Assembly (NCBI RefSeq): GCF_009650215.1 | Contig: NZ_CP045851.1 | Location: 372,001 to 436,000, forward strand | DNA: 64,000 nt | Direction of reading: 5' to 3' | Origin: Actinomarinicola tropica | GTDB lineage: Bacteria > Actinomycetota > Acidimicrobiia > Acidimicrobiales > SKKL01 | Shown here: one piece after another, positions 1 to 64,000 of the stretch | Position numbering within the stretch: position 1 is the first letter of the stretch | Layout of the letters: each line of letters starts with the position of its first letter | The notes under the pieces: generated by a model | Databases searched by the model: none | What the model saw: the letters and a program-made list of their open reading frames with translations, nothing else | What the model was told of the DNA's origin: nothing | Position numbers and translations under genes: made by a program

Positions 1-708
1 GGCGAGGAGCACCCGTCGCGGCACCAGGCCGACGAGCTCGGCGCCGGCGACCGGCACCCGCGCGGCGACGGCGTCGTAGGCCACGCCCGGCCCGATGTCG
101 TCGGGTGCGACGAGGTTCATCGACACCTGGACCCGGTCGCCCACCTGCAACCCGAGCGAACGCAGGCCCGGTCGGCGGATCTCGCGGGCGATCCGCCGGG
201 CCAGGGACAGGTCGGGCTCGACCAGCCACACGTTGTAGGCGACGAGGATCGGTCGGGCCCCGACGGCGGTGGCGCCGGCGGTGGGGTGGGGGGTGTCGGG
301 GCCGTGGTCGGGGAGGAGGCCGGCGAACGCCGCGCGACGCACGTCGGGCAGGGTGCGCTCGGGGCCGTAGAGCAAGCAGGGCACGGCCAGCTCCGTCGCC
401 GACCAGCGGGCGTAGTCGTCCCGGGCGGCGAGGGCATCGGCGGACGGCGTGCGCCCGAGGGCGACGAAGGGCACCACGTCGACCGCGCCGATGCGGGGGT
501 GGACCCCGTCGTGGCGGGTCAGGTCGATGCGTCCGACGGCCACCCGGGCCACCGCGCGCACCGCGTCGACGCCGGCGAGGGTGAGGACGCTGCGGTGGTG
601 GTGGGGATCGCGGTGCAGGTCGAGGAGGGCGTCGCCGGCGCTGTCGGCCAGGGCGTCGAGCGTCGCCGCGTCGCGCCCCTCGCTCACGTTGACGACGCAC
701 TCGATCAT
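1..708 (-). CDS. Glutamate formimidoyltransferase, C-terminus cut by window edge
   Basis: This enzyme moves the formimino group of formiminoglutamate to tetrahydrofolate in histidine breakdown. The translation from ATG 708 begins MIECVVNVSEGRD, matching the N-terminus of FTCD-family formiminotransferases (VECVPNFSEG). A histidine-rich stretch and a GVHPRIGAVDVVPFV segment, equivalent to the family's GEHPRMGALDV motif, follow. The 236 visible residues cover most of the roughly 300-residue bacterial single-domain form. The gene diverges from tatA. A CAGGCT hexamer lies 6 bases before the ATG and no Shine-Dalgarno site is seen, so it may be leaderless. Whether a cyclodeaminase domain follows is outside the window. 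Confidence 0.85.
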   Translation of the reverse strand, partial: MIECVVNVSEGRDAATLDALADSAGDALLDLHRDPHHHRSVLTLAGVDAVRAVARVAVGRIDLTRHDGVHPRIGAVDVVPFVALGRTPSADALAARDDYARWSATELAVPCLLYGPERTLPDVRRAAFAGLLPDHGPDTPHPTAGATAVGARPILVAYNVWLVEPDLSLARRIAREIRRPGLRSLGLQVGDRVQVSMNLVAPDDIGPGVAYDAVAARVPVAGAELVGLVPRRVLLA

Positions 709-757
709 GCGCTCAGCCTGGCAGGCGGGGCGACCGGACCGGGGCGTGCCGCGCCGG

Positions 758-763
758 TAGGCT
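758..763 (+). promoter_or_regulatory. -10 hexamer (TAGGCT) of tatA
   Basis: TAGGCT sits 7 bases before the GTG start of tatA and there is no purine-rich ribosome site between them. Transcription would start at or next to the GTG, giving a leaderless message. No convincing -35 element is visible. Confidence 0.5.
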
Positions 764-770
764 GGACGAC

Positions 771-962
771 GTGAACCTCGGTCCCGGTGAGCTCGGCATC
801 ATCCTCGTCATCGTCCTCGTCCTCTTCGGCGGCGCCAAGCTGCCGAAGCTCGCCCGGTCGCTCGGCCAGGCGCAGAAGGAGTTCCGCCAGGGGATGTCCG
901 AGGGGTACACCGACGAGGAGCAGGGCCAGCAGCAGGGCCCGTCCTCGCCGCCGCAGGCCTAG
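771..962 (+). CDS. tatA: Sec-independent translocase subunit TatA/TatE
   Basis: A 63-residue protein with the TatA layout: a short N-terminal membrane helix (about residues 7-20), the FGGAKLPKLARSLGQAQKEF hinge and amphipathic helix, and a polar Glu/Gln-rich tail. TatA forms the pore that passes folded twin-arginine substrates across the cytoplasmic membrane. The helix starts with the family's GPGELGIIL pattern and the FG hinge (residues 19-20) is intact. The start is GTG 771, directly after a -10-like TAGGCT. tatB and tatC are not in the window. PstS2 further on has an RR-containing signal peptide and is a possible Tat client. Confidence 0.9.
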   Translation: MNLGPGELGIILVIVLVLFGGAKLPKLARSLGQAQKEFRQGMSEGYTDEEQGQQQGPSSPPQA

Positions 963-968
963 GGTCGC

Positions 969-1232
969 TCAGCGGGCGCTGGTCGCGGCCTCCGCCGCCA
1001 GCCGGCGGCTGCGCAGGATGCGGCGCCGCTCACGCTCCGAGGTGCCGCCCCACACACCGTGGTCGATGCGGTTGGCCAGGGCGTACTCCCGGCACGGCTC
1101 CTTCACCGGGCACTCGGCGCAGATGCGCTTGGCGATCTCGACGCCCACGCCGTCGCTCGGGAAGAACAGGGACGGCGGCTGATCGTTGCACCGCCCCCGG
1201 GCCATCCAGTTCTCGTCCGTCTCGTGTCGCAT
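969..1232 (-). CDS. WhiB-family iron-sulfur transcription factor
   Basis: An 87-residue WhiB protein. Four cysteines that should ligate a 4Fe-4S cluster are C15, C38, C41 and C47 (C-x2-C-x5-C), followed by the GVWGGTSERERR beta-turn and a basic C-terminal tail that binds DNA. An upstream ATG at 1256 is open, but it lies inside the likely -10 box (TATACA on the minus strand). GGAGG at 1243-1247 stands 10 bases before ATG 1232, so 1232 is the better start. WhiB proteins bind the principal sigma factor and act in redox response, cell division or development. The exact WhiB class cannot be set from length and motif alone. Confidence 0.92.
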   Translation of the reverse strand: MRHETDENWMARGRCNDQPPSLFFPSDGVGVEIAKRICAECPVKEPCREYALANRIDHGVWGGTSERERRRILRSRRLAAEAATSAR

Positions 1233-1255
1233 GTGAGATCGACCTCCGATCGCCA

Positions 1256-1261
1256 TGTATA
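1256..1261 (-). promoter_or_regulatory. -10 hexamer (TATACA) of whiB
   Basis: On the minus strand TATACA lies about 24 bases before ATG 1232, so the RNA would begin near 1249, just ahead of the GGAGG ribosome site. This placement excludes the longer ATG at 1256 as a start. Confidence 0.45.
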
Positions 1262-1374
1262 CGAGCGGTGCAGGCGGAAAGTTCCGTGAGGCAGGTAAGA
1301 ACTCGGTGAGCAGGGCAGCCGACGCCGTGCTGGGTAGGCTGTCGGGCCAGCCGTCACCGAAGGTAGGAGTCCCG

Positions 1375-1644
1375 ATGTCCGAGCAGACCGCCGAGGAGTA
1401 CGAGCCGCCGCGGGGTGGTGTGGTCGTCGTCTACCTCGGCCCCGTCGCTCCCCACTGGGAGGTCCGGGGCGAGTTCGGCGAGGAGCGGGTCATCAACGAC
1501 TTCCGCACCCGGGTCATGGCCCGGCTGCTGCTCCTGCCGCCGCACGACCCGCAGTTCCGCCGCAACCGCGAGCGCGTGGCGCGCGACGCCGAGCGCGAGA
1601 ACCTCACCCTGCGCTGGGACCTCGGTCTGCCCGAGGAGGACTGA
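1375..1644 (+). CDS. Conserved hypothetical protein, 89 residues
   Basis: I do not recognise a named family. The protein is small, soluble and mixed alpha/beta, with a hydrophobic strand near the N-terminus (VVVVYLGPVAPHW), a central FRTRVMARLLLLPP helix, then a charged Arg/Glu-rich helix and an acidic end. ATG 1375 is chosen because GGAG precedes it by 8 bases. A TAGGCT hexamer at 1335-1340 would give a short leader. It is followed within 9 bases by the ROK kinase and probably shares its transcript. Confidence 0.7.
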   Translation: MSEQTAEEYEPPRGGVVVVYLGPVAPHWEVRGEFGEERVINDFRTRVMARLLLLPPHDPQFRRNRERVARDAERENLTLRWDLGLPEED

Positions 1645-1652
1645 GGCCCGTC

Positions 1653-2600
1653 GTGGCCCCGCCGCCCACCGTCGGCGTCGACCTGGGCGGCACGAAGATC
1701 TACGCCGTCGCGCTCGCCGACGGCGAGGTGGTGGCCACCGCCAAGCGCTCGACCCCCCGCACCGGCGGGCCGAGCGCCGTGCTCGAGCGCGTCGCCGAGG
1801 CGGTCGAGCGGCTCGGGCTCGACGGGCCGCCCCACCGCATCGGCATCGGAGGGCCCGGACCGTCCCGCGCCGGCCGCACCACGCTCGGTCCCGCGCCGAA
1901 CCTCGCCGGGTGGGACGACGCGGTCGACCTTGCGCCGCCGCTGCGCGAGCGGTTCGGCGAGGACCTGGTCGTCGTCGTCGACAACGACGTGAACGCCGCG
2001 GCCCGGGCCGAGGCGGCGCTCGGCGCCGGCGCGGGCGCGCCCGACCTGCTCACGGTGTTCGTCGGCACCGGCGTCGGCGGAGGACTGGTGCTCGACGGCC
2101 GGGTGCGCACGGGCGCCCACGGAATGGCGGGCGAGATCGGGCACCTCCTCGTCGTCCCCGACGGGGAGCCGTGCGGGTGCGGCGGGCGCGGGCACGTCGA
2201 GGCCTACGCCGGCCGGGCGGGCATGGAGCGCATCGCTCGTCGTCGCCACGACGCCGGTGAGCCCACCGCCCTCGTCGACCTGGCGGGTGAGGGCCGAATG
2301 AGGTCCAGCATCTGGGCCGAGGCGTTAGCGTCCGGGGATGCGATGGCTGCGGAGCTGGTGGAGAGCGCGGCGTCGCACGTCGGGACGGCCCTCGCCCAGG
2401 TCGCCCTCGTCGTCGACGTCGGGCTCGTCGCCGTCGGTGGCGGCCTCGCCGAGCGGCTCGGTGCCTCGTTCCTCGGCGCCGTCGAGCAGCGCGTCCACGA
2501 CCTCCTCCCCTGGGACTCCGACCTCCACGTCGTCCCGACCCGGCTCGGCGACCCCGCCGGCGCGATCGGCGCCGCCCTCCTCGCCGCCGAGCAGCCGTAG
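1653..2600 (+). CDS. ROK-family sugar kinase (glucokinase-like)
   Basis: A 315-residue ROK kinase, probably phosphorylating glucose or a related hexose in the cytoplasm. The ATP-binding DLGGTK motif is at residues 10-15, the catalytic aspartate at D112 in VVDNDVNAA, and a phosphate-binding VGTGVGGG loop follows near 138-144. The ROK zinc site reads GH164 ... C174-G-C176-GGRG-H181. The usual third cysteine is histidine here, which could still ligate zinc. The start is GTG 1653. The stop codon TAG at 2598-2600 doubles as part of the likely ppk -10 box. Substrate specificity cannot be assigned. Confidence 0.85.
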   Translation: MAPPPTVGVDLGGTKIYAVALADGEVVATAKRSTPRTGGPSAVLERVAEAVERLGLDGPPHRIGIGGPGPSRAGRTTLGPAPNLAGWDDAVDLAPPLRERFGEDLVVVVDNDVNAAARAEAALGAGAGAPDLLTVFVGTGVGGGLVLDGRVRTGAHGMAGEIGHLLVVPDGEPCGCGGRGHVEAYAGRAGMERIARRRHDAGEPTALVDLAGEGRMRSSIWAEALASGDAMAAELVESAASHVGTALAQVALVVDVGLVAVGGGLAERLGASFLGAVEQRVHDLLPWDSDLHVVPTRLGDPAGAIGAALLAAEQP

Positions 2601-2603
2601 CAT
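2598..2603 (+). promoter_or_regulatory. -10 hexamer (TAGCAT) of ppk
   Basis: TAGCAT overlaps the stop codon of the ROK gene and lies 7 bases before the GTG at 2611. The ppk start has no Shine-Dalgarno sequence, so a leaderless ppk transcript is likely, possibly alongside read-through from upstream. Confidence 0.45.
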
Positions 2604-2610
2604 CGAGCCG

Positions 2611-4689
2611 GTGGAGACCGAGCTCGAGACCACCGGGGGGCCGCGGCTGTTCAACCGGGAGCTGTCCTGGCTGGACTTCAACGCCCGCGTGCTCGAGCTG
2701 GCCGAGGACGAGTCCACGCCGCTGCTCGAACGGGCGAAGTTCCTCGCGATCTTCAGCGGCAACCTCGACGAGTTCTTCCAGGTGCGCATCGCCGGCCTGA
2801 AGGACCAGGTCGCCGCCGGGATCACGCGACGCACGCCTGACGGCCGCACCCCGGCGCAGCAGCTGATCGAGATCCGCGACGCGCTGGAGCCGCTCCTCGA
2901 ACGCCAGGAGCAGGCGTTCCTCGAGTCGCTCGTGCCCGCCCTCGCCGCCGAGGGGATCGTGTACTCCGACGTCGCCGACCTCGACGACGAGGACCGCAAG
3001 TTCCTCGACGAGGAGTTCGACTCGCGCATCTTCCCGGTGCTCACCCCGCTGGCGGTCGACCCGGGGCACCCGTTCCCGTACATCTCGGACCTCTCGCTCA
3101 ACCTCGCGGTCGTGGTCCGCAACCCCGACACCGGCGACATCCGCTTCGCCCGGGTGAAGGTGCCGAGCCTGCTGCCCCGCTTCGTGGTCCTGCCCGATGG
3201 CGAGCGCTTCGTGCCCCTCGAACAGGTCATCGGGACCCACCTCGGGCGCCTCTTCCCCGGCATGGAGATCGACGAGCAGGTGGCGTTCCGGGTGACCCGC
3301 AACGCCGACCTCACGCTCGAGGACGAGGAGGCCGACGACCTGCTGGCTGCTGTCGAGGTCGAGCTGCGTCGCCGCCGGTTCGGGCGGGCGGTGCGCCTGG
3401 AGATCGACGCGCGGATGTCGCCGGAGATCCGCGACCTGCTCGTGCGCGAGCTGGAGGTCGAGGAGGAGGACGTCTACGTCCATCGGGGGCCGTTGGGGCT
3501 CGGGGGGCTGTTCGCCCTCGTCGAGCTCGACCGGCCGGAGCTGAAGGACCCCGTGTGGTCTCCGATCACCCAGCTGCGTCTCGCCGAGGTCGACGACGAA
3601 CCGGTCGACATGTTCGCCGAGCTGCGCCGGGGCGACATCCTCGTCCACCACCCGTACTCCTCGTTCGCCACGTCGGTGGAGGAGTTCATCCGCCAGGCGT
3701 CGGTCGACCCGCAGGTCCTGGCGATCAAGCTGACGCTGTACCGCACGTCGGGGGACAGCTCGATCATCGAGTCGCTGATCCGTGCGGCCGAGGGCGGCAA
3801 GCAGGTGGCGGCGCTGGTCGAGCTGAAGGCCCGCTTCGACGAGCAGGCCAACATCGAGTGGGCGCGCCGGCTGGAGAAGGCTGGGGTGCACGTGGCCTAC
3901 GGGTTCGTCGACCTGAAGATCCACACCAAGACCGCGCTGGTGGTGCGCGAGGAGGGCGACCGGATCCACCGCTACGTCCACATCGGCACCGGCAACTACA
4001 ACCCGAAGACGGCGAAGCTGTACGAGGACCTCGGGCTGCTGTCGGCGGACGACGTCCTCGGCTCCGACCTGTCGCAGCTGTTCAACTTCCTCACCGGGTA
4101 CTCCCGCGAGGTGCCCTACCAGCGCCTGCTCGTCGCGCCGCATTGGCTGCGGGACAGCATCGTCGAGCTCGTCCGCAACGAGGTCGCGGCCGGTCCCGAG
4201 CAGGGCCGCATCACGATGAAGATGAACAGCCTGGTCGATGCCCGGCTCATCGAGGAGCTGTACGCGGCGTCGGCGGCCGGGATCCCCGTCGACCTGATCG
4301 TGCGGGGGATCTGCTGCCTGCGCCCGGGCGTGCCCGGGATGTCGGAGACGATCCGGGTGCGGTCGATCGTCGGGCGCTACCTCGAGCACTCCCGGATCTA
4401 CCGCTTCGCGAACGGCGCCGGACCGGGGCGGGCCGCCTACTACATCGGCTCGGCCGACCTCATGCCCCGCAACCTCGATCGTCGGGTCGAGGCGCTGGTG
4501 TCGGTGCTCGACCCGGCGCTGCAGGACCGGTTGCAGCAGGTGCTCGACGTCAACCTGGCGGACGACCAGCACGCGTGGGTGCTCGAGCCGTCTGGGCGGT
4601 GGGTGCGGCGGAAGGGACCCGAGGGCGTCTCCACGCACGAGCGGCTTCAGGAGCTGGCCCTGGTCCGGGCCGGCCGCCGGGCGGAGTGA
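2611..4689 (+). CDS. ppk: Polyphosphate kinase PPK1
   Basis: A 692-residue PPK1, which reversibly makes inorganic polyphosphate from ATP. The N-terminal domain opens with FNRELSWLDFNARVLELA, the family's signature. The catalytic region contains H438 (KIHTK), H457 (HIGTGNYN) and H593 (LEHSRIYRF), which correspond to the conserved histidines of E. coli PPK, including its phospho-accepting one. The length is normal. The reading frame is open upstream to 2338, but homology starts just after GTG 2611. The gene is translationally coupled to the downstream Nudix gene by a GTGA overlap, like the ppk-mutT1 neighbourhood of mycobacteria. It may be functionally linked to the phosphate regulon 2.5 kb downstream. 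Confidence 0.96.
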   Translation: METELETTGGPRLFNRELSWLDFNARVLELAEDESTPLLERAKFLAIFSGNLDEFFQVRIAGLKDQVAAGITRRTPDGRTPAQQLIEIRDALEPLLERQEQAFLESLVPALAAEGIVYSDVADLDDEDRKFLDEEFDSRIFPVLTPLAVDPGHPFPYISDLSLNLAVVVRNPDTGDIRFARVKVPSLLPRFVVLPDGERFVPLEQVIGTHLGRLFPGMEIDEQVAFRVTRNADLTLEDEEADDLLAAVEVELRRRRFGRAVRLEIDARMSPEIRDLLVRELEVEEEDVYVHRGPLGLGGLFALVELDRPELKDPVWSPITQLRLAEVDDEPVDMFAELRRGDILVHHPYSSFATSVEEFIRQASVDPQVLAIKLTLYRTSGDSSIIESLIRAAEGGKQVAALVELKARFDEQANIEWARRLEKAGVHVAYGFVDLKIHTKTALVVREEGDRIHRYVHIGTGNYNPKTAKLYEDLGLLSADDVLGSDLSQLFNFLTGYSREVPYQRLLVAPHWLRDSIVELVRNEVAAGPEQGRITMKMNSLVDARLIEELYAASAAGIPVDLIVRGICCLRPGVPGMSETIRVRSIVGRYLEHSRIYRFANGAGPGRAAYYIGSADLMPRNLDRRVEALVSVLDPALQDRLQQVLDVNLADDQHAWVLEPSGRWVRRKGPEGVSTHERLQELALVRAGRRAE

Positions 4690-5102
4690 GCGGCGGGACG
4701 CTCGTCCGGGCGGCGGGCGCCGTCGTCTGGCGGCGATCGTCGGGCGGCGGCGAGGTCGAGGTGCTGCTGGTGCACCGGCCCCGGCACGAGGACTGGTCGT
4801 TGCCGAAGGGGAAGCTCGATCCCGGCGAGTCGTGGGAGGACGCGGCCTGCCGGGAGATCGAGGAGGAGACCGGGGTGGTGGGCGCTCTCGGCCGGGAGCT
4901 GTGCGGCGCGGCGTACACCGTGGCCGAGGGGCCGAAGCTGGTGCGCTACTGGCTGATGTCGGTCGTGTCCGACCGGTCGGCCGAACGGCGTCCCGACGAC
5001 GAGGTCGACGAGGCGCGCTGGTGCGTGCTCGACGAGGCGCGGTCGTTGCTCGACCACGACCTGGACCGGGTCGTGCTGCGGTCTGCGAGCCTGGCGTGGT
5101 GA
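4686..5102 (+). CDS. Nudix hydrolase (MutT1-like N-domain only)
   Basis: A 138-residue Nudix pyrophosphatase. The Nudix box runs from G42 to V64, with the REIEEETG core giving the magnesium-binding glutamates. GTG 4686 overlaps the ppk stop. In mycobacteria the gene beside ppk is MutT1, a Nudix domain fused to a histidine-phosphatase domain. Here only the Nudix part is present. Diadenosine polyphosphates, polyphosphate-related or oxidised nucleotides are all plausible substrates; family and context do not separate them. Confidence 0.9.
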   Translation: MSGGTLVRAAGAVVWRRSSGGGEVEVLLVHRPRHEDWSLPKGKLDPGESWEDAACREIEEETGVVGALGRELCGAAYTVAEGPKLVRYWLMSVVSDRSAERRPDDEVDEARWCVLDEARSLLDHDLDRVVLRSASLAW

Positions 5103-6277
5103 CGAGCGAGCTGTCGACGTGGCGCCGGGTGCCGAACGACCCGGCCGAGTGGTTCTCCGACGAGGAGCTGGACCGGTCGCGCGCCTGCCAGCGCCCCTTG
5201 ACCCGGCTGCGGTTGGTGCGTGCCGCCTGCGGGCTCGTCGGCATCGCCCTCGTCATCGGGCTGGAGCTGCCCCAGTCGCTCGTCGATGCCGTCGGCGTGT
5301 CGAACTGGGTGGCGCAGCTGCTCGTCGTCGTCGTGCTCCTCGAGGTGGTGGCGCTGGTGTACAACCCGGCGCTCGACTGGTGGGTCGATCTGGTCCACGA
5401 CCGCCGGTGGGGGTTGTCCACCCAGACGCCGGGCGGGTTCGTCGCCGATCAGGTGAAGAGCCTCCTGCTCGGGGTCGTGGTGAACCTGGCGCTCCTGGTG
5501 CCGCTCTACGCGGTGATCCGTGGCACCGACCTGTGGTGGCTGTGGGGGTGGCTGCTGCTCGTCGGGTTCAGCGTGGGGCTCGGCTTCCTCTATCCGGTCG
5601 TCATCGCCCCGATCTTCAACCGCTTCGAGCCGCTGGAGGACGAGATCCTGGCGGGGCGGATCCAGGAGATCGCCGAGCGGGCGGGCGTCGACATCGAGGG
5701 CGCCTTCGTGGCCGACGAGAGCCGCCGCTCGACGCGTGACAACGCGTACGTGGCCGGCCTCGGCGCCACGCGGCGGGTCGTGCTCTACGACACGATCCTC
5801 GAGCACCCGCCGGCGGTGGTCGCGCAGGTGGTGGCCCACGAGGTCGGGCACTGGCGGCTCGGCCACCTCCGGAAGCAGATCCCGCTGGCGGCGGTGTTGG
5901 CGTTGGTGCTGATGCTGGGGCTGCGGCTGCTGTCGGAGTGGGAGGGGCTGTGGTCGGCGATCTCGGTGGACGGGTTGGGCGACCCGGCGTCGCTGCCGGT
6001 GCTGCTGCTCGCCGTGCAGGTCGGGTTCGGGACGATGGGGCTGGCGATGAGCTACGTCTCCCGGGCCTTCGAGCGGCAGGCGGACGTCGAGGCGCTCGAG
6101 CTGCTCGGTGAGCCGGAGCTGATGCACGACATGTTGCGGCGGCTGCACGTGAAGAACCTGTCGGACCTCGATCCGAGCCGGTGGAAGCGGGCGCAGGCGA
6201 CGCACCCTCCCGCCGCCGAGCGCATGGCGCTGGTGCGCGAGTGGCGGCGCGCCCACCACCCCACCCCCTCCACCTGA
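5099..6277 (+). CDS. M48 (Ste24-like) membrane metalloprotease
   Basis: A 392-residue integral membrane zinc protease of the CAAX-protease/Ste24 type. Four or five hydrophobic helices precede an APIFNRFEPLED motif, followed by the zinc motif HEVGH at residues 247-251 and a distal ERQADVEALELLG segment that supplies the third zinc ligand. The N-terminal Ste24-type membrane domain separates it from the shorter HtpX proteins. GTG 5099 overlaps the Nudix stop (GTGA), so it is the third gene of the ppk operon. It likely acts in membrane-protein quality control. A 26-bp perfect inverted repeat follows its stop codon. Confidence 0.9.
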   Translation: MTSELSTWRRVPNDPAEWFSDEELDRSRACQRPLTRLRLVRAACGLVGIALVIGLELPQSLVDAVGVSNWVAQLLVVVVLLEVVALVYNPALDWWVDLVHDRRWGLSTQTPGGFVADQVKSLLLGVVVNLALLVPLYAVIRGTDLWWLWGWLLLVGFSVGLGFLYPVVIAPIFNRFEPLEDEILAGRIQEIAERAGVDIEGAFVADESRRSTRDNAYVAGLGATRRVVLYDTILEHPPAVVAQVVAHEVGHWRLGHLRKQIPLAAVLALVLMLGLRLLSEWEGLWSAISVDGLGDPASLPVLLLAVQVGFGTMGLAMSYVSRAFERQADVEALELLGEPELMHDMLRRLHVKNLSDLDPSRWKRAQATHPPAAERMALVREWRRAHHPTPST

Positions 6278-6284
6278 CCCCACC

Positions 6285-6342
6285 CACCCACCGCGCATAC
6301 GCGCCGAATCGCCGCCGATTCGGCGCGTATGCGCGGTGGGTG
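6285..6342. repeat. 26-bp perfect inverted repeat, 6-base loop
   Basis: The arms at 6285-6310 and 6317-6342 are exact reverse complements around the loop GCCGCC. The position just after the M48 stop suggests a terminator, but there is no T-tract and the arms are much longer than a usual terminator stem. The core contains GCGCCGAATC and its complement. A second copy is not apparent elsewhere in the window. Confidence 0.9.
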
Positions 6343-6419
6343 AGTGTCACAGGGGGTGGGGAGACTGGGGCATCGGCGCGGGGAGCGCCCTCAGCTCATC
6401 GAGCCACGAGGTGCCGCAG

Positions 6420-7238
6420 ATGCCCTGGCCGCCCGACCCCGACCTCCGCCACCCGACGCCCGACGACCCACCGCCGCCATGGGTCCACGGCGCCCCGCCC
6501 GACGACGCGAGCGAGGCCGCTCGCCGGTCCACAGCCGACCCCAGCCACCGGGGTCGCCGTCCGCCGCGACCCGACAGCGCCCGCCGCACCGGCCCGATGC
6601 GCCGACAGGCCGGGCTCACCCGCCCGCAGCGCGTCGTCCTGCACGTGCGACGGGACGCCGTCCTCCACGAGATCCGCCGGCTCGACGACGAGCTGCAGGA
6701 GCTGACCCGCCGGCGCATCGACCTGCTGGAGCGGGCCCGAGCCCTGCGTGACGACCTCTGGCCCATCGTCCCCGGCGTGATGGGGCGGCGCCCGCCGGCC
6801 GTCGACGAGGATCCCCTCGCCCCGGTCGCCGCCGATGCCCAGCTGCTGTGGGGCCCGGCCCTCCGCGCCGTCGCCCTCGACCTGCTCCGCGCACACGGAC
6901 CCCTGCGGTTGGACGACCTGCACGACCTCCTCCACCGGCTTGGGTACGCCGTCGACAGCACGACCCCGGTCAAGACCCTCGCGGACGCGCTCGGGTACGA
7001 GGCCGACGCCGGCCGCGCCGTGCGCGTCAGTCGGGGCACCTACGCCGCCGCCGGCCCTCCGCCTGAGCCCCGCCCGCGCCGCCCCGCCACCGCCCCGCCG
7101 TGGGCGGCGGCGAGAGTTGCCCCTCCGTTCACCTCCCGTTCGCCCGAGCCGGGGTCGCGCGCAACCCGCCCTCCGTACGGTCCCCCTGTCATCGCAGAGA
7201 TGCACGTAGGACCGACGCCCAAGGAGGGCATCCCTTGA
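6420..7238 (+). CDS. Hypothetical protein with coiled coil and winged-helix-like domain
   Basis: A 272-residue protein of no named family. Residues 1-60 are Pro/Asp-rich and disordered. Residues 70-112 form a charged helix or coiled coil. Residues 141-210 (LLWGPALRAVALDLLRAHG through VRVSRGTYA) resemble a HARE/winged-helix fold that could bind DNA. The start ATG 6420 has GAGGTG 6 bases upstream. The last 50 or so codons are low-complexity and overlap the PHO-box promoter of pstS1. That end may stay open only because the DNA is GC-rich. A role in phosphate control is possible from position alone. Confidence 0.6.
   Translation: MPWPPDPDLRHPTPDDPPPPWVHGAPPDDASEAARRSTADPSHRGRRPPRPDSARRTGPMRRQAGLTRPQRVVLHVRRDAVLHEIRRLDDELQELTRRRIDLLERARALRDDLWPIVPGVMGRRPPAVDEDPLAPVAADAQLLWGPALRAVALDLLRAHGPLRLDDLHDLLHRLGYAVDSTTPVKTLADALGYEADAGRAVRVSRGTYAAAGPPPEPRPRRPATAPPWAAARVAPPFTSRSPEPGSRATRPPYGPPVIAEMHVGPTPKEGIP
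7127..7181 (+). promoter_or_regulatory. PHO box and promoter of pstS1
   Basis: Two 11-base direct-repeat units start with GTTCACC (7127) and GTTCGCC (7138), the pattern bound by PhoP/RegX3-type regulators. A block conserved with the pstS2 promoter follows and ends in TACGGT (7176-7181), 38 bases after the second unit. Transcription from about 7188 would leave a leader with the AAGGAGG site at 7221. Confidence 0.75.
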
Positions 7239-8302
7239 GTCACAGCAAGAGCCGCATCACGTGGCTGATCGCCCTGTTCGCCGTCTTCACCCTGGTCGCC
7301 GCCGCCTGCGGCGACGACGACGGCGACGACACCTCGAACGGCGGCGCCGGCGAGGAGACCGGCGGCGGGGACGCCGGCGGCGAGGAGGCGGGCGGCGACC
7401 TCTCCGGGTCCGTCGTCGTCTCCGGCTCGTCGACCGTCGAGCCCATCTCGGTCGCCGTGGCCGAGAAGTTCAACGGCGAGAACCCTGACGTCGACATCCC
7501 GGTGGACGGCCCCGGCACCGGCGACGGCTTCGAGCTGTTCTGCCAGGGCGAGACCGCCATCAACGACGCGTCGTCGAAGGTGAAGGACGCCCAGATCGAG
7601 CAGTGCGAGGAGAACGGCATCGAGTTCATCGAGCTCTGGATCGGCAACGACGGCCTCTCGATCATGACCAACGAGGCCAACGACGCGCTCAGCTGCGTCA
7701 GCCTCGAGGACATCTACGCCCTCGTCGGACCCGAGTCCCAGGGCTTCGACAACTGGAGCGACGCCCAGGACCTCGCCACCGAGCTCGGCTCGGACACCGA
7801 GCTCCCCGATGCCCCCCTCGACGTCACCGGCCCCGGCGAGGAGTCCGGCACGTTCGCCAGCTTCGTCGAGATCGTCATCGAGGAGTTCAACGAGGACCGC
7901 GGCCAGGACGCCACGACCCGACCCGACTACCAGAGCTCGGCCGACGACAACGTCATCATCCAGGGCATCCAGGGCAGCGACACCAGCTTCGGCTGGGTCG
8001 GGTTCGCCTTCGCCCGGGAGGCCCAGGGCGTGAAGATCCTCGAGGTCGACGGCGGCGACGGCTGCGTCGCCCCGACCGACGAGACGGTCGCCGACGGCAG
8101 CTACCCGATCGCCCGCCCGCTGTTCATCTACGTCAACGCCCAGATGGCCGAGGAGAACCCCGCCCTCGCAGCCTTCGTCGACTACTACCTCTCCGACGAG
8201 GGCATCGCCTCGGTCGGTGAGGTCGGCTACGTGCCCCTCGCCGACGAGGACCTCGAGGCCACCCGGTCCCTCTGGGAAGCCCGCACCACGGGCGCCCAGT
8301 AG
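7235..8302 (+). CDS. pstS: Phosphate-binding lipoprotein PstS, copy 1
   Basis: A 355-residue periplasmic phosphate-binding protein. The start is TTG 7235, with AAGGAGG 7 bases upstream. A signal peptide ends at VAAAC, placing the lipidated cysteine at residue 25, followed by an Asp/Gly/Glu-rich linker. The binding domain begins with VVVSGSSTVEPIS, the phosphate-contacting motif, and later contains GPGEESGTFASF, which also contacts phosphate. It captures phosphate for PstCAB. A hairpin terminator at 8325-8353 separates it from the second pstS copy, so it is probably transcribed alone from its own PHO-box promoter. Confidence 0.95.
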   Translation: MSHSKSRITWLIALFAVFTLVAAACGDDDGDDTSNGGAGEETGGGDAGGEEAGGDLSGSVVVSGSSTVEPISVAVAEKFNGENPDVDIPVDGPGTGDGFELFCQGETAINDASSKVKDAQIEQCEENGIEFIELWIGNDGLSIMTNEANDALSCVSLEDIYALVGPESQGFDNWSDAQDLATELGSDTELPDAPLDVTGPGEESGTFASFVEIVIEEFNEDRGQDATTRPDYQSSADDNVIIQGIQGSDTSFGWVGFAFAREAQGVKILEVDGGDGCVAPTDETVADGSYPIARPLFIYVNAQMAEENPALAAFVDYYLSDEGIASVGEVGYVPLADEDLEATRSLWEARTTGAQ

Positions 8303-8324
8303 CGCCACGCTCCCGTAGCGGTGG

Positions 8325-8353
8325 ACGGGACGCCACGACTGTTGGCGTCCCGT
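8325..8353 (+). terminator. Hairpin terminator after pstS1
   Basis: Arms ACGGGACGCCA (8325-8335) and TGGCGTCCCGT (8343-8353) pair over 11 bases around a 7-base loop. There is no T-run, as is common in high-GC actinobacteria. The right arm overlaps the first base pair of the pstS2 PHO box. Confidence 0.65.
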
Positions 8354-8406
8354 TCACCTCTCGTTCACCTCCGGCGGGGTGGCGCGCAACCTGCCCTCCG
8401 TACCGT
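8352..8406 (+). promoter_or_regulatory. PHO box and promoter of pstS2-pstCAB
   Basis: Two near-identical 11-base units start with GTTCACC at 8352 and 8363. They are followed, at the same 38-base spacing as in the pstS1 promoter, by TACCGT (8401-8406). The sequence between is nearly the same as upstream of pstS1 (GCGCGCAACC, GCCCTCCGTAC), so the two promoters are duplicates. Confidence 0.78.
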
Positions 8407-8414
8407 CCACCCCC

Positions 8415-9452
8415 GTGGACCAGGAGCAGGACCGATGCGTGCCGTCCCCGCCGGTACCGAGTCGACGGAAGGCCCTCGCCACCATGGCGATCACCCTGGC
8501 AGCCACCATCGCTGCCACCTCCTGCACATCACGCGGCGGTGACCAGCTCGCCGGTGCCGTCGTCGTCTCCGGCTCCTCGACCGTCGAGCCCATCTCGGTC
8601 GCCGTGGCCGAGAAGTTCGACGCCGGAGCCGGCAGCCGCGTCTCGCTCGCCGTCGACGGTCCCGGCACCGGCGACGGCTTCGAGCTGTTCTGCCACGGCG
8701 AGATCGCGATCAACGACGCCTCCTCGAAGATCAAGCCCGAGCAGATCGAGCAGTGCGAGGAGAACGGCGTCGAGTTCATCGAGCTCTGGATCGGCAACGA
8801 CGGCCTGACGCTCCTCACCACCGAGCGCAACGATGCCGTGAGCTGCCTCACGCTGGCCGACGTCTACGCCCTCGTCGGCCCCGAGTCCCAGGGCGTCGAC
8901 GACTGGAGCGACGCCGAGCCGCTCGCCGCCGAGCTCGGGTCCGACACCGACCTCCCCGACCTGCCGCTCACCGTCACCGGGCCCGGCGAGGAGTCGGGCA
9001 CGTTCGTCAGCTTCGTCGAGCTCGTGATCGAGGAGCTCAACGAGGAACGGGGCCAGCCGGCGACGACCCGTCCCGACTACCAGAGCTCCTCGGACGACAA
9101 CGTCATCGTCCAGGGCGTGCAGGGCAGTCCGTCCGGTCTCGGGTGGGTCGGCTACGCCTTCGCCCGCGAGGCCGACGGGGTGAAGATCCTCGAGGTCGAC
9201 GGCGGCGATGGCTGCGTCGCCCCGACCGACGAGACCGTCGCCGACGGCAGCTACCCGATCAGCCGCCCGCTGTTCATCTACGTCAACGCCGAGATGGCCG
9301 ACGACAGCGCGGCGCTCGACGCCTACGTCGATCTCTACCTGTCAGAGGACGGCATCCGCTCGGTCGCCGAGGTCGGCTACGTGCCCCTCGCTCCCGAGGA
9401 CCTGGCCGAGACCCGTGCCCGCTGGGAAGCCCGCATCCGAGGAGCCGCATGA
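8415..9452 (+). CDS. pstS: Phosphate-binding lipoprotein PstS, copy 2
   Basis: A paralogue of the first PstS, with VVVSGSSTVEPIS, the GPGTGDGFELFC loop and GPGEESGTFVSF all retained. GTG 8415 lies 8 bases after the TACCGT box and would be leaderless. GTG 8439, with AGGAG about 12 bases ahead, is the alternative. The signal region has SRRKALAT followed by a hydrophobic helix and AATSC, so the lipid-carrying cysteine is residue 37. The twin arginines could allow Tat export. The acidic linker of copy 1 is missing. The stop overlaps the pstC start (ATGA), making it the first gene of the transporter operon. Confidence 0.92.
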   Translation: MDQEQDRCVPSPPVPSRRKALATMAITLAATIAATSCTSRGGDQLAGAVVVSGSSTVEPISVAVAEKFDAGAGSRVSLAVDGPGTGDGFELFCHGEIAINDASSKIKPEQIEQCEENGVEFIELWIGNDGLTLLTTERNDAVSCLTLADVYALVGPESQGVDDWSDAEPLAAELGSDTDLPDLPLTVTGPGEESGTFVSFVELVIEELNEERGQPATTRPDYQSSSDDNVIVQGVQGSPSGLGWVGYAFAREADGVKILEVDGGDGCVAPTDETVADGSYPISRPLFIYVNAEMADDSAALDAYVDLYLSEDGIRSVAEVGYVPLAPEDLAETRARWEARIRGAA

Positions 9453-10369
9453 CCGTCCTGTCCGTCGACGACTTCCGGGGCGACCAGCGCCGGGTCCGGA
9501 GGGACGCCCAGGTCCGACGGGCGGTGTTCCTCGCCGCCACCACGTCGATCGTGGTCAGCGTGCTCATCGTCGGTTCCCTGCTCGGGGAGGCGTGGACGTT
9601 CATCTCCCAGGTCGAGATGAGCGCCCTGTGGACCGACGGCTGGTTCCCGCGCCGGGGCATGTACGACCTGCGCACAGTCGTCGTCGGCAGCCTCCTCGTC
9701 ACCGGTGTGGCGATGGTCGTCGCCGTTCCCCTCGGTGTCGGGGCCGCGATCTACCTGTCGGAGTACGCCGACCGACGGGTCCGCAAGTTCCTCAAGCCCT
9801 TCCTCGAGATCCTCGCTGGCATTCCGAGCGTCGTGCTCGGTGTGTTCGCCCTGCGCTTCATCTCTCCCGAGGTCGTCCAGCGGGTCATCGACGACGCCTC
9901 GCAGTTCAACATGCTGGCGGCGGGCATCGGCGTGGGCATCCTCACCATCCCGCTCATCGCCTCGATCTCCGAGGACGCCATGCGCTCGGTGCCCGACAGC
10001 CTCCGCGAGGCGAGCTACGGCATGGGCGCCCGCAAGATCACCACCGTCGTGCGGGTCGTGATCCCCGCGGCGATCTCGGGGCTCGTCGCGGCGTTCATCA
10101 TCGCCGTGTCCCGGGCCATCGGCGAGACGATGGTCGTCCTCATCGCCGCCGGCGGCACCGGCGGCTCCCTCTTCTCCACCGACGTGACGGGACCGGGCAC
10201 GACGCTCACGGCGGCCATCGCCTCCCAGGCCGTCGGCACCGACCAGGTGCGGGGCGAGGCGCTCACGTTCCAGAGCCTCTTCTTCGTCGCCCTGCTCCTG
10301 TTCCTGACCACCCTGCTGCTCAACGTGATCGCCAACCGGATCGTCCGGCGCGTGCGCGAGATCTACTAG
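9449..10369 (+). CDS. pstC: Phosphate ABC transporter permease PstC
   Basis: A 306-residue permease with six predicted membrane helices. It forms the phosphate channel with PstA. The ABC coupling loop is visible as [21 protein letters not shown]. The ATG overlaps the pstS2 stop, so translation is coupled. An [14 protein letters not shown] segment in a late helix is typical of PstC. Expression should rise under phosphate limitation from the upstream PHO box. Confidence 0.95.
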
Positions 10370-10377
10370 GAGCCGAC

Positions 10378-11346
10378 GTGACCGTCCTCAGCACCCCCGG
10401 CGCGATCGCCGAGCGCACCAGCAAGGACTCGGTCGAGCGCCAGCTCACCGGCGGCCGAGCCGACGTCAGCGGTCGGGCCTTCCAGGTCGTCGTCGGCGGC
10501 GCGTTGGCCGTGTCGCTGGTCGTCCTCCTCGTGCTGCTCGTCGACGTCGCGACCGACAGCTGGAGCGTCTTCACCACGCGAGGGTGGGACTTCGTCACCT
10601 CGAAGCTCTCCTCGCAGGCCGCCGACGCCGGTGTGATCCAGGGTCTCGTCGGCACGTTCTGGATCGGCGTCTTCGTCGTCACCGTCTCCTTCCCCCTCGG
10701 GGTGGCCGCTGCGGTCTACCTCGAGGAGTACGCGGTGAAGGGCCGGTTCACGAACCTCGTCGACCTCACGATCCGCAACCTCGCCGGCGTGCCGTCGGTG
10801 GTCTACGGCATCCTCGGCCTGACCATCTTCGTCAACGCCCTCCGCCCCCTCACCGGCCCCGACGCCAACGGGCGCTCGATCATGTCGGCCGGGCTCACGC
10901 TCGCCATCCTCGTCCTGCCGATCATCATCATCACCGCAGCGGAGGCGATCCGAGCGGTGCCCCAAGGGATCCGCGAAGCGGGGTACGGCGTCGGCGCCAC
11001 CCGATGGGAGGTCGTCCGCCACCACGTGTTGCCCTACGCGTCGCCCGGCGTCCTCACCGGCACCGTGCTCGCCCTCGGACGCGCGCTCGGCGAGGCCGCG
11101 CCGCTCATCCTCGTCGGGGCGACGACCGGCTACCTCAGCCGGGGCGACTCGTTCGTCGACCTGGCGGCGATCCGGGAGCGCTTCGCCGCCATGCCCACGC
11201 TCATCGCCAACTGGGCGAGCCAACCGGGCGGCCAGGGCTGGGAGGCCAACACGTCCGCAGCGATCGTCGTCCTGCTCGTCGTCGTGCTCATCGCGAACGG
11301 CACCGCCATCCTGCTCCGCAACCGCTTCGAATCGAAGAGAAGGTGA
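10378..11346 (+). CDS. pstA: Phosphate ABC transporter permease PstA
   Basis: A 322-residue permease partner of PstC. The start is GTG 10378, eight bases after the pstC stop. The N-terminal 40 residues are cytoplasmic, then helices alternate with the coupling loop [20 protein letters not shown]. The [13 protein letters not shown] stretch and the [11 protein letters not shown] motif are characteristic of PstA. It sits between pstC and pstB in the usual order. Confidence 0.95.
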
Positions 11347-11351
11347 CCCCC

Positions 11352-12218
11352 ATGGCCGAGACCACCGTGACGAACCCGCCGGCCGTCGGCATCGACGTCG
11401 ACACGCTCGGCAGCCCGTCCGGCCCCGCGCCCGAGCTCGGCGAGGTCGTCTTCGACGTCGACGACCTCGACGTCTACTACGGCGAGTTCCGGGCGGTGCG
11501 CGACGTCAGCTTCGACGTGCGCAAGCGCCAGATCACCGCGCTGATCGGTCCGTCGGGCTGCGGCAAGAGCACCGTGCTGCGGACGCTCAACCGCATGAAC
11601 GACCTGATCGACATCGCCCGTGTGGAGGGGTCGGTCCGCTACCACGGCGTCGACCTCTACGACCCGAAGGTCAACCCCGTCGAGGTCCGCCGCCGCATCG
11701 GGATGGTGTTCCAGAAGCCCAACCCGTTCCCGAAGTCGATCTACGACAACGTGGCCTACGGGCCGCGCATCGCCGGGCAGAAGAAGGGCCTCGACGACGT
11801 CGTGGAGAAGGCGCTGAGGGGCGCGGCGCTCTGGGACGAGGTCAAGGATCGCCTGCACACCTCCGGCCTCGGTCTGTCCGGCGGCCAGCAGCAGCGCCTG
11901 TGCATCGCCCGGGCCATCGCCACCGATCCCGAGGTCCTGCTGATGGACGAGCCGTGCTCGGCCCTCGACCCGATCGCCACGGCGCGCATCGAGGACCTGA
12001 TGCAGGCGATCAAGGACGAGTACACGATCGTGATCGTCACCCACAACATGCAGCAGGCCGCCCGCGTCAGCGACATGACCGCGTTCTTCACCACCGAGGT
12101 GAGCGACACGAGCGACACCCGCACCGGCCTGCTCGTCGAGTACGACCAGACCGAGAAGATCTTCTCGAGCCCGGCCGACGAGCGCACCGAGAACTACGTC
12201 ACCGGCCGCTTCGGCTGA
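11352..12218 (+). CDS. pstB: Phosphate ABC transporter ATP-binding protein PstB
   Basis: A 288-residue ABC ATPase that powers phosphate import. The Walker A site is GPSGCGKS at 66-73, the signature LSGGQQQR at 175-182 and the Walker B/switch MDEPCSALD from residue 198, with the H-loop in VTHNMQQA. An unusual roughly 35-residue N-terminal extension precedes the ATPase domain. RTLNRMNDL and YDNVAYGPR are PstB hallmarks. It starts 5 bases after pstA. Confidence 0.96.
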
Positions 12219-12235
12219 TCGGTCGCGTTCGGGGC

Positions 12236-12901
12236 ATGGGTCTGCGGAGCCACTACACCGCCGAGCTCGAGCAGCTGCGCCTGCAGGTCGAGGTCATGAC
12301 GGTCCGCGTCGAGGAGAACCTCGACCGGATGAGGGGCGCGCTCGCAGGGGAGCCCTCGGGTGTCGCGAGCCTCGCGGCGAGGGTCGACGACGAGGTCGAC
12401 GCGATGAACGTGTCGCTCACCGAGCGGTGCTACGAGATCCTCGCCCTGCAGACCCCGGTCGCCTCCGACCTGCGCCTCGTGGTCTCGGTCGTCCGGGTGC
12501 TCAACGAGCTCGAGCGCATCAGCGACCACGCGGTGCGGATCTGCCGTGACGCGGCAGCGCACCACGCGCCGTGCCACCCCGGCGCGCTCCACGACCTGTT
12601 GTTGACGCTCGCCGACGAGACGATCGACCGCTTCCACACCGCACGTCGCGCGTGGGGCGCGATGGACCTCGACCTCGCGGTGAGCCTCGCGAGCGGCTCG
12701 CCGCTCGCGGAGGCGCTGCACCAGCGCCTGATCCGCGAGCTCGTGCAGCTGCACGGCCCCAACGCGGTCGAGGTCGCGCTGCGGGCGGCCTCCATCGCCC
12801 GTTCGCTCGAGCGCATCTCCGACCACACCACGATCATCGGAGCGCGACTCCGGTACCTCATCACCGGCGATCCGGCCCACCTCGCCGCCGAGATCCGCTG
12901 A
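12236..12901 (+). CDS. phoU: PhoU-family phosphate signalling protein, copy 1
   Basis: A 221-residue all-helical PhoU protein. Two three-helix bundles each carry the metal-binding pattern: NELERISDHAVRI in the first and RSLERISDHTTIIGARL in the second. PhoU links the Pst transporter state to the sensor kinase and keeps the regulon off in high phosphate. The start is ATG 12236, 17 bases after pstB. No strong ribosome site is visible, so translation may depend on coupling. Confidence 0.92.
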   Translation: MGLRSHYTAELEQLRLQVEVMTVRVEENLDRMRGALAGEPSGVASLAARVDDEVDAMNVSLTERCYEILALQTPVASDLRLVVSVVRVLNELERISDHAVRICRDAAAHHAPCHPGALHDLLLTLADETIDRFHTARRAWGAMDLDLAVSLASGSPLAEALHQRLIRELVQLHGPNAVEVALRAASIARSLERISDHTTIIGARLRYLITGDPAHLAAEIR

Positions 12902-12927
12902 GTCCGAGCACACTGGAGACCGACCAC

Positions 12928-13680
12928 GTGACCGAGACGACCGGAGAACCGATGGGCGAGGTGCGCAGGGCCTTCCACGAGGAGCTCGACGAGCTCCGCC
13001 GCGAGGTGGTGCGAGAGGCCGCGCTCGTGACCGAGGCCATCCCGCGGGGGACCGAGATCCTCCTCGGCGGCGACCTCGAGGGCGCGCAGGCGCTCATCGA
13101 GTCCGACGACGAGCTCGACCTGCTGTCGCTCGAGATCGAGGAGCACGCGATCCGCCTGCTCACGCTGCAGCAGCCCTTCGCCTCCGACCTCCGCGCCGTG
13201 GTCACCGCGCTGAAGATGAACGGCGAGATCGAGCGCTCCGGCGACCTGGTCATCAACATCGCCAAGGCCTGCCGACGGATGTACGGGGCGACGTTCAGCC
13301 CCCGGTGCCGGGGGATCATCGAGCAGATGAGCGAGGAGGCGGCCCGCCTCTACCGCTACGCGATCGACGCCTACGTCGAGGGCAACGCCAGCCTCGCCGG
13401 GGCCCTCGACGACATGGACGACCGCCTCGACGCGCTCAACAAGGACTTCGTCCAGGCGATCTTCGAGACGCACGGGCAGGGCGAGATCGACCTCCAGGCG
13501 TCGGTGCAGCTGGCGCTGATCGGCCGCTACTACGAGCGCATCGGCGACCACGCGGTCAACATCGGCGACATGGTGCAGTTCATGGTGACCGGCTGGATGC
13601 CGGAGCACACCGGCGCCGCCCGGGCCAAGGCCCGGCGCGAGTCCCACCCGCACCCCCAGGACGAGTCGGAGGACAGTTGA
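12928..13680 (+). CDS. phoU: PhoU-family phosphate signalling protein, copy 2
   Basis: A second PhoU of 250 residues from GTG 12928, with GGAG about 9 bases upstream. Its two helical repeats contain NGEIERSGDLVINIAK and YYERIGDHAVNIGDMV. A charged tail (HPHPQDESEDS) extends the C-terminus. It shares only the fold and key D/E residues with copy 1, so the pair is not a recent duplication. The stop overlaps the TTG start of the histidine kinase, tying its translation to the sensor it probably contacts. Confidence 0.92.
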   Translation: MTETTGEPMGEVRRAFHEELDELRREVVREAALVTEAIPRGTEILLGGDLEGAQALIESDDELDLLSLEIEEHAIRLLTLQQPFASDLRAVVTALKMNGEIERSGDLVINIAKACRRMYGATFSPRCRGIIEQMSEEAARLYRYAIDAYVEGNASLAGALDDMDDRLDALNKDFVQAIFETHGQGEIDLQASVQLALIGRYYERIGDHAVNIGDMVQFMVTGWMPEHTGAARAKARRESHPHPQDESEDS

Positions 13681-14837
13681 CCGACCTGCTCGTCGGGGCG
13701 CTGGCCGGTGCGCTCGTGACCGCGCTGGTGGCGACGGCGCTGCACCGGAGCGCGGCGCGACGAGCGGACCAGCAGCGCGCCGCCCTGGTCGACGAGCTGG
13801 AGGCTGCCGCCCGTGCCGAGCAGCGCATGGCCCGGGCGCTCGACGCCATCCCCCAGGGCGTCGCGATCTGCGACGCCGACGGCGAGATCCTGTTCCACAA
13901 CGCGAGCGGCTCGGCGTACTCCTCGGCCCGCCACGGCGACGCGCTCGTCGAGGCGGCGATCGACGACCTCCTGCGGCGGGCGGTCGCTGGGGAGGGCAGC
14001 GTCGAGACGATCGAGCTCTTCGGCCCCCCGAAGCGCACCCTCGTCATCACCGCCGTGCCGCTCGAGGACGGCGTGGCGGGCCGCGGCGCCATCGCGGTGA
14101 TCGACGACGTGACCGAGCGGCGCCGCCTGGAGGCCGTCCGCCGCGACTTCGTCGCCAACATCAGCCACGAGCTGAAGACCCCGGTGGGTGCCTTGGCTCT
14201 GCTCGCCGAGACGATCATGGACGAGCGCGACCCCGACGTCGTCGAGCGACTCGCCGGCCGGATGCTCACCGAGGCGCACCGCGTGGGCCGCACCATCCAG
14301 GACCTGCTCGAGCTGAGCTCGATCGAGGTCGAGGAGGACAAGGTGCGTGAACCGGTGCCCGTCCGCCAGGTCCTCGCCGGGGCCGTCGGACGCATCCGTC
14401 CGGCGGCCGACCAGCGCCAGATCCGGGTGGAGCTGCTCGAGCCCGACGACGACCTCGCCGTCGTCTGCGACCGTCGCCAGCTGGTGTCGGCCGTGTTCAA
14501 CCTGCTCGAGAACGCGGTCAAGTACTCCGAGGCCGGCTCGACCGTGCGCACCTGGGCCGAGGCCGATGGCGACGTGGTCGACATCGTCGTCGAGGACCAC
14601 GGCATGGGCATCCCGACCCGGGACCTCGAGCGGGTGTTCGAGCGGTTCTACCGGGTCGACCAGGCCCGCAGCCGCCGCACCGGCGGCACAGGCCTCGGAC
14701 TCGCCATCGTCCGCCACGTGGTCAACAACCACGCGGGCGAGGTCCTCGTCGCCTCTCGCGAGGGCGAGGGCTCCACGTTCACCCTGCGGTTCCCCGTCGG
14801 GGCCGCCGATCCCACCGCTCTCGAGAGGACGACATGA
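13677..14837 (+). CDS. Sensor histidine kinase, SenX3/PhoR type
   Basis: A 386-residue sensor kinase. One N-terminal membrane helix (about residues 3-22) is followed by a PAS-like domain (from AIPQGVAICDADGEIL), the dimerisation/phosphoacceptor helix with H164 in ANISHELKTP, and an ATPase domain with NLLENAVKYS (N box), DHGMGIP (G1), FERFYR (F box) and GGTGLGLAI (G2). The TTG start overlaps phoU2, with GGAGG just upstream. Operon position and the single-helix topology match actinobacterial SenX3. It should phosphorylate the adjacent regulator under phosphate starvation. Confidence 0.93.
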   Translation: MTDLLVGALAGALVTALVATALHRSAARRADQQRAALVDELEAAARAEQRMARALDAIPQGVAICDADGEILFHNASGSAYSSARHGDALVEAAIDDLLRRAVAGEGSVETIELFGPPKRTLVITAVPLEDGVAGRGAIAVIDDVTERRRLEAVRRDFVANISHELKTPVGALALLAETIMDERDPDVVERLAGRMLTEAHRVGRTIQDLLELSSIEVEEDKVREPVPVRQVLAGAVGRIRPAADQRQIRVELLEPDDDLAVVCDRRQLVSAVFNLLENAVKYSEAGSTVRTWAEADGDVVDIVVEDHGMGIPTRDLERVFERFYRVDQARSRRTGGTGLGLAIVRHVVNNHAGEVLVASREGEGSTFTLRFPVGAADPTALERTT

Positions 14838-15541
14838 GCCAGCCGGAGACGACGGTCCTCGTCGTGGAGGACGAAGAGGCGTTCGTCGAGGCCCTGACCG
14901 TGGGCCTCAAGCGCGAGGGCTTCCGGGTCCAGGTCGCCCGCGACGGCGCGGAGGCGCTCGCGCTGTTCGACGTGGTCGCACCGGACCTCGTGCTGCTCGA
15001 CGTGATGCTGCCCAAGGTGTCGGGCATCGACGTCTGTCGGGAGATCCGGACGAAGTCCAAGGTCCCGATCATCATGGTCACCGCGAAGGCGGCCGAGATC
15101 GACACGGTGGTCGGCCTCGAGGTCGGTGCGGACGACTACGTCACCAAGCCGTACCGGCTGCGCGAGCTGGTGGCGAGGATGCGCGCCGTCCTGCGGCGCA
15201 CGCCGCTGTCGGAACCGGCCGTCCTCTCGGGCGAGTCGATGACCGTCGGCGACGTGACGATCGACCCCGAGGGCCACGAGGTGGTCGTGCGCGGCGAACC
15301 GGTGTCGCTCCCGTTGAAGGAGTTCGAGCTGCTCTGCCTCCTCATCGAGAACGCCGGGCGGGTCCTGCCGCGCGAGACCCTGATCGACAGGGTGTGGGGG
15401 CTGGACTACGTCGGCGACACCAAGACCCTCGACGTGCACGTCAAGCGCCTGCGGTCGAAGGTCGAGGTCGACCCGTCGCACCCGACGCGGATCGTCACCA
15501 TCCGAGGCCTCGGCTACAAGTACGAGGTGCCCAGGGCCTGA
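14834..15541 (+). CDS. Response regulator, RegX3/PhoP type (OmpR family)
   Basis: A 235-residue regulator. The receiver domain carries the acidic pocket E12-D13, phospho-acceptor D56 (LVLLDVMLP) and K105 (YVTKPYRL). The C-terminal OmpR-type winged helix contains LPLKEFELLCLLIENAG, LDVHVKRLRSKVE and the RGLGYKY wing. ATG 14834 overlaps the kinase stop. It is the likely protein that binds the GTTCACC repeats before both pstS genes, so the locus would regulate itself. Confidence 0.94.
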   Translation: MSQPETTVLVVEDEEAFVEALTVGLKREGFRVQVARDGAEALALFDVVAPDLVLLDVMLPKVSGIDVCREIRTKSKVPIIMVTAKAAEIDTVVGLEVGADDYVTKPYRLRELVARMRAVLRRTPLSEPAVLSGESMTVGDVTIDPEGHEVVVRGEPVSLPLKEFELLCLLIENAGRVLPRETLIDRVWGLDYVGDTKTLDVHVKRLRSKVEVDPSHPTRIVTIRGLGYKYEVPRA

Positions 15542-15599
15542 GCCGTCCGGGCCCGGAGCCCGCGGCGCGCCGCCGTACCATGGCGGGGGTGAGCGCTCC

Positions 15600-17090
15600 G
15601 TGACCGACCAGACCGGCTGGCGTCCGCTCGAGAAGCCGCGTGCCCGGCGCGAGGCCCGCGGGTCGTTCACCCTGTCGCCCTTCGCCCGGCTGGCCCGCAC
15701 CCACGCCTGCCTCGTCTCGGGCGACACCCTCGTCGCCCTGGCCCTCGCCGGGTCGCTCTTCTTCTCTATCGACCCGAGCGCGGCCCGCTGGCGCGTCGGC
15801 CTCTACCTGCTGCTGACGATGGCCCCGTTCGCGGTGGTGGCGCCGCTGATCGGGCCGGCGCTCGACCGCGTCGCCGGCGGTCGGCGGATGATGGTCATCG
15901 GCTCCGGCGCGCTGCGCTGCGTGCTCGCGCTCGTGATGGCCCGCCACCTCGACTCGCTGCTGCTGTTCCCCGAGGCCTTCACGATGCTGGTGCTCGGCAA
16001 GGGCTACCACGTCGCCAAGAGCTCGCTCGTGCCCGGCACCGTGCGCACCGACGAGGAGCTGGTCGAGGCCAACTCGAAGCTGTCGCTCCTGTCGGGCATC
16101 TCCGGCGCCGTCATCGTCGTCCCCGGCGGCCTGGCGATGCTGCTCGGCGGCGCGCCCGCGGTGTGCGTGCTCGCCGCGATCGTGTTCGGCGCCGGTGCGG
16201 TGATGGGGCTCCGGATGAAGGCGGAGGCGGTCAGCACCGAGCCGACCGAGGTCGAGCGCTCGGAGCTGCGCGGCGGGGGGATCCGCCTCGCGGCGTCGGC
16301 GATGGGCCTCCTGCGGGGCATCGTCGGGTTCCTCACCTTCCTCATCGCCTTCACCCTGCGGGGCACCGTCGAGCAGCCCTACGTCGAGGAGTTCGGCTCC
16401 CAGGTGGGCGCGGCGACCCGCGAGGCGATCGGGATGGCGTCGACGACGGTGTCCACCGGTGCGCCGACCTGGCACTTCGGGGTGGCCGCGGCGATGGCCG
16501 GCATCGGCGGTCCGGTCGGGGCCCTCGTGACGCCACGCCTGCGCCGGACGGTGAAGGAGGAGCAGATCCTCGTCGGGTCGATCCTGCTGCTCGTGGCGGT
16601 CGGTGTGGCGGCGGCGATCCTCGGCGGGCTGGTGGGCGCGGCCCTCATCGCCCTGACCGTGAGCTTCTCGGCGGGTGCCGGCAAGCTGGCCTTCGACTCG
16701 ATCGTCCAGCGCGACGCGCCCGACGCCGACCGCGGCCGCTCGTTCGCCCGGTTCGAGACCCGCTTCCAGCTCATCTGGGTGGTCGGTGCGGCGCTGCCCG
16801 TGGTCGTCGCCATGCCCGGCCGGATCGGCTACCTGCTCATCGCCGGCACGGCGGCGTTCGCCGCGGTCTCCTACGTGCTCGGGTACCGGTTCCTCGAGGC
16901 CCACGGTCGGCTGCGCCCCCGCCGGACGCCCGATGTCACCGGCAAGCTGAAGGAGGAGGCGTCGCGCCGGGCCCGTCGGGTGCGGCGCTCCGCGACGCGC
17001 CGCCTGCGTCGCGAGGGCGGCATCGTGCCCGGGACCGTGCCCGAGGAGCAGCCGCCGCCGTCGGGGGACGGGTCAGACGTCGTCCGGTAG
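15600..17090 (+). CDS. MFS transporter of unknown substrate
   Basis: A 496-residue major-facilitator-like membrane protein. About twelve hydrophobic segments are visible, with a DRVAGGRRMMVIGSGALRC loop between helices resembling the MFS A-motif. The C-terminal 60 residues are strongly basic and then proline-rich. The start GTG 15600 follows a GGGGGTGAG stretch. Its last 18 bases overlap the convergent zincin_2 gene. No neighbouring enzyme suggests a substrate. Confidence 0.8.
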   Translation: MTDQTGWRPLEKPRARREARGSFTLSPFARLARTHACLVSGDTLVALALAGSLFFSIDPSAARWRVGLYLLLTMAPFAVVAPLIGPALDRVAGGRRMMVIGSGALRCVLALVMARHLDSLLLFPEAFTMLVLGKGYHVAKSSLVPGTVRTDEELVEANSKLSLLSGISGAVIVVPGGLAMLLGGAPAVCVLAAIVFGAGAVMGLRMKAEAVSTEPTEVERSELRGGGIRLAASAMGLLRGIVGFLTFLIAFTLRGTVEQPYVEEFGSQVGAATREAIGMASTTVSTGAPTWHFGVAAAMAGIGGPVGALVTPRLRRTVKEEQILVGSILLLVAVGVAAAILGGLVGAALIALTVSFSAGAGKLAFDSIVQRDAPDADRGRSFARFETRFQLIWVVGAALPVVVAMPGRIGYLLIAGTAAFAAVSYVLGYRFLEAHGRLRPRRTPDVTGKLKEEASRRARRVRRSATRRLRREGGIVPGTVPEEQPPPSGDGSDVVR

Positions 17091-18290
17091 GTCGATGCGG
17101 GCCAGCCAGAGCCCGGGGGCGACGACCTCGTTCGGGGTCGGGAGGTTGGCCGGTGCCGCCCACAGGCGGTCGAGGCCCTCGGTGCCGGCACGCTCGACGA
17201 CGCCCTCGACGAAGGTCGTGCCCCGGTCGTAGAGGTCCTGGGTGAGGTCGAGCCCGAGGATCTGGCCGGCGAAGCGGTCGGCCGCGGCGGCCTCCACCCG
17301 TCGCCGGCGCATGGCCTCGGTGATCTGCCCGTAGCGGCCCATCAGCCGCTCGCCGACGGTGTCCATCACCCAGTCGACGTAGCCGACGACGACGGCGACG
17401 AGCGCCTCGAGCCGGGGCAGCAGCTCGGCCTGGGCCGGGGAGCGGATGGCGCCGAGGACGACCTCGGGGTCGCCGAACATCGACTGCACCGAGGCGAGCC
17501 CCTGCACGTCGGTGGGGTCGAGGTTGCCGAGGCGCTCCTCGAGCACCCCGGTGTCGGGCTGGAAGTTGGCGGCGAAGCCGGAGAGCATCTCGCGGAGCGC
17601 GTCACGCACGTGAGGGACGCCAAGGACGGCGTGGTGGGTGATCTCGTGGAGGCAGACCCACAGGCGCAGCTCGTCGCGGTCGAGGCTCCACTCCTGGCCG
17701 AACTCGTCGAGGTTGCGGAGCACGACGAGGATCTCGTCGGTGCCCGGGCGGGGCACCGGCAGGTCGTACTGGCCGAACGAGCGGGTGGCGAGGTGCCCGA
17801 GCATCGAGCCGGCGGTCATGCCGAGCATCATCGGCGCCAGCATCTGCATCATCCCGCCGAGCCACTGGTCGACGGCGGCCTCGGGGTCGGCGTCGGGGTC
17901 GACGGTGGGCACCGCGGGCGCGTCGTCGCCGGGGGCCGGGCCGAGGGAGCTCGCGATCGACTCGACGAGCGGCTTGTAGACGTCGAGCGACGACGCGAGC
18001 CACTGCGTGCGGGTGACCGGCACGACCTTCACCTGGCCGGAGGCGGAGGTGGACAGCCCGGTCGTGGAACCGACGTGGAGGTCGGCGACGCGTGCCAGCT
18101 GCTCGAGCTGGAGCCGGTCGACGGGGTCGACGTTCGGCTCGGACTCGCCGCCGGTGGCGATCGACGCCGCCAGCTGCCGGGCCGCGTCCCAGCTGACCGG
18201 GCCCTGCTGGGCGAGCATCTTGGCCAGGTCGGCGAAGAAGGGCAGCCCGCCGAAGGGATCGCCCGCACCGAATGGACCGAAACCGCTCAT
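17073..18290 (-). CDS. Zinc-dependent metalloprotease, zincin_2 family
   Basis: A 405-residue actinobacterial protein of the zincin_2 family (formerly a DUF with putative hydrolase activity). The zinc motif HEITHH is at residues 215-220, after LWVCL. A Gly/Phe-rich N-terminus (SGFGPFGAGDPFGG) precedes the helical body. A TACCAT hexamer lies 6 bases before the ATG and no ribosome site is present, so it is probably leaderless. Only 17 bases separate its start from the divergent epimerase gene, and its 3' end overlaps the MFS gene on the other strand. The substrate is unknown. Confidence 0.85.
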   Translation of the reverse strand: MSGFGPFGAGDPFGGLPFFADLAKMLAQQGPVSWDAARQLAASIATGGESEPNVDPVDRLQLEQLARVADLHVGSTTGLSTSASGQVKVVPVTRTQWLASSLDVYKPLVESIASSLGPAPGDDAPAVPTVDPDADPEAAVDQWLGGMMQMLAPMMLGMTAGSMLGHLATRSFGQYDLPVPRPGTDEILVVLRNLDEFGQEWSLDRDELRLWVCLHEITHHAVLGVPHVRDALREMLSGFAANFQPDTGVLEERLGNLDPTDVQGLASVQSMFGDPEVVLGAIRSPAQAELLPRLEALVAVVVGYVDWVMDTVGERLMGRYGQITEAMRRRRVEAAAADRFAGQILGLDLTQDLYDRGTTFVEGVVERAGTEGLDRLWAAPANLPTPNEVVAPGLWLARIDLPDDV

Positions 18291-18296
18291 GGGGGC

Positions 18297-18302
18297 ATGG
18301 TA
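18297..18302 (-). promoter_or_regulatory. -10 hexamer (TACCAT) of the zincin_2 gene
   Basis: On the minus strand TACCAT is 6 bases before ATG 18290. It lies inside the 17-base gap shared with the divergent gene, so any -35 element must fall within the neighbouring coding sequence. Confidence 0.5.
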
Positions 18303-18307
18303 AGCCC

Positions 18308-19351
18308 ATGAAGGCCGTCGTCCTCACCGGGTCCGCGGGCGCGCTCGGCCAGCGCGTGCTCGGGCGGCTCGCGGCGCACCCCGACGTCGAGGACGTCGTC
18401 GGTCTCGACGTCGTGCCCGACCAGGGTCCCTCGACGATCGGTGTGGCGACGCGGCAGGTCGACCTCCTCCACGACGACCTCGGCGCCGACCTCGAGGGCC
18501 GCGACACGCTCGTGCACCTGGCGTCGGTGTTCGCGCCGGAGCGGCGCGGCAACGAGCCGTCGATCGACGTCGAGCTCACCCGTCGGGTCCTCGACGCGGC
18601 CCGGCGCGCCGGCACCCGCCACGTGGTGCTCATCTCGAGCGCCACGGTCTACGGCGCGTGGCCCGACAACCCGGTGCCGCTCACCGAGGAGTCGCCGCTG
18701 CGACCGAACGACGGCTTCACCTACGCCGTCGACAAGCTCCGCATCGAGGAGCTCGCCGCCGAGCTGCGCACCTCGTCCCCGGGGACGTCGGTCGCCGTTC
18801 TGCGCCCCACGGTCGCGCTCGCCGAGGAGGAGCGCAGCTGGGTGAGCGAGGCGCTCGCGTCGGCGGCGTCGGTGCACGCGGGGGACACCGACCCCCCGTC
18901 GCAGTTCCTCCACTTCGACGACCTGGCCGACGCGGTGGTGCTGGCCGCGGACCGGGGCCTCGACGGCGCGTACAACGTGGCGCCCGACGGGTGGATCCCG
19001 CCCGACCGCATGCGGGCCTTCGCGACCCTGCCCCAGCCGCGGGTCCCGGTGTGGGTGGCCGACCAGGTGGCCCGGTGGCGGTGGCGCCTCGGCCTCACCG
19101 CGACGCCGCCGGAGATCCTCCCGTGGACGATCCACCCGTGGGTGGTCGCCAACGACAGGCTGCGGGCCGAGGGGTGGACGCCGGCGCACTCCAACGAGGA
19201 GGCCTACGTCATGTGCACCGAGCCCGGCCCGCTCGACACGTTGAGCCCGAAGCGCCGCCAGGAGATCGCGCTCGCCGTCGCGGGCGGTGCGCTGGTCGCG
19301 GCGGGGGCCGGCGTGGCCGCCGTGGTGCGGCGCCAGATGGGGAGCCGCTGA
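18308..19351 (+). CDS. NAD-dependent epimerase/dehydratase family protein
   Basis: A 347-residue extended SDR. The dinucleotide-binding TGSAGALGQRVL is at the N-terminus (about residues 7-18), followed by LVHLASVF, ISSATVYG and the catalytic Tyr-Lys pair in FTYAVDKLRIEE. The C-terminus departs from sugar epimerases: it has VARWRWRLGLTATPPE and ends with a hydrophobic helix (ALAVAGGALVAAGAGVAAVV) and a basic tail, suggesting membrane anchoring. The start ATG 18308 has no clear ribosome site. Substrate unknown. Confidence 0.8.
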   Translation: MKAVVLTGSAGALGQRVLGRLAAHPDVEDVVGLDVVPDQGPSTIGVATRQVDLLHDDLGADLEGRDTLVHLASVFAPERRGNEPSIDVELTRRVLDAARRAGTRHVVLISSATVYGAWPDNPVPLTEESPLRPNDGFTYAVDKLRIEELAAELRTSSPGTSVAVLRPTVALAEEERSWVSEALASAASVHAGDTDPPSQFLHFDDLADAVVLAADRGLDGAYNVAPDGWIPPDRMRAFATLPQPRVPVWVADQVARWRWRLGLTATPPEILPWTIHPWVVANDRLRAEGWTPAHSNEEAYVMCTEPGPLDTLSPKRRQEIALAVAGGALVAAGAGVAAVVRRQMGSR

Positions 19352-19358
19352 GCCCGGC

Positions 19359-20540
19359 TCAGCTGCGCTCGCCGAGGGTGGCGGTCGCGGTGTGCTCCGC
19401 GCCGTCGCGCAGGAAGGTGAGGCTGATCGGGTCGCCGGGTTCGGCGGCCCGGATGAGCGCGGCGAGCGTGCCCATCGACGGCAGCGGCTCGCCGTCGGCG
19501 TGGAGCAGGACGTCCCCGGCGCGGAGCCCGGCCGTGTCGGCGGGGCTGTGCGGCACGACGGCGGAGACCAGCGCGCCCTCGGTGGTGCGACGGCCCTCGA
19601 CGCCGAGCCACGCGTGGCGGGCGTGCCCGAGCTCGATGATGTCGTCGGCCACCTGGCGGACCTCGTCGATGGGGGTGGCCCAGCCGAACGACGCCTCCTC
19701 GTCGGCCTTGACGGCGACCCCGACCACCGCGCCCGAGTCGACGACGAGCGGTCCGCCGGCGACCTCGCCGGGCACCGGCGCGTCGAAGCGGATGAGCCCG
19801 TAGAGCACGGTGCCGGCGCCGTTCTCGGCTCGCTGCTGGAGGGCGCTGATCGTGCCGGACGAGACCGAGGGCCCGCCGTCCTCGTGCGTGCCGATGGCCA
19901 TGGCCCACTGGCCGACCTCGAGGTCGGCGGGGGTGCCGTGGTCGACGACCGCGAGGTCGGTGGCGTCGACGCGCAGCACCGCGAGGGCGCTCACCGGATC
20001 GGAGCCGACCACCTCGCCGGGCAGGTTGCGGCCGTCGGCCAGCGTGACGAGGACCTCCGACGCCCCCTCGAGGGGGAGGGCGTCGGTGACGAGGTAGCCG
20101 TCGGCCCGGACGACGACGGCCGACGCGTCGACGGTGCCGCCCTCGGTGGTGATCGTCAGGTGCGCGACCCCGGGCAGGACGGCCTCGACCGCCTCGGCCG
20201 GACCGTTCGGCGGGACGGTGGTGGCGACCGGAACGAGCGAGGAGGGCGCGGCGGACGGCGGGGTCTCGACGATGCGCTCGACGACCCGCTCGCCCATCCC
20301 GGTGGCGAGGACGGCGAGCAGCGCCGCCGACGCGCCGACGAGGCTCGAGGCGACGAGGGCGCTCCAGGCGAGGCGCCGCCGCGGCGGGGCGGGGGCGAAG
20401 TCGACCGTGTCGGGGATGGAGCGGGCGCCGACGGGGGGCACGCTCCGCATCTCCGACGGGTGGCGCCACAGGCGGTCGTCGGGGTGCAGGGGATCGCCGA
20501 ACGGCGACGGGTCGTCGTCGGGGAGGTCGTCGTCCTGCAC
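19359..20540 (-). CDS. HtrA/DegP-like PDZ protein lacking the catalytic triad
   Basis: A 393-residue membrane-anchored HtrA homologue. It has a cytoplasmic N-terminus, a membrane helix at about 58-80, a trypsin-like domain at about 115-300 and a PDZ domain at 305-390 (HAWLGVEG, SPADTAGLRAGDVLL). All three catalytic positions are changed: the histidine site reads TDALPL (L155), the aspartate site DPVSALAVL (A185), and the serine site GEVAGGPL (A261 in place of the GNSGGPL serine). It should therefore be a non-proteolytic binding or scaffold protein. The GTG start is leaderless after TAGTCT. Confidence 0.82.
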   Translation of the reverse strand: MQDDDLPDDDPSPFGDPLHPDDRLWRHPSEMRSVPPVGARSIPDTVDFAPAPPRRRLAWSALVASSLVGASAALLAVLATGMGERVVERIVETPPSAAPSSLVPVATTVPPNGPAEAVEAVLPGVAHLTITTEGGTVDASAVVVRADGYLVTDALPLEGASEVLVTLADGRNLPGEVVGSDPVSALAVLRVDATDLAVVDHGTPADLEVGQWAMAIGTHEDGGPSVSSGTISALQQRAENGAGTVLYGLIRFDAPVPGEVAGGPLVVDSGAVVGVAVKADEEASFGWATPIDEVRQVADDIIELGHARHAWLGVEGRRTTEGALVSAVVPHSPADTAGLRAGDVLLHADGEPLPSMGTLAALIRAAEPGDPISLTFLRDGAEHTATATLGERS

Positions 20541-20547
20541 GTTCGGG

Positions 20548-20553
20548 AGACTA
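20548..20553 (-). promoter_or_regulatory. -10 hexamer (TAGTCT) of the HtrA-like gene
   Basis: TAGTCT on the minus strand stands 7 bases before GTG 20540 with no ribosome site between, fitting leaderless initiation. Confidence 0.45.
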
Positions 20554-20629
20554 CCGAGGGGGTCTGTCGTGGTGTCCGCGCCCCTCTCGTGCGCGCCGGG
20601 CGCCGTGCCTCCCGGCGGGCGATCCGCCC

Positions 20630-20635
20630 TACCAT
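20630..20635 (+). promoter_or_regulatory. -10 hexamer (TACCAT) of moaE
   Basis: TACCAT is 6 bases before GTG 20642. No purine-rich ribosome site lies in between. Confidence 0.45.
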
Positions 20636-20641
20636 GTCGGG

Positions 20642-21124
20642 GTGCTCACGCTGGATGACGCCGACACCTGGGTCGCAGTGACCGACGAACCTCTCCCGGT
20701 CGACGCCGCCGCCCGCTGGGCGGTGCGCCCCGACTGCGGTGCCGTCGTGTCGTTCTCGGGCACGGCGCGCGACCACGCCGAGGGTCGTCCGGGGGTCTCC
20801 CTCCTCGAGTACGAGGCCTACACCGAGCAGGTCGTGCCCCGGCTGGAGGCCATCGTCGCCGAGGCCCGACGTCGCTGGCCGGACCTCCGGCGCATGGCGC
20901 TGATCCACCGCACCGGCCCGGTCGAGGTCGGCGAGTCCGCGGTGGTCGTGGTCGCCTCCTCGCCCCACCGCGACGTCGCGTTCGACGCCGCCCGGTTCGG
21001 CATCGACACCCTCAAGGCCACGGTGCCGATCTGGAAGCGCGAGCGCTGGGACGGCGGCGAGAGCTGGGGCCTCGAGCCCCAGCACATCCAGGAGGTCGCC
21101 GGACCGGTGGAGGCCGCCCCGTGA
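20642..21124 (+). CDS. moaE: Molybdopterin synthase catalytic subunit MoaE
   Basis: A 160-residue MoaE, the large subunit that adds dithiolene sulfur to precursor Z using thiocarboxylated MoaD. Conserved features are GAVVSFSGTARDH, the IHRTG segment with H89-R90, HR at 109-110, and the catalytic KATVPIWKRE with K125 and K132. The start is GTG 20642. No other molybdopterin genes are nearby. The stop overlaps the next small membrane gene (GTGA). Confidence 0.94.
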   Translation: MLTLDDADTWVAVTDEPLPVDAAARWAVRPDCGAVVSFSGTARDHAEGRPGVSLLEYEAYTEQVVPRLEAIVAEARRRWPDLRRMALIHRTGPVEVGESAVVVVASSPHRDVAFDAARFGIDTLKATVPIWKRERWDGGESWGLEPQHIQEVAGPVEAAP

Positions 21125-21381
21125 GCGGCGCCGGCTTCCTCCTCATCGCGCTCGTCGTCGGCGTGCTCGGCACGATGTTCGTGATGGCCCGGCACCGCCA
21201 GGGCACCCGGCCCGACGACGCCATGGCCGAGTTCCGGCGCGAGATGCAGGCGCTCGCGCCACCGGGCGACGGACCGCCGCCCGACGAGCCGCGCCGCTTC
21301 CCCCACCGCCCGTACCCGGGGGTCGCGCCGCTGGGTCCCGACGACCGCTCGCGCCCCGACGCGGGTTCCGGCGCACGGTAG
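21121..21381 (+). CDS. Small single-helix membrane protein
   Basis: An 86-residue protein with one N-terminal membrane helix (GFLLIALVVGVLGTMFVMA) and a Pro/Arg/Asp-rich cytoplasmic tail. I do not recognise a family. It overlaps the moaE stop and ends with TAG at 21379-21381. That stop is in the same reading frame as mreB, which begins only three codons later. It could be an accessory to the MreB cytoskeleton, though this rests on position only. Confidence 0.6.
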   Translation: MSGAGFLLIALVVGVLGTMFVMARHRQGTRPDDAMAEFRREMQALAPPGDGPPPDEPRRFPHRPYPGVAPLGPDDRSRPDAGSGAR

Positions 21382-21390
21382 GGGACCGCC

Positions 21391-22401
21391 CTGGCACGCG
21401 ACCTGGCCATCGACCTCGGGACCGCGAACACGCTGGTCTACGCGCGCGGGGAGGGCATCGTCATGAACGAGCCCACCGTGATCGCGCTCAACAACCAGAC
21501 CGGTGACGTCCTGGCGATGGGCCACGAGGCCTGGCAGATGATCGGCCGGACGCCGTCGAACATCGTCGCCGTCCGCCCGCTGCGCCAGGGGGCGATCACC
21601 GACTTCGACATCACGCAGCGGATGATCCGCCTCGTCCTCCAGCGGGTGGGCGTGTCCCGGTTCAACCGGCCCCGCGTGGTCATCTGCGTGCCGTCGGCCA
21701 TCACCGCGGTCGAGCGCCGGGCCGTCACCGAGGCCGCCCGCCGAGCGGGAGCGGCCGACGCCCAGCTCATCGAGCAGCCGATGGCGGCCGCGATCGGCGC
21801 GGGCCTGCCGATCAACGAGGCGATCGGCAACATGGTCGTCGACATCGGCGGCGGCACGTCCGAGACGGCCCTGATCTCGCTCGGCGGCATCGTCGCCATC
21901 GAGGCGGTGCGCGTCGGCGGCTTCGACATCGACGGCGCCATCCAGACCTACATCCGCCGCGAGTACGGCATCGCCATCGGCGAGCAGACCGCGGAGCAGA
22001 TCAAGGTCACGATCGGCTCCGCCTATCCGGTGAACGAGGACCTCAACGCCGAGGTGCGCGGCCGTGACCTCGTCAGCGGTCTGCCGAAGACGGTGCTGCT
22101 CACGCCGGCGGAGGTGCGTGAGGCCATCGAGGAGCCGGTGAGCGCCATCGTCGACTCGGTCATCACCTGCCTCGGCGCCGCGCCCCCGGAGCTGGCCCAG
22201 GACCTCATCGGCCAGGGCATCCACCTCGTCGGCGGTGGCGGCATGCTCGCCGGCCTCGACGTGCGCCTGGCGGCCGAGACCGAGGTCGACGTCCACCTGG
22301 TCGAGGCCCCGCTCGAGGCCGTGGTGCTCGGCGCCGGCCGGTGCATCGAGTCCTACGAGGCGCTCAAGGCGATGTTCATGGGGTCCCGCCCGACCCGCTG
22401 A
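21391..22401 (+). CDS. mreB: Rod-shape actin homologue MreB, apparent CTG start
   Basis: A 336-residue bacterial actin. The phosphate-1 loop is DLGTANT near residue 8, phosphate-2 is DIGGGTSE, and the adenosine motif is HLVGGGGMLAGL. It guides lateral wall synthesis. The first ATG/GTG/TTG in frame is ATG 21463, which would remove the essential DLGTANT loop. Upstream the frame is open for only three codons before TAG 21379-21381, and none is a normal start. CTG 21391 encodes the expected first residue of (M)ARDLAIDLGTANT and has AGGGGA five bases ahead, so CTG initiation is the simplest reading. mreC, mreD and rodA are absent from the window. Confidence 0.88.
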   Translation: MARDLAIDLGTANTLVYARGEGIVMNEPTVIALNNQTGDVLAMGHEAWQMIGRTPSNIVAVRPLRQGAITDFDITQRMIRLVLQRVGVSRFNRPRVVICVPSAITAVERRAVTEAARRAGAADAQLIEQPMAAAIGAGLPINEAIGNMVVDIGGGTSETALISLGGIVAIEAVRVGGFDIDGAIQTYIRREYGIAIGEQTAEQIKVTIGSAYPVNEDLNAEVRGRDLVSGLPKTVLLTPAEVREAIEEPVSAIVDSVITCLGAAPPELAQDLIGQGIHLVGGGGMLAGLDVRLAAETEVDVHLVEAPLEAVVLGAGRCIESYEALKAMFMGSRPTR

Positions 22402-22428
22402 CGCGAGCCGGGCGGGCACCGCCAGAGC

Positions 22429-23010
22429 TCAGTCGCGGCGGGCGAGGGCCCACGCGCCGGGCAGGAGCAGGCCGGCGGCCGCGAGCTTCACGAGGTCGCC
22501 GCCGAGGAACGGGGTGAGGCCGGCGTCGATCGCCGCGCTGGCCGACATGTCGTAGGAGTGGGCGAGCCAGCTGACGCCGAGGGCGTAGATGATCGCCGAG
22601 CCGGCGAGCATCGCGGGGACCGACGTGAGGACGCGGCGGTCGTGGCCGCGCTCGGCGAGCCAGCCGACGACGGCGGCGGCGACGACGAACCCGACCAGGT
22701 AGCCGGCGGTGCCACCGGTGGCCGCGGCCCAGCCGCCCTCGCCGTCGGCGTAGATGGGGGCACCGGCGGCGCCGACCGCGAGGTACAGCACCTGGCTGGC
22801 CACGCCGAGCTTCGTGCCGAGCGCGGCGCCGGCGAGGAGGACGGCGAAGGTCTGGAGGGTCACGGGGACGGGGGTGCCGGGGATCTGCACGGAGATCTGG
22901 GCGCCGATCGCGGTGAGCGCCGCGGCGCCGACGACGAGGCTCACCGCCCGCAGGCGCGTGGCGGGGAGCAGGTCGGCGAGGGTCGCGGTGGGGGCGACGG
23001 TGGCGTGCAC
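22429..23010 (-). CDS. bioY: Biotin transporter substrate-binding subunit BioY
   Basis: A 193-residue membrane S-component of an ECF-type biotin importer with six hydrophobic helices. Family motifs are QISVQIPGTPVPVTLQTFAV in the first half and GGTAGYLVGFVVAA in the middle. GTG 23010 is chosen because GGAGGT lies 6 bases upstream. No bioM/bioN ATPase pair is nearby, so it would work alone or with shared energising modules. It diverges from the crotonase gene across 112 bases. Confidence 0.9.
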   Translation of the reverse strand: MHATVAPTATLADLLPATRLRAVSLVVGAAALTAIGAQISVQIPGTPVPVTLQTFAVLLAGAALGTKLGVASQVLYLAVGAAGAPIYADGEGGWAAATGGTAGYLVGFVVAAAVVGWLAERGHDRRVLTSVPAMLAGSAIIYALGVSWLAHSYDMSASAAIDAGLTPFLGGDLVKLAAAGLLLPGAWALARRD

Positions 23011-23122
23011 GGGGGGACCTCCGGGGTGCGGGTGGGGGGACGGTGATCGGACCTGCGACCGTCCGGACGGGACGGCGGTTACCTTCGCGCACGCGGGGTT
23101 CCCCGCACGAAAGGAGCGCCCG

Positions 23123-23896
23123 ATGTCCGACGACCTGGTCGTGGTGGACCGGCAGGGTCCGGTCGTGAGGATCACGATGGACCGCCCGCAGCGCCGCAAC
23201 GCGTTGTCGCTCGAGATGCTGCGCGCCCTGACGGCGGCGATGCGCGACGCAGGGGAGAGCGACGCCACCGGGGTCGTGCTCGCGGGCAACGGACCGGCGT
23301 TCAGCGCCGGGCACGACATGGCCGCGATGGCCGGCGCCTCGCTGCCGGAGATGCGCGAGCTGCTGTGGACCTGCACCGAGCTGATGGAGCTGATCCAGGC
23401 GATCCCGCAGGTGGTCCTCGCACGGGTGCACGGCGTGGCGACCGCCGCGGGGTGCCAGCTCGTGGCCACCGCCGACCTCGCCGTCGCGGCCCGCTCCGCG
23501 CGGTTCGCCGCGCCCGGCGGCAAGGGCGGCTGGTTCTGCACCACGCCGATGGTGGCGATCGGGCGCAACGTGGGCCGCAAGCAGGCGGCCGAGATGGCGC
23601 TGACCGGCGACGAGATCGACGCCGACACGGCGCTGGCCTGGGGCCTGGTGAACCGGGTGGTCCCCGACGACGAGCTCGACGCCGCGGTGGACGAGCTGCT
23701 CGCCCGGGCCACGAGGGGGAGCGCGGCGTCCCGCGCCATCGGGAAGCGGGCGCTCCACACCCAGCTCGGCATGGACCAGCGGTCCGCCTACGCCTACGCC
23801 GTCGAGGTCATGGCCGCGGCGAGCCAGCTCGAGGACGCCCGCGAGGGCATGGCGAGCTTCGTAGAGAAGCGGCCACCGGAGTGGCGCCACCGCTGA
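23123..23896 (+). CDS. Enoyl-CoA hydratase/isomerase family protein (ECHDC3-like)
   Basis: A 257-residue crotonase-fold protein. The first oxyanion-hole segment is FSAGHDM (residues 60-66) and the second lies in GVATAAGCQLVATADL. The usual catalytic glutamate position (PE in typical hydratases) is glycine here (APGGKGGWFCTTP). This is the pattern of ECHDC3-like members rather than classical hydratases, so hydration activity is doubtful. AAGGAG precedes ATG 23123. It ends with the standard VEKRPPEW motif. Confidence 0.85.
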   Translation: MSDDLVVVDRQGPVVRITMDRPQRRNALSLEMLRALTAAMRDAGESDATGVVLAGNGPAFSAGHDMAAMAGASLPEMRELLWTCTELMELIQAIPQVVLARVHGVATAAGCQLVATADLAVAARSARFAAPGGKGGWFCTTPMVAIGRNVGRKQAAEMALTGDEIDADTALAWGLVNRVVPDDELDAAVDELLARATRGSAASRAIGKRALHTQLGMDQRSAYAYAVEVMAAASQLEDAREGMASFVEKRPPEWRHR

Positions 23897-23920
23897 GCAG
23901 CTGCTGGTGCGGGGGATCGC

Positions 23921-24535
23921 TCAGTCGGCGAGGAGGTCCTCGGCCGCCTGGCGGACCTGCCAGTCGCGGTCCTCGGTGGCGCGCTGCAGGGCGGCCTCGA
24001 CCTCGGGGCCGTCGAAGGGCGCGAGCGCGATCACCGCTCGACGGCGGACGGTGGCGATGTCGCGGGTCGCGGCGAGGATCGTGTCGAGCGCGGCCTCGTC
24101 GCCGATCGCGCCGAGTGCGGCCACCGCCGCCTCCCGGCAGAGGGCGTCGGCGTGGGTCCGCACCACGTCGCAGAGCGCCGCGCTCGCGGTAGGAGCCGGC
24201 GGTTGCTGCTCGCCGAGCGCCCAGGCCGTCACCTCGACGATGCGGTCGTCGGGGTCGTCGAGCAGCGCGACGAGGTCGGGCGGCGCGTCGCCCGGCCAGG
24301 CGGCGGCCAGCTCGACGGCCCGGCGGCGGACGGCCGGGGCGTCGTCGGCGAGGCCGGCCTCCAGGTCGTCGAGCGTGAGCGCGCCGGCGCGGTCGAGCGC
24401 GCCGAGGGCCGCGGCGCGCACCGCGGGGTCCGGGTCGTCCACGTGGGCCCGCACGGTCGGGACGTCACCGCGGTGCCCGGCGACCGCCACCGCCCGCAGC
24501 CGGTCGCCACTAGCGTGAGCACCGGCGCGGTCCAC
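23921..24535 (-). CDS. HEAT-repeat protein
   Basis: A 204-residue all-helical repeat protein with about five HEAT-type units, recognisable by recurring DPDPAVRAAALGAL, DAPAVRRRAVELA, DDRIVEVTAWALG and DWQVRQAAEDLL segments. Such proteins are protein-binding scaffolds. No catalytic residues are visible. The start is GTG 24535. It diverges from the next gene across 108 bases containing a possible sigma-28-type promoter. Confidence 0.8.
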   Translation of the reverse strand: MDRAGAHASGDRLRAVAVAGHRGDVPTVRAHVDDPDPAVRAAALGALDRAGALTLDDLEAGLADDAPAVRRRAVELAAAWPGDAPPDLVALLDDPDDRIVEVTAWALGEQQPPAPTASAALCDVVRTHADALCREAAVAALGAIGDEAALDTILAATRDIATVRRRAVIALAPFDGPEVEAALQRATEDRDWQVRQAAEDLLAD

Positions 24536-24593
24536 GTCTCATCCCCCTCTGTCGTCCATCGGCGGTCCTGGGCCGTCCGGCCCACCGGATCCC

Positions 24594-24621
24594 TCAAGTT
24601 CTCGGTGCCCGGCTCCGATGG
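24594..24621 (+). promoter_or_regulatory. Possible FliA/WhiG (sigma-28) type promoter
   Basis: TCAAGTT (24594-24600) and TCCGATGG (24614-24621) are separated by 13 bases, close to the TAAAGTT / GCCGATAA signature of sigma-28 family promoters. The predicted RNA would start shortly before the AAAGGAG ribosome site of the gene at 24644. It is one motif match without genome-wide support. Confidence 0.35.
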
Positions 24622-24643
24622 ATTCGAACCGAAAGGAGCCGCC

Positions 24644-25081
24644 GTGTCGTACATGGTCATCTTCCGCACCCCCGAGGGCAAGCCTGGCTACCAGCAGGCC
24701 GAGGAGGTGCACGAGGTCGTCGAGACCGTCGAGCGCCTGCGCAACGAGGACGGGGTCGAGAACGTCCGCATCTACCGCATGGAGGAGGTGGCGTTCGAGT
24801 ACAAGGTCCGGTACACGGTCGAGCTGAAGGACCCCTCCGGCGCCACCGAGGACACCCCGGCCGTCGAGGCCGCGCCGTCGCCCGCGCCGGCCACCGAGAC
24901 GCTCTCGTGGGACGACGACGAGGCCGCATCGGGTGACGCCCCGGCGCCGTTCGACCAGATGGCCGTCGACCACACCGAGGCACCCCGCTGGGGCGAGCCC
25001 GCCGAGGAGCAGGGCGAGCCGGTGGGCGTCGGCGACGAGGGCGACGACAGCCAGGCTCGCCGGGGGCTCTTCGGCCGCTAG
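24644..25081 (+). CDS. Conserved hypothetical protein, 145 residues
   Basis: No named family recognised. Residues 1-65 look folded (SYMVIFRTPEGKPGYQQAEE ... VRIYRMEEVAFEYKVRYTVEL), an alpha/beta unit. Residues 66-145 are a long acidic, Pro/Ala-rich linker ending in the basic RRGLFGR, so the tail is probably disordered or a docking peptide. GTG 24644 has AAAGGAG 8 bases upstream. A hairpin (GGCTCC 24611-24616 with GGAGCC 24635-24640) could mask that site. The TAG stop shares the CTAG sequence with the convergent gene. Confidence 0.65.
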   Translation: MSYMVIFRTPEGKPGYQQAEEVHEVVETVERLRNEDGVENVRIYRMEEVAFEYKVRYTVELKDPSGATEDTPAVEAAPSPAPATETLSWDDDEAASGDAPAPFDQMAVDHTEAPRWGEPAEEQGEPVGVGDEGDDSQARRGLFGR

Positions 25082-25302
25082 CTGACGATCCAGTCGAGCA
25101 GGAAGAACAGCCCGAGGAGGCTGATCCCGAAGGCCACCGTGAGGAGGATCCCGAGGACGACGAGGAGCAAGCCGAGCTCGATGGCGGAGAGCACCTTCCG
25201 CCAGAGCGGCACCGCGACGTCCTCGGGGTCGACCCACGGGACGGGGTCGACGATGCGCACCGACGGCGGCGCCGGCTGACGGGAGGCGCGGCGGGAGATC
25301 AC
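25078..25302 (-). CDS. Small membrane protein, 74 residues
   Basis: A short protein with a basic N-terminus and one long or two short hydrophobic segments (about residues 38-73, VLSAIELGLLLVVLGILLTV and onward). Function unknown. GTG 25302 is the start. Its stop codon is the reverse complement of, and overlaps, the stop of the convergent gene in a CTAG sequence. Confidence 0.5.
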   Translation of the reverse strand: MISRRASRQPAPPSVRIVDPVPWVDPEDVAVPLWRKVLSAIELGLLLVVLGILLTVAFGISLLGLFFLLDWIVS

Positions 25303-25370
25303 GTTCCTGCGGGCATCATGGTCGTCTCCGACCGTGGCCCCCGACTCGTCAGCTGGGATCCGATCCGCCG

Positions 25371-26552
25371 ATGCTACCTCCCGAACCGACCGGCTCCCCG
25401 AGCCTCACCACGTCGTCGGCCGCGTCGGCGCCTCCCCCGCAGCCGCCGGTCGTGCACCCCGCGCCGGGGTCTCGGCGTCGGCGCCGGTGGGCGTGGGCGC
25501 TCTCGGTCCTGGCGTTCGTGCTCGTGGCCTCGGGCATCGCCGTCGCGGTGGTGCAGATCCCCTACTACTCCTTCTCGCCCGGCTCGCTGCGCCCCACCAG
25601 CGACCTGGTGCGCATCGACGGCCCACGGATCTACGACCCCGACGGCGACGTGCTGCTGACCACGGTCTCGATCTCGAGCCGACGGCTCACGATCTTCGAG
25701 GCGTTCCTCGGTTGGCTCGACCCGACGGTCACCGTCGTGCCCGAGGAGGAGGTCCTCGGACCGCAGGGCCACGACCGCGAGGCCACCCGGCAGTTCAACC
25801 TCCAGCTGATGGACACCTCCAAGGAGGTCGCCACGTACGTCGCGCTCGACCGGCTCGGCTACGAGGTGTCGCTCACCGGCACCGGCGCCCAGGTGATCGA
25901 GGTCGTGCCGGGGTCGGCCGCGGACGGGGTCGTCGAGCCGGGCGACACGATCGTCGCCGTCGACGGCAGCCCCGTGGCGCTGGCGAGCGACCTCGGTTCG
26001 GCGATCGACGAGATGTCGCCCGGGGACGAGATCGTGCTGACCGTCGAGCCGCTCGGCGAGGAGGGCACGGAGGAGCGCCCGGTCGAGCTCGGTGCCCGGG
26101 AGGACGATCCGGACGCCGCGCTCCTCGGCGTGACGATGCAGACCCGCGACGGTGCGTTCGTCTTCCCGTTCGACGTCGAGTTCGCCACCGGCCAGGTGGG
26201 CGGGCCGTCGGCCGGGCTCAGCTTCACCCTCGTCCTGCTCGACATGTTGACGCCGGGCGAGCTCACCGGCGGTGAGGTGATCGCCGCCACGGGCACGATC
26301 GACGCCGATGGCGTCGTGGGCCCGATCGGCGGCATCGAGCAGAAGGCCGCAGCCGCCCGCCGCGACGGGATCGACCTGTTCCTCGTGCCCGCGGCGACGG
26401 CGCCGAACGAGCTCGAGGCCGCCCGGCGACAGGCCGGGGACGAGGTCGAGATCGTGCTCGTCGAGGACCTCGACGACGCCCTCGAGGTGCTCGAGGCGCG
26501 GGGCGGCGACCCCCTCCCGGAGCCCACGGTGGAGGCGGCCGAGGCGGCCTGA
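25371..26552 (+). CDS. PDZ-domain Lon-like (S16) membrane protease, YlbL type
   Basis: A 393-residue membrane-anchored serine protease. After a proline-rich N-terminus, a membrane helix lies at about 44-62. A PDZ domain (GAQVIEVVPGSAADGVVEPG onward) follows and then a Lon proteolytic domain with the Ser-Lys dyad: S280 in GGPSAGLSF and K325 in IGGIEQKAAAA. This layout matches YlbL/SdrC-type proteins that cleave membrane-associated substrates. A 16-base palindrome lies just after its stop. Confidence 0.9.
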   Translation: MLPPEPTGSPSLTTSSAASAPPPQPPVVHPAPGSRRRRRWAWALSVLAFVLVASGIAVAVVQIPYYSFSPGSLRPTSDLVRIDGPRIYDPDGDVLLTTVSISSRRLTIFEAFLGWLDPTVTVVPEEEVLGPQGHDREATRQFNLQLMDTSKEVATYVALDRLGYEVSLTGTGAQVIEVVPGSAADGVVEPGDTIVAVDGSPVALASDLGSAIDEMSPGDEIVLTVEPLGEEGTEERPVELGAREDDPDAALLGVTMQTRDGAFVFPFDVEFATGQVGGPSAGLSFTLVLLDMLTPGELTGGEVIAATGTIDADGVVGPIGGIEQKAAAARRDGIDLFLVPAATAPNELEAARRQAGDEVEIVLVEDLDDALEVLEARGGDPLPEPTVEAAEAA

Positions 26553-26582
26553 GGCGTCCCCCCGATCGGGGGGCGACGGTCG

Positions 26583-26588
26583 TACGAT
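26583..26588 (+). promoter_or_regulatory. -10 hexamer (TACGAT) of the DivIVA gene
   Basis: TACGAT is 7 bases before ATG 26596 with no ribosome site. A 16-base palindrome (26558-26573, six C, GATC, six G) lies just upstream between the two genes and could end the PDZ-Lon transcript. Confidence 0.5.
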
Positions 26589-26595
26589 CGGCGCG

Positions 26596-28554
26596 ATGGC
26601 CGACCTCCCGTCCGATCCCGGCGCGCTCGATCCCGACTCGATCGGGCGGCGCGAGTTCACGACGACGTTCCGCGGGTTCGACCAGCAGGAGGTGCGCGCC
26701 TTCCTCAACGAGCTCGGGCGGGAGCTGCGCATGTCGGCGACGCGCGAGGCCGACCTGCGTCGCCAGCTGTCCGACGCCGAGGCGCGCGCCGGCGCCGCCG
26801 AGGAGCCCGACGAGAGCCGACTGACGGCGCTGCTCGGCGAGGAGACCGCTCGCATCCTCGACGCCGCCCGCGAGGCCGCCGCCGAGATCCGGGGCAAGGC
26901 CGAGACCAAGACGGCCCAGCTGGTGCGGGAGGCCCAGGACGAGGCCGCGGTGATGACGAGCGAGGCGTCGGAGGTTCTGCGCCTGCGCACCACCGAGGCC
27001 GAGGAGGCGGCGGCGGAGATCCGCAGCACCGCCGAGGCCGAGCGCGACCGCCTGCTGTCCGACGCCAACACCGAAGCCGACCGGGTGCTCACCGAGGCCC
27101 GGGCCGAGGCGGAGCGGCTCGTCGCCGAGGCGATCGAGGAGGCCGAGCGGCTCCGTGCCGAGTCGGAGTCGGCGCACGAGCAGGCGGCGGCCGAGGCCGC
27201 CGCGGCCGTGGAAGCGGGCCGGCAGGAGGGCCGCGAGATGGTGTCGGAGGCCCAGGTGGTGCGGGAGCGCATCCTCACCGACCTGGCTCGGCGCCGGAAG
27301 TCGGCCCGCGCCCAGCTCGAGCAGCTGCGCGCTGCGCGCGAGCGGCTCCTCGAGGCCTACGCCGTCGTGCGCCGCACCGTCGACGAGGCGACGACCGAGC
27401 TCGACCTGGCGGTGCCCGCCGCCCGGCGCGCCGCGGAGGCCGCGGGCCGGCGCGTCGAGGACGAGGACGAGATGTCGGTCGAGGAGATCGAGGCCGAGCT
27501 CGACGCCGGTCGCTTCGCCGGTCTGCCGCTGCTCGACACCGGCGAGGTCGAGCGGGTGCCGGCTCCGTCAGAGCCCGCGGCAGCGGCGGAGCCGGAGCCG
27601 GAGCCGGTGGCAGAGGCCGAGCCCGACGCCGAGCCGGAGATGGAGCCCGCGGCCGTCGCGGAGCCCGAGGCCGAGCCGGAGCCGGAGCCGGTCGCCGAGA
27701 CCGAGCCGGAGCCCGACGACGAGCCCGACGCCGAGGTCGAGGACGAGGCCACGGTCACCGACATCTTCGCCCGCCTCCGCGCCGAGGTCCCCGAGCCCGA
27801 CGAGGCCGACGAGGACGGCGACGAGCTGGACGTCGAGGCCGACGAGGCCGCTCCCGCCGACGAGGCCGCGCCCGAGGACGAGGACCACGAGGAGACCGTC
27901 CTCGAGCGGCGCGATCGCGACGCGGTGCCGCTCGAGCGCGACCTGGCCCGGATGCTCAAGCGCCAGCTGGCCGACGACGAGAACGACAAGCTCGACCTCA
28001 TCCGCCGCCGCGGCAAGAAGGACCCGGTCGACGCCGTGCTCGGCGAGTCCGACGCCCACCGTGCGGCCTACGCCGACGTCGTCCGCGACGTGCTCGCCGC
28101 AGCGGCCGAGGCCGGTGCCGGGTTCGCCGGGAGCCTCCTCGAGGACGACGGCATCGAACCCCAGCCGGCCGACGTCGACGTCGAGGACCTCGTCGACGAG
28201 CTGGTCGTGGCGCTCGTCGACCCGATCCGGGACAAGGTCGAGGACCTCCTCGAGGGGTCCGAGGGCGACGATGCGCTCGACGGCGTGCGGGCCTGCTACC
28301 GCCAGTGGAAGGGCCGCACCGGCGACCTCGCCGGCCAGTACGTGCACGCCGCGCTGAACCGCGGGGTGTACGCGGCGATCCCCGACGGCACCCCCGTCAG
28401 CTGGGTCCTCGACGACAGCGCGGGGCCCTGCCCCGACGGCGCCGACGACGCGCTCGGCGGCGCGATCCCGAAGGGTGAGGAGTTCCCGACGGGGCACCTC
28501 CACCCGCCCGCGCACGGCAACTGCCGCTGCCTGCTCGTTCCAGGCGTCCTCTAG
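26596..28554 (+). CDS. DivIVA-domain coiled-coil protein with phage-head-like C-terminus
   Basis: A 652-residue protein. The DivIVA membrane-targeting domain is at about 17-45 (FTTTFRGFDQQEVRAFL). A long Ala/Glu/Arg coiled coil spans about 45-290, then an acidic Glu-Pro-rich linker covers about 325-430. The C-terminal domain (about 450-652) is helical and ends with CPDG ... HLHPPAHGNCRCLLVP. That last part resembles the zinc-binding end of Mu F/SPP1 gp7 minor head proteins (HPNCRC). DivIVA proteins mark curved or polar membrane and organise growth. The role of the extra domain is unknown. Leaderless start after TACGAT. Confidence 0.82.
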   Translation: MADLPSDPGALDPDSIGRREFTTTFRGFDQQEVRAFLNELGRELRMSATREADLRRQLSDAEARAGAAEEPDESRLTALLGEETARILDAAREAAAEIRGKAETKTAQLVREAQDEAAVMTSEASEVLRLRTTEAEEAAAEIRSTAEAERDRLLSDANTEADRVLTEARAEAERLVAEAIEEAERLRAESESAHEQAAAEAAAAVEAGRQEGREMVSEAQVVRERILTDLARRRKSARAQLEQLRAARERLLEAYAVVRRTVDEATTELDLAVPAARRAAEAAGRRVEDEDEMSVEEIEAELDAGRFAGLPLLDTGEVERVPAPSEPAAAAEPEPEPVAEAEPDAEPEMEPAAVAEPEAEPEPEPVAETEPEPDDEPDAEVEDEATVTDIFARLRAEVPEPDEADEDGDELDVEADEAAPADEAAPEDEDHEETVLERRDRDAVPLERDLARMLKRQLADDENDKLDLIRRRGKKDPVDAVLGESDAHRAAYADVVRDVLAAAAEAGAGFAGSLLEDDGIEPQPADVDVEDLVDELVVALVDPIRDKVEDLLEGSEGDDALDGVRACYRQWKGRTGDLAGQYVHAALNRGVYAAIPDGTPVSWVLDDSAGPCPDGADDALGGAIPKGEEFPTGHLHPPAHGNCRCLLVPGVL

Positions 28555-28557
28555 GCT
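28552..28557 (+). promoter_or_regulatory. -10 hexamer (TAGGCT) of the UPF0182 gene
   Basis: TAGGCT overlaps the DivIVA stop codon and lies 8 bases before ATG 28566; no ribosome site is seen. Confidence 0.45.
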
Positions 28558-28565
28558 CCGGGCCC

Positions 28566-31500
28566 ATGCGGCCCCCCACCCAGATGCCTCGTCCCCCGCG
28601 CCGGTCGTCGAACCGGGGGCGGATCATCCTCGTGGTCGTCCTCGTCGCGGCGTTCCTGCTCGTCACGTCGCTGCGGGGGATCGCCGGCGTCTACACGGAC
28701 TACCTCTGGTTCGACGCCCTCGAGCTGGGCGAGGTGTGGACGGGCGTCGTCGGCGCCCAGATCATCCTGGCGACGATCTTCGTCTCGCTGTTCTTCGTGC
28801 TGATGTTCGCCAACCTGTGGGTGGCCGACCGCCTCGCCCCACGGTTCCGCCCCACCGGCCCCGAGGAGGAGCTGCTCGAGCGGTACCACGACGTCGTGGG
28901 CCCCCGGGCCAACCTGGTGCGGGCCGGCATCTCCCTCGTCTTCGCCCTCATCGCCGGAGCGGGCACCGCGAGCCAGTGGAACTCGTGGATCCTGTTCCGC
29001 AACCGGGTCGACTTCGGTGTCGACGACCCGCAGTTCGGGATGGACGTCGGCTTCTACGTCTTCCAGCTGCCGTTCCTGTCGTTCCTCACCAGCTGGCTGT
29101 TCGCGGCGTTCATCATCATCCTCATCGTCACCGCCGCCGCGCACTACGTGAACGGCGGCATCCGCGTGCAGATCTCGGGCGAGAGGGTCACCCCGCAGGT
29201 GAAGGCCCACCTGTCGGTGCTGCTCGGCATCCTCGCCCTCGTCCGGGCCGCCGGCTACTGGCTCGACCGCTACGAGCTGAACTTCTCCACCCGGGGCCAC
29301 GTGGACGGCGCCGGCTACACAGACGTCAACGCCCAGCTGCCCGCCATCCAGCTGCTCCTGCTCATCTCGCTCTTCGCCGCTGCGCTGTTCCTCTACAACA
29401 TCCGCCGCCGCGGCTGGGTGCTGCCGGTCGTCGCCGTCGGCCTCTGGGCGTTCGTGTCGATCGTGATGGCCGGCATCTACCCGGCGTTCATCCAGCGGTT
29501 CCAGGTCGACCCGGCCGAGTCCACCCGTGAGGCGCCCTACATCGAGCGCAACATGGAGGCGACCCGCCAGGCGATGGGCATCGACGACGTCGAGGTGCGC
29601 GACTTCGCCTACCAGCCGACGCTCGACGCCGAGGACATCCAGAACAACCAGGACATCATCCGCAACATCCGCCTGCTCGACCCGACGATCGTCAACGACA
29701 CGTTCCAGCGGCTCCAGGCCGACTTCGGCTTCTACCGGTTCAACGACCTCGACGTCGACCGCTACATGATCGACGGCGAGCTCACCCAGGTCGTCGTCGG
29801 CGCCCGGGAGCTGAACCCCGACGGCATCCCGATCGACTCCTGGGAGGGCCAGACCCTCGCCTACACCCACGGCTACGGCCCGGTGGTCGCCCCGTCGAAC
29901 GCCATCGACGCGTCGGGCCGCCCGAGCTTCGTCGTCGGCGAGGTCCCGATCGAGGGCGACGCCAACATCGGCCGCGAGATCACCCAGCCCCAGATCTACT
30001 TCGGCGAGCAGCTCTCGGGGTACTCGATCGTCAACACCGATCGGCGCGAGATCGACTACGAGGTCAACACCCCGGAGGGCGAGGACGAGGAGGCCGCGGT
30101 CGTCGAGTACACCGGCGACAACGGCGTGCAGGTCGGGTCGTGGCTGCGCCGGGCGGCGTTCGCGCTGCGCTTCGCCGACTACAACCCGCTGATCTCCGAC
30201 TACATCCGGTCGGACTCGCAGATCCTCTACATCCGCGACGTGCGCGAGCGGCTCGAGACGGTGGCGCCGTTCATCCACTTCGACGCCGACCCCTACGCGG
30301 TCGTCATCGACGGCGGCGTGTCGTTCGTCGTCGACGGCTACACGACCACCGACCGCTACCCCTACGCGCAGCGGGCCGACCGCGAGCAGCTGCAGCCGGG
30401 GAGCGGGCTCGACCACGACTTCAACTACGTGCGCAACTCGGTCAAGGCCGTCGTGAACGGCTACGACGGGGAGGTCACCCTCTACGTCGTCGACGACGAG
30501 GACCCGCTCGTCCGGGCCTACCGCCAGGCGTTCCCCGGCCTGTTCGCCGACATGGACGAGATGCCGGACGGCCTCGAGGACAACCTTCGCTACCCGGAGG
30601 ACCTGTTCACGATCCAGACCAACATGTTCGGTCGCTACCACCTGACCGAGGTGGCCGAGTTCTACAGCCAGAGCCAGGCATGGGACGTCGCCCAGGACCC
30701 CGGCATCCGGGTGGGCGAGGGCGACACGAGCAACATCACCACCGAGACCGGCGAGGTCACCGGACGCACCCGAGAGGACCGGATCGAGCCGTACTACCTC
30801 CTCATGCGCCTGCCCGAGGAGGAGGAGCAGTCCTTCGTGATGCTCCGGTCCTTCGTGCCCATCTCCCAGAACGACCAGCGCAAGGAGCTGCGCGCCTTCA
30901 TGGTCGCCGAGAGCGACCCCGACGACTACGGGCGCCTCGTCACCTACGTCACCCCGGGCACCGACGTCGACGGTCCTGGCATCGTCAACGCCAACATCGT
31001 GGCCAACGAGGTGATCGCACCCCAGATCTCCCTCCTCAACCGGGAGGGGTCCGAGGTCCTGCTCGGCGACCTCATCCTCGTGCCGATCGAGGACTCGATC
31101 CTCTACGTGCGGCCCCTCTACACCCAGGCGTCGGGCCAGACCCAGGTGCCCGAGCTGCGCCATGTGATCGTCGCCTCAGGCGAGCGGATCGTCATGGAGG
31201 ACTCTCTCCAGGAGGCGCTCGAGGAGCTGTTCCCGGGTTCGTCGCCGGAGACCCTCGAGGACCCTGAGTTCGTCGAGGGCGAGGAGACCGAGGGTGAGGG
31301 CGAGGAGCCCGCCGAAGGCGAAGGCGAGGAGGGCGAAGGCGAGGGCGAGACGGGTGGCGAGACCGATCCCGAGGTCGAGGCCACCGTCGAGTCGCTGCTC
31401 ACCGAGGCCAACGACCTGCTGGAGGAGGCCGACGCCGCTCTGCGCGACGGCTCGCTGGCCGAGTACGAGCGGCTGGTGAACGAGGCCCGGGACCGGATCG

Positions 31501-31598
31501 CCGAGGCGATCGCCATCCGCGACGGTGAGGGCGAGGACGACGCCGGCGGGGGTGGCGCGACCACGACGACGTCGGCGCCACCGCCGGACTCCACCTGA
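28566..31598 (+). CDS. UPF0182 family large membrane protein
   Basis: A 1010-residue protein of the UPF0182 family. About seven membrane helices occupy the first 310 residues, with YTDYLWFDALELGEVW near residue 42 and FRNRVDFGVDDPQFGMDVGF near 145 as family landmarks. A large extracellular part follows, including YTHGYGPVVAPSN and WLRRAAFALRFADYN. The C-terminus has an acidic Glu/Gly repeat (about 905-935), a short helical segment and a Thr/Pro tail. Function is not established for the family. It is apparently transcribed alone. Confidence 0.93.
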   Translation: MRPPTQMPRPPRRSSNRGRIILVVVLVAAFLLVTSLRGIAGVYTDYLWFDALELGEVWTGVVGAQIILATIFVSLFFVLMFANLWVADRLAPRFRPTGPEEELLERYHDVVGPRANLVRAGISLVFALIAGAGTASQWNSWILFRNRVDFGVDDPQFGMDVGFYVFQLPFLSFLTSWLFAAFIIILIVTAAAHYVNGGIRVQISGERVTPQVKAHLSVLLGILALVRAAGYWLDRYELNFSTRGHVDGAGYTDVNAQLPAIQLLLLISLFAAALFLYNIRRRGWVLPVVAVGLWAFVSIVMAGIYPAFIQRFQVDPAESTREAPYIERNMEATRQAMGIDDVEVRDFAYQPTLDAEDIQNNQDIIRNIRLLDPTIVNDTFQRLQADFGFYRFNDLDVDRYMIDGELTQVVVGARELNPDGIPIDSWEGQTLAYTHGYGPVVAPSNAIDASGRPSFVVGEVPIEGDANIGREITQPQIYFGEQLSGYSIVNTDRREIDYEVNTPEGEDEEAAVVEYTGDNGVQVGSWLRRAAFALRFADYNPLISDYIRSDSQILYIRDVRERLETVAPFIHFDADPYAVVIDGGVSFVVDGYTTTDRYPYAQRADREQLQPGSGLDHDFNYVRNSVKAVVNGYDGEVTLYVVDDEDPLVRAYRQAFPGLFADMDEMPDGLEDNLRYPEDLFTIQTNMFGRYHLTEVAEFYSQSQAWDVAQDPGIRVGEGDTSNITTETGEVTGRTREDRIEPYYLLMRLPEEEEQSFVMLRSFVPISQNDQRKELRAFMVAESDPDDYGRLVTYVTPGTDVDGPGIVNANIVANEVIAPQISLLNREGSEVLLGDLILVPIEDSILYVRPLYTQASGQTQVPELRHVIVASGERIVMEDSLQEALEELFPGSSPETLEDPEFVEGEETEGEGEEPAEGEGEEGEGEGETGGETDPEVEATVESLLTEANDLLEEADAALRDGSLAEYERLVNEARDRIAEAIAIRDGEGEDDAGGGGATTTTSAPPPDST

Positions 31599-31687
31599 CC
31601 GATGGGTTCCGCAGGCTCGGTGCGTCGGTAGGCGTGTCGGCACGGCGCCGGCCCGGCGCCCCGAGCTCGAGCACAGGAGGTGACGTC

Positions 31688-32152
31688 GTGGACATCGGCG
31701 TCCAGCAGGAGGAGACCCGGTCGGTGGCGTTCGTGCGCCGCACCGTCCGCATGGACGAGATCCGTGGGTTGTTCGACGAGGCGTTCGGCAAGCTGCCGGG
31801 CCTGATCGCGGATGCCGGTGGGACGATCACGGCGGCCCCGTTCGGCTGGTACCACGGCATGCCGTCGGACGTGATCGACGTGTCGGTCGGCTTCCCCGTC
31901 GAGGGCATGGCGCCGGGCACGCTCGCCGCCGACGAGGACGTGATGGTCGACGAGCGGATCGGCGGTCGCGCCGTCGTCGCCGTGCACGTCGGGTCCTACG
32001 AGGCCCTGGGCGACAGCTACGGCCAGGTGATGGCGTGGATCGAGGAGAACGGCGAGGTGCCCCGCGACGACTTCTGGGAGGAGTACGTCTCGGATCCGAC
32101 CGAGACGTCCGAGTCCGAGCTCCAGACGCGCATCGTCGTCCCCGTCCGCTGA
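31688..32152 (+). CDS. GyrI-like / AraC effector-binding domain protein
   Basis: A 154-residue single-domain protein of the GyrI-like superfamily that binds small molecules in a cleft between two repeats. Family-like features are FGWYHGMPSDVIDVSVGFPV and AVVAVHVGSYEALGDSYGQVMAWIEENG. GTG 31688 is certain because an extended AGGAGGTGA ribosome site lies directly upstream. There is no DNA-binding domain, so it may sense or sequester a ligand. Ligand unknown. Confidence 0.8.
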   Translation: MDIGVQQEETRSVAFVRRTVRMDEIRGLFDEAFGKLPGLIADAGGTITAAPFGWYHGMPSDVIDVSVGFPVEGMAPGTLAADEDVMVDERIGGRAVVAVHVGSYEALGDSYGQVMAWIEENGEVPRDDFWEEYVSDPTETSESELQTRIVVPVR

Positions 32153-32187
32153 CGCCCTCGCTCCTTCCCCGGCGCGGCCCTTGGGAA

Positions 32188-32271
32188 GCCGCACCACCGC
32201 CAGCCGTGCGGCGCCTCCCCCTCCACCGCCCATGGGGAGCCGTGCCACCCCATGCGGTGCCCCGGCTCCCC
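32188..32271. repeat. Two adjacent, diverged hairpins
   Basis: The first hairpin pairs GCCGCAC (32188-32194) with GTGCGGC (32206-32212). The second pairs GGGGAGCCG (32234-32242) with CGGCTCCCC (32263-32271). The two are diverged copies of one unit of about 38 bases. They lie between the GyrI-like gene and the initiator tRNA and may terminate the former. Confidence 0.6.
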
Positions 32272-32325
32272 GTGGTCGAGTTGCGGAACGCCAGAGGGCG
32301 CCGGTAGGGTCCTACACCTGTTCGC

Positions 32326-32402
<77 letters not shown>

Positions 32403-32413
32403 ACGTGTGAGTG

Positions 32414-32440
32414 AAGGCCCAGGTGAGCGACCTGGGCCTT
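32414..32440. terminator. Hairpin terminator between tRNA and integrase
   Basis: AAGGCCCAGGT (32414-32424) and ACCTGGGCCTT (32430-32440) form a perfect 11-base stem with loop GAGCG. It can serve the tRNA on the plus strand and the integrase, which ends at 32467, on the minus strand. Confidence 0.8.
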
Positions 32441-32466
32441 CCTCGTTCCCGGGGCGTTCCTCCGGA

Positions 32467-33684
32467 TCAGGCCGCCTTCCTCCGGCTGTTCCCTCGACGT
32501 TCCACCGGCGTCTTCTTGGCCTGCTTGGTGCCCTTCGCCGTGGTCGTCGGACGCGGATTGGCGAGGCGCTCGGCGGTGCGTGCCGCGTCGGCCTGCATGC
32601 CAGGCAGGACGTGCTGGTAGGTCTGCAGCGTGTGGGCGATGTGGGCGTGGCCGAGCCGCTCGGAGACGACCTTGACCGGGACGCCTGCGGCGATGAGCAG
32701 GCTGCCGTGGGTATGGCGCAGGTCGTGGAACCGCATCGTGGGGATGCCGGCGTTGTGGGCGATCCGCCGGAACGCTTCGTAGACGGCATGGGGGTGGACT
32801 GGTTGGCCGTCGCCGTCGGTGAACAGCCACCCGTCGCCGGCATCGATGCCGACGGCGGCGAACTCGGCGGCCTGGTAGGCACGCCAGCCCTCGAGCACAG
32901 CGATGGTGGTCTCGTCGAGCTCGATGGCGCGGCGTGCGGTCTTGGTCTTGCCGCGGGTCTGGTGGACCTCGTAACCGACCGCGACCAGTCCCCGGTTGAG
33001 GTGCAGCCGCTGCTTCTTCACGTCGAGGTCGCCCCACTTCAGCCCGAGGACCTCGTTGCGGCGCATCCCGGTCATGGCGGTGAGCCAGTAGATCGGGAAG
33101 AACCGATGCCCCGCTGCGGTGCGCAGCAGCCGGCGCAGCTCCTCGTCGGTCAGCGACATGCCCTCGATCCGCTGGAGCGAGCGCTGCTTGGGTGCGTGAG
33201 CGACGAGCGCGACGTTGCGGGTCACCAGGCCGCGGCGGTGTGCGTCGGTGAGTGCGCCGCGGATGACGAGGTGGATCTCATAGACGGTCTTCGGTGACAG
33301 GCCGCGCCCGGTCTCGGGGTGCAGGAGCAGGTCGTAGAGCGCCTCGATCTGCTGGTATCGCAGCCGCCGGATGCTGGTCCGCCCGAGGACGGGCAGGATG
33401 TGGCGCTGCACGTTGCGCTCGTAGCCCCGGTAGGTGCTGGTAGCGAGGTGCAGCTTCTTGGCCGGTAGCCACTGGCTGGTCAGGTAGGCGCCGAAGGTCA
33501 GCGACCGCACGGCGTCGAGCCGCTTGTTCTCGGCGGTGGCCAGTTGCTTGGCGAGCTTCTCGGCCTTGGCCCGGTCGGTGCCGGCCGGGTGCCAGCGGCG
33601 AACGTCCTTGCCCGTGATCGGGTCGCGGCCCTCGTAGATGACGGCGTAGAACCGGTCCCGGCGTTGTGCGACGTATCCCTTCAT
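32467..33684 (-). CDS. Tyrosine-type phage integrase
   Basis: A 405-residue tyrosine recombinase. An N-terminal arm-binding region (about 1-55, AVIYEGRDPITGKDVRRWHP) and a core-binding SAM-like domain (about 60-160) precede the catalytic domain with R208 (TGMRRNE), K248, H320-x2-R323 (FHDLRH), H346 (RLGH) and nucleophile Y356. The tail is Lys/Arg-rich. ATG 33684 has AAGGAGG 6 bases upstream. It should catalyse insertion into, and with an excisionase excision from, the adjacent initiator tRNA. No excisionase gene is recognised. Confidence 0.95.
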   Translation of the reverse strand: MKGYVAQRRDRFYAVIYEGRDPITGKDVRRWHPAGTDRAKAEKLAKQLATAENKRLDAVRSLTFGAYLTSQWLPAKKLHLATSTYRGYERNVQRHILPVLGRTSIRRLRYQQIEALYDLLLHPETGRGLSPKTVYEIHLVIRGALTDAHRRGLVTRNVALVAHAPKQRSLQRIEGMSLTDEELRRLLRTAAGHRFFPIYWLTAMTGMRRNEVLGLKWGDLDVKKQRLHLNRGLVAVGYEVHQTRGKTKTARRAIELDETTIAVLEGWRAYQAAEFAAVGIDAGDGWLFTDGDGQPVHPHAVYEAFRRIAHNAGIPTMRFHDLRHTHGSLLIAAGVPVKVVSERLGHAHIAHTLQTYQHVLPGMQADAARTAERLANPRPTTTAKGTKQAKKTPVERRGNSRRKAA

Positions 33685-33983
33685 GGTGTGCCTCCTTCTG
33701 GTGTGGGCCCGGTGGTCGGGACCTCGGAGGAACCATCGGTAGAACGTGGCGATGGCGGCTGCTGGTCCGGTGGCGTGCAGGTTGCGGGGCCGGAGCCGTG
33801 GGGCATTCGGCGGATGCACCTGACGGGCGCCACGGGTGGCCGGGCCCGGTCCCGATGCCGGGTTCTCCGGTGGCGGCGACGGTGCTGGTCGGCTCCGCCC
33901 GGTGGCCGTTCCGGCAGAGTTGGGGGCCGCGGCGTGCGCCCGTCGACCGGCCCAGGTCGGGCCTGGGTTGGCCGGCGCGGTGG
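33685..33983. other. 299-base gap upstream of the integrase
   Basis: Reading frames stay open here on the minus strand, but their translations are Pro/Arg-rich low complexity without motifs. Apart from the integrase ribosome site at its left edge I see no gene or repeat. A short excisionase cannot be excluded. Confidence 0.4.
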
Positions 33984-34616
33984 CTACCGGGCGTCGGCGT
34001 CGCGCTGGAACGGGTGGGAGCTGCGGCCGGCGATGGGTCGGTTCCGTTGGTCGGCCCATCGGCGCAGCCCGGTCCTGGTCGCCCGCCGCAGCCGCCGCAG
34101 CGCTCGCCGCGCCCGCCGGCCGGCTGGCCCTTCGACGTGCACCCACACCTCCACGGCGTCGCCGTGTCGGGCAGGTGCCGCTTCGGGGAGGGGGGTGGAG
34201 ACGGGTCGCAGTGTGAGCTGGGCGACCATCATCAGGCCTCCGGCGTCGGCGCTGCACCGCACCCCCTGGGACGGAACCCACTGGTGTGACCGCACGATGA
34301 GCCGCACCGGGCGACAGCGGCCGACGGTCAGGAGGTCGCCGGCGCCGAGCTCCGTGCTGGCGTCTGACAGCCGACGCACGCCCGGGCACCAGGCCACCAG
34401 CCCGCCGCCTCGGCGTAGTTGGGCTGCGGCATCGGGGCGTGTGCCGTCGACGATGACCCGCTCGTCCCAGCTCGCGACCACCGCTCGGCCTCGGTGCGAT
34501 GGCCGGTGGCGTCTGCCGAGGGCTCGCCCCGCCATGCGCTCGGCCCGCTCGAGGTCGCCGTCGGCCACCGCGGCCGCGAAGGCTCGGGCCGCGCCATGGC
34601 GCATGCGCCACCTCAT
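33984..34616 (-). CDS. Hypothetical protein of the integrated element, 210 residues
   Basis: Not recognised. An N-terminal helical part (RAFAAAVADGDLERAERMAG) is followed by strands (GDLLTVGRC, VRLIVRSHQWVPS, VEVWVHVEG) and a very basic C-terminus (RRALRRLRRATRTGLRRWA) that could contact nucleic acid. The ATG overlaps the stop of the upstream small gene (ATGA), which supports both as real coupled genes. It is the last gene of a three-gene run on the integrase strand. Confidence 0.5.
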   Translation of the reverse strand: MRWRMRHGAARAFAAAVADGDLERAERMAGRALGRRHRPSHRGRAVVASWDERVIVDGTRPDAAAQLRRGGGLVAWCPGVRRLSDASTELGAGDLLTVGRCRPVRLIVRSHQWVPSQGVRCSADAGGLMMVAQLTLRPVSTPLPEAAPARHGDAVEVWVHVEGPAGRRARRALRRLRRATRTGLRRWADQRNRPIAGRSSHPFQRDADAR

Positions 34617-34783
34617 CCTGGCGGAGTGCTTGCCCCGCGGTGGGCATGGACCGCGCGGGACATGGCCACGATCGAGAGCGCCGCCACGACTGCCACCGCC
34701 ACCACGCCCGTAGCCAGGACGACCGCGTCTCGAACCAACTCCCCCATGCGGGCCAGGTCCTGCAGCGACGACGCTGACGGCAT
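34613..34783 (-). CDS. Small single-helix membrane protein of the element, 56 residues
   Basis: A short protein with one membrane helix (AVVLATGVVAVAVVAALSIV, about residues 20-40) and a basic end. Its start lies one base after the stop of the upstream gene and its stop overlaps the next start, so it sits in a compact operon. Function unknown. Confidence 0.5.
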   Translation of the reverse strand: MPSASSLQDLARMGELVRDAVVLATGVVAVAVVAALSIVAMSRAVHAHRGASTPPG

Positions 34784-34784
34784 G

Positions 34785-35222
34785 TCAGCTCGCCCCTCGG
34801 CTCCCGCCACGTTCGATCCTGGTCTTCCGATCGCCGCCGGTTCCGCCGGCCGTCGCCTGGGCGCAGCGGTGGTGGCGGCCTGTCGACGGGGCTCGGTGAC
34901 ACGCCGGGGCGGCCGGTAGCTGCGTCCAAGCCGGGGCGTGCGCCGCTGCCGTGTTGGCCGCGTCGATGATGTGTCGAGGCGGACCCACGGCAGGACCGGC
35001 GGGACCTTCCGTCGGCTCGCTGGACCGCTCGCGGCCAGCGATGGCGGCATTGGAGCGTGGCCGGGGCCACCCGGGTCCGAACAGCTTCATGATCCCTCGT
35101 CGCCCAGGTCGACACGACAGGAACACGACCAGGATACCCACGGCGGAGCGGTGGATCACCCGACGACGCCGGTCGTCGAACTCATCCGCCGGGTCGTGGC
35201 CGACGCGCCACCACCGCTGCAT
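34785..35222 (-). CDS. Hypothetical membrane-anchored protein of the element
   Basis: An open frame of 145 residues from ATG 35222, or 101 from ATG 35090. The longer form has a charged N-terminus (RWWRVGHDPADEFDDRRRR), a membrane helix (SAVGILVVFLS) and a Pro/Ala/His-rich tail. I do not recognise it. Support is mainly its one-base spacing to the next small gene. Codon third positions are less GC-biased than in chromosomal genes. Confidence 0.4.
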   Translation of the reverse strand: MQRWWRVGHDPADEFDDRRRRVIHRSAVGILVVFLSCRPGRRGIMKLFGPGWPRPRSNAAIAGRERSSEPTEGPAGPAVGPPRHIIDAANTAAAHAPAWTQLPAAPACHRAPSTGRHHRCAQATAGGTGGDRKTRIERGGSRGAS

Positions 35223-35320
35223 CTGCCGCTGGGACAGCGGGGGGTCGCACGAGTTCCTGGCGCGGTCACTCGACGCCAGGAGGGGCGGGCGGTTGGGTGA
35301 TCGGTGACCTGCTCCGCCCT

Positions 35321-35827
35321 CTACCGAGTCGGCTGGGTCGATGTCAGGTCGTGGTCGGTGACGTCGAGTCGGCGGTCGTCGATGGCGCCGACCAGTCGTT
35401 CCATGAGGGTGGCGAGCGCTTCGCGTTCGTGTGGTTGGAAGGCGTCGAGGGTCTCGGCGAGGAGGGTGTTGGCTCGTGCTCGGACTCGGGCGTGGAGGTC
35501 GGCGCCGTGGGGGCTCGGGGTGACGAGGACGGCGCGGCCGTCGTGGGGATCGGGTGCGCGTGTGACGAGCCCGCGTTCGTGGAGCTTGGCGATGGCGCGG
35601 GTGGCGGTGGAGGGGTCGACGCGCAGGAGGGCGGCGACCTCGTTCATGCGGACGGGCGCGTTGGTGACGATGAGGTCGAGGGCGTCGGCCTGGGCGACGT
35701 CGAGGGGTGCGTCGGGTTCGTAGAGGTGGGCGCGGACCGCCCCGGTGGAGCCTGCTCGGCGGAGGTCGCGCCACGCCGAACGGATCCGCTCGGCGAGGAG
35801 GGCCGTCTCGTGGTCGGGAGAGGTCAC
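35321..35827 (-). CDS. MarR-family transcriptional regulator
   Basis: A 168-residue winged-helix regulator. The recognition region is APVRMNEVAALLRVDPSTATRAIAKL and the wing is RAPDPHDGRAVLVTPSPHG, both typical of MarR. GTG 35827 is favoured because the region upstream is a promoter/operator. It diverges from the DHA2 efflux gene over a 52-base gap containing a large dyad, so it most likely represses both genes until a toxic ligand binds. Confidence 0.88.
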   Translation of the reverse strand: MTSPDHETALLAERIRSAWRDLRRAGSTGAVRAHLYEPDAPLDVAQADALDLIVTNAPVRMNEVAALLRVDPSTATRAIAKLHERGLVTRAPDPHDGRAVLVTPSPHGADLHARVRARANTLLAETLDAFQPHEREALATLMERLVGAIDDRRLDVTDHDLTSTQPTR

Positions 35828-35843
35828 TCCACGACGATAACAC

Positions 35844-37565
<1,722 letters not shown>

Positions 37566-37594
37566 CCGACAGCAGAGCGACAGGGGCTGGGCAG

Positions 37595-38035
37595 ATGTCG
37601 AGCGTGGTGGTGGGCGTCAAGGACCCCGCCGCACCGGCGGTGCTGCACGCCGCCGCAGATCTTGCCGCAGCGCTCGCCGCGCCGCTGGTCGTCGTGCACG
37701 TCGAGGAACGCAACTGGCTGGTCGACGCCAACGTGGCGGCCGTTGCAGGCGCAGGTGCGGGAGCGTACGTGCTGGCGGCGGCCGAGGTCACGGACCGATG
37801 CCACCTGGACTGCGAGGTGACCCTGGCGGGACACCCGGTTGGGTGGTCGTTCGAGCTGCGGGTGGGGGATCCCGCGACCGAGCTGGCGGCGGCGTCGGCC
37901 CACCACGATGCTCGCTTGGTCGTCGTCGGCAGGCGCCGTCGCCGCCGCCACGGCCCCCACCTGGGGAAGACGACAACGCTCGACCGGCTCGTTGATCGTA
38001 CCGGGGTTCCCGTGGTGGTGGTCCCGCCGCCCTGA
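37595..38035 (+). CDS. Universal stress protein (UspA) domain protein
   Basis: A 146-residue single UspA-like domain. The opening strand SSVVVGVKDP, the ADLAAALAAPLVVVHVEE helix-strand and the final RLVVVGRRRRRRHG ... GVPVVVVPP fit the fold. The nucleotide-loop glycines are partly replaced by an arginine run, so ATP binding is uncertain. ATG 37595 follows a GGGGCTGGG stretch; GTG 37541 would add 18 residues. It probably lies on the efflux transcript. Confidence 0.65.
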   Translation: MSSVVVGVKDPAAPAVLHAAADLAAALAAPLVVVHVEERNWLVDANVAAVAGAGAGAYVLAAAEVTDRCHLDCEVTLAGHPVGWSFELRVGDPATELAAASAHHDARLVVVGRRRRRRHGPHLGKTTTLDRLVDRTGVPVVVVPPP

Positions 38036-38072
38036 GACTGGGGCCCCTTCGTTGGGGCTGTGGCGGTCGTTG

Positions 38073-38948
38073 TCAGGGGAGCGCGTGGCGGGCGATGAGG
38101 GTGGCGCCGCGCCGAGTGTCCTCGTGCAGGACGAAGTGGCCGCCGGGGACCGCGATGAGCTCGGCGTGGGCTCGTTCGGCTTGGGCGGCGAAGATGTCGG
38201 GCAGGAAGGTGTGCTCGCCGGCTGCGATGGTGGTGGGGCAGGTCAGGTCGGCGAGGTGGTCCCAGGCGTCGGCGGCGCCGCCGCCGGAGGCGGAGATCTC
38301 GAGGATCGTGGCTTCGATCTCGGGACGGCACGCGAGGTGCACGCTTCCGGCCTCGACGGTGGTGCCCCAGCGGATGTAGGCGTCGAGGGCTTCGGGTGCG
38401 AGCTGGGACAACGGTTCCTTGGTGCGGTAGCTGGCGGCCATCTCGGCGCGCGACGCGAAGGTCGGACGTCGCCGCCGCGCCGCGGCAGCCATGGGGTTCT
38501 CGGCGTGTTGGGGGAAGACGCCGGCGGGGAACGCGACCGGTTCGGCGAGCAGCATCCGGGTCCACCGCCGAGGGTCGAGGCGATGCACGAGGATCGCGAC
38601 GGCGCCACCGAGCGAGCCGCCGACCACGGCAGCCTCTGGCAGGTCGAGCTGGTCGAGGACCTCGAGGACGTCGATGGCGAGGTGTTCGAACCGGTACGCC
38701 GCCGGTTGGGAGGGAGCGGTGCTGCCGCCGTGGCCGCGCAGGTCGATGGCGATCGGTCGGGCGACCGTCGCGAGGAGCTGGGCGATGGGTTCGTAGAGCC
38801 CGCCGCAGAAGCCGTTGGGGTGCAGGAGGACGACGGGCGGGCCGGTCCCGCCCCAGTCGAGCGTGCGGATGGTGGTGCCAGCCTGGCCGGGCAGGTCGAG
38901 GACCTGGGGTGGTGGCGGCAGGGCTGGGTGGGAGATCGCGGGCGCCAT
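38073..38948 (-). CDS. Alpha/beta hydrolase
   Basis: A 291-residue alpha/beta-fold hydrolase. The oxyanion region is VVLLHPNGFCGG, the nucleophile elbow VVGGSLGG, and the catalytic histidine lies in VPGGHFVLHED near the end. It starts 14 bases after the F420-type oxidoreductase stop and is the last gene of a four-gene minus-strand operon with MaoC and the thiolase/P450 fusion. A carboxylester or lactone substrate is likely, the exact one unknown. Confidence 0.85.
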   Translation of the reverse strand: MAPAISHPALPPPPQVLDLPGQAGTTIRTLDWGGTGPPVVLLHPNGFCGGLYEPIAQLLATVARPIAIDLRGHGGSTAPSQPAAYRFEHLAIDVLEVLDQLDLPEAAVVGGSLGGAVAILVHRLDPRRWTRMLLAEPVAFPAGVFPQHAENPMAAAARRRRPTFASRAEMAASYRTKEPLSQLAPEALDAYIRWGTTVEAGSVHLACRPEIEATILEISASGGGAADAWDHLADLTCPTTIAAGEHTFLPDIFAAQAERAHAELIAVPGGHFVLHEDTRRGATLIARHALP

Positions 38949-38962
38949 GGTGGTCGCGCGTA

Positions 38963-39994
38963 TCAGGGGATGTGCGACAGCGCTTCGGCGATCGGCTTCC
39001 ACCGGGCGAGGTGCTGGGGGTCCTCGGTCCAGGCGATGGCGCCGAAGTAGTTGACGACGCGCGTGGCGATGCCGGCGTAGCGGTCGCCGATGGCGTCGGC
39101 GATGGTGGCCCAGGTTCCTTCGGTGACGAAGTGGCGGAGGATGTCGTCGGTGATGACGGCGCTCATCGCGGCGATGTCGCCGGCCTTCTGGCGTTCCCGG
39201 AGCGCGTCCGTGGTGCCGGGGTGGCCGAGGTCGTCGAAGATGAACGAGTAGTTGGGGGTCGAGCCGTAGAAGGCGATCTGGGTGCGGGCGAGCTCGCGCC
39301 ACCGGTCGCGTTCGTCGGGGGTGTCACCGACGACGAGGAAGGCGGGGACGATGATCTCGAAGTCCTCGAGGTGGCGGCCGGCGCGTTGCGCGCCGGCTGC
39401 GAGCTGGGGGAGGACGGTGTCGGCGAGGTAGGTGCGGGTGTTGAGGGGGTGGACGTGGACGCCGTCGGCGACCTGGCCGGCGAGGCGCAGCATCCACGGG
39501 CTGACCGCGGCGAGGTCGATGGGTGGGTCGGGCGGGCCGATGGGCCCGGGCGACCAGACGGGCGGGAGGAGGGTGAGCTCGTAGTGGTCGCTGTGGTAGT
39601 CGAGCGGGGAGGCGCCGCGGAACGCGTCGAAGCAGGCCCGGACGGCGCCGATGTAGTCGCGGATGCGGGGGCCGGGCGGGTCGAAGGGGGCGTTGTAGCG
39701 GCGTTCGATGTGGGCGCGGACCTGGGTGCCGAGACCGAGCCGGAACCGCCCATCGGTGGCATCGGCGAGCTCCCAGGCGATCTGGGCGGTGACCATGGGG
39801 CTGCGGGGGAACGCCACGGCGATGCCGGTGAGCAGGTCGACGTCGGCGGCGAGGGCGGCGGCCGCGCAGGACAGGTAGGCGGTGCGGCCGGCTTCGGTGA
39901 TGACGAGACCGGCGTGGCCGGTGTCGGCGGCGTGGCGGGCGAGTTGCTGGGCCGCGTGCAGCGGCATGCCGCCGGTCATGAGGTCGAGCTTCAC
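38963..39994 (-). CDS. LLM-class F420-dependent oxidoreductase
   Basis: A 343-residue luciferase-like TIM-barrel protein. The N-terminus (KLDLMTGGMPLHAAQQLARH), TGIAVAFPRSPMVTAQIAWEL and DGRFRLGLGTQVRAHIERRY match the actinobacterial F420-binding subgroup. It would transfer hydride between F420 and a carbonyl or alkene substrate. The GTG start overlaps the P450-fusion stop (GTGA), showing operon coupling. Confidence 0.9.
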   Translation of the reverse strand: MKLDLMTGGMPLHAAQQLARHAADTGHAGLVITEAGRTAYLSCAAAALAADVDLLTGIAVAFPRSPMVTAQIAWELADATDGRFRLGLGTQVRAHIERRYNAPFDPPGPRIRDYIGAVRACFDAFRGASPLDYHSDHYELTLLPPVWSPGPIGPPDPPIDLAAVSPWMLRLAGQVADGVHVHPLNTRTYLADTVLPQLAAGAQRAGRHLEDFEIIVPAFLVVGDTPDERDRWRELARTQIAFYGSTPNYSFIFDDLGHPGTTDALRERQKAGDIAAMSAVITDDILRHFVTEGTWATIADAIGDRYAGIATRVVNYFGAIAWTEDPQHLARWKPIAEALSHIP

Positions 39995-41937
39995 GGCTTT
40001 GCCTGCCGGGCGGTGAACGCGAACCGCAGGCTGCGCGGCCCGCGTACCGGGCCGGCGGACCAGGTGACCGCGTTGAGGTCGGTGAGCGTGAAGTCGGGGA
40101 TGCGTTCGAGCCAGCTCTGCACCGCGACCCGCAGCTCCATGCGGGCCAGGTTGGAGCCGAGGCAGCGGTGGATGCCCACCCCGAACGCGAAGTGCCGGTT
40201 GACCTCGCGGTCGAGGACGACGTCGTCGGGACGGTCGAAGACCTCGGGGTCGCGGTTGGCGGCCGGGGACGGCAGCAACAGCCGGTCGCCGGTGCGCATC
40301 GGGCAGCGACCGATCTCGGTGTCTTCGACGACTTCGCGGGCCATGGTCACGGGGGCGAACACGCGGAGGAACTCCTCGGTGGCGGTGTGGATCAGCGTCG
40401 GGTCGTCGATGAGTCGTTGGCGGTTGTCAGGGTGGGTGGCGAGGTGCAGCAGGGACGCGCCGATCGCCGACCAGGTGGTGTCGATCCCGGCGAGGAGCAG
40501 CTGGATGCAGACGCCGAGGATCTCCTGGTCGGTGAGGGGACGCCCGTCGGGCATGCGGGCGTCGAGGAGGCGGGTGATGATGTCGTCGCGGGGTGCGGTC
40601 CGATGGTCCTCGAGGTGGCCGGCGAGGTAGCCGCCGATCTCGAAGATCGCGTCGAGCACCCCGTCGCCGGCGAGGGGGCTCTCCTCGATGAGGCGGTGGA
40701 TGCAGTCGCGGAACTTGGCGTGGTCGCTGCCGGGGATGCCGAGCATCCGGGTGATGACCTTGATGGGGACGTGTTGCGCGTCGTCGAGGAACCCGTCGAT
40801 GAGCTCGTCGGCCATGGCTTTGGTGATGGGTTCGTAGGCGGCGACGACGGCGGGCAAGAAGACGGGCGGGAGGAGCCGGCGGATGTCGGTGTGATAGGGG
40901 GGGTCCTCGGTGGGTTCGACGATGAACTGGGTGAGGTCCATGGGCGGGATGAGCTTGATCCCGTCGCTTCCGAACCCCTCGACGACGCCGATCAGGGTGA
41001 GGATGCGGGTCATGGCGCCGGTCGCGCCGTTGCGGAGCAGCATCTTGGCCTGATCGGTGTTGGGCACGAACGCCCGTTGGACCGCGTCGGCCTCGATGGC
41101 GCGGGTCGGGTGCCCGGCAGCGGCGAGTTGCGCGGTCCAGGCATCGATGGTCGGGACCCGGTGGACGGAGCGGGGCGGGAGGTAGGTGTGATCGGAGCTG
41201 TAGCCGCCGTGGAGGAGCACGCCGTTGCGTTCGATGCGCCGCGCGTGGTGGGGGTCGGTGAGGAGCTCGACGCGGGTGTACCGCAGCCGGGTGGGGGTGG
41301 TCAGCTCCTCGGGCGTGGCGGCGTTCGGGAACCACGACAGGTCGGGGTGGCGGGCGGCGACGGCGGTGGCCGGCGCCATGAACGCACCCAGGAAGCGCCG
41401 TTGCTCGTCGAGGGTCCGCCCGGCCTGGTGGGCCACCGCGGACTCGAGGATGGGGTAGAGGAACGGCGGCGCAGCGAGGCCGGCGGCGACCTCGGCCGGT
41501 GAGGCGCCGAGGCGTTGGTCGCCGATCTCGGTGTCCTCGCCGTCGGGGTCGGCGGCGGCCTTCGGCGGCACGCCCTGCTTGCGGGCCCGGCGGGCCGAGG
41601 CCCTGGCCTCGGCGATGAGGGCCACATCGCAGCGCCCCTCGAGGATGTCGGCGCCGAGCACCCCGATCAGCCACTGCGGCGTGTTACCGCCGATGGTGGA
41701 GGACAGGTGCCGGCGGGCGCCGAGGCCGAGCGCGGCGTCGAGGCTTCGGGCGGAGTGCTCGGTGCGCGGGGCGAGCACGCCGGGCATGGCGATGGTGTCC
41801 GGGGCCAGCCCCCCGCCGGCGTCGGCGAGGGCGAGGCGGGTCGCCTCGGCGGCGAGGGTGATCCGGTCGACCAGGTCGCCGTCGCGGTTGGTGACCTTGC
41901 CGCCGCCGACCAGGACCGGTGTGCGGTCGATGCTCAC
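39991..41937 (-). CDS. Thiolase N-lobe / cytochrome P450 fusion protein
   Basis: A 648-residue chimera. Residues 1-228 match the N-terminal lobe of thiolase-like acetyltransferases (VLVGGGKVTN, GGNTPQWL, GRCDVALIAEA). Residues 229-330 match neither half clearly. From about 345 the P450 core is complete: DPPYHTDIRRLL, I-helix AGIDTT (483-488), K-helix ExxR (E522-R525) and heme loop FAFGVGIHRCLG with ligand C592. The thiolase C-lobe and the P450 N-terminus are missing. GTG 41937 overlaps the MaoC stop. It could be a decayed fusion of two or three genes or a real multidomain enzyme. The P450 half may still bind heme. Confidence 0.82.
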   Translation of the reverse strand: MSIDRTPVLVGGGKVTNRDGDLVDRITLAAEATRLALADAGGGLAPDTIAMPGVLAPRTEHSARSLDAALGLGARRHLSSTIGGNTPQWLIGVLGADILEGRCDVALIAEARASARRARKQGVPPKAAADPDGEDTEIGDQRLGASPAEVAAGLAAPPFLYPILESAVAHQAGRTLDEQRRFLGAFMAPATAVAARHPDLSWFPNAATPEELTTPTRLRYTRVELLTDPHHARRIERNGVLLHGGYSSDHTYLPPRSVHRVPTIDAWTAQLAAAGHPTRAIEADAVQRAFVPNTDQAKMLLRNGATGAMTRILTLIGVVEGFGSDGIKLIPPMDLTQFIVEPTEDPPYHTDIRRLLPPVFLPAVVAAYEPITKAMADELIDGFLDDAQHVPIKVITRMLGIPGSDHAKFRDCIHRLIEESPLAGDGVLDAIFEIGGYLAGHLEDHRTAPRDDIITRLLDARMPDGRPLTDQEILGVCIQLLLAGIDTTWSAIGASLLHLATHPDNRQRLIDDPTLIHTATEEFLRVFAPVTMAREVVEDTEIGRCPMRTGDRLLLPSPAANRDPEVFDRPDDVVLDREVNRHFAFGVGIHRCLGSNLARMELRVAVQSWLERIPDFTLTDLNAVTWSAGPVRGPRSLRFAFTARQAKP

Positions 41938-42773
41938 CGGTGCGTGGTCCGGGCCTGGCTCAGCACCACGTTGCCCTTCTGGGTCGAGGCCTCGACGACG
42001 GCGCCGTCACCCTCCCGCCAGATCTTGGTGACGATCGTGTCCTCGGGCCACACCTGGTCGGCGAAGCGGCCCTCGAGGGTGCCGAACGCGTCGACGTCGC
42101 CGTCGAACACGCCGGCCAGCACCGCCCGGCCGACGAAGCCGAACGTGCACAGCCCATGGTTGAACGGCGCGTCATACCCGGCCATCTTGGCGAACTCGGG
42201 GTCGATGTGCAGCGGGTTGCGGTCGCCGGAGAGCCGGTAGATCGCGGCCTGCTCGGCCCGGGTACCGTACTCGATCACCACGTCGGGATCGCGGTCCGGC
42301 GGCTCGTTCTTGCCGGCCGTGGACGGTCCCCGCTCGCCGCCGAACCCGCCCGCACCCCGGACGAATAAGGTGGCGGCCACGGTGAACAGATCCCCGTCGC
42401 TGTCTTGTGCCGTGCCCTCGAAGCCGATCACTGCCGCCTTGCCCTTGTCCCACACATCGGTGATGCGGCCGTTGATCTCGACCTCGGCCCGCGGCGGAAG
42501 GGTGCGGTGCAGGGTGACCGACTGCTCGCCGTGGAGGATCATCGCCGGGTTTACCTCCACCTCGCCGAACACCCCACCCATGGCCATGAGGCCGGGGATG
42601 ACGCCGTAGGTGGGCAAGACGACCGGCCCGCGTCCCTCGTAGAGGAAGTCGAGGTCCTCCGGGGGGCGCGCGCCCACGCCGAGGGCGTACAGCATTACGT
42701 CCTTCTCGCTCCAGGAGGCGGAGACTGGCGCCAACCGGTGTCCGACGAGGTCCGAGGAGAGTGGTCGAGCCAT
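41934..42773 (-). CDS. MaoC-family double-hotdog enoyl-CoA hydratase
   Basis: A 279-residue R-specific hydratase 2. An N-terminal hotdog lacking catalytic residues is followed by the C-terminal hotdog with GDRNPLHIDPEFA and FNHGLCTFGFVGR, the hydratase-2 motif containing the Asp/His pair. It would hydrate trans-2-enoyl-CoA in beta-oxidation of branched or ring-derived acids. ATG 42773 is preceded by a CAGACT hexamer 6 bases upstream and no ribosome site. It is first in the operon MaoC, thiolase/P450, LLM, hydrolase. Confidence 0.9.
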   Translation of the reverse strand: MARPLSSDLVGHRLAPVSASWSEKDVMLYALGVGARPPEDLDFLYEGRGPVVLPTYGVIPGLMAMGGVFGEVEVNPAMILHGEQSVTLHRTLPPRAEVEINGRITDVWDKGKAAVIGFEGTAQDSDGDLFTVAATLFVRGAGGFGGERGPSTAGKNEPPDRDPDVVIEYGTRAEQAAIYRLSGDRNPLHIDPEFAKMAGYDAPFNHGLCTFGFVGRAVLAGVFDGDVDAFGTLEGRFADQVWPEDTIVTKIWREGDGAVVEASTQKGNVVLSQARTTHR

Positions 42774-42799
42774 GCAGGGAGTCTGGCTTCCTGGGGCGG

Positions 42800-43066
42800 T
42801 GACTGCAAGACACTGCCTCGGACCTGTATCACCGCACCTGTCGCACCAGTGCGTAACCACCGTCGCTCCCGCCGCGACCAGCTTGCCGGCCGCCGGGTTG
42901 GCGGCCACGTAATCGATCAGATTCGCCTCGCCGAGCTGGGCGCCGTCTCGCCGGGGTGGGCGCCGATCAGGCGCTGGACCAGACCGTGGGCGCCGAGGCG
43001 CTCGACCATGTCTTCCGGGCTGCGCACATGGTCGGTCGTGTTCGCGATCTCGGCCGTCAGTTCGTG
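42800..43066 (-). pseudogene. Possible gene remnant upstream of MaoC
   Basis: The 360 bases between MaoC and the SDR gene hold no intact gene. On the minus strand two GC3-rich segments read as protein in different frames: RRFHELTAEIANTTDHVRSP through IGAHPGETA, then QLGEANLIDYVAANPAAGKL. A frameshift near 42945 would join them. This looks like a decayed coding region, though the evidence is only codon bias. Confidence 0.3.
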
Positions 43067-43133
43067 AAATCGCCGACGAAGGCCGTGATCAGCGGGACGG
43101 TGACGAACACCACCACGGTGTCGGTCACGGTCG

Positions 43134-44030
43134 CTACCGGTTCACGACGTTGAGGAGTTGGCCGATCTCCTCGTTGGCGTTGTCAGGGACGATCAGGTCC
43201 TCGAGCGACGCGATGGCGTCCCAGTTGTCGCGCACCTGCTCGGGCGTGAGGTCCTTGGAGTAGTACCCGAGCGGCTCGGCGACCACGACCCGGCTCACCC
43301 GGCCACCGGCGACGGACAGGATCTGGCCCGTGACGTCGCACTGGTCGGAGGCCAGGTACACCACCACCGGGGACACCTTCTCCGGGTCGAGGGAGTCCGC
43401 CATGGGGCCGAGGAGATCCTCGGTCATCCGGGTCCGCGCGCCGGGCGCGATCACGTTCGCCAACACGTTGCGCTTGTGGCCTTCCTGGGCGAGGGCCTTG
43501 GTGAAGCCGACCAGGCCCATCTTCGCCGCCCCGTAGTTGGTCTGCCCGAAGTTCCCGAACAGCCCCGCAGCGGAGCTGGTGTTCACGACCCGCCCGTAGC
43601 CCTGCTCTCGCATGAGCTTCCAGGCGGGCAGGGTCACCCAGAACGCGCCGTACAGATGGACCTGCAGCACCGGGTCGAGCAGGTCGGGCGTGAGGTTGTG
43701 GAAGGCCTTGTCCCGCAGGATGCCGGCGTTGTTGACCACGATGTCGACGCGGCCGAAGGCATCGAGCGCCGTCTGCACGATGGCCTCGCCGCCCTCCTGG
43801 CTGGCGACCGAGTCGGTGTTGGCCACTGCTTCGCCGCCGGCGCTCTTGATCTCGTCGGCCACCTGCTGGGCCGGGCCCGCGTCGGCACCGGTGCCGTCGA
43901 CGGTCCCGCCGAGGTCGTTGACCACGATCCTCGCGCCCCGAGCCGCGAGCTGCAGCGCGTGCTGGCGACCGAGCCCGTGGCCGGCGCCCGTCACGATCGC
44001 CACCCGTCCGTCGAATCCGATGTCCGTCAT
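43134..44030 (-). CDS. Short-chain dehydrogenase (3-hydroxyacyl-CoA dehydrogenase-like)
   Basis: A 298-residue SDR of the multifunctional-enzyme-2 type. Cofactor loop TGAGHGLGR (14-22), the NDLGG segment, NNAG and the catalytic NYGAAKMG (Tyr-Lys) are present, and the C-terminus is about 50 residues longer than in simple SDRs. ATG 44030 is chosen over the upstream one because AAGGA precedes it. It probably oxidises 3-hydroxyacyl-CoA after the MaoC step. It diverges from the acyl-CoA dehydrogenase, an arrangement repeated at 52.5-54.8 kb. Confidence 0.9.
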   Translation of the reverse strand: MTDIGFDGRVAIVTGAGHGLGRQHALQLAARGARIVVNDLGGTVDGTGADAGPAQQVADEIKSAGGEAVANTDSVASQEGGEAIVQTALDAFGRVDIVVNNAGILRDKAFHNLTPDLLDPVLQVHLYGAFWVTLPAWKLMREQGYGRVVNTSSAAGLFGNFGQTNYGAAKMGLVGFTKALAQEGHKRNVLANVIAPGARTRMTEDLLGPMADSLDPEKVSPVVVYLASDQCDVTGQILSVAGGRVSRVVVAEPLGYYSKDLTPEQVRDNWDAIASLEDLIVPDNANEEIGQLLNVVNR

Positions 44031-44158
44031 CTCGTCCTTCCCGGCCGGGGCGGGTCCCCAGCACATATGACAGCTGGGATCCTATGTCCTATCGTGGCGC
44101 CCACATCCGAGCCCGACCCTGCCGGCGGGCACCGGAGCGATCGAAACAGGAGGACGAG

Positions 44159-45424
44159 ATGACCTTGGTCGGCCCGGCGAGGGTGCGCGAGGAAGCGGAG
44201 TCGTGGTTCCGCGAGAACTGGGATCCGGAGATCCCGCTCGGTCACTGGTGGGAGCGCCTCGCCGACAGCGGTTGGGGGTTCCCGACCTGGCCGGAGCGGT
44301 GGTTCGGCCGGGGGCTCAGCACCGACCAGGCCAAGCAGGTCGAGGCCGCCCGTGCCGCGGTCGGGGCCGTCGGCCCGCCCAGCGGGATCGGCGTGATGAT
44401 GGCGGGGCCCACCATCATCGACCACGGCACCGAGGAGCAGTGTCAGCGGTTCCTGCCGGACATGGTCACTGGCAAGGATGTCTGGTGCCAGCTGTTCTCC
44501 GAGCCGGGCGCGGGGTCGGACCTGGCCGGGCTGCAGGCCCGCGCCGAGCGCGACGGCGACGAGTGGGTCGTCAACGGACAGAAGGTGTGGACGTCGGGCG
44601 CCCAGTTCTCCAAGTGGGGGATCCTCATCGCCCGCACCTCGGTCGACGTGCCCAAGCACGAGGGCATCACCTTCTTCGTGATCGACATGGACCAGCCCGG
44701 CATCGAGGTCCGACCGCTGAAGGAGATGACCGGCGGCGCCACGTTCAACGAGGTCTTCATGACCGATGCTCGCGTGCCGCACGCCAACGTCATCGGTGAG
44801 CCCAACCGAGGTTGGGGCGTGGCCGTGACGACGCTCACCCACGAGCGCAACTCCCTCGGCGCCTCCGGCATGGCCAACGCCGCCGGTGGGGTGATGATCG
44901 GGCGCAACGACCTCGACCGCCCGGCGGGGCGCCGCAGCAGCGGCGGAGGCGAGATGGCCGGGATGGCCGCCGCCTTCGGTGGCGGGGGCGCCATGATCGC
45001 CGGTCTGCCCGCCCTCGTCGGCCGCGGAGACGACAAGGTGCTGCGCGACAAGGTGATGCGCATCTACACCCTGATGGAGATCACCCGCTACACGAGCCTG
45101 CGGGTCCAGGCCGCCAAGGCGGCCGGCCGGGGCCCGGGCCCGGAGGTCTCCACCGGGAAGCTGGTTGCCTCCGAGCTGGTCCGCCAGCTGCGCGACGTCG
45201 GTCTCGAAGCGCTCGGACCCCACGGCCAGCTCATGGGTGACGACACGCCCCTCGGCGGGATGCTCCAGCAGCTGGCGCTGTTCAGCCCAGCCATCTCCAT
45301 CGCCGGTGGATCGGATCAGATCCAGCGCAACATCATCGGCGAGCGGGTCCTCGGGCTGCCAGGCGAGCCCCGCGTCGACAAGGACGTGCCCTTCGCCGAC
45401 CTGAAGGTGGGTACCCAGCGATGA
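44159..45424 (+). CDS. Acyl-CoA dehydrogenase
   Basis: A 421-residue FAD-dependent acyl-CoA dehydrogenase. QLFSEPGAGSDLAGL and NGQKVWTSGA mark the flavin/substrate region, and GGSDQIQRNIIGERVLGLP the C-terminal FAD-binding end. The N-terminus (WFRENWDPEIPLGHWWERLA, SGWGFPTWPE) is shared with the second copy at 53.5 kb. AGGAGGACGAG provides the ribosome site. It is first in an overlapping operon with hydrolase, DUF35 and thiolase-like genes, so it probably performs the first dehydrogenation of a CoA thioester. Confidence 0.93.
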   Translation: MTLVGPARVREEAESWFRENWDPEIPLGHWWERLADSGWGFPTWPERWFGRGLSTDQAKQVEAARAAVGAVGPPSGIGVMMAGPTIIDHGTEEQCQRFLPDMVTGKDVWCQLFSEPGAGSDLAGLQARAERDGDEWVVNGQKVWTSGAQFSKWGILIARTSVDVPKHEGITFFVIDMDQPGIEVRPLKEMTGGATFNEVFMTDARVPHANVIGEPNRGWGVAVTTLTHERNSLGASGMANAAGGVMIGRNDLDRPAGRRSSGGGEMAGMAAAFGGGGAMIAGLPALVGRGDDKVLRDKVMRIYTLMEITRYTSLRVQAAKAAGRGPGPEVSTGKLVASELVRQLRDVGLEALGPHGQLMGDDTPLGGMLQQLALFSPAISIAGGSDQIQRNIIGERVLGLPGEPRVDKDVPFADLKVGTQR

Positions 45425-46308
45425 GCAGTCCGGTCGCGCCGGAGCTCCGGCGCATCCGCACCGACGCTGGCCTCACGGTGGTGCTCGAGCGCTTCGGCCA
45501 CGCCTCCGACCGGCCGCCGGTCCTGCTGCTGCACGGCGGCGGCCAGACCCGCCACAGCTGGGCCGGCACCGCCGCTCGGTTGGCCGAGCGTGGCTACGAG
45601 GCGTGGACCATGGACCTGCGGGGCCACGGCGACTCCGACTGGGCCACCGACGGCGACTACACGACCGATGCGATGGTCGAGGACCTCGACGCCGTGTGCG
45701 CCGAGATCGGCCGCCCGCCCGTGCTGGTGGGGGCGTCCATGGGCGGCATGGTCGGCCTGGTCAGCGAGGGATCGCTGCGTCCCGGCCGGCTGCGCGCCCT
45801 CGTGCTCGTGGACATCGCGACCCAGCTCGAGCACGCCGGCGTCGAGCGCATCGTCGGGTTCATGTCCGCCGCGCCCGACGGCTTCGCCACCCTCGAGGAG
45901 GCTGCCGACGCCATCGCCGCCTACCGGCCCAACCGGCCCCGTCCCAGCAACCTCGACGGGCTGCGCAAGAACCTCCGCCAGGGTGAGGACGGCCGCTGGC
46001 GCTGGCACTGGGATCCCGCCTTCCTGTCCGGCAAGAGCCGAGACGGGCGCAGCGACATCGACACCCTCGGTGACGCCGCCCGCAACCTGGCCCTCCCCAC
46101 GTTGCTGGTGCGGGGGCGCATGTCCGACATGTTGAGCCTGGAGGGCGTGGCCACCTTCCGCGAGCAGTGCCCGCACGCACGCTTCGTCGACATCGCCGAC
46201 GCCGGCCACATGGTGGTCGGCGACCGCAACGACGCCTTCACCGACGCCGTCATCGACTTCGTCGACCAGCTCGGCGCGGATGGTGGGGACGAGGAGCTCG
46301 CCAGCTGA
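45421..46308 (+). CDS. Alpha/beta hydrolase
   Basis: A 295-residue alpha/beta hydrolase. LLLHGGGQTRHSW (oxyanion), DLRGHGDSD, the nucleophile elbow GASMGG and the late IADAGHMVVGD histidine form a full catalytic set. The ATG overlaps the dehydrogenase stop (ATGA) and its stop overlaps the DUF35 start. It may cleave an ester, lactone or carbon-carbon bond within the same pathway. Confidence 0.9.
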   Translation: MSSPVAPELRRIRTDAGLTVVLERFGHASDRPPVLLLHGGGQTRHSWAGTAARLAERGYEAWTMDLRGHGDSDWATDGDYTTDAMVEDLDAVCAEIGRPPVLVGASMGGMVGLVSEGSLRPGRLRALVLVDIATQLEHAGVERIVGFMSAAPDGFATLEEAADAIAAYRPNRPRPSNLDGLRKNLRQGEDGRWRWHWDPAFLSGKSRDGRSDIDTLGDAARNLALPTLLVRGRMSDMLSLEGVATFREQCPHARFVDIADAGHMVVGDRNDAFTDAVIDFVDQLGADGGDEELAS

Positions 46309-46715
46309 TGCTCGCGACCGACCCCCACCTGTTCCGGCTCCCCGGCGACGGCGAGGACCGCCCGCACCTGCTCGGGTCGTACTCCGCCGAGGCCGGGCTC
46401 CACTTCTGGCCTCGTCGCAGGCGCTGCCCGGTGACCCGCACGCCCGTCGAGGACGTCGAGCTCGGCCCCGTCGGCACGCTGTACGCGTGGACCTTCCTCC
46501 ACGTGCCGCGCATGGGCAAGGTCTCCTTCGGTGACACCGGCGGCTACGCCGTGGGCCAGGTCGACCTGCCCGAGGGGGTGCGCGTGCAGGCCCCGCTCGT
46601 GGGATCCCAGCACGACTGGTCGATCGGCGACGAGATGGCACTCACCCTCTTCCCGGTCGGCACCGACGACGACGGGCAGGAGCTCGTGACGTTCCGGTTC
46701 GAGGTGGTCCGATGA
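46308..46715 (+). CDS. DUF35 OB-fold protein, zinc ribbon lost
   Basis: A 135-residue acyl-CoA-associated OB-fold protein. The C-terminal OB part is recognisable (GTLYAWTFLHVPRMGKV, YAVGQVDLPEGVRVQAPL). The N-terminal rubredoxin-like zinc ribbon, normally two C-x2-C pairs, retains a single cysteine (RRRRCPVTRTPVED), so it should not bind zinc. DUF35 proteins partner thiolase-like enzymes, as in sterol side-chain aldolases, and the thiolase-like gene overlaps directly downstream. Confidence 0.82.
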   Translation: MLATDPHLFRLPGDGEDRPHLLGSYSAEAGLHFWPRRRRCPVTRTPVEDVELGPVGTLYAWTFLHVPRMGKVSFGDTGGYAVGQVDLPEGVRVQAPLVGSQHDWSIGDEMALTLFPVGTDDDGQELVTFRFEVVR

Positions 46716-47863
46716 CCTCGAAGATGGGCCGCCGGGTGCTCGTGGTCGGCGTCGGCATGCATCCCTTCGGCAACGACGGCGTCGCCGCCACCGACATGGG
46801 CTACGTGGCCGGGGTCGCCGCACTCGACGACGCCGGCATCGACTTCCCCGAGGTGGGGGCGCTCTACAACGGCTACATCGGTGGCGGCATCACGGCAGGC
46901 GTGCACCTGGCCAAGGACCTGGGACTGACCGGCCTGCCCGTCACCCACGTCGAGAACGCCTCGGCCACCGGCTCATCTGCCTTCGGGGAAGCAGTCCACG
47001 CCGTCGCCGGCGGACGGGTCGACGTCGCCATGGCGCTCGGCTTCGACGACATGAACCGCATGGGTGGTCTGGGCCGGAGCGGCAAGCGCGGCCTCGGTGC
47101 CGAGGACGTGATGCTGCCGGCGGCCTTCTTCGCCATGTGGGCCACACGACGCATGCACGAGGTGGGCACGACCGTGGAGACATTCGCCGCCATCGCGGCG
47201 AAGAACTGGAACCACGCCCGCGAGAACCCGATGGCCCAGCGCCGGGCTGACCACGAGATGACCGTCGAGGAGATCCTCGCTTCGACCATGATCTCCTACC
47301 CCCACACCTCCAAGATGGCGTGTGCTGCCGGCGGCGGGGGCGCGGCGGCCGTCGTGGCCTCCGAGGACGTGGCTCGCCGCCTCGGTGGCCCGATGATCGA
47401 GGTGGTGGCCTCTCAGCAGCGCTCGGAGACCTACACCGATGGCCACGTGTTCCTCGGGGCGGTGATCGGCCCGGCCCAGATGACCCGCGACACCGCGGCC
47501 GATGCCTACGAGCAGGCTGGCCTCGGGCCGCGCGACCTGGACCTGGTGCAGGTCCACGACGCGTTCCCCATCGAGGAGCTCGTCTACTACGAGCTGCTCG
47601 GCATCTGCGGGGACGGCGAGGGGGACAAGCTGGTGGCCAGTGGCGAGACGAGCCTGGGCGGTCGCATCCCGTTCAGCACCGACGGGGGCCTCACCGCACG
47701 CGGCCACCCCGGCGGACCCACCGGGCTCGCCCAGATCCACGAGACGGTGCTCCAGCTCCGCGGTGGTGCCGGCCCCCGACAGGTCGAGGGCGCGCGCACC
47801 GGGCTGTGCCACATGGCCGGCGCCGGCTCCGTGTGCGTGGTTCACATCCTGCAGCGCAACTGA
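46712..47863 (+). CDS. Thiolase-superfamily protein (SCP2/aldolase-like)
   Basis: A 383-residue thiolase-fold protein. The nucleophile position, cysteine in true thiolases, reads ENASATGSSA and has serine. HDAFPIEE retains the conserved histidine and GHPGG replaces the usual GHP-GATG loop. Together with the overlapping DUF35 gene this fits the non-thiolytic branch that includes retro-aldol lyases of sterol side-chain breakdown. It closes the four-gene operon starting with acyl-CoA dehydrogenase. Confidence 0.85.
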   Translation: MTSKMGRRVLVVGVGMHPFGNDGVAATDMGYVAGVAALDDAGIDFPEVGALYNGYIGGGITAGVHLAKDLGLTGLPVTHVENASATGSSAFGEAVHAVAGGRVDVAMALGFDDMNRMGGLGRSGKRGLGAEDVMLPAAFFAMWATRRMHEVGTTVETFAAIAAKNWNHARENPMAQRRADHEMTVEEILASTMISYPHTSKMACAAGGGGAAAVVASEDVARRLGGPMIEVVASQQRSETYTDGHVFLGAVIGPAQMTRDTAADAYEQAGLGPRDLDLVQVHDAFPIEELVYYELLGICGDGEGDKLVASGETSLGGRIPFSTDGGLTARGHPGGPTGLAQIHETVLQLRGGAGPRQVEGARTGLCHMAGAGSVCVVHILQRN

Positions 47864-47888
47864 GCGCCGGCGGCTCGACCACAGCAGA

Positions 47889-48494
47889 TCAACGGTGGTG
47901 TCGCAGGCCGTCGCCGAGGGCGTCCAGGGCTTCGGCCGCGACGGCGACGACGTCGGGCCGGCCATCCTCGTGCAGCCAGGTGGTGAGCGCGGCCCGCAGG
48001 CCCGCCATGCAACCCGCCGCCAGCAGCTGGGGAAGCAGCGACGCCTCGGACTGGCCGGCGCGCTCGGCGGCGAAGGCCCGGATCACCGCCTCCCACTCGG
48101 CCTGGTGTTCGAGGCTGCGCGCGTGGACCGACGGCGTGGCGAGCACGAGTCGAGCCTGTTGGAGCAGCTCGTCCCTGCCGGTCTCGTAGTCCTGCGCGAG
48201 CTCGAGCACGGCGCCTCGCACGGCGTCGAAGGGTCCCTCGGCGGGCGGGCGGGCCCGCAGCGCTTCCCGGAGCCGTTCCAGGCGGCTGGCGTCACCCGGC
48301 AGCAGCGCGTCCTCCTTCGTGTCGAAGTACCGGAAGAACGTGCGCCGGGAGACGCCGGCGGATGTGGCGATGTCGTCGACGGTGACGTCGTCGAAGCCGC
48401 GGGCGGTGAAGAGGGCGAGGGCGTGCTGGGCGATCTCCGCGCGGGTGCGCTCCTGGTTGCGCTCTCGCAAGGTGGTGCGAGGGAGGGAGGGCAC
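47889..48494 (-). CDS. TetR-family regulator
   Basis: A 201-residue TetR repressor. The N-terminal helix-turn-helix is VTVDDIATSAGVSRRTFFRYF with the flanking RGFDD and KEDALL signature. The C-terminal ligand domain is unremarkable in length. The GTG start is leaderless after TAGGAT. It diverges from the MMPL exporter and probably controls it. Confidence 0.92.
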   Translation of the reverse strand: MPSLPRTTLRERNQERTRAEIAQHALALFTARGFDDVTVDDIATSAGVSRRTFFRYFDTKEDALLPGDASRLERLREALRARPPAEGPFDAVRGAVLELAQDYETGRDELLQQARLVLATPSVHARSLEHQAEWEAVIRAFAAERAGQSEASLLPQLLAAGCMAGLRAALTTWLHEDGRPDVVAVAAEALDALGDGLRHHR

Positions 48495-48500
48495 GTCGCC

Positions 48501-48506
48501 ATCCTA
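48501..48506 (-). promoter_or_regulatory. -10 hexamer (TAGGAT) of tetR
   Basis: TAGGAT on the minus strand lies 6 bases before GTG 48494. An inverted copy of CATCCTAT at 48551-48558 forms the -10 of the divergent MMPL gene. Confidence 0.5.
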
Positions 48507-48551
48507 TCCGTGGCACTGGGTGCCGCTGAGGGACTGAGAGCCAGCTCGGCA

Positions 48552-48557
48552 TAGGAT
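48552..48557 (+). promoter_or_regulatory. -10 hexamer (TAGGAT) of the MMPL gene
   Basis: TAGGAT in the context GGCATAGGATGCC, itself a short palindrome, is 60 bases before ATG 48617. The same hexamer serves the divergent tetR. Confidence 0.4.
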
Positions 48558-48616
48558 GCCGTTCTGACCCCCCCCTCCCCCGGGGCGTACCCGGCCGAGA
48601 GAACGAGAGACGACAG

Positions 48617-51118
48617 ATGAGCTGGCTCCTGGAGCGCATGGCCCGCGCCGTCGCGCGCACTCCCACCCTGGTGCTGTTGGCGTTGCTCGCGGTGACCGTC
48701 GTGCTCGGCGGCTTCGCCACGCAGCAGACCACCGACACGGATCTCACCTCCTTCGCGCCCGACAGCGACCTGGCGCGCGCCTTCGAGCGGGTGGAGGACG
48801 AGTTCTCTGGCGGCGGCGCCCGCGTCCAGGTGATCATCGATGCGGGCGAGGGCGAGCAGGTCCTGTCGCCGGCCGGTCTCGCCGCCGCCGACGCCATTGC
48901 CGGCGCGGTCCGGGCCGAGGAGAGCATCGACCTGGCCGCCGGTGGACGTGGGGTCGCCTCGTTCGGGTCCCCCGTCTTCGGGGCCCTCGAGGCGCAGGGT
49001 CTCGACCCGGCCGATGCATCCCCGGACGAGATTGCGGCCGCAGCGGAGCTGGCGTACGAAGATCCCCGTGCCGCCCAGGCCCTCGACCTGCTCTCCGGCG
49101 AGCCGGGCGGCGCTCGGGCCGGTCTCGTCGTCATCGAGCTCGACCCGTCGCTGGACGACGCGGAAGCGGCTGAGGATCAGCTGGCCGTGGCCGAGGTCAT
49201 CGCCACCGTCGTTGCCGACACGTCGGAGCTGGAGATCGACGCGTTCAGCCAGGCGATCCTGGCCGATCAGCTCCAGGGCCAGTCGCAGGAGGAGATGCCC
49301 CGCCTGCTCGGCGTCTCCCTGCTGCTGATCGTGGGCATCCTCGCCTTCCAGTACCGCTCGGTCAGCGACGTGGTGCTCGGCTTCCTCGGACTGATCGTCA
49401 CCATCATGTGGATGTTCGGTTTGGGCGTGCTGCTCGGCCCTGACTTCCTCGGCGTGGTCGGGCCCTTCACCCAGATCTCCACCGCGGTCCCGGTCCTCCT
49501 CGTCGGTCTCGGCATCGACTATGCCATCCACCTCACCTCGCGCTACCGCGAGGAGCAGAACCACGGCGTCGAGCCGGATCGGGCCTCGGCCGTGGCGGTT
49601 CGGGCCGTGGGCGGCGCGCTCGTCCTGGCCACGATCACGACCGTCGTCGGCTTCCTCACCAACGTCGTCTCGCCGCTGCCGCCCATGGCCGACTTCGGCA
49701 TCTTCACAGCGGTGGGCGTGGTCTCGGCGTTCCTGGTGATGGCGCTGCTCATCCCGGCCGCCCGCCACGTGCTCGACGCCCGGCCCCGAGGGCAAGCCAA
49801 GGTTCAGCGCCGGCGGGAGAGGGTGATGGCCAATGAGGCCGCCGGGCGCACGGCTCAGGCATCGGGGCTGTCAGCGGTCATGGGCCGCACCGCCGCCTTC
49901 GCCGAGCACATCCCTCGGATCACGCTGGCGGTCGCCGCCGTCGTCACCGTGGCCGCCGGTGCGGCGGCCACCCAGATCGAGACGTCGTTCAGCCAGGACG
50001 ACTTCATCCCGGAGGACTCAGAGCCCGGCATGGTGCTCGACAAGGTCGACCGGCTCTTCGGTGGCGACCTCACCGAGCAGACCTACGTCATCGTCGACGG
50101 CGACATCACGGATCCCCAGGCCCTCGACGCCCTCGAGCAGGCCGAGGCCGAGCTGGCCGACGCCGAGTACGTGCGCAGCTCCGGCGGGGCCGCCGAGGTC
50201 ACCTCGCCGCTCAGCCTGCTCCGCCAGCTCGCCGACCAGGACCCGGCCTTCGCCGCGGCCGCCGCCGACCTCGGCTTCGACCCGGCCGGTGGCCTGGCCG
50301 ACGGCGCCGACCCCGACGCGCTGTTCGAGCTCGCCCGGGAGTCGGCGCCGGCGTTCAGCGCGCAGGTCATCGGCGACGACAGCGCCTCGGCGTTGCTGTC
50401 CATCGCCACCAACGCCGGCCAGGATGACGCCCAGGCGGCGGCCGACGCCATCGACTCAGCCGTGGCCCCGTTGCGCGACGCCGGGCTGGAGACGGTGGTC
50501 GTCTCCCAGTTCCTGGTCTTCGACGAGGTGCTCGACGCCATGACCGACAGCCAGACGCAGGGGATCGCGATCACACTGGTCGCTGCCCTCGCCCTGCTGA
50601 TCGCCTACTACTGGGTCGTGGCCCGCAAACCGCTGCTCGGCGCCATCACCATGGTCCCCTCCGTCGCGGTCGTCGGCTGGATCCTGGGCACCATGGTGCT
50701 GCTGGACATCAGCTTCAACGTGCTCACCGCCATGGTGGCCAGCATCGGCATCGGCATCGGCGTGCCCTACGGCATCCACGTGACCCACCGGTTCCTCGAG
50801 GACCGGCGCCGCCACGACACCGTCGACGAGGCGGTCCGCCAGACGCTCACCCACACCGGCGGTGCCATGGCCGGATCGGCGGCCACCACGGCGGCCGGCT
50901 TCGGCGTGCTGGTGTTCGCGTCCCTGGAGCCCCTCCGCCAGTTCGGCCTCATCGTCGCGCTCACCATCGTGTACTCGCTGGTCGCCGCGGTGCTGATCCA
51001 GCCGGCGTGCCTCAAGCTGTGGGGGGAGTGGCGAACCCGCAAGGGCGACGTCGGCGAGATGCCCGACGAAAAGCAGCGCCACGCCCCCACCGCGGTGGGC
51101 TCCGGCGTCCCGTCCTGA
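48617..51118 (+). CDS. RND-superfamily MMPL transporter
   Basis: An 833-residue exporter with two repeats, each a membrane helix, a large extracellular domain and five further helices. VGLGIDYAIHLTSRYREE in the first repeat and IGIGIGVPYGIHVTHRFLED in the second are the conserved RND helix-4 segments. The extracellular loops are rich in Ala, Asp and Glu. It probably exports lipids or hydrophobic compounds. It is placed beside a TetR gene and among lipid-catabolic genes. Confidence 0.93.
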   Translation: MSWLLERMARAVARTPTLVLLALLAVTVVLGGFATQQTTDTDLTSFAPDSDLARAFERVEDEFSGGGARVQVIIDAGEGEQVLSPAGLAAADAIAGAVRAEESIDLAAGGRGVASFGSPVFGALEAQGLDPADASPDEIAAAAELAYEDPRAAQALDLLSGEPGGARAGLVVIELDPSLDDAEAAEDQLAVAEVIATVVADTSELEIDAFSQAILADQLQGQSQEEMPRLLGVSLLLIVGILAFQYRSVSDVVLGFLGLIVTIMWMFGLGVLLGPDFLGVVGPFTQISTAVPVLLVGLGIDYAIHLTSRYREEQNHGVEPDRASAVAVRAVGGALVLATITTVVGFLTNVVSPLPPMADFGIFTAVGVVSAFLVMALLIPAARHVLDARPRGQAKVQRRRERVMANEAAGRTAQASGLSAVMGRTAAFAEHIPRITLAVAAVVTVAAGAAATQIETSFSQDDFIPEDSEPGMVLDKVDRLFGGDLTEQTYVIVDGDITDPQALDALEQAEAELADAEYVRSSGGAAEVTSPLSLLRQLADQDPAFAAAAADLGFDPAGGLADGADPDALFELARESAPAFSAQVIGDDSASALLSIATNAGQDDAQAAADAIDSAVAPLRDAGLETVVVSQFLVFDEVLDAMTDSQTQGIAITLVAALALLIAYYWVVARKPLLGAITMVPSVAVVGWILGTMVLLDISFNVLTAMVASIGIGIGVPYGIHVTHRFLEDRRRHDTVDEAVRQTLTHTGGAMAGSAATTAAGFGVLVFASLEPLRQFGLIVALTIVYSLVAAVLIQPACLKLWGEWRTRKGDVGEMPDEKQRHAPTAVGSGVPS

Positions 51119-51281
51119 TGGCCACTGTCACAGAGACCTTGGCGCAGGATGTTTCACCACCGCACCGTCCGCATCCTGGCCCGGTCGATCAGCGAGCGGT
51201 GGAGGCAGCAGCATTCCCGTGGGGCTTGCGCTCCTACCAGGAACGTCCGTCATCCCCTTCGACCCCGGGTGGCGTCCACGT

Positions 51282-51725
51282 TCAGCGTGGGTCGACGATG
51301 GTGAGCGTCGCTTGGGCCGCGGCCAGGACGCGCCGATCGTCGTCCTGGCGGTACAGCTCGCATCGCACCACCGCTGACCGCTTGGTCATGGCCACCACCG
51401 TGGCCTCGGCGTCGACGGTCTCGGCCTTCAGCGGGGCGAGGTAGTTCACCTTGATCTCCGTGGTCGCCGCCCACTGACCCCGCTGCATCAAGGGGTAGAC
51501 GACCACGCCGGTCACATGGTCGACGATGGCGGCGGTCACGCCCCCGTGCGCGTTGCCGAACGGCGTCAGCAGCTCCGGCCCGATCGTCGCCGTGGCGAAG
51601 AACCGACCCGGCTCGAAGCGCACGTGCTCGATGCCGAGGTAGCCCGGGAGGCCACCGGCGGCGCTGCCCACATCGATCATGCCTCGGGCGATCTCGTCGT
51701 CGTACCTGTCTGCGAAGTCAGTCAT
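51282..51725 (-). CDS. PaaI-type hotdog thioesterase
   Basis: A 147-residue hotdog thioesterase. The core FGNAHGGVTAAIVDHVTG contains the active-site HGG-x4-D pattern. It hydrolyses acyl-CoA or aromatic-CoA thioesters. ATG 51725 is preceded 7 bases upstream by TACGTT and no ribosome site, so it is probably leaderless. The 163 bases between the MMPL stop and this gene hold nothing recognisable. Confidence 0.88.
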   Translation of the reverse strand: MTDFADRYDDEIARGMIDVGSAAGGLPGYLGIEHVRFEPGRFFATATIGPELLTPFGNAHGGVTAAIVDHVTGVVVYPLMQRGQWAATTEIKVNYLAPLKAETVDAEATVVAMTKRSAVVRCELYRQDDDRRVLAAAQATLTIVDPR

Positions 51726-51732
51726 AGAACAG

Positions 51733-51738
51733 AACGTA
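51733..51738 (-). promoter_or_regulatory. -10 hexamer (TACGTT) of the thioesterase gene
   Basis: TACGTT on the minus strand ends 7 bases before ATG 51725 in the 60-base divergent region with tetR. Confidence 0.4.
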
Positions 51739-51773
51739 CTTCGTGTCTGGTGGAGTCGCGCCGTCCATGGGCG

Positions 51774-51779
51774 TAGACT
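51774..51779 (+). promoter_or_regulatory. -10 hexamer (TAGACT) of the second tetR
   Basis: TAGACT is 6 bases before ATG 51786 with no ribosome site. Confidence 0.45.
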
Positions 51780-51785
51780 GCGGCG

Positions 51786-52406
51786 ATGGCTCGGATGCTG
51801 AGGGAGTCCTGGCGCAGCGACGCCCCGAGTTCGGTGGACGACGCGCGCGACCGTTTGATCGATGCCGCCGAGACATGCTTCACCCGGTTCGGCGTGGCCA
51901 AGACGACGCTCGAGGACATCGCCACCGAAGCGGGAGTGTCGCGGGCCACGGTGTACCGGTACTTCGAGGGCGGCCGGGACGAGATCATCCTGGGGGTCGT
52001 CCTGCGCGAGGGCCGGGAGTTCCTCGAGTCGCTCGGCCGGCGGGTCCAGCACGAAGAGACGCTCGGAGACGCGATCGTCGAGGGCGTGCTCTACACGGTC
52101 GCAGCAGTTCGCAAGAACCAGCACCTCGCGCTCCTGTTCGCCCCGGAGGTGGCCGGGCACACGACCTCGATCGCCGGCGCCTCCACCGCGTTGTACGAGC
52201 TCACCCAGGACTTCCTGCGACCCATCTTCGAGCAGGCGCGCGCTGCCGGTCAGCTGCGCGACGGGATCATCGCCGACGATGCCGCCGAGTTCGTCCTCCG
52301 GATGATCCTGTCGCTGCTGTCGGTCGCTGGTCCCCGCAAGCGATCTCAGACCAAGGAGCGGGAGTTCCTGCGCACCTACTGCGCCGGCGCCATCGTGCGC
52401 GAATGA
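51786..52406 (+). CDS. TetR-family regulator
   Basis: A 206-residue TetR protein. The helix-turn-helix is TTLEDIATEAGVSRATVYRYF, followed by EGGRDEIILGVV. It diverges from the thioesterase over 60 bases and converges on the SDR gene. It is the obvious candidate to control the thioesterase and perhaps the SDR/acyl-CoA dehydrogenase pair downstream. Confidence 0.9.
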   Translation: MARMLRESWRSDAPSSVDDARDRLIDAAETCFTRFGVAKTTLEDIATEAGVSRATVYRYFEGGRDEIILGVVLREGREFLESLGRRVQHEETLGDAIVEGVLYTVAAVRKNQHLALLFAPEVAGHTTSIAGASTALYELTQDFLRPIFEQARAAGQLRDGIIADDAAEFVLRMILSLLSVAGPRKRSQTKEREFLRTYCAGAIVRE

Positions 52407-52529
52407 GCTCAGGCGGTCAGGTCGGCCAGTTGGCCTGCATCGCCGCGGACGGCTGTGGTCGTCGCCGCCCGGCCCGCCGGTCACCGCGGCGTCGAAGCCG
52501 CTGCCGCGACGTGGAAGCCAGGCGCCAGC

Positions 52530-53438
52530 TCACACGCCGGGCGTCTCGGGCGGACGTGCCTGCTCGAGCAGTTCGGCGACGACCGGGCCCAGCTCGGCTG
52601 GCTCCCAGCGGTCTCCCTTGTGGCGCTCGGGTCCCCGCCGCCAGCCCTCGGCGACCGAGATCCGGCCACCGGCCACGTTGAACACCTGGCCGGTCACCCC
52701 GGCCGATTCGGCGCTGCCCAGCCACACCACGAGGGGCGAGATGTTCTCCGGGGCGGAGGAGTCGAACTCGCCCGGCTTCACGTCGCGGGCGGCTTGCCCG
52801 AAGCCGAGGTTCTCGGTCATCCGGGTCAGTGCCGCCGGGGCGATGGCGTTCACGGTCACGCCGTATCGGCCCAGCTCCTTGGCCGCGATGTTGGTCATCG
52901 CCGCGATGCCCGCCTTGGCGGCGCCGTAGTTCAGCTGTCCCGGGTTGCCGTACAGGCCCGAACCCGACGACGTGTTGATGATGCGGGCATCGTTGGTCTC
53001 GCCGGCCTTGGCCCGCGCGCGCCAGTGGGCGGCGGCGTGGCGCAGCGGCGCGAAGGTGCCCTTCAGATGGACCTTGATGACCGCGTCCCACTCGTCCTCG
53101 CTCATGTTCACGAGCATGCGGTCGCGCAGGATCCCGGCGTTGTTGACCAGCACGTCGATCCCGCCGAAGGTGTCGACGGCGGTCTGGATCAGTCTGCCGG
53201 CACCATCCCAGTCTGAGACGTCGTCGCCGTTGGCCACCGCCTCGCTGCCCATGTCGCGGATGGCGTCCACGACCTCGCCGGCCGGGCCGTCGGAGGAGCC
53301 GCGCCCGTCGACCTCAGCGCCGAGGTCGTTGACGACCACCCTGGCGCCGTCGGAGGCGAAGGCCAGGGCGTGCGCCCGTCCGATGCCGCGTGCCGCTCCG
53401 GTGATGACGACCACCCGGCCGTCGCAGATCCCGCTCAT
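52530..53438 (-). CDS. Short-chain dehydrogenase, paralogue of the 43.1 kb gene
   Basis: A 302-residue SDR. TGAARGIGR, the VVNDLGAEVDGRGSSDGPA segment, NNAGILRDR and NYGAAKAG (Tyr-Lys) follow the same order as in the 43.1 kb SDR, including the long C-terminal extension. ATG 53438 has an AGGGGA ribosome site. It diverges from an acyl-CoA dehydrogenase across 67 bases, copying the earlier module. Confidence 0.9.
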   Translation of the reverse strand: MSGICDGRVVVITGAARGIGRAHALAFASDGARVVVNDLGAEVDGRGSSDGPAGEVVDAIRDMGSEAVANGDDVSDWDGAGRLIQTAVDTFGGIDVLVNNAGILRDRMLVNMSEDEWDAVIKVHLKGTFAPLRHAAAHWRARAKAGETNDARIINTSSGSGLYGNPGQLNYGAAKAGIAAMTNIAAKELGRYGVTVNAIAPAALTRMTENLGFGQAARDVKPGEFDSSAPENISPLVVWLGSAESAGVTGQVFNVAGGRISVAEGWRRGPERHKGDRWEPAELGPVVAELLEQARPPETPGV

Positions 53439-53505
53439 CTCTGTTTCCCCTGAGGTGGTGGATCGCCGCCCCGATGGCGGCGTCAGGCGTGACAGACTAG
53501 GGCGC

Positions 53506-54783
53506 ATGTCTCACCCGGGGGAGTCCGACGCCAGCGCCGACGTCTACGCCGAGGCCAAGGCCTGGTTCGAGAGCAACTGGGACCCGCAGCTGCCACTACG
53601 TGAGTGGTGGCGCCGGCTCGCCGAGTCCGGGTGGGGGTTCCCCACCTGGCCCGAGGACCTGTACGGCCGCGGCCTGTCGGGTGACGCCGCCCGCCTGGTG
53701 GCCGACGCCCGGCGCGACGCCGGGGTGGCGCCGCCGCCCGCCGGCATCGCCCAGAACCTCGCCGGCCCCACGATCGTCGCCCATGGCACCCCGGAGCAGC
53801 AGGCCCGGTTCCTGCCCGGCATCGTCACCGGCGAGATCTGGTGCCAGCTGTTCTCCGAGCCCGGCGCCGGCTCCGACCTGGCCGGCCTCCAGACCCGGTC
53901 CGAGCTCGACGGCGACGAGTGGATCGTCAACGGCCAGAAGGTGTGGACCTCGGGCGCGCACATCGCCCGCTACGGGATCCTCATCGCCCGCACCGACCCC
54001 ACGGTCCCCAAGCACGCCGGCCTCACCTACTTCGTGATCGAGATGGACCAGCCCGGCATCGAGGTGCGGCCCATCCGGGAGATGACCGGGCGGTCGATCT
54101 TCAACGAGGTGTTCCTCACCGACGCCCGCGTGCCGGCCGAGAACCAGCTCGGCGGGCTCGGCGAGGGCTGGTCGGTGGCGCTCACCACGCTGGCCAACGA
54201 GCGGACCATGCTCGGTGCCGGATCGTTCGGCAGCTCGGGCTCTGGCGCCGCCATCCGGGAGATCGACCTCGACGCGCCGGCGGCCCGGCTCGTACGGAAC
54301 GAGGCCCGTCCGGCCGGCGGTGCCCGCTCGGGGGCGGCCGAGCTGCTGCACGCCGTCCTCGCGCGCTACGGCGACGCCACCGACCCGATCGCCCGGCAGG
54401 AGGTGGCCCGCATCCACAGCCTGATCGAGATCGCCCGGTACACCGACCTGCGGGCCAAGGCGGCCATCGAGAGGGGCGGCCGGCCCGGGCCCGAGGTGTC
54501 GGTGGGCAAGCTCGCCGCCTCCCACCTGCTCCAGACCATGCGGGAGGCGCTGTTCCGCCTGTGCGGTCCGCACGCCACCTTGTGGGGCGACGACGCCCCC
54601 TTCGGCGGACGGGCCCACGAGGTGGGCCTGTCCAGCTACCTCATCTCCATCGGCGGCGGCACCGACCAGATCCAGCGCAACATCATCGGCGAGCGGGTGC
54701 TCGGCCTGCCGCGGGAACCGCGGGCCGACAAGGACGTCGCCTTCAGCGAGCTGAAGGTCGGCACCCAGGGCGCCGACCGCTGA
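53506..54783 (+). CDS. Acyl-CoA dehydrogenase, paralogue of the 44.2 kb gene
   Basis: A 425-residue acyl-CoA dehydrogenase. WFESNWDPQLPLREWWRRLA and SGWGFPTWPEDLYGRGLS at the N-terminus, QLFSEPGAGSDLAGL in the middle and GTDQIQRNIIGERVLGLP at the end parallel the first copy. A CAGACT hexamer 7 bases before ATG 53506 and no ribosome site suggest leaderless expression. It is followed 35 bases later by an HSL-type hydrolase. Confidence 0.93.
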   Translation: MSHPGESDASADVYAEAKAWFESNWDPQLPLREWWRRLAESGWGFPTWPEDLYGRGLSGDAARLVADARRDAGVAPPPAGIAQNLAGPTIVAHGTPEQQARFLPGIVTGEIWCQLFSEPGAGSDLAGLQTRSELDGDEWIVNGQKVWTSGAHIARYGILIARTDPTVPKHAGLTYFVIEMDQPGIEVRPIREMTGRSIFNEVFLTDARVPAENQLGGLGEGWSVALTTLANERTMLGAGSFGSSGSGAAIREIDLDAPAARLVRNEARPAGGARSGAAELLHAVLARYGDATDPIARQEVARIHSLIEIARYTDLRAKAAIERGGRPGPEVSVGKLAASHLLQTMREALFRLCGPHATLWGDDAPFGGRAHEVGLSSYLISIGGGTDQIQRNIIGERVLGLPREPRADKDVAFSELKVGTQGADR

Positions 54784-54818
54784 CCCGTCCACCCACCAGA
54801 CCAGCACAGGAGAAACCC

Positions 54819-55715
54819 ATGCGCAGCGAAGCGCTCGAGAACATCATCACCATGCTCCGCGCCCAGGCCACCGAGCGGGGTGACGCCGAGATGACCATCG
54901 ATGAGTGGCGGGAGGCCTACGACGGTCTCGGGGGTCTGCTGCCGGCGGCCGAGGGCGTACCCGTCGAGTCGGTCGACGCGGCCGGGGTGCCGGCCGAGTG
55001 GATCGGTGCCGGCGACGGGCCGGTGGTCGTGTACGTCCACGGCGGCGGCTACTGCATCGGTTCGCTGGACAGCCACCGGCCCATGCTCACCCACCTGGCC
55101 TCGGCCATCGGCGGGCGGGTCCTCGCCGTCGACTACCGGCTGGCCCCGGAGCACCCGTTCCCCGCCGCGCTCGACGACGCCTGCACCGCCTACCGCTGGG
55201 TGCTCGCCGGGGGCGTGGAGCCGAGCCGGGTGGTGGTCGCCGGCGACTCGGCCGGCGGTGGCCTGACGCTCGCCACCGTCGTGGCGCTGCGCGACGCCGG
55301 CGACCCGCTGCCCGCGGCCGGGGTGTGCCTGTCGCCGTGGGCCGACCTCACGCAGTCCGGTTCGACCATGGCCGAGAAGGCCGACGCCGATCCGATGGTC
55401 CACGCCGAGGACCTCGACCGCTGGGCGGCCGCCTACGCCGGCGCCGACGGCGATCCGGCCGCGTCCGGCCTCAGCCCGGTGTTTGCCGACCTGTCCGGCC
55501 TGCCGCCCCTGCTCGTGGAGGTGGGCACGGCTGAGGTGCTGCTCGACGACGCCCGCCGCGTCGCCGAGCGTGCTCGCGCCGCCGGCGTCGACGTGACGCT
55601 GTTCGAGGGCGAGGACCTCATCCACGTGTGGCACTTCTTCGCCGGCGCCGTGCCAGAAGCCGACGAGGGCATCACCCGGGTGGCCGAGTTCGTCCGCCGC
55701 CACGCCGGCGGCTGA
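54819..55715 (+). CDS. HSL-family alpha/beta hydrolase/esterase
   Basis: A 298-residue hormone-sensitive-lipase-like esterase. YVHGGGYCIGS provides the HGGG oxyanion motif, DYRLAPEHPFPAA the family segment, GDSAGGGL the nucleophile, and the late LIHVWHFF the catalytic histidine. AGGAGAAACCC precedes the ATG. It likely cleaves short-chain esters or lactones in the pathway fed by the nearby Baeyer-Villiger enzyme. Confidence 0.92.
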   Translation: MRSEALENIITMLRAQATERGDAEMTIDEWREAYDGLGGLLPAAEGVPVESVDAAGVPAEWIGAGDGPVVVYVHGGGYCIGSLDSHRPMLTHLASAIGGRVLAVDYRLAPEHPFPAALDDACTAYRWVLAGGVEPSRVVVAGDSAGGGLTLATVVALRDAGDPLPAAGVCLSPWADLTQSGSTMAEKADADPMVHAEDLDRWAAAYAGADGDPAASGLSPVFADLSGLPPLLVEVGTAEVLLDDARRVAERARAAGVDVTLFEGEDLIHVWHFFAGAVPEADEGITRVAEFVRRHAGG

Positions 55716-55734
55716 CGCGGCCGGGCGCGGAGCC

Positions 55735-56622
55735 TCAGCTGCGGCGTGGGCCGCGGTGGCCGAGCACCGACGGCGCCGTCGACAGGTACTCGAGCGCCTG
55801 CTCCAGCGACCCGGGCAGGTCGCCGGGGTGGTGGTTCGGGTGGAAGTACAGCCGCAGGTCCCAGGCCGAGCGCACGAGGGAGAACACCTCGCCGCGGCGG
55901 GCGCTGCGCACGTGGGCCCGCCAGCTCCACCGGCCCTTGGCTGCCGGGTCGCGGCGCATGACCTCGCTGGTGAGCAGCGGCCAGCCGACGAGGATCAGCC
56001 CGGCGAGGGGCACCATCGCCGCCACCCGCCGCAGGTAGCCGCCGCCGATGTGGTGGTACACGTCGTAGGCGACGTGGCGGTGCTCGATCTCCTCGGAGGC
56101 GTGCCACAGGAACAGGTGCGCCATCTCCGGGTCGACGTCGGTGTCGGCCCAGGTGTTGTCGGCCAGCACGTAGCCAGCGAGGGAGGCGGTGAAGTGCTCG
56201 GCCGCCGCGGTGGTGGCGACCATGAACAGGACCGCCTGCTTGCGGAACGGCTCGGGGAGCCGGTTGACCCGGTCGTTCAGGCGTCGGCGGAACGACTCGA
56301 ACAGCTCGAGCTCGCGCCGGAAGTCGATGCCGTACTCCTCCATGCGGGCCACGCACCGCTCGTGCTCGTTGCGGTGGGTGACCTCCTGGCCGAGGAACCC
56401 CCGGATCTCGGTGCGGATCCGCTCGTCGGTGACGTAGGGCAGCGCGTTGCGAAGCGAGTCGTTGAAGAACCGCTCGCCTGTGGGGAACAGCAGGTTTCCC
56501 ACGTTGAAGGTGTGGGTCGCCTGGGCGTCGTCCACCAGCCAGTGCACCCGGGGTGTGTCGAGCTCGAAGCTGGTGTGCCGGGGGGCGACCGGCTCGGGCG
56601 GGCGGCGGAGCGTGGCGGTCAT
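55735..56622 (-). CDS. Metal-dependent hydrolase, ferritin-like (PF10118 type)
   Basis: A 295-residue helical protein of the predicted metal-dependent hydrolase family. Metal-ligand segments are EVTHRNEHERC, AAAEHFTASLAG and HASEEIEHRHVAYDVYHH, an E/H pattern typical of a ferritin-like dimetal site. A hydrophobic stretch (VAAMVPLAGLILVGWPLL) suggests membrane contact. Internal ATG 56622 (TATLRRPPEP) is preferred over the upstream GTG, which reads a cysteine/arginine-rich segment through the promoter region. It diverges from the Baeyer-Villiger gene. Confidence 0.82.
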   Translation of the reverse strand: MTATLRRPPEPVAPRHTSFELDTPRVHWLVDDAQATHTFNVGNLLFPTGERFFNDSLRNALPYVTDERIRTEIRGFLGQEVTHRNEHERCVARMEEYGIDFRRELELFESFRRRLNDRVNRLPEPFRKQAVLFMVATTAAAEHFTASLAGYVLADNTWADTDVDPEMAHLFLWHASEEIEHRHVAYDVYHHIGGGYLRRVAAMVPLAGLILVGWPLLTSEVMRRDPAAKGRWSWRAHVRSARRGEVFSLVRSAWDLRLYFHPNHHPGDLPGSLEQALEYLSTAPSVLGHRGPRRS

Positions 56623-56789
56623 CGGACCTCGCAGTCGGGCGCGGCCCTTCGGACGAAGGGAACATACCCGACACATATGACGACGATGCAGAACCGTCTC
56701 GTGGTATCCGTCACGGGGCCTACGGGCCCGCTGCGACAGGACGTGTACCGTGTCTCGCACGCGCAGGCCGACATCCAGGGGGAAGCACC

Positions 56790-58406
56790 ATGGCCGCTAA
56801 CGACATCGACTCCGTCCACGACCTCGTCGTGGTCGGCGCCGGGTTCTCCGGGCTCTACATGGTCCACAAGGCCCGAGAGGAGCTGGGATTGGATGTCCTG
56901 GGCATCGAGGCCGGCGCCGGACCAGGCGGCACGTGGTACTGGAACCGCTACCCCGGTGCTCGGTGCGATTCGGAGAGCTTCTACTACTGCTACACGTTCT
57001 CGAAGGTGTTGCTCGACGAGTGGGACTGGTCGTCGCGCTACCCGGAGCAGCCAGAGATCCTGCGCTACCTCGAGTTCGCCGCCGATCGGCTCGACCTGCG
57101 CCGGAGCTTCGCCTTCGACACCCGGGTCGAGTCGCTCACCTGGGACGAGGACGGGTCGCGCTGGATCGTGCGCACCAACACCGGTCGCACCTTCGCCGCC
57201 ACCTGGGTCGTGGCCGCGGTGGGGGCGCTGTCGGCCGCCAACGTGCCCGACATCCCCGGCCTCGACGACTTCCAGGGCGAGTGGTTCCACACCGGACGCT
57301 GGCCCCACGAGGGCGTCGACTTCACCGGGCGGCGCGTCGCCCAGATCGGCACCGGCTCCACCGGCATCCAGGCGGCACCGGTCATCGCCCGCCAGGCCGA
57401 GCACCTCTACGTGCTCCAGCGCACGCCCAACTACACGGTCCCGGCCCGGGACCGCCCCATGGACCGGGACGAGTGGGTGCGGATCAAGTCGGCCTACGAC
57501 GAGGTCGTGGCCGCCACCAAGTCGTCCTTCGCCGGCTTCCCCTACACGCCGTCGCCGCGGTCGGCCCTCGAGGTGCCCGAGGTGGAGCGCCGGGCGATCT
57601 ACGAGTCGTTGTGGGAGGAGGGCGGCTTCAAGTTCCTGTGGGGCGGTTTCCACGACCTCCTGCTCGACGAGCGGGCCAACGAGACCGCGGCCGAGTTCAT
57701 CCGCTCCAAGATCCGCGACATCGTCCACGACCCCGAGATCGCTGAGAAGCTGTGCCCCAAGGGCTACCCGTACGGGGCGAAGCGGCCGCCGATCGACACC
57801 GACTACTACGAGACGTTCAACCGGGACAACGTGACTCTGGTCGACATCTCCGAGGGCGGCATCAGCCGGATCACCCCGACGGGCGTGGAGACGCCGGACG
57901 GCCACCACGAGGTGGACACCATCGTGTTCGCCACCGGCTTCGACGCCATGACCGGGCCGCTGCTGCGGTTGGACATCACCGGCCGCGACGGTCTGCGCCT
58001 GGCCGACGAGTGGGTCGACGGCCCCACGACCTACCTCGGGCTGCAGGTCGCCGGGTTCCCGAACCTGTTCACGATCACCGGTCCGGGGAGCCCGTCGGTG
58101 CTCACCAACATGCCCACGTCCATCGAGCAGCACGTGGAGTGGATCGCCCGCTGCATCGACGATCTTCGCCAGCGGGGGCAGCTGGTGATCGAGCCCACCC
58201 AGGAGGCGGTGGATACCTGGACCGACCACGTCGCCGAGGCATCGCAGTTCGGGCTGTTCAACCGGGCCGACTCGTGGTACCTGGGCGCGAACATCCCGGG
58301 CAAGAAGCGGGTCTTCATGCCCTACGTCGGTGGACTTGCCAACTACAGGGCCAAGTGCGAGGAGATCGCTGCGAGCGGCTACGAGGGGTTCCTCGTCTCT
58401 CCCTGA
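56790..58406 (+). CDS. Baeyer-Villiger type flavin monooxygenase
   Basis: A 538-residue flavoprotein. The FAD loop GAGFSG is at 17-22, the NADPH loop GTGSTG at 187-192 and between them the Baeyer-Villiger fingerprint FQGEWFHTGRWP at 161-172. GGTWYWNRYPGARCDSES is typical of cyclohexanone or cyclopentadecanone-type members. It inserts oxygen next to a ketone to give an ester or lactone. GGGGGAAGCACC precedes ATG 56790. Hydrolases on both sides could open the product. Confidence 0.94.
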   Translation: MAANDIDSVHDLVVVGAGFSGLYMVHKAREELGLDVLGIEAGAGPGGTWYWNRYPGARCDSESFYYCYTFSKVLLDEWDWSSRYPEQPEILRYLEFAADRLDLRRSFAFDTRVESLTWDEDGSRWIVRTNTGRTFAATWVVAAVGALSAANVPDIPGLDDFQGEWFHTGRWPHEGVDFTGRRVAQIGTGSTGIQAAPVIARQAEHLYVLQRTPNYTVPARDRPMDRDEWVRIKSAYDEVVAATKSSFAGFPYTPSPRSALEVPEVERRAIYESLWEEGGFKFLWGGFHDLLLDERANETAAEFIRSKIRDIVHDPEIAEKLCPKGYPYGAKRPPIDTDYYETFNRDNVTLVDISEGGISRITPTGVETPDGHHEVDTIVFATGFDAMTGPLLRLDITGRDGLRLADEWVDGPTTYLGLQVAGFPNLFTITGPGSPSVLTNMPTSIEQHVEWIARCIDDLRQRGQLVIEPTQEAVDTWTDHVAEASQFGLFNRADSWYLGANIPGKKRVFMPYVGGLANYRAKCEEIAASGYEGFLVSP

Positions 58407-58439
58407 GAGGGTGGATCCGACACGAAGAGAGGACGACGC

Positions 58440-58862
58440 ATGCTCGTGCAGACGAAGCGGCGGAACCCGGTCGAGATCATCACGATCAACCGGCCCGAGG
58501 CTCGCAACGCCATCGACTACGACACCTCCGAGGCGCTCGCCGACGCCTTCGACGCCGCGGAACAAGACCCAGGGGTGTGGGCCGTGGTGCTCACCGGGCC
58601 CGGGGACAAGGCGTTCTCCGCCGGGATGTACCCGAAGGCGGTCGCCCTCGAGATGGCGATGACCGGCGACCCGGTCGACGCGGCCACCGCCCAGCGACTC
58701 GGGCTCGTCAACCGCGTGGTGAAGCGCTCGCTCGGCGTCACCGAGGACGAGGTGTTCGAGCTCCAGGGGGACGTCCTGGCCGAGGTGTTCACCTCACCCG
58801 ATGCCATGGAGGGTCCGCGCGCCTTCGCCGAGAAGCGCGCGCCGAAGTGGACGAGCGCATGA
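58440..58862 (+). pseudogene. Enoyl-CoA hydratase with two internal in-frame deletions
   Basis: A 140-residue open frame with normal crotonase ends but about 115 residues missing. It reads normally to GDKAFSAGM (residue 63), then jumps to YPKAVALEMAMTGDPVDAA, skipping the second oxyanion glycine and catalytic glutamates. A second jump falls after GLVNRVV (94), losing about 30 residues before the GVTEDEVFELQGDVLAEVF and GPRAFAEKRAPKW end. It retains a ribosome site and overlaps the next gene. It cannot be an active hydratase. Confidence 0.8.
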
Positions 58863-59599
58863 CCGGCGCAGGGACCGAGGTCCGCATCGAGGCGCCGCGA
58901 GGTGAGCTGCCCGCCTACGTGGCCGAGCCGGAGGACGACGACCTCGCTCCGGCCGTGATCGTTGTCCACGACGCGTTCGGGATGACCACCGACCTGCGCA
59001 ACCAGGTCGACTGGCTCGCCGGTGAGGGGTACCTCGCCGCCGGCCCCGACCTGTTCCACTGGGGTGGCAAGCTTCGCTGCATCCGCACGGTGATGGGCGA
59101 GATCGCCAAGGGTACGGGACGATCGTTCGACGAGGTGGAGGCGGTCCGGTCGTGGCTGGTCTCCCATCCCCGCTCCAACGGCAAGGTGGGTGTCATTGGC
59201 TTCTGCATGGGAGGCGGTTTCGCCCTCGTCCTCGCCCCCGGGCACGGGTTCGATGCGGCGAGCGTCAACTACGCCAGCGCGCCCAAGCGCACCTACACCG
59301 CCGACTTCCTGCGTGGCAGCTGCCCGATCGTGGGGAGCTTCGGTGGCAAGGACCTCATGCTGCGGGGCGCGGCCGCCCGCCTGGAGGCTTCCCTCATGGA
59401 GCTCGGGGTCGACCACGATGTGAAGGAGTACGCCCCGGCCGGCCATTCCTTCCTGAACGACCACGACCCGGCGGACCTGCCCCTCGCGCTGTCGGTGCTG
59501 ATGAAGCTGCCGCTGCCGGGCATGGGCTTCCACGAACCGTCCGCCGACGACGCCAAGGCCCGGATCGTGTCGTTCTTCGACCGCCACCTGCGGGCATGA
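58859..59599 (+). CDS. Dienelactone hydrolase family protein
   Basis: A 246-residue dienelactone hydrolase. The cysteine nucleophile C116 lies in VGVIGFCMGGGFA; the acid and base sites are GSFGGKDLML and PAGHSFLND. It opens lactones or related esters, which fits the Baeyer-Villiger monooxygenase upstream. The ATG overlaps the stop of the deleted crotonase (ATGA). All catalytic residues are intact. Confidence 0.9.
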   Translation: MTGAGTEVRIEAPRGELPAYVAEPEDDDLAPAVIVVHDAFGMTTDLRNQVDWLAGEGYLAAGPDLFHWGGKLRCIRTVMGEIAKGTGRSFDEVEAVRSWLVSHPRSNGKVGVIGFCMGGGFALVLAPGHGFDAASVNYASAPKRTYTADFLRGSCPIVGSFGGKDLMLRGAAARLEASLMELGVDHDVKEYAPAGHSFLNDHDPADLPLALSVLMKLPLPGMGFHEPSADDAKARIVSFFDRHLRA

Positions 59600-59621
59600 C
59601 CCCCGACGCGCACGGGAGGCG

Positions 59622-60552
59622 ATGACCATGGCATGGAACCGCAAGGACATGGGCGACCTCAGCGGACGCACGGCCCTCGTCACCGGAGCCAACAGCGGCC
59701 TCGGCCTGGAATCCGCTCGGGCGCTCGCCGCCGCGGGCGCTCGGGTGCTGCTCGCCTGCCGGACGAGCACCGGGCGAGGGAGGCCGAGGAGGCCGTGCCG
59801 CCGAGGCCGCCGGCGCCGCTCCGCAGGTCGTCCGGCTCGACCTCGCCGACCTCCACAGCGTCTCCGAGGCCGCCGAGGACGTCGCGGCCCGGGTGGATTG
59901 GCTCGACATCCTGCTCAACAACGCCGGGGTCATGGCGATCCCGCTCCGCCGCACCGCTCAGGGCCACGAGGCCCAGCTCGGCACGAACCACCTCGGCCAC
60001 TTCGCGCTGACCGGCCGGCTGCTGCCCGTGCTGCTGGCCGCCGAGCAGCCCCGCGTCGTGACCACCTCGTCCTTCATGCACCACATGGGGCGCATGCGCT
60101 GGGATGATCTCGACTGGCAGCGCGGCTACCGGAAGTGGGACGCGTACGGGCAGTCGAAGCTGGCGAACCTCCTGTTCACCTTCGAGCTCGACCGCCGGGC
60201 CCGGGCCGCCTCCAGTGCGCTGGTCGCGACGGCGGCCCATCCCGGCTACGCCTCGACGGCGCTCCAGCACCGGGGACCGGAGATGTCCGGCAACAAGGCG
60301 ATGGCGCTCGCCATGCGGGTGGCGAACGCCGCCGTGGCCCAGTCGTCCGAGGGTGGTGCGCTGCCCCAGCTCTATGCCGCCGTGGCGCCCGACGTGGAGG
60401 GGGGCGACTACCTCGGGCCTGGGGGTCCGTTCCAGCTGCGCGGTTCCCCGAGGAAGGTCCGGGCGGCGAAGCGGGCGTACCGGGAAGCCGACGGGCAGCG
60501 CCTCTGGAGCGCCTCCGAGGAGATGACCGGGGTCTCGTACCGCTGGGGCTGA
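59622..60552 (+). pseudogene. SDR (retinol-dehydrogenase-like) broken by two frameshifts
   Basis: The frame from ATG 59622 encodes DLSGRTALVTGANSGLGLES and ARVLLAC, then loses sense. The protein continues in the next frame from about 59763 (RAREAEEAV), then in the third frame from about 59800 (PQVVRLDLADLHSVSEAAED). It runs on through DWLDILLNNAGVMA and AYGQSKLANLLF (Tyr-Lys) to 60552. Each shift looks like one missing base. The rest of the gene is intact and GC3-biased, so the mutations are recent or are sequencing errors. An intact form would be about 310 residues. Confidence 0.8.
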
Positions 60553-60556
60553 CGGG

Positions 60557-61234
60557 ATGAGCGGGGTTGCGACCGGCGGAGCGGCCCGCACGGAGGCCCG
60601 CGTCGTCGACGGCGGGATCTGGCGGGAGCGCCTCCTCGTCCCTGCGCTGGCGGCCATCGGCTTGGCCGTGGCGGTGGTGAGCAGCCTCGGTTCGCCGATG
60701 GTCCCCACCGTCGCCGACGACTACGACGTGGCGCTCGGGACGGCACAGTGGGGGCTCACCGCGGCGCTCCTCGCCGGCGTCTCGGCGGTCGTGGTCGCGC
60801 TCAGCGAGCTGCCCTCGTGGGGGGCAGCATCCGCGCTGGCTGCCGGTGCGATCGCGGTCTTCGTGCGCCGCACCCTGACGACCCGCCATCCCCTGGTCGA
60901 CCTCCGCAGCTTCTCCGTCCCCTCGGTGCGTGTCGCACACACCGTGGCGGTGCTTGCCGGTGTCGGGATGTACTTCCTGTTCTCGCTGGCCATCCGCTAC
61001 GTGCAGACGCCGGTGAGCACCGGCTACGGCCAGGGTCGCACCGTGCTCGCGGCCGGGCTGATCCTGACGCCGTTCTCGGTGGCGAGCCTGGCGGTGAACC
61101 GTCTGAGCGGCGTGGTCCGCCGGCGGATGGACGGACGCTGGCTCATGCCCCTCGGCTGCGGCTGGGTCCACGTGACCCCGCCCTGGCCCGCCTCGAGGCG
61201 GAGAGCGTCGATGCGGAGGTGGCCGGGGCGGTGA
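60557..61234 (+). pseudogene. MFS transporter remnant with internal and C-terminal loss
   Basis: A 225-residue frame containing the start of an MFS protein (one helix, then VADDYDVALGTAQWGLTAALLAGV) joined near residue 75 to later parts (SELPSWGAASALAAGAIAVF, LVDLRSFSVPSVRVAHTVAV). The conserved loop with motif A and several helices are absent. After GCGWVHV the sequence becomes Arg/Pro-rich, suggesting a frameshift near the end. Only five or so helices remain, so transport is unlikely. Confidence 0.65.
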
Positions 61235-61310
61235 TGTACGAACCGGACACCGACGGGCGCGCTCGGTGACGGTGGCCAGCGGCGGCGGCCCGCCGGCCGT
61301 CACGTGGGCG

Positions 61311-61718
61311 TCAGCCGACGGGAGCGAACCGGGGGATGGCGGGACCCTCTTCGGTGGGGTCCCAGCGCACCGACACCCGTTGGCCCACCGTGACGGTGGC
61401 GGGGTCGCACTCCACGATGTTGGTCAGCACGCGCGGACCCTCGTCGAGCTCGACGTAGGCCATGACGTAGGGCGACGCGTCCCGCCAGGGACCGTCGCCC
61501 TTGTGGGTCACGGTGTAGCTGTAGACGGTGCCCTCACCGGTGGCCTCGATCCACTCGACGCCCTCGGTGTGGCATGCCGGGCAGAACGTACGGGGGTACC
61601 AGATCACCGTCTGGCAGGACGTGCACCGGGGCAGCACCAAGCGGCCCTCGGCGGTGGCGTCCCAGAACGGCTTGGTCTCCGGGGTCACCGGGGGAGCGAA
61701 GGTGGGCAGGTCGCTCAT
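61311..61718 (-). CDS. DUF35 zinc-ribbon/OB-fold protein
   Basis: A 135-residue acyl-CoA-associated protein with an intact N-terminal zinc ribbon (RCTSC ... TFCPACH, two C-x2-C pairs) and an OB fold (GEGTVYSYTVTHKG, PRVLTNIVECDP). AGGAGG precedes ATG 61718, which overlaps the stop of the thiolase-like gene, so the two are probably made as a complex. Unlike the DUF35 protein at 46.3 kb it keeps all four cysteines. Confidence 0.92.
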   Translation of the reverse strand: MSDLPTFAPPVTPETKPFWDATAEGRLVLPRCTSCQTVIWYPRTFCPACHTEGVEWIEATGEGTVYSYTVTHKGDGPWRDASPYVMAYVELDEGPRVLTNIVECDPATVTVGQRVSVRWDPTEEGPAIPRFAPVG

Positions 61719-62890
61719 GCGTCCTCCTGTCCGAGGATGAGTGTGGCGCTGCCCATGCGGTTGGCGAGCGAGCCGCCGGTGCCGTGGGCGAGCGCGAGCT
61801 GGCAGTCGGGCACCTGCACCTCGCCGTGGGCCTCGCCGCGGAGCTGACGGACGGCCTCGATGACCTTGGTCATGCCCCCTCGGTTGGCGGGGTGGTTGTT
61901 GCACAGTCCGCCACCGTCGGTGTTGAACGGGAGCCTCCCGTCGGGGGCCCGGAGGCCCTGGTCGGCGACGAACGCGCCGCCCTTGCCCTTCTCGCAGAAG
62001 CCGAGGTCCTCGATGGTCTCGAGCACCGTGATGGTGAAGGAGTCGTAGATCGAGGCGTAGTCGATGTCGCCGGGCGTGACCCCGGCCTCCTCGAATGCCC
62101 GGGGCCCGGACCACGCCGCGCCGGTGTGGGTGAGGTCGATGCGGCCGTTGTTGGTGTGCTTCGGGGCCTCGCCGTGGCCCAGGACCTTGACGGTGCGGCG
62201 CTCGAGGTCGCGGGCGATCTCGGGGCTGACGACGACGACGGCGCCGCCTCCGTCGGTGACCACGCAGCAGTCGAGGCGGTGCAACGGGTCGCTGACGAGC
62301 GGCGACTCGAGGACCTCCTCGATGGAGACCGCCTTGGGCAGGAAGGCGTCGGGATTGAACTGGGCGTGGTGGGAGGCCGCGACCTTGATCTCGGCCAGCT
62401 GCTCGCTGGTGGTTCCGAACTCGTACATGTGGCGACGGGCGGCCAGGGCGTAGCCGCCGTGGATGGCCATGCCGTGGTTCATCTCGAAGCCGGCCTCGGG
62501 GGCGCTGGCGAACATGGCCCGGGCGCCGCCCATCATCGATGCCGGGTCGGAGCGGGGCAGGCCGGCGAGCGTCACCAGCGCCACCGAGCACTTGCCGGCG
62601 GCGATGGCTGCCGTGGCGTGCCCGACGTGGCACAGGTACGAAGAGCCCCCGGTCTCGGTGGTGTCGATGTGACGCAGCTGCAGGCCCAGGTACTCGGCCA
62701 TGGAGAAGCCGCCGAAGCCAGGTGCGTCGCCGGCGCAGAAGTAGCCGTCCACGTCGTCCATGGACAGGCCGGCATCGGCGAGCGCGCCGACGGCCACGTC
62801 GGCGTGCACCTGGGCCACGGTGCGGTCGGGGATCACTCGCAGTGGATGTTCGTAGGCGCCCGCGATGGATGCCTTGCCGCGTATGGTCAC
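61715..62890 (-). CDS. Thiolase-superfamily protein (aldolase/Ltp2-like)
   Basis: A 391-residue thiolase-fold protein. The nucleophile region reads TGGSSYLCHVGHATAA without the usual active-site cysteine pattern, and YDSFTITVLETIEDLGFCEKG contains the tyrosine expected in the sterol side-chain aldol-lyase group. NTDGGGLCNNHPANRGGM replaces the standard GHP loop. The stop overlaps the DUF35 start. Partner and motif together favour retro-aldol cleavage over thiolysis. Confidence 0.88.
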   Translation of the reverse strand: MTIRGKASIAGAYEHPLRVIPDRTVAQVHADVAVGALADAGLSMDDVDGYFCAGDAPGFGGFSMAEYLGLQLRHIDTTETGGSSYLCHVGHATAAIAAGKCSVALVTLAGLPRSDPASMMGGARAMFASAPEAGFEMNHGMAIHGGYALAARRHMYEFGTTSEQLAEIKVAASHHAQFNPDAFLPKAVSIEEVLESPLVSDPLHRLDCCVVTDGGGAVVVVSPEIARDLERRTVKVLGHGEAPKHTNNGRIDLTHTGAAWSGPRAFEEAGVTPGDIDYASIYDSFTITVLETIEDLGFCEKGKGGAFVADQGLRAPDGRLPFNTDGGGLCNNHPANRGGMTKVIEAVRQLRGEAHGEVQVPDCQLALAHGTGGSLANRMGSATLILGQEDA

Positions 62891-62929
62891 ACTTCTCCTG
62901 CTCTGTCGTGGGGATTTGGGGTCGGTCGG

Positions 62930-64000
62930 TCAGGCCTTGGAGCGGTGGACGACCTGGGGCTCGCTGAACGCCAGCAGTCCCCATGTGCCGTTCTCGACGC
63001 CGATGCCGCTCCACTTGGCCCCACCGAAGGGCTGATGGGGGGCGAGCGCCAGGTGGGTGTTGACCCACGCGGTGCCACACTCGAGCTCCTCGGCGATCTG
63101 GCTGGCTCGGTCGGCATCGGCGCCCCACACCGATCCGGACAGCCCGTAGTGCGTGGCGTTGGCCCGCTCCACCACCTCGTCGATGTCGCGGTAGGTGATG
63201 ACGGGCAGCGCGGGCCCGAACTGCTCCTCGTCCACGATCCGGGACCCGTCGGAGAGACCGGTGAGGATGGTCGGCTCGAAGAAGTAGCCGTCGCCGTCTA
63301 TCGGCTTGCCCCCGGCCGCAGCCACCGCGCCCGAGGAGAGGGCGTCGGCGACGAGCTCGCTGACCCGCTCGTACTGGGGACGGTTGTTGATCGGACCCAG
63401 CTGCACGTCGGCTTCGGTGCCGGGGCCGACCTTGACCGAGCGGGCCAGGTCGGCGAGGCCGTCGACGATGCGGTCGTGCAGCGACTCGGGCACGTACACC
63501 CGCTTGATCGCCGAGCACACCTGGCCGTTGTTCTGGAAGGCACCCCAGAACAGCTTCTCGACCACCGTGTCGACGTCGACGTCGTCGAGGACGATGGCCG
63601 GATCGTTCCCGCCCAGCTCGAGGGTGGTGCGCTTGAGGTCGGGCGCGGCCGCAGCAGCGACCTTCTTGCCGGTGGCCACCGACCCGGTGAGGCTGATCTT
63701 GCGGGGGACGGGATGCGACGTCATGGACGCCCCGAGGGGGTCCTTGCCGCTGATCACGTTGAGCACGCCGGGCGGCAGCACGTCACGCAGGACCTCGCCC
63801 ACCTTCAGCGTGGCCCGTGGGGTGAAGGGTGACGGCTTGAGCACCATCGTGTTGCCCGCGAGGAGCGCAGGGGCGATCTTCCACGAGGCGAGCACGAGCG
63901 GGAAGTTCCACGGGGTGATGCCGGCGACCACGCCCAGGGGCCGCTGCACGACCTCGACGAAGGCGGCGTCATCGTCCTGGATGACCTGGCGGGGGATCTC
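62930..64000 (-). CDS. Aldehyde dehydrogenase, N-terminus beyond the window
   Basis: The visible 356 residues are the central and C-terminal part of an NAD(P)-dependent aldehyde dehydrogenase. ITPWNFPLVLASWKIAPAL, the Rossmann loop LTGSVATGKKVA, catalytic glutamate in LELGGNDPAIV and nucleophile cysteine in NNGQVCSAIKR are intact, as is the EEQFGPALPVI segment. It lies 39 bases upstream of the thiolase-like gene in the same direction. Substrate unknown. Confidence 0.93.
   Translation of the reverse strand, partial: EIPRQVIQDDDAAFVEVVQRPLGVVAGITPWNFPLVLASWKIAPALLAGNTMVLKPSPFTPRATLKVGEVLRDVLPPGVLNVISGKDPLGASMTSHPVPRKISLTGSVATGKKVAAAAAPDLKRTTLELGGNDPAIVLDDVDVDTVVEKLFWGAFQNNGQVCSAIKRVYVPESLHDRIVDGLADLARSVKVGPGTEADVQLGPINNRPQYERVSELVADALSSGAVAAAGGKPIDGDGYFFEPTILTGLSDGSRIVDEEQFGPALPVITYRDIDEVVERANATHYGLSGSVWGADADRASQIAEELECGTAWVNTHLALAPHQPFGGAKWSGIGVENGTWGLLAFSEPQVVHRSKA

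Follow-up and report, generated by a model that had tools for sequence, protein, structure and literature searches.

An HtrA-like pseudoprotease at a conserved locus in Acidimicrobiia, with a constant N-terminal motif and repeated loss of the catalytic triad

What keeps a gene for an HtrA-like protease in place when all 3 residues of its catalytic triad have been replaced? The question is raised by one gene in a 64,000-nucleotide stretch of the genome of Actinomarinicola tropica (the window). Its product runs from a short, acidic N-terminus through one transmembrane (TM) helix into a trypsin-like domain, with PDZ at the C-terminal side. The gene, its parts and its neighbours, in window coordinates, are:

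19359..20540, minus strand: HtrA-like pseudoprotease gene, 393 aa, GTG start (ORF check, Pfam, alignment)
20451..20480, minus strand: cytosolic motif DDRLWRHPSE, residues 21-30 (88-sequence alignment and synteny-anchored genes)
20304..20366, minus strand: single TM helix, residues 59-79 (AF2 helix 59-79)
19716..20126, minus strand: trypsin-like domain, residues 139-275 (Pfam PF13365)
19377..19607, minus strand: PDZ domain, residues 312-388 (Pfam PF13180)
20076..20078, minus strand: L155 in place of the catalytic His (pairwise and multiple alignments)
19986..19988, minus strand: A185 in place of the catalytic Asp (pairwise and multiple alignments)
19758..19760, minus strand: A261 in place of the catalytic Ser (pairwise and multiple alignments)
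20642..21124, plus strand: MoaE, divergent neighbour and synteny anchor
21463..22401, plus strand: MreB/Mbl, synteny anchor
18272..19351, plus strand: SDR/epimerase, convergent neighbour
17073..18290, minus strand: Zincin_2 putative metallopeptidase

The fold is intact. Both Trypsin_2 (E 1.4e-17) and PDZ_2 (E 1.9e-14) score above the Pfam gathering thresholds, the AlphaFold2 model has a mean pLDDT of 85.9, with most of the protease and PDZ regions above 90, and the top Foldseek matches are DegP, DegQ, MucD and PepD. Pairwise alignment to solved structures puts L155, A185 and A261 opposite the His, Asp and Ser of DegP-like and HhoA chains, and multiple alignments of 31 and of 141 sequences give the same placement, ruling out a triad elsewhere in the protein. 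In addition, E259, two residues ahead of A261, occupies the position of the oxyanion-hole Gly. A sequence-only reading of this DNA had proposed an intact fold, these 3 substitutions, normal GC3 bias and the absence of a frameshift, and all of this was borne out: the frame is open and GC3 is 0.977, compared to 0.932-0.977 in 6 neighbouring genes. The open frame, the alignments, GC3 and the dN/dS values given below rule out a chance or frame artefact. Since all 3 sites have changed in an otherwise intact fold, and 98 other orthologues at the same locus are also broken, the loss goes beyond chance. Judged by its sequence, the window protein is a pseudoprotease.

The protein has the trypsin-like domain followed by PDZ that defines HtrA (S1C) proteases, without the His-Asp-Ser triad. 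Fold, PDZ and alignment are common to it and DegP, DegQ, HhoA and PepD, from which it differs by the missing triad and by its N-terminal cytosolic motif. It scores 170.6 bits against the NCBIfam Do family model TIGR02037 (curated cut-off 416.2), a cut-off that 2 intact orthologues (L009 and L020) also fail to reach. With mycobacterial-type HtrA (NF050055; 98.4 bits, cut-off 800) it has in common one TM helix, HtrA and PDZ. Two of 21 mycobacterial-type loci (L318 and L319) have D-P-W-R-D-P about 40 residues ahead of the TM helix, which partly resembles R-L-W-R-H-P but, unlike the motif of the window family, has no HPSE; the resemblance may be due to chance, and we treat it as a lead only. We found no mention of an N-terminal tail in the excerpts of a mycobacterial HtrA paper (PMC12735335). 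Elsewhere in the window, the ORF at 25371-26552 (plus strand) contains a PDZ stretch (L003, a weak match) and may encode a PDZ plus Lon-type (S16) protease.

The window gene is the fixed-locus orthologue of a gene spread across one order of Acidimicrobiia, in which 197 of the 198 genomes searched have HtrA-like matches; named database records found with the alignment are metagenome-assembled genomes labelled Acidimicrobiia, Acidimicrobiales, Candidatus Microthrix and similar. Where flanks reach, the gene order is MreB/Mbl, MoaE, the pseudoprotease gene on the opposite strand, SDR (absent in some), Zincin_2, MFS and a response regulator. The order MreB-MoaE-gene-SDR-Zincin_2 is common to intact and broken orthologues, and the window gene has both this locus and the motif before a single TM helix. 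Among 146 distinct orthologues the triad is intact in 46, not intact in 99 and unjudged in 1, which, given that the first 101 were picked by similarity and motif, is a count in the collected set and not a frequency in nature. Those first 101 proteins, all matching [LVIM]W[RK]HP[STA]E, comprise 43 with H/D/S and 58 without, and at least 2 triad residues are missing in 54 of the 58 (all 3 in 32, as counted in the state table). The oxyanion-hole column at 259 follows the triad, being Gly in a fraction of 0.98 of intact copies and 0.16 of broken ones. By comparison, 37 of 38 motif-less HtrAs fetched alongside have an intact triad and the other is truncated (40 were first classed as motif-less, 39 with H/D/S and 1 truncated, before L157 and L162 were found to carry the variant W-M-H-P-S-E).

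The replacement residues differ from lineage to lineage. The 4 genomes of the window's family read L/A/A, H/R/F, Q/D/S and R/D/S, and in another genus (g25) one genome (G168) is intact, one (G111) reads E/D/S and two (G023 and G193) read R/D/G. The H/R/F copy (L005, genome G122) belongs to the window's own genus and keeps His at site 155 with Asp changed to R and Ser to F; this His could be a relict or a chance return. Related copies L105, L100, L092, L097, L113 and L249 read D/D/D, a possible acidic cluster in the former active site.

To how many losses does this correspond? On the gene tree, the fewest irreversible triad losses are 7; with forks below 80 collapsed the figure is 6, and with forks below 95 collapsed it is 3, so that strict collapsing allows as few as 3. 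Trees built from the adjacent genes, themselves free of the trait, give at least 7: the minimum is 12 for 106 rows (8 and 7 after collapsing) and 18 for the extended tree of 158 rows (14 and 9). Unordered minimum changes are 5, 9 and 10 for the gene, neighbour-gene and extended trees. All trees are quick searches, and those of the neighbour genes imply about 7-18 independent triad losses. HtrA pseudoproteases as such are known, and excerpts of PMC4794232 state that those of magnetotactic bacteria evolved independently several times. MamO and inactive MamE copies resemble the window protein as HtrA/Trypsin_2 proteins with a degenerate triad, in MamO also with a non-glycine at the oxyanion-hole position (same excerpts); the window protein, however, scores 48.2 bits against the NCBIfam MamO model, well below its cut-off of 800. 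Whereas the inactive MamE copies described there arose after duplication, in magnetosome islands, the loss here recurs in a single orthologue that holds a fixed locus and conserves a cytosolic motif. Its extent also differs from that of inactive serine protease homologues in general, of which an excerpted survey counts 42 of 966 in 91 prokaryotic genomes (PMC2605481), compared to 99 among the 145 copies of this one orthologue that were collected and could be judged. The recurrence of loss at one locus and the motif both look new: in the titles and abstract openings of open-licence PMC papers on inactive HtrA and pseudoproteases, Acidimicrobiia HtrA and independent pseudoenzyme losses, we found no description of the gene or the motif.

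The most constant part of the protein lies ahead of the TM helix. The family motif is (D/E)(D/E)R-x-W-x-H-P-(S/A/T)-E, and D22, R23, W25, R26, H27, P28 and E30 are invariant in an 88-sequence alignment. By the positive-inside rule, the N-terminus of the window protein is probably inside the cell; over the 146 orthologues, Lys plus Arg average 3.1 before and 1.7 after the helix (more before in 107, equal in 20, fewer in 19). The motif has 79 DNA spellings in the 146 genes, so the constraint acts on the peptide, and a DNA element is ruled out. A genome-wide tag was also rejected: in the window genome, the strict pattern matches the gene and one W-R-H-P-W-E site ending another ORF, and with a looser pattern in 11 genomes the other matches come near the numbers for reversed controls and do not sit in the complete motif context ahead of a TM helix. 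Among 296 genomes of the phylum, a single match fell outside the class (L215), in no HtrA gene.

The distribution of constraint bears on what the protein is kept for. In a comparison set chosen by part of the motif (W25, H27, P28 and neighbours are in the regular expression), mean column entropy from the 43 intact to the 58 broken copies rises from 1.30 to 2.28 in the protease domain and from 1.79 to 2.06 in PDZ, and falls from 0.78 to 0.60 in the N-terminal motif; D22 and R23, which the expression does not require, are at 100% in both groups. NG86 dN/dS stays under 1 for every one of the 13 broken pairs, which range over 0.11-0.55 with a median of 0.31; the 14 intact pairs span 0.05-0.45, with a median of 0.265. 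At such GC the method underestimates dS for distant pairs. For the window copy against a same-genus copy dN/dS is 0.55 (95% 0.44-0.71, codon bootstrap): selection on it is relaxed, not neutral, and the gene is still under purifying selection. Intact relatives and relaxed selection had been named beforehand as evidence against a retained function, and this point went half against it, since 46 of the 146 are intact and protease-domain constraint is relaxed in broken copies. As copies were extracted as open frames, their freedom from frameshifts is partly by construction.

To avoid selection by motif, we anchored the search on MoaE in 60 of the 175 genomes with a MoaE match, chosen mainly for having no full orthologue fetched. 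In 43 of them the gene adjoins MoaE in divergent orientation, and all 43 have W-x-H-P-(S/A/T)-E ahead of a hydrophobic helix. The triad is intact in 1 (L225), broken or deleted in 41 and cut by a contig end in 1 (L228), a broken share raised by the choice of genomes. Three genes (L219, L287 and L289) keep motif and TM helix with no Pfam domain, and 4 (L227, L291, L292 and L295) have a trypsin stretch with no Pfam PDZ. Because these 7 genes show no PDZ in Pfam, and because in most broken pairs PDZ evolves at least as fast as the protease domain, a role for PDZ is not general. L256 (4179-4937, genome G061) has motif, TM helix and PDZ without a protease domain; since this form occurs in one genome, with none like it among matches in 12 other relatives, the deletion may be an assembly error. 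In 11 of the 60 genomes the flanks remain but the gene is missing, MoaE abutting SDR or Zincin_2, and in 6 the context is lost or a contig ends. On the extended neighbour-gene tree the absences amount to 10 events (10 and 9 at the same two collapsing levels); 10 of the 11 rows lie beside broken lineages and 1 (L254) beside intact ones.

These absences, the relaxed protease domain and the value of 0.55 for the window copy are what would be expected if the protease were no longer needed and the protein drifted under weak selection toward deletion, with the motif the last part to go. We regard such slow decay as unlikely, given that motif and helix persist in every one of the 43 retained genes, that dN/dS is 0.11-0.16 in several broken pairs and that broken clades span whole families.

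The protein might instead join or activate an intact HtrA paralogue encoded elsewhere, by analogy with MamO, which excerpts of PMC4794232 describe as required for MamE proteolysis without need of its own triad. Intact motif-less paralogues are present in 4 of 4 genomes of the window's family (L002, L035, L037, L034, L038 and L036). However, the paralogue in the window genome (L002), with its His, Asp and Ser, lies at a distant place in that genome, shares only 33% identity with the window protein in the aligned region and has no motif. Moreover, HtrA trimers form through the protease domain, the part that L256 lacks, and such a partnership seems to us quite improbable.

New chemistry at the old active site, such as metal binding by acidic replacements, would fit the Asp at the His column in 21 of 58 broken copies and at the Ser column in 15, and the one group reading D/D/D, but we give it very little credence, as replacements vary by lineage and the window copy has no polar residue among its L/A/A. 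That the protein still cuts through other residues is barely credible with the triad and the oxyanion-hole Gly all replaced; we found nothing here in its favour, the precedent being USP53/54, which show that annotated pseudoproteases can have activity (abstract of PMC12037411).

Repeated loss of the triad with the inner tail kept suggests a lasting role other than cutting, and we think it probable that the window protein is a non-proteolytic, membrane-anchored HtrA pseudoprotease that serves as an adaptor or sensor across the membrane. Its ancestor would have been an active HtrA protease at the same locus that gained, about 23 residues ahead of the TM helix, the motif (D/E)(D/E)R-x-W-R-H-P-S-E. 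Once the motif took on a function of its own, the triad would have become dispensable and been lost many times, in the window copy completely. The tail would dock a putative cytoplasmic partner, PDZ and the dead protease fold, where kept, could bind extracytoplasmic peptides, and the whole protein would act as adaptor or sensor and not as an enzyme. The retained non-proteolytic function proposed from the sequence is thus supported by the conserved locus, the open frame and dN/dS, but the periplasmic scaffold or sensor suggested with it fits at most half of the protein, since the most constant part is the cytosolic motif and not the periplasmic module. More tentatively, the motif could be a docking signal for a putative cytoplasmic partner and the real core of the family, with protease and PDZ as dispensable outer modules that are repeatedly inactivated, shortened or removed, and proteolysis secondary.

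The locus provides a natural series within one bacterial order, from active enzyme to dead enzyme, domain-stripped forms and gene loss. This series allows one to ask what an HtrA that does not cut is doing, and the short peptide offers a place to look for its partner.
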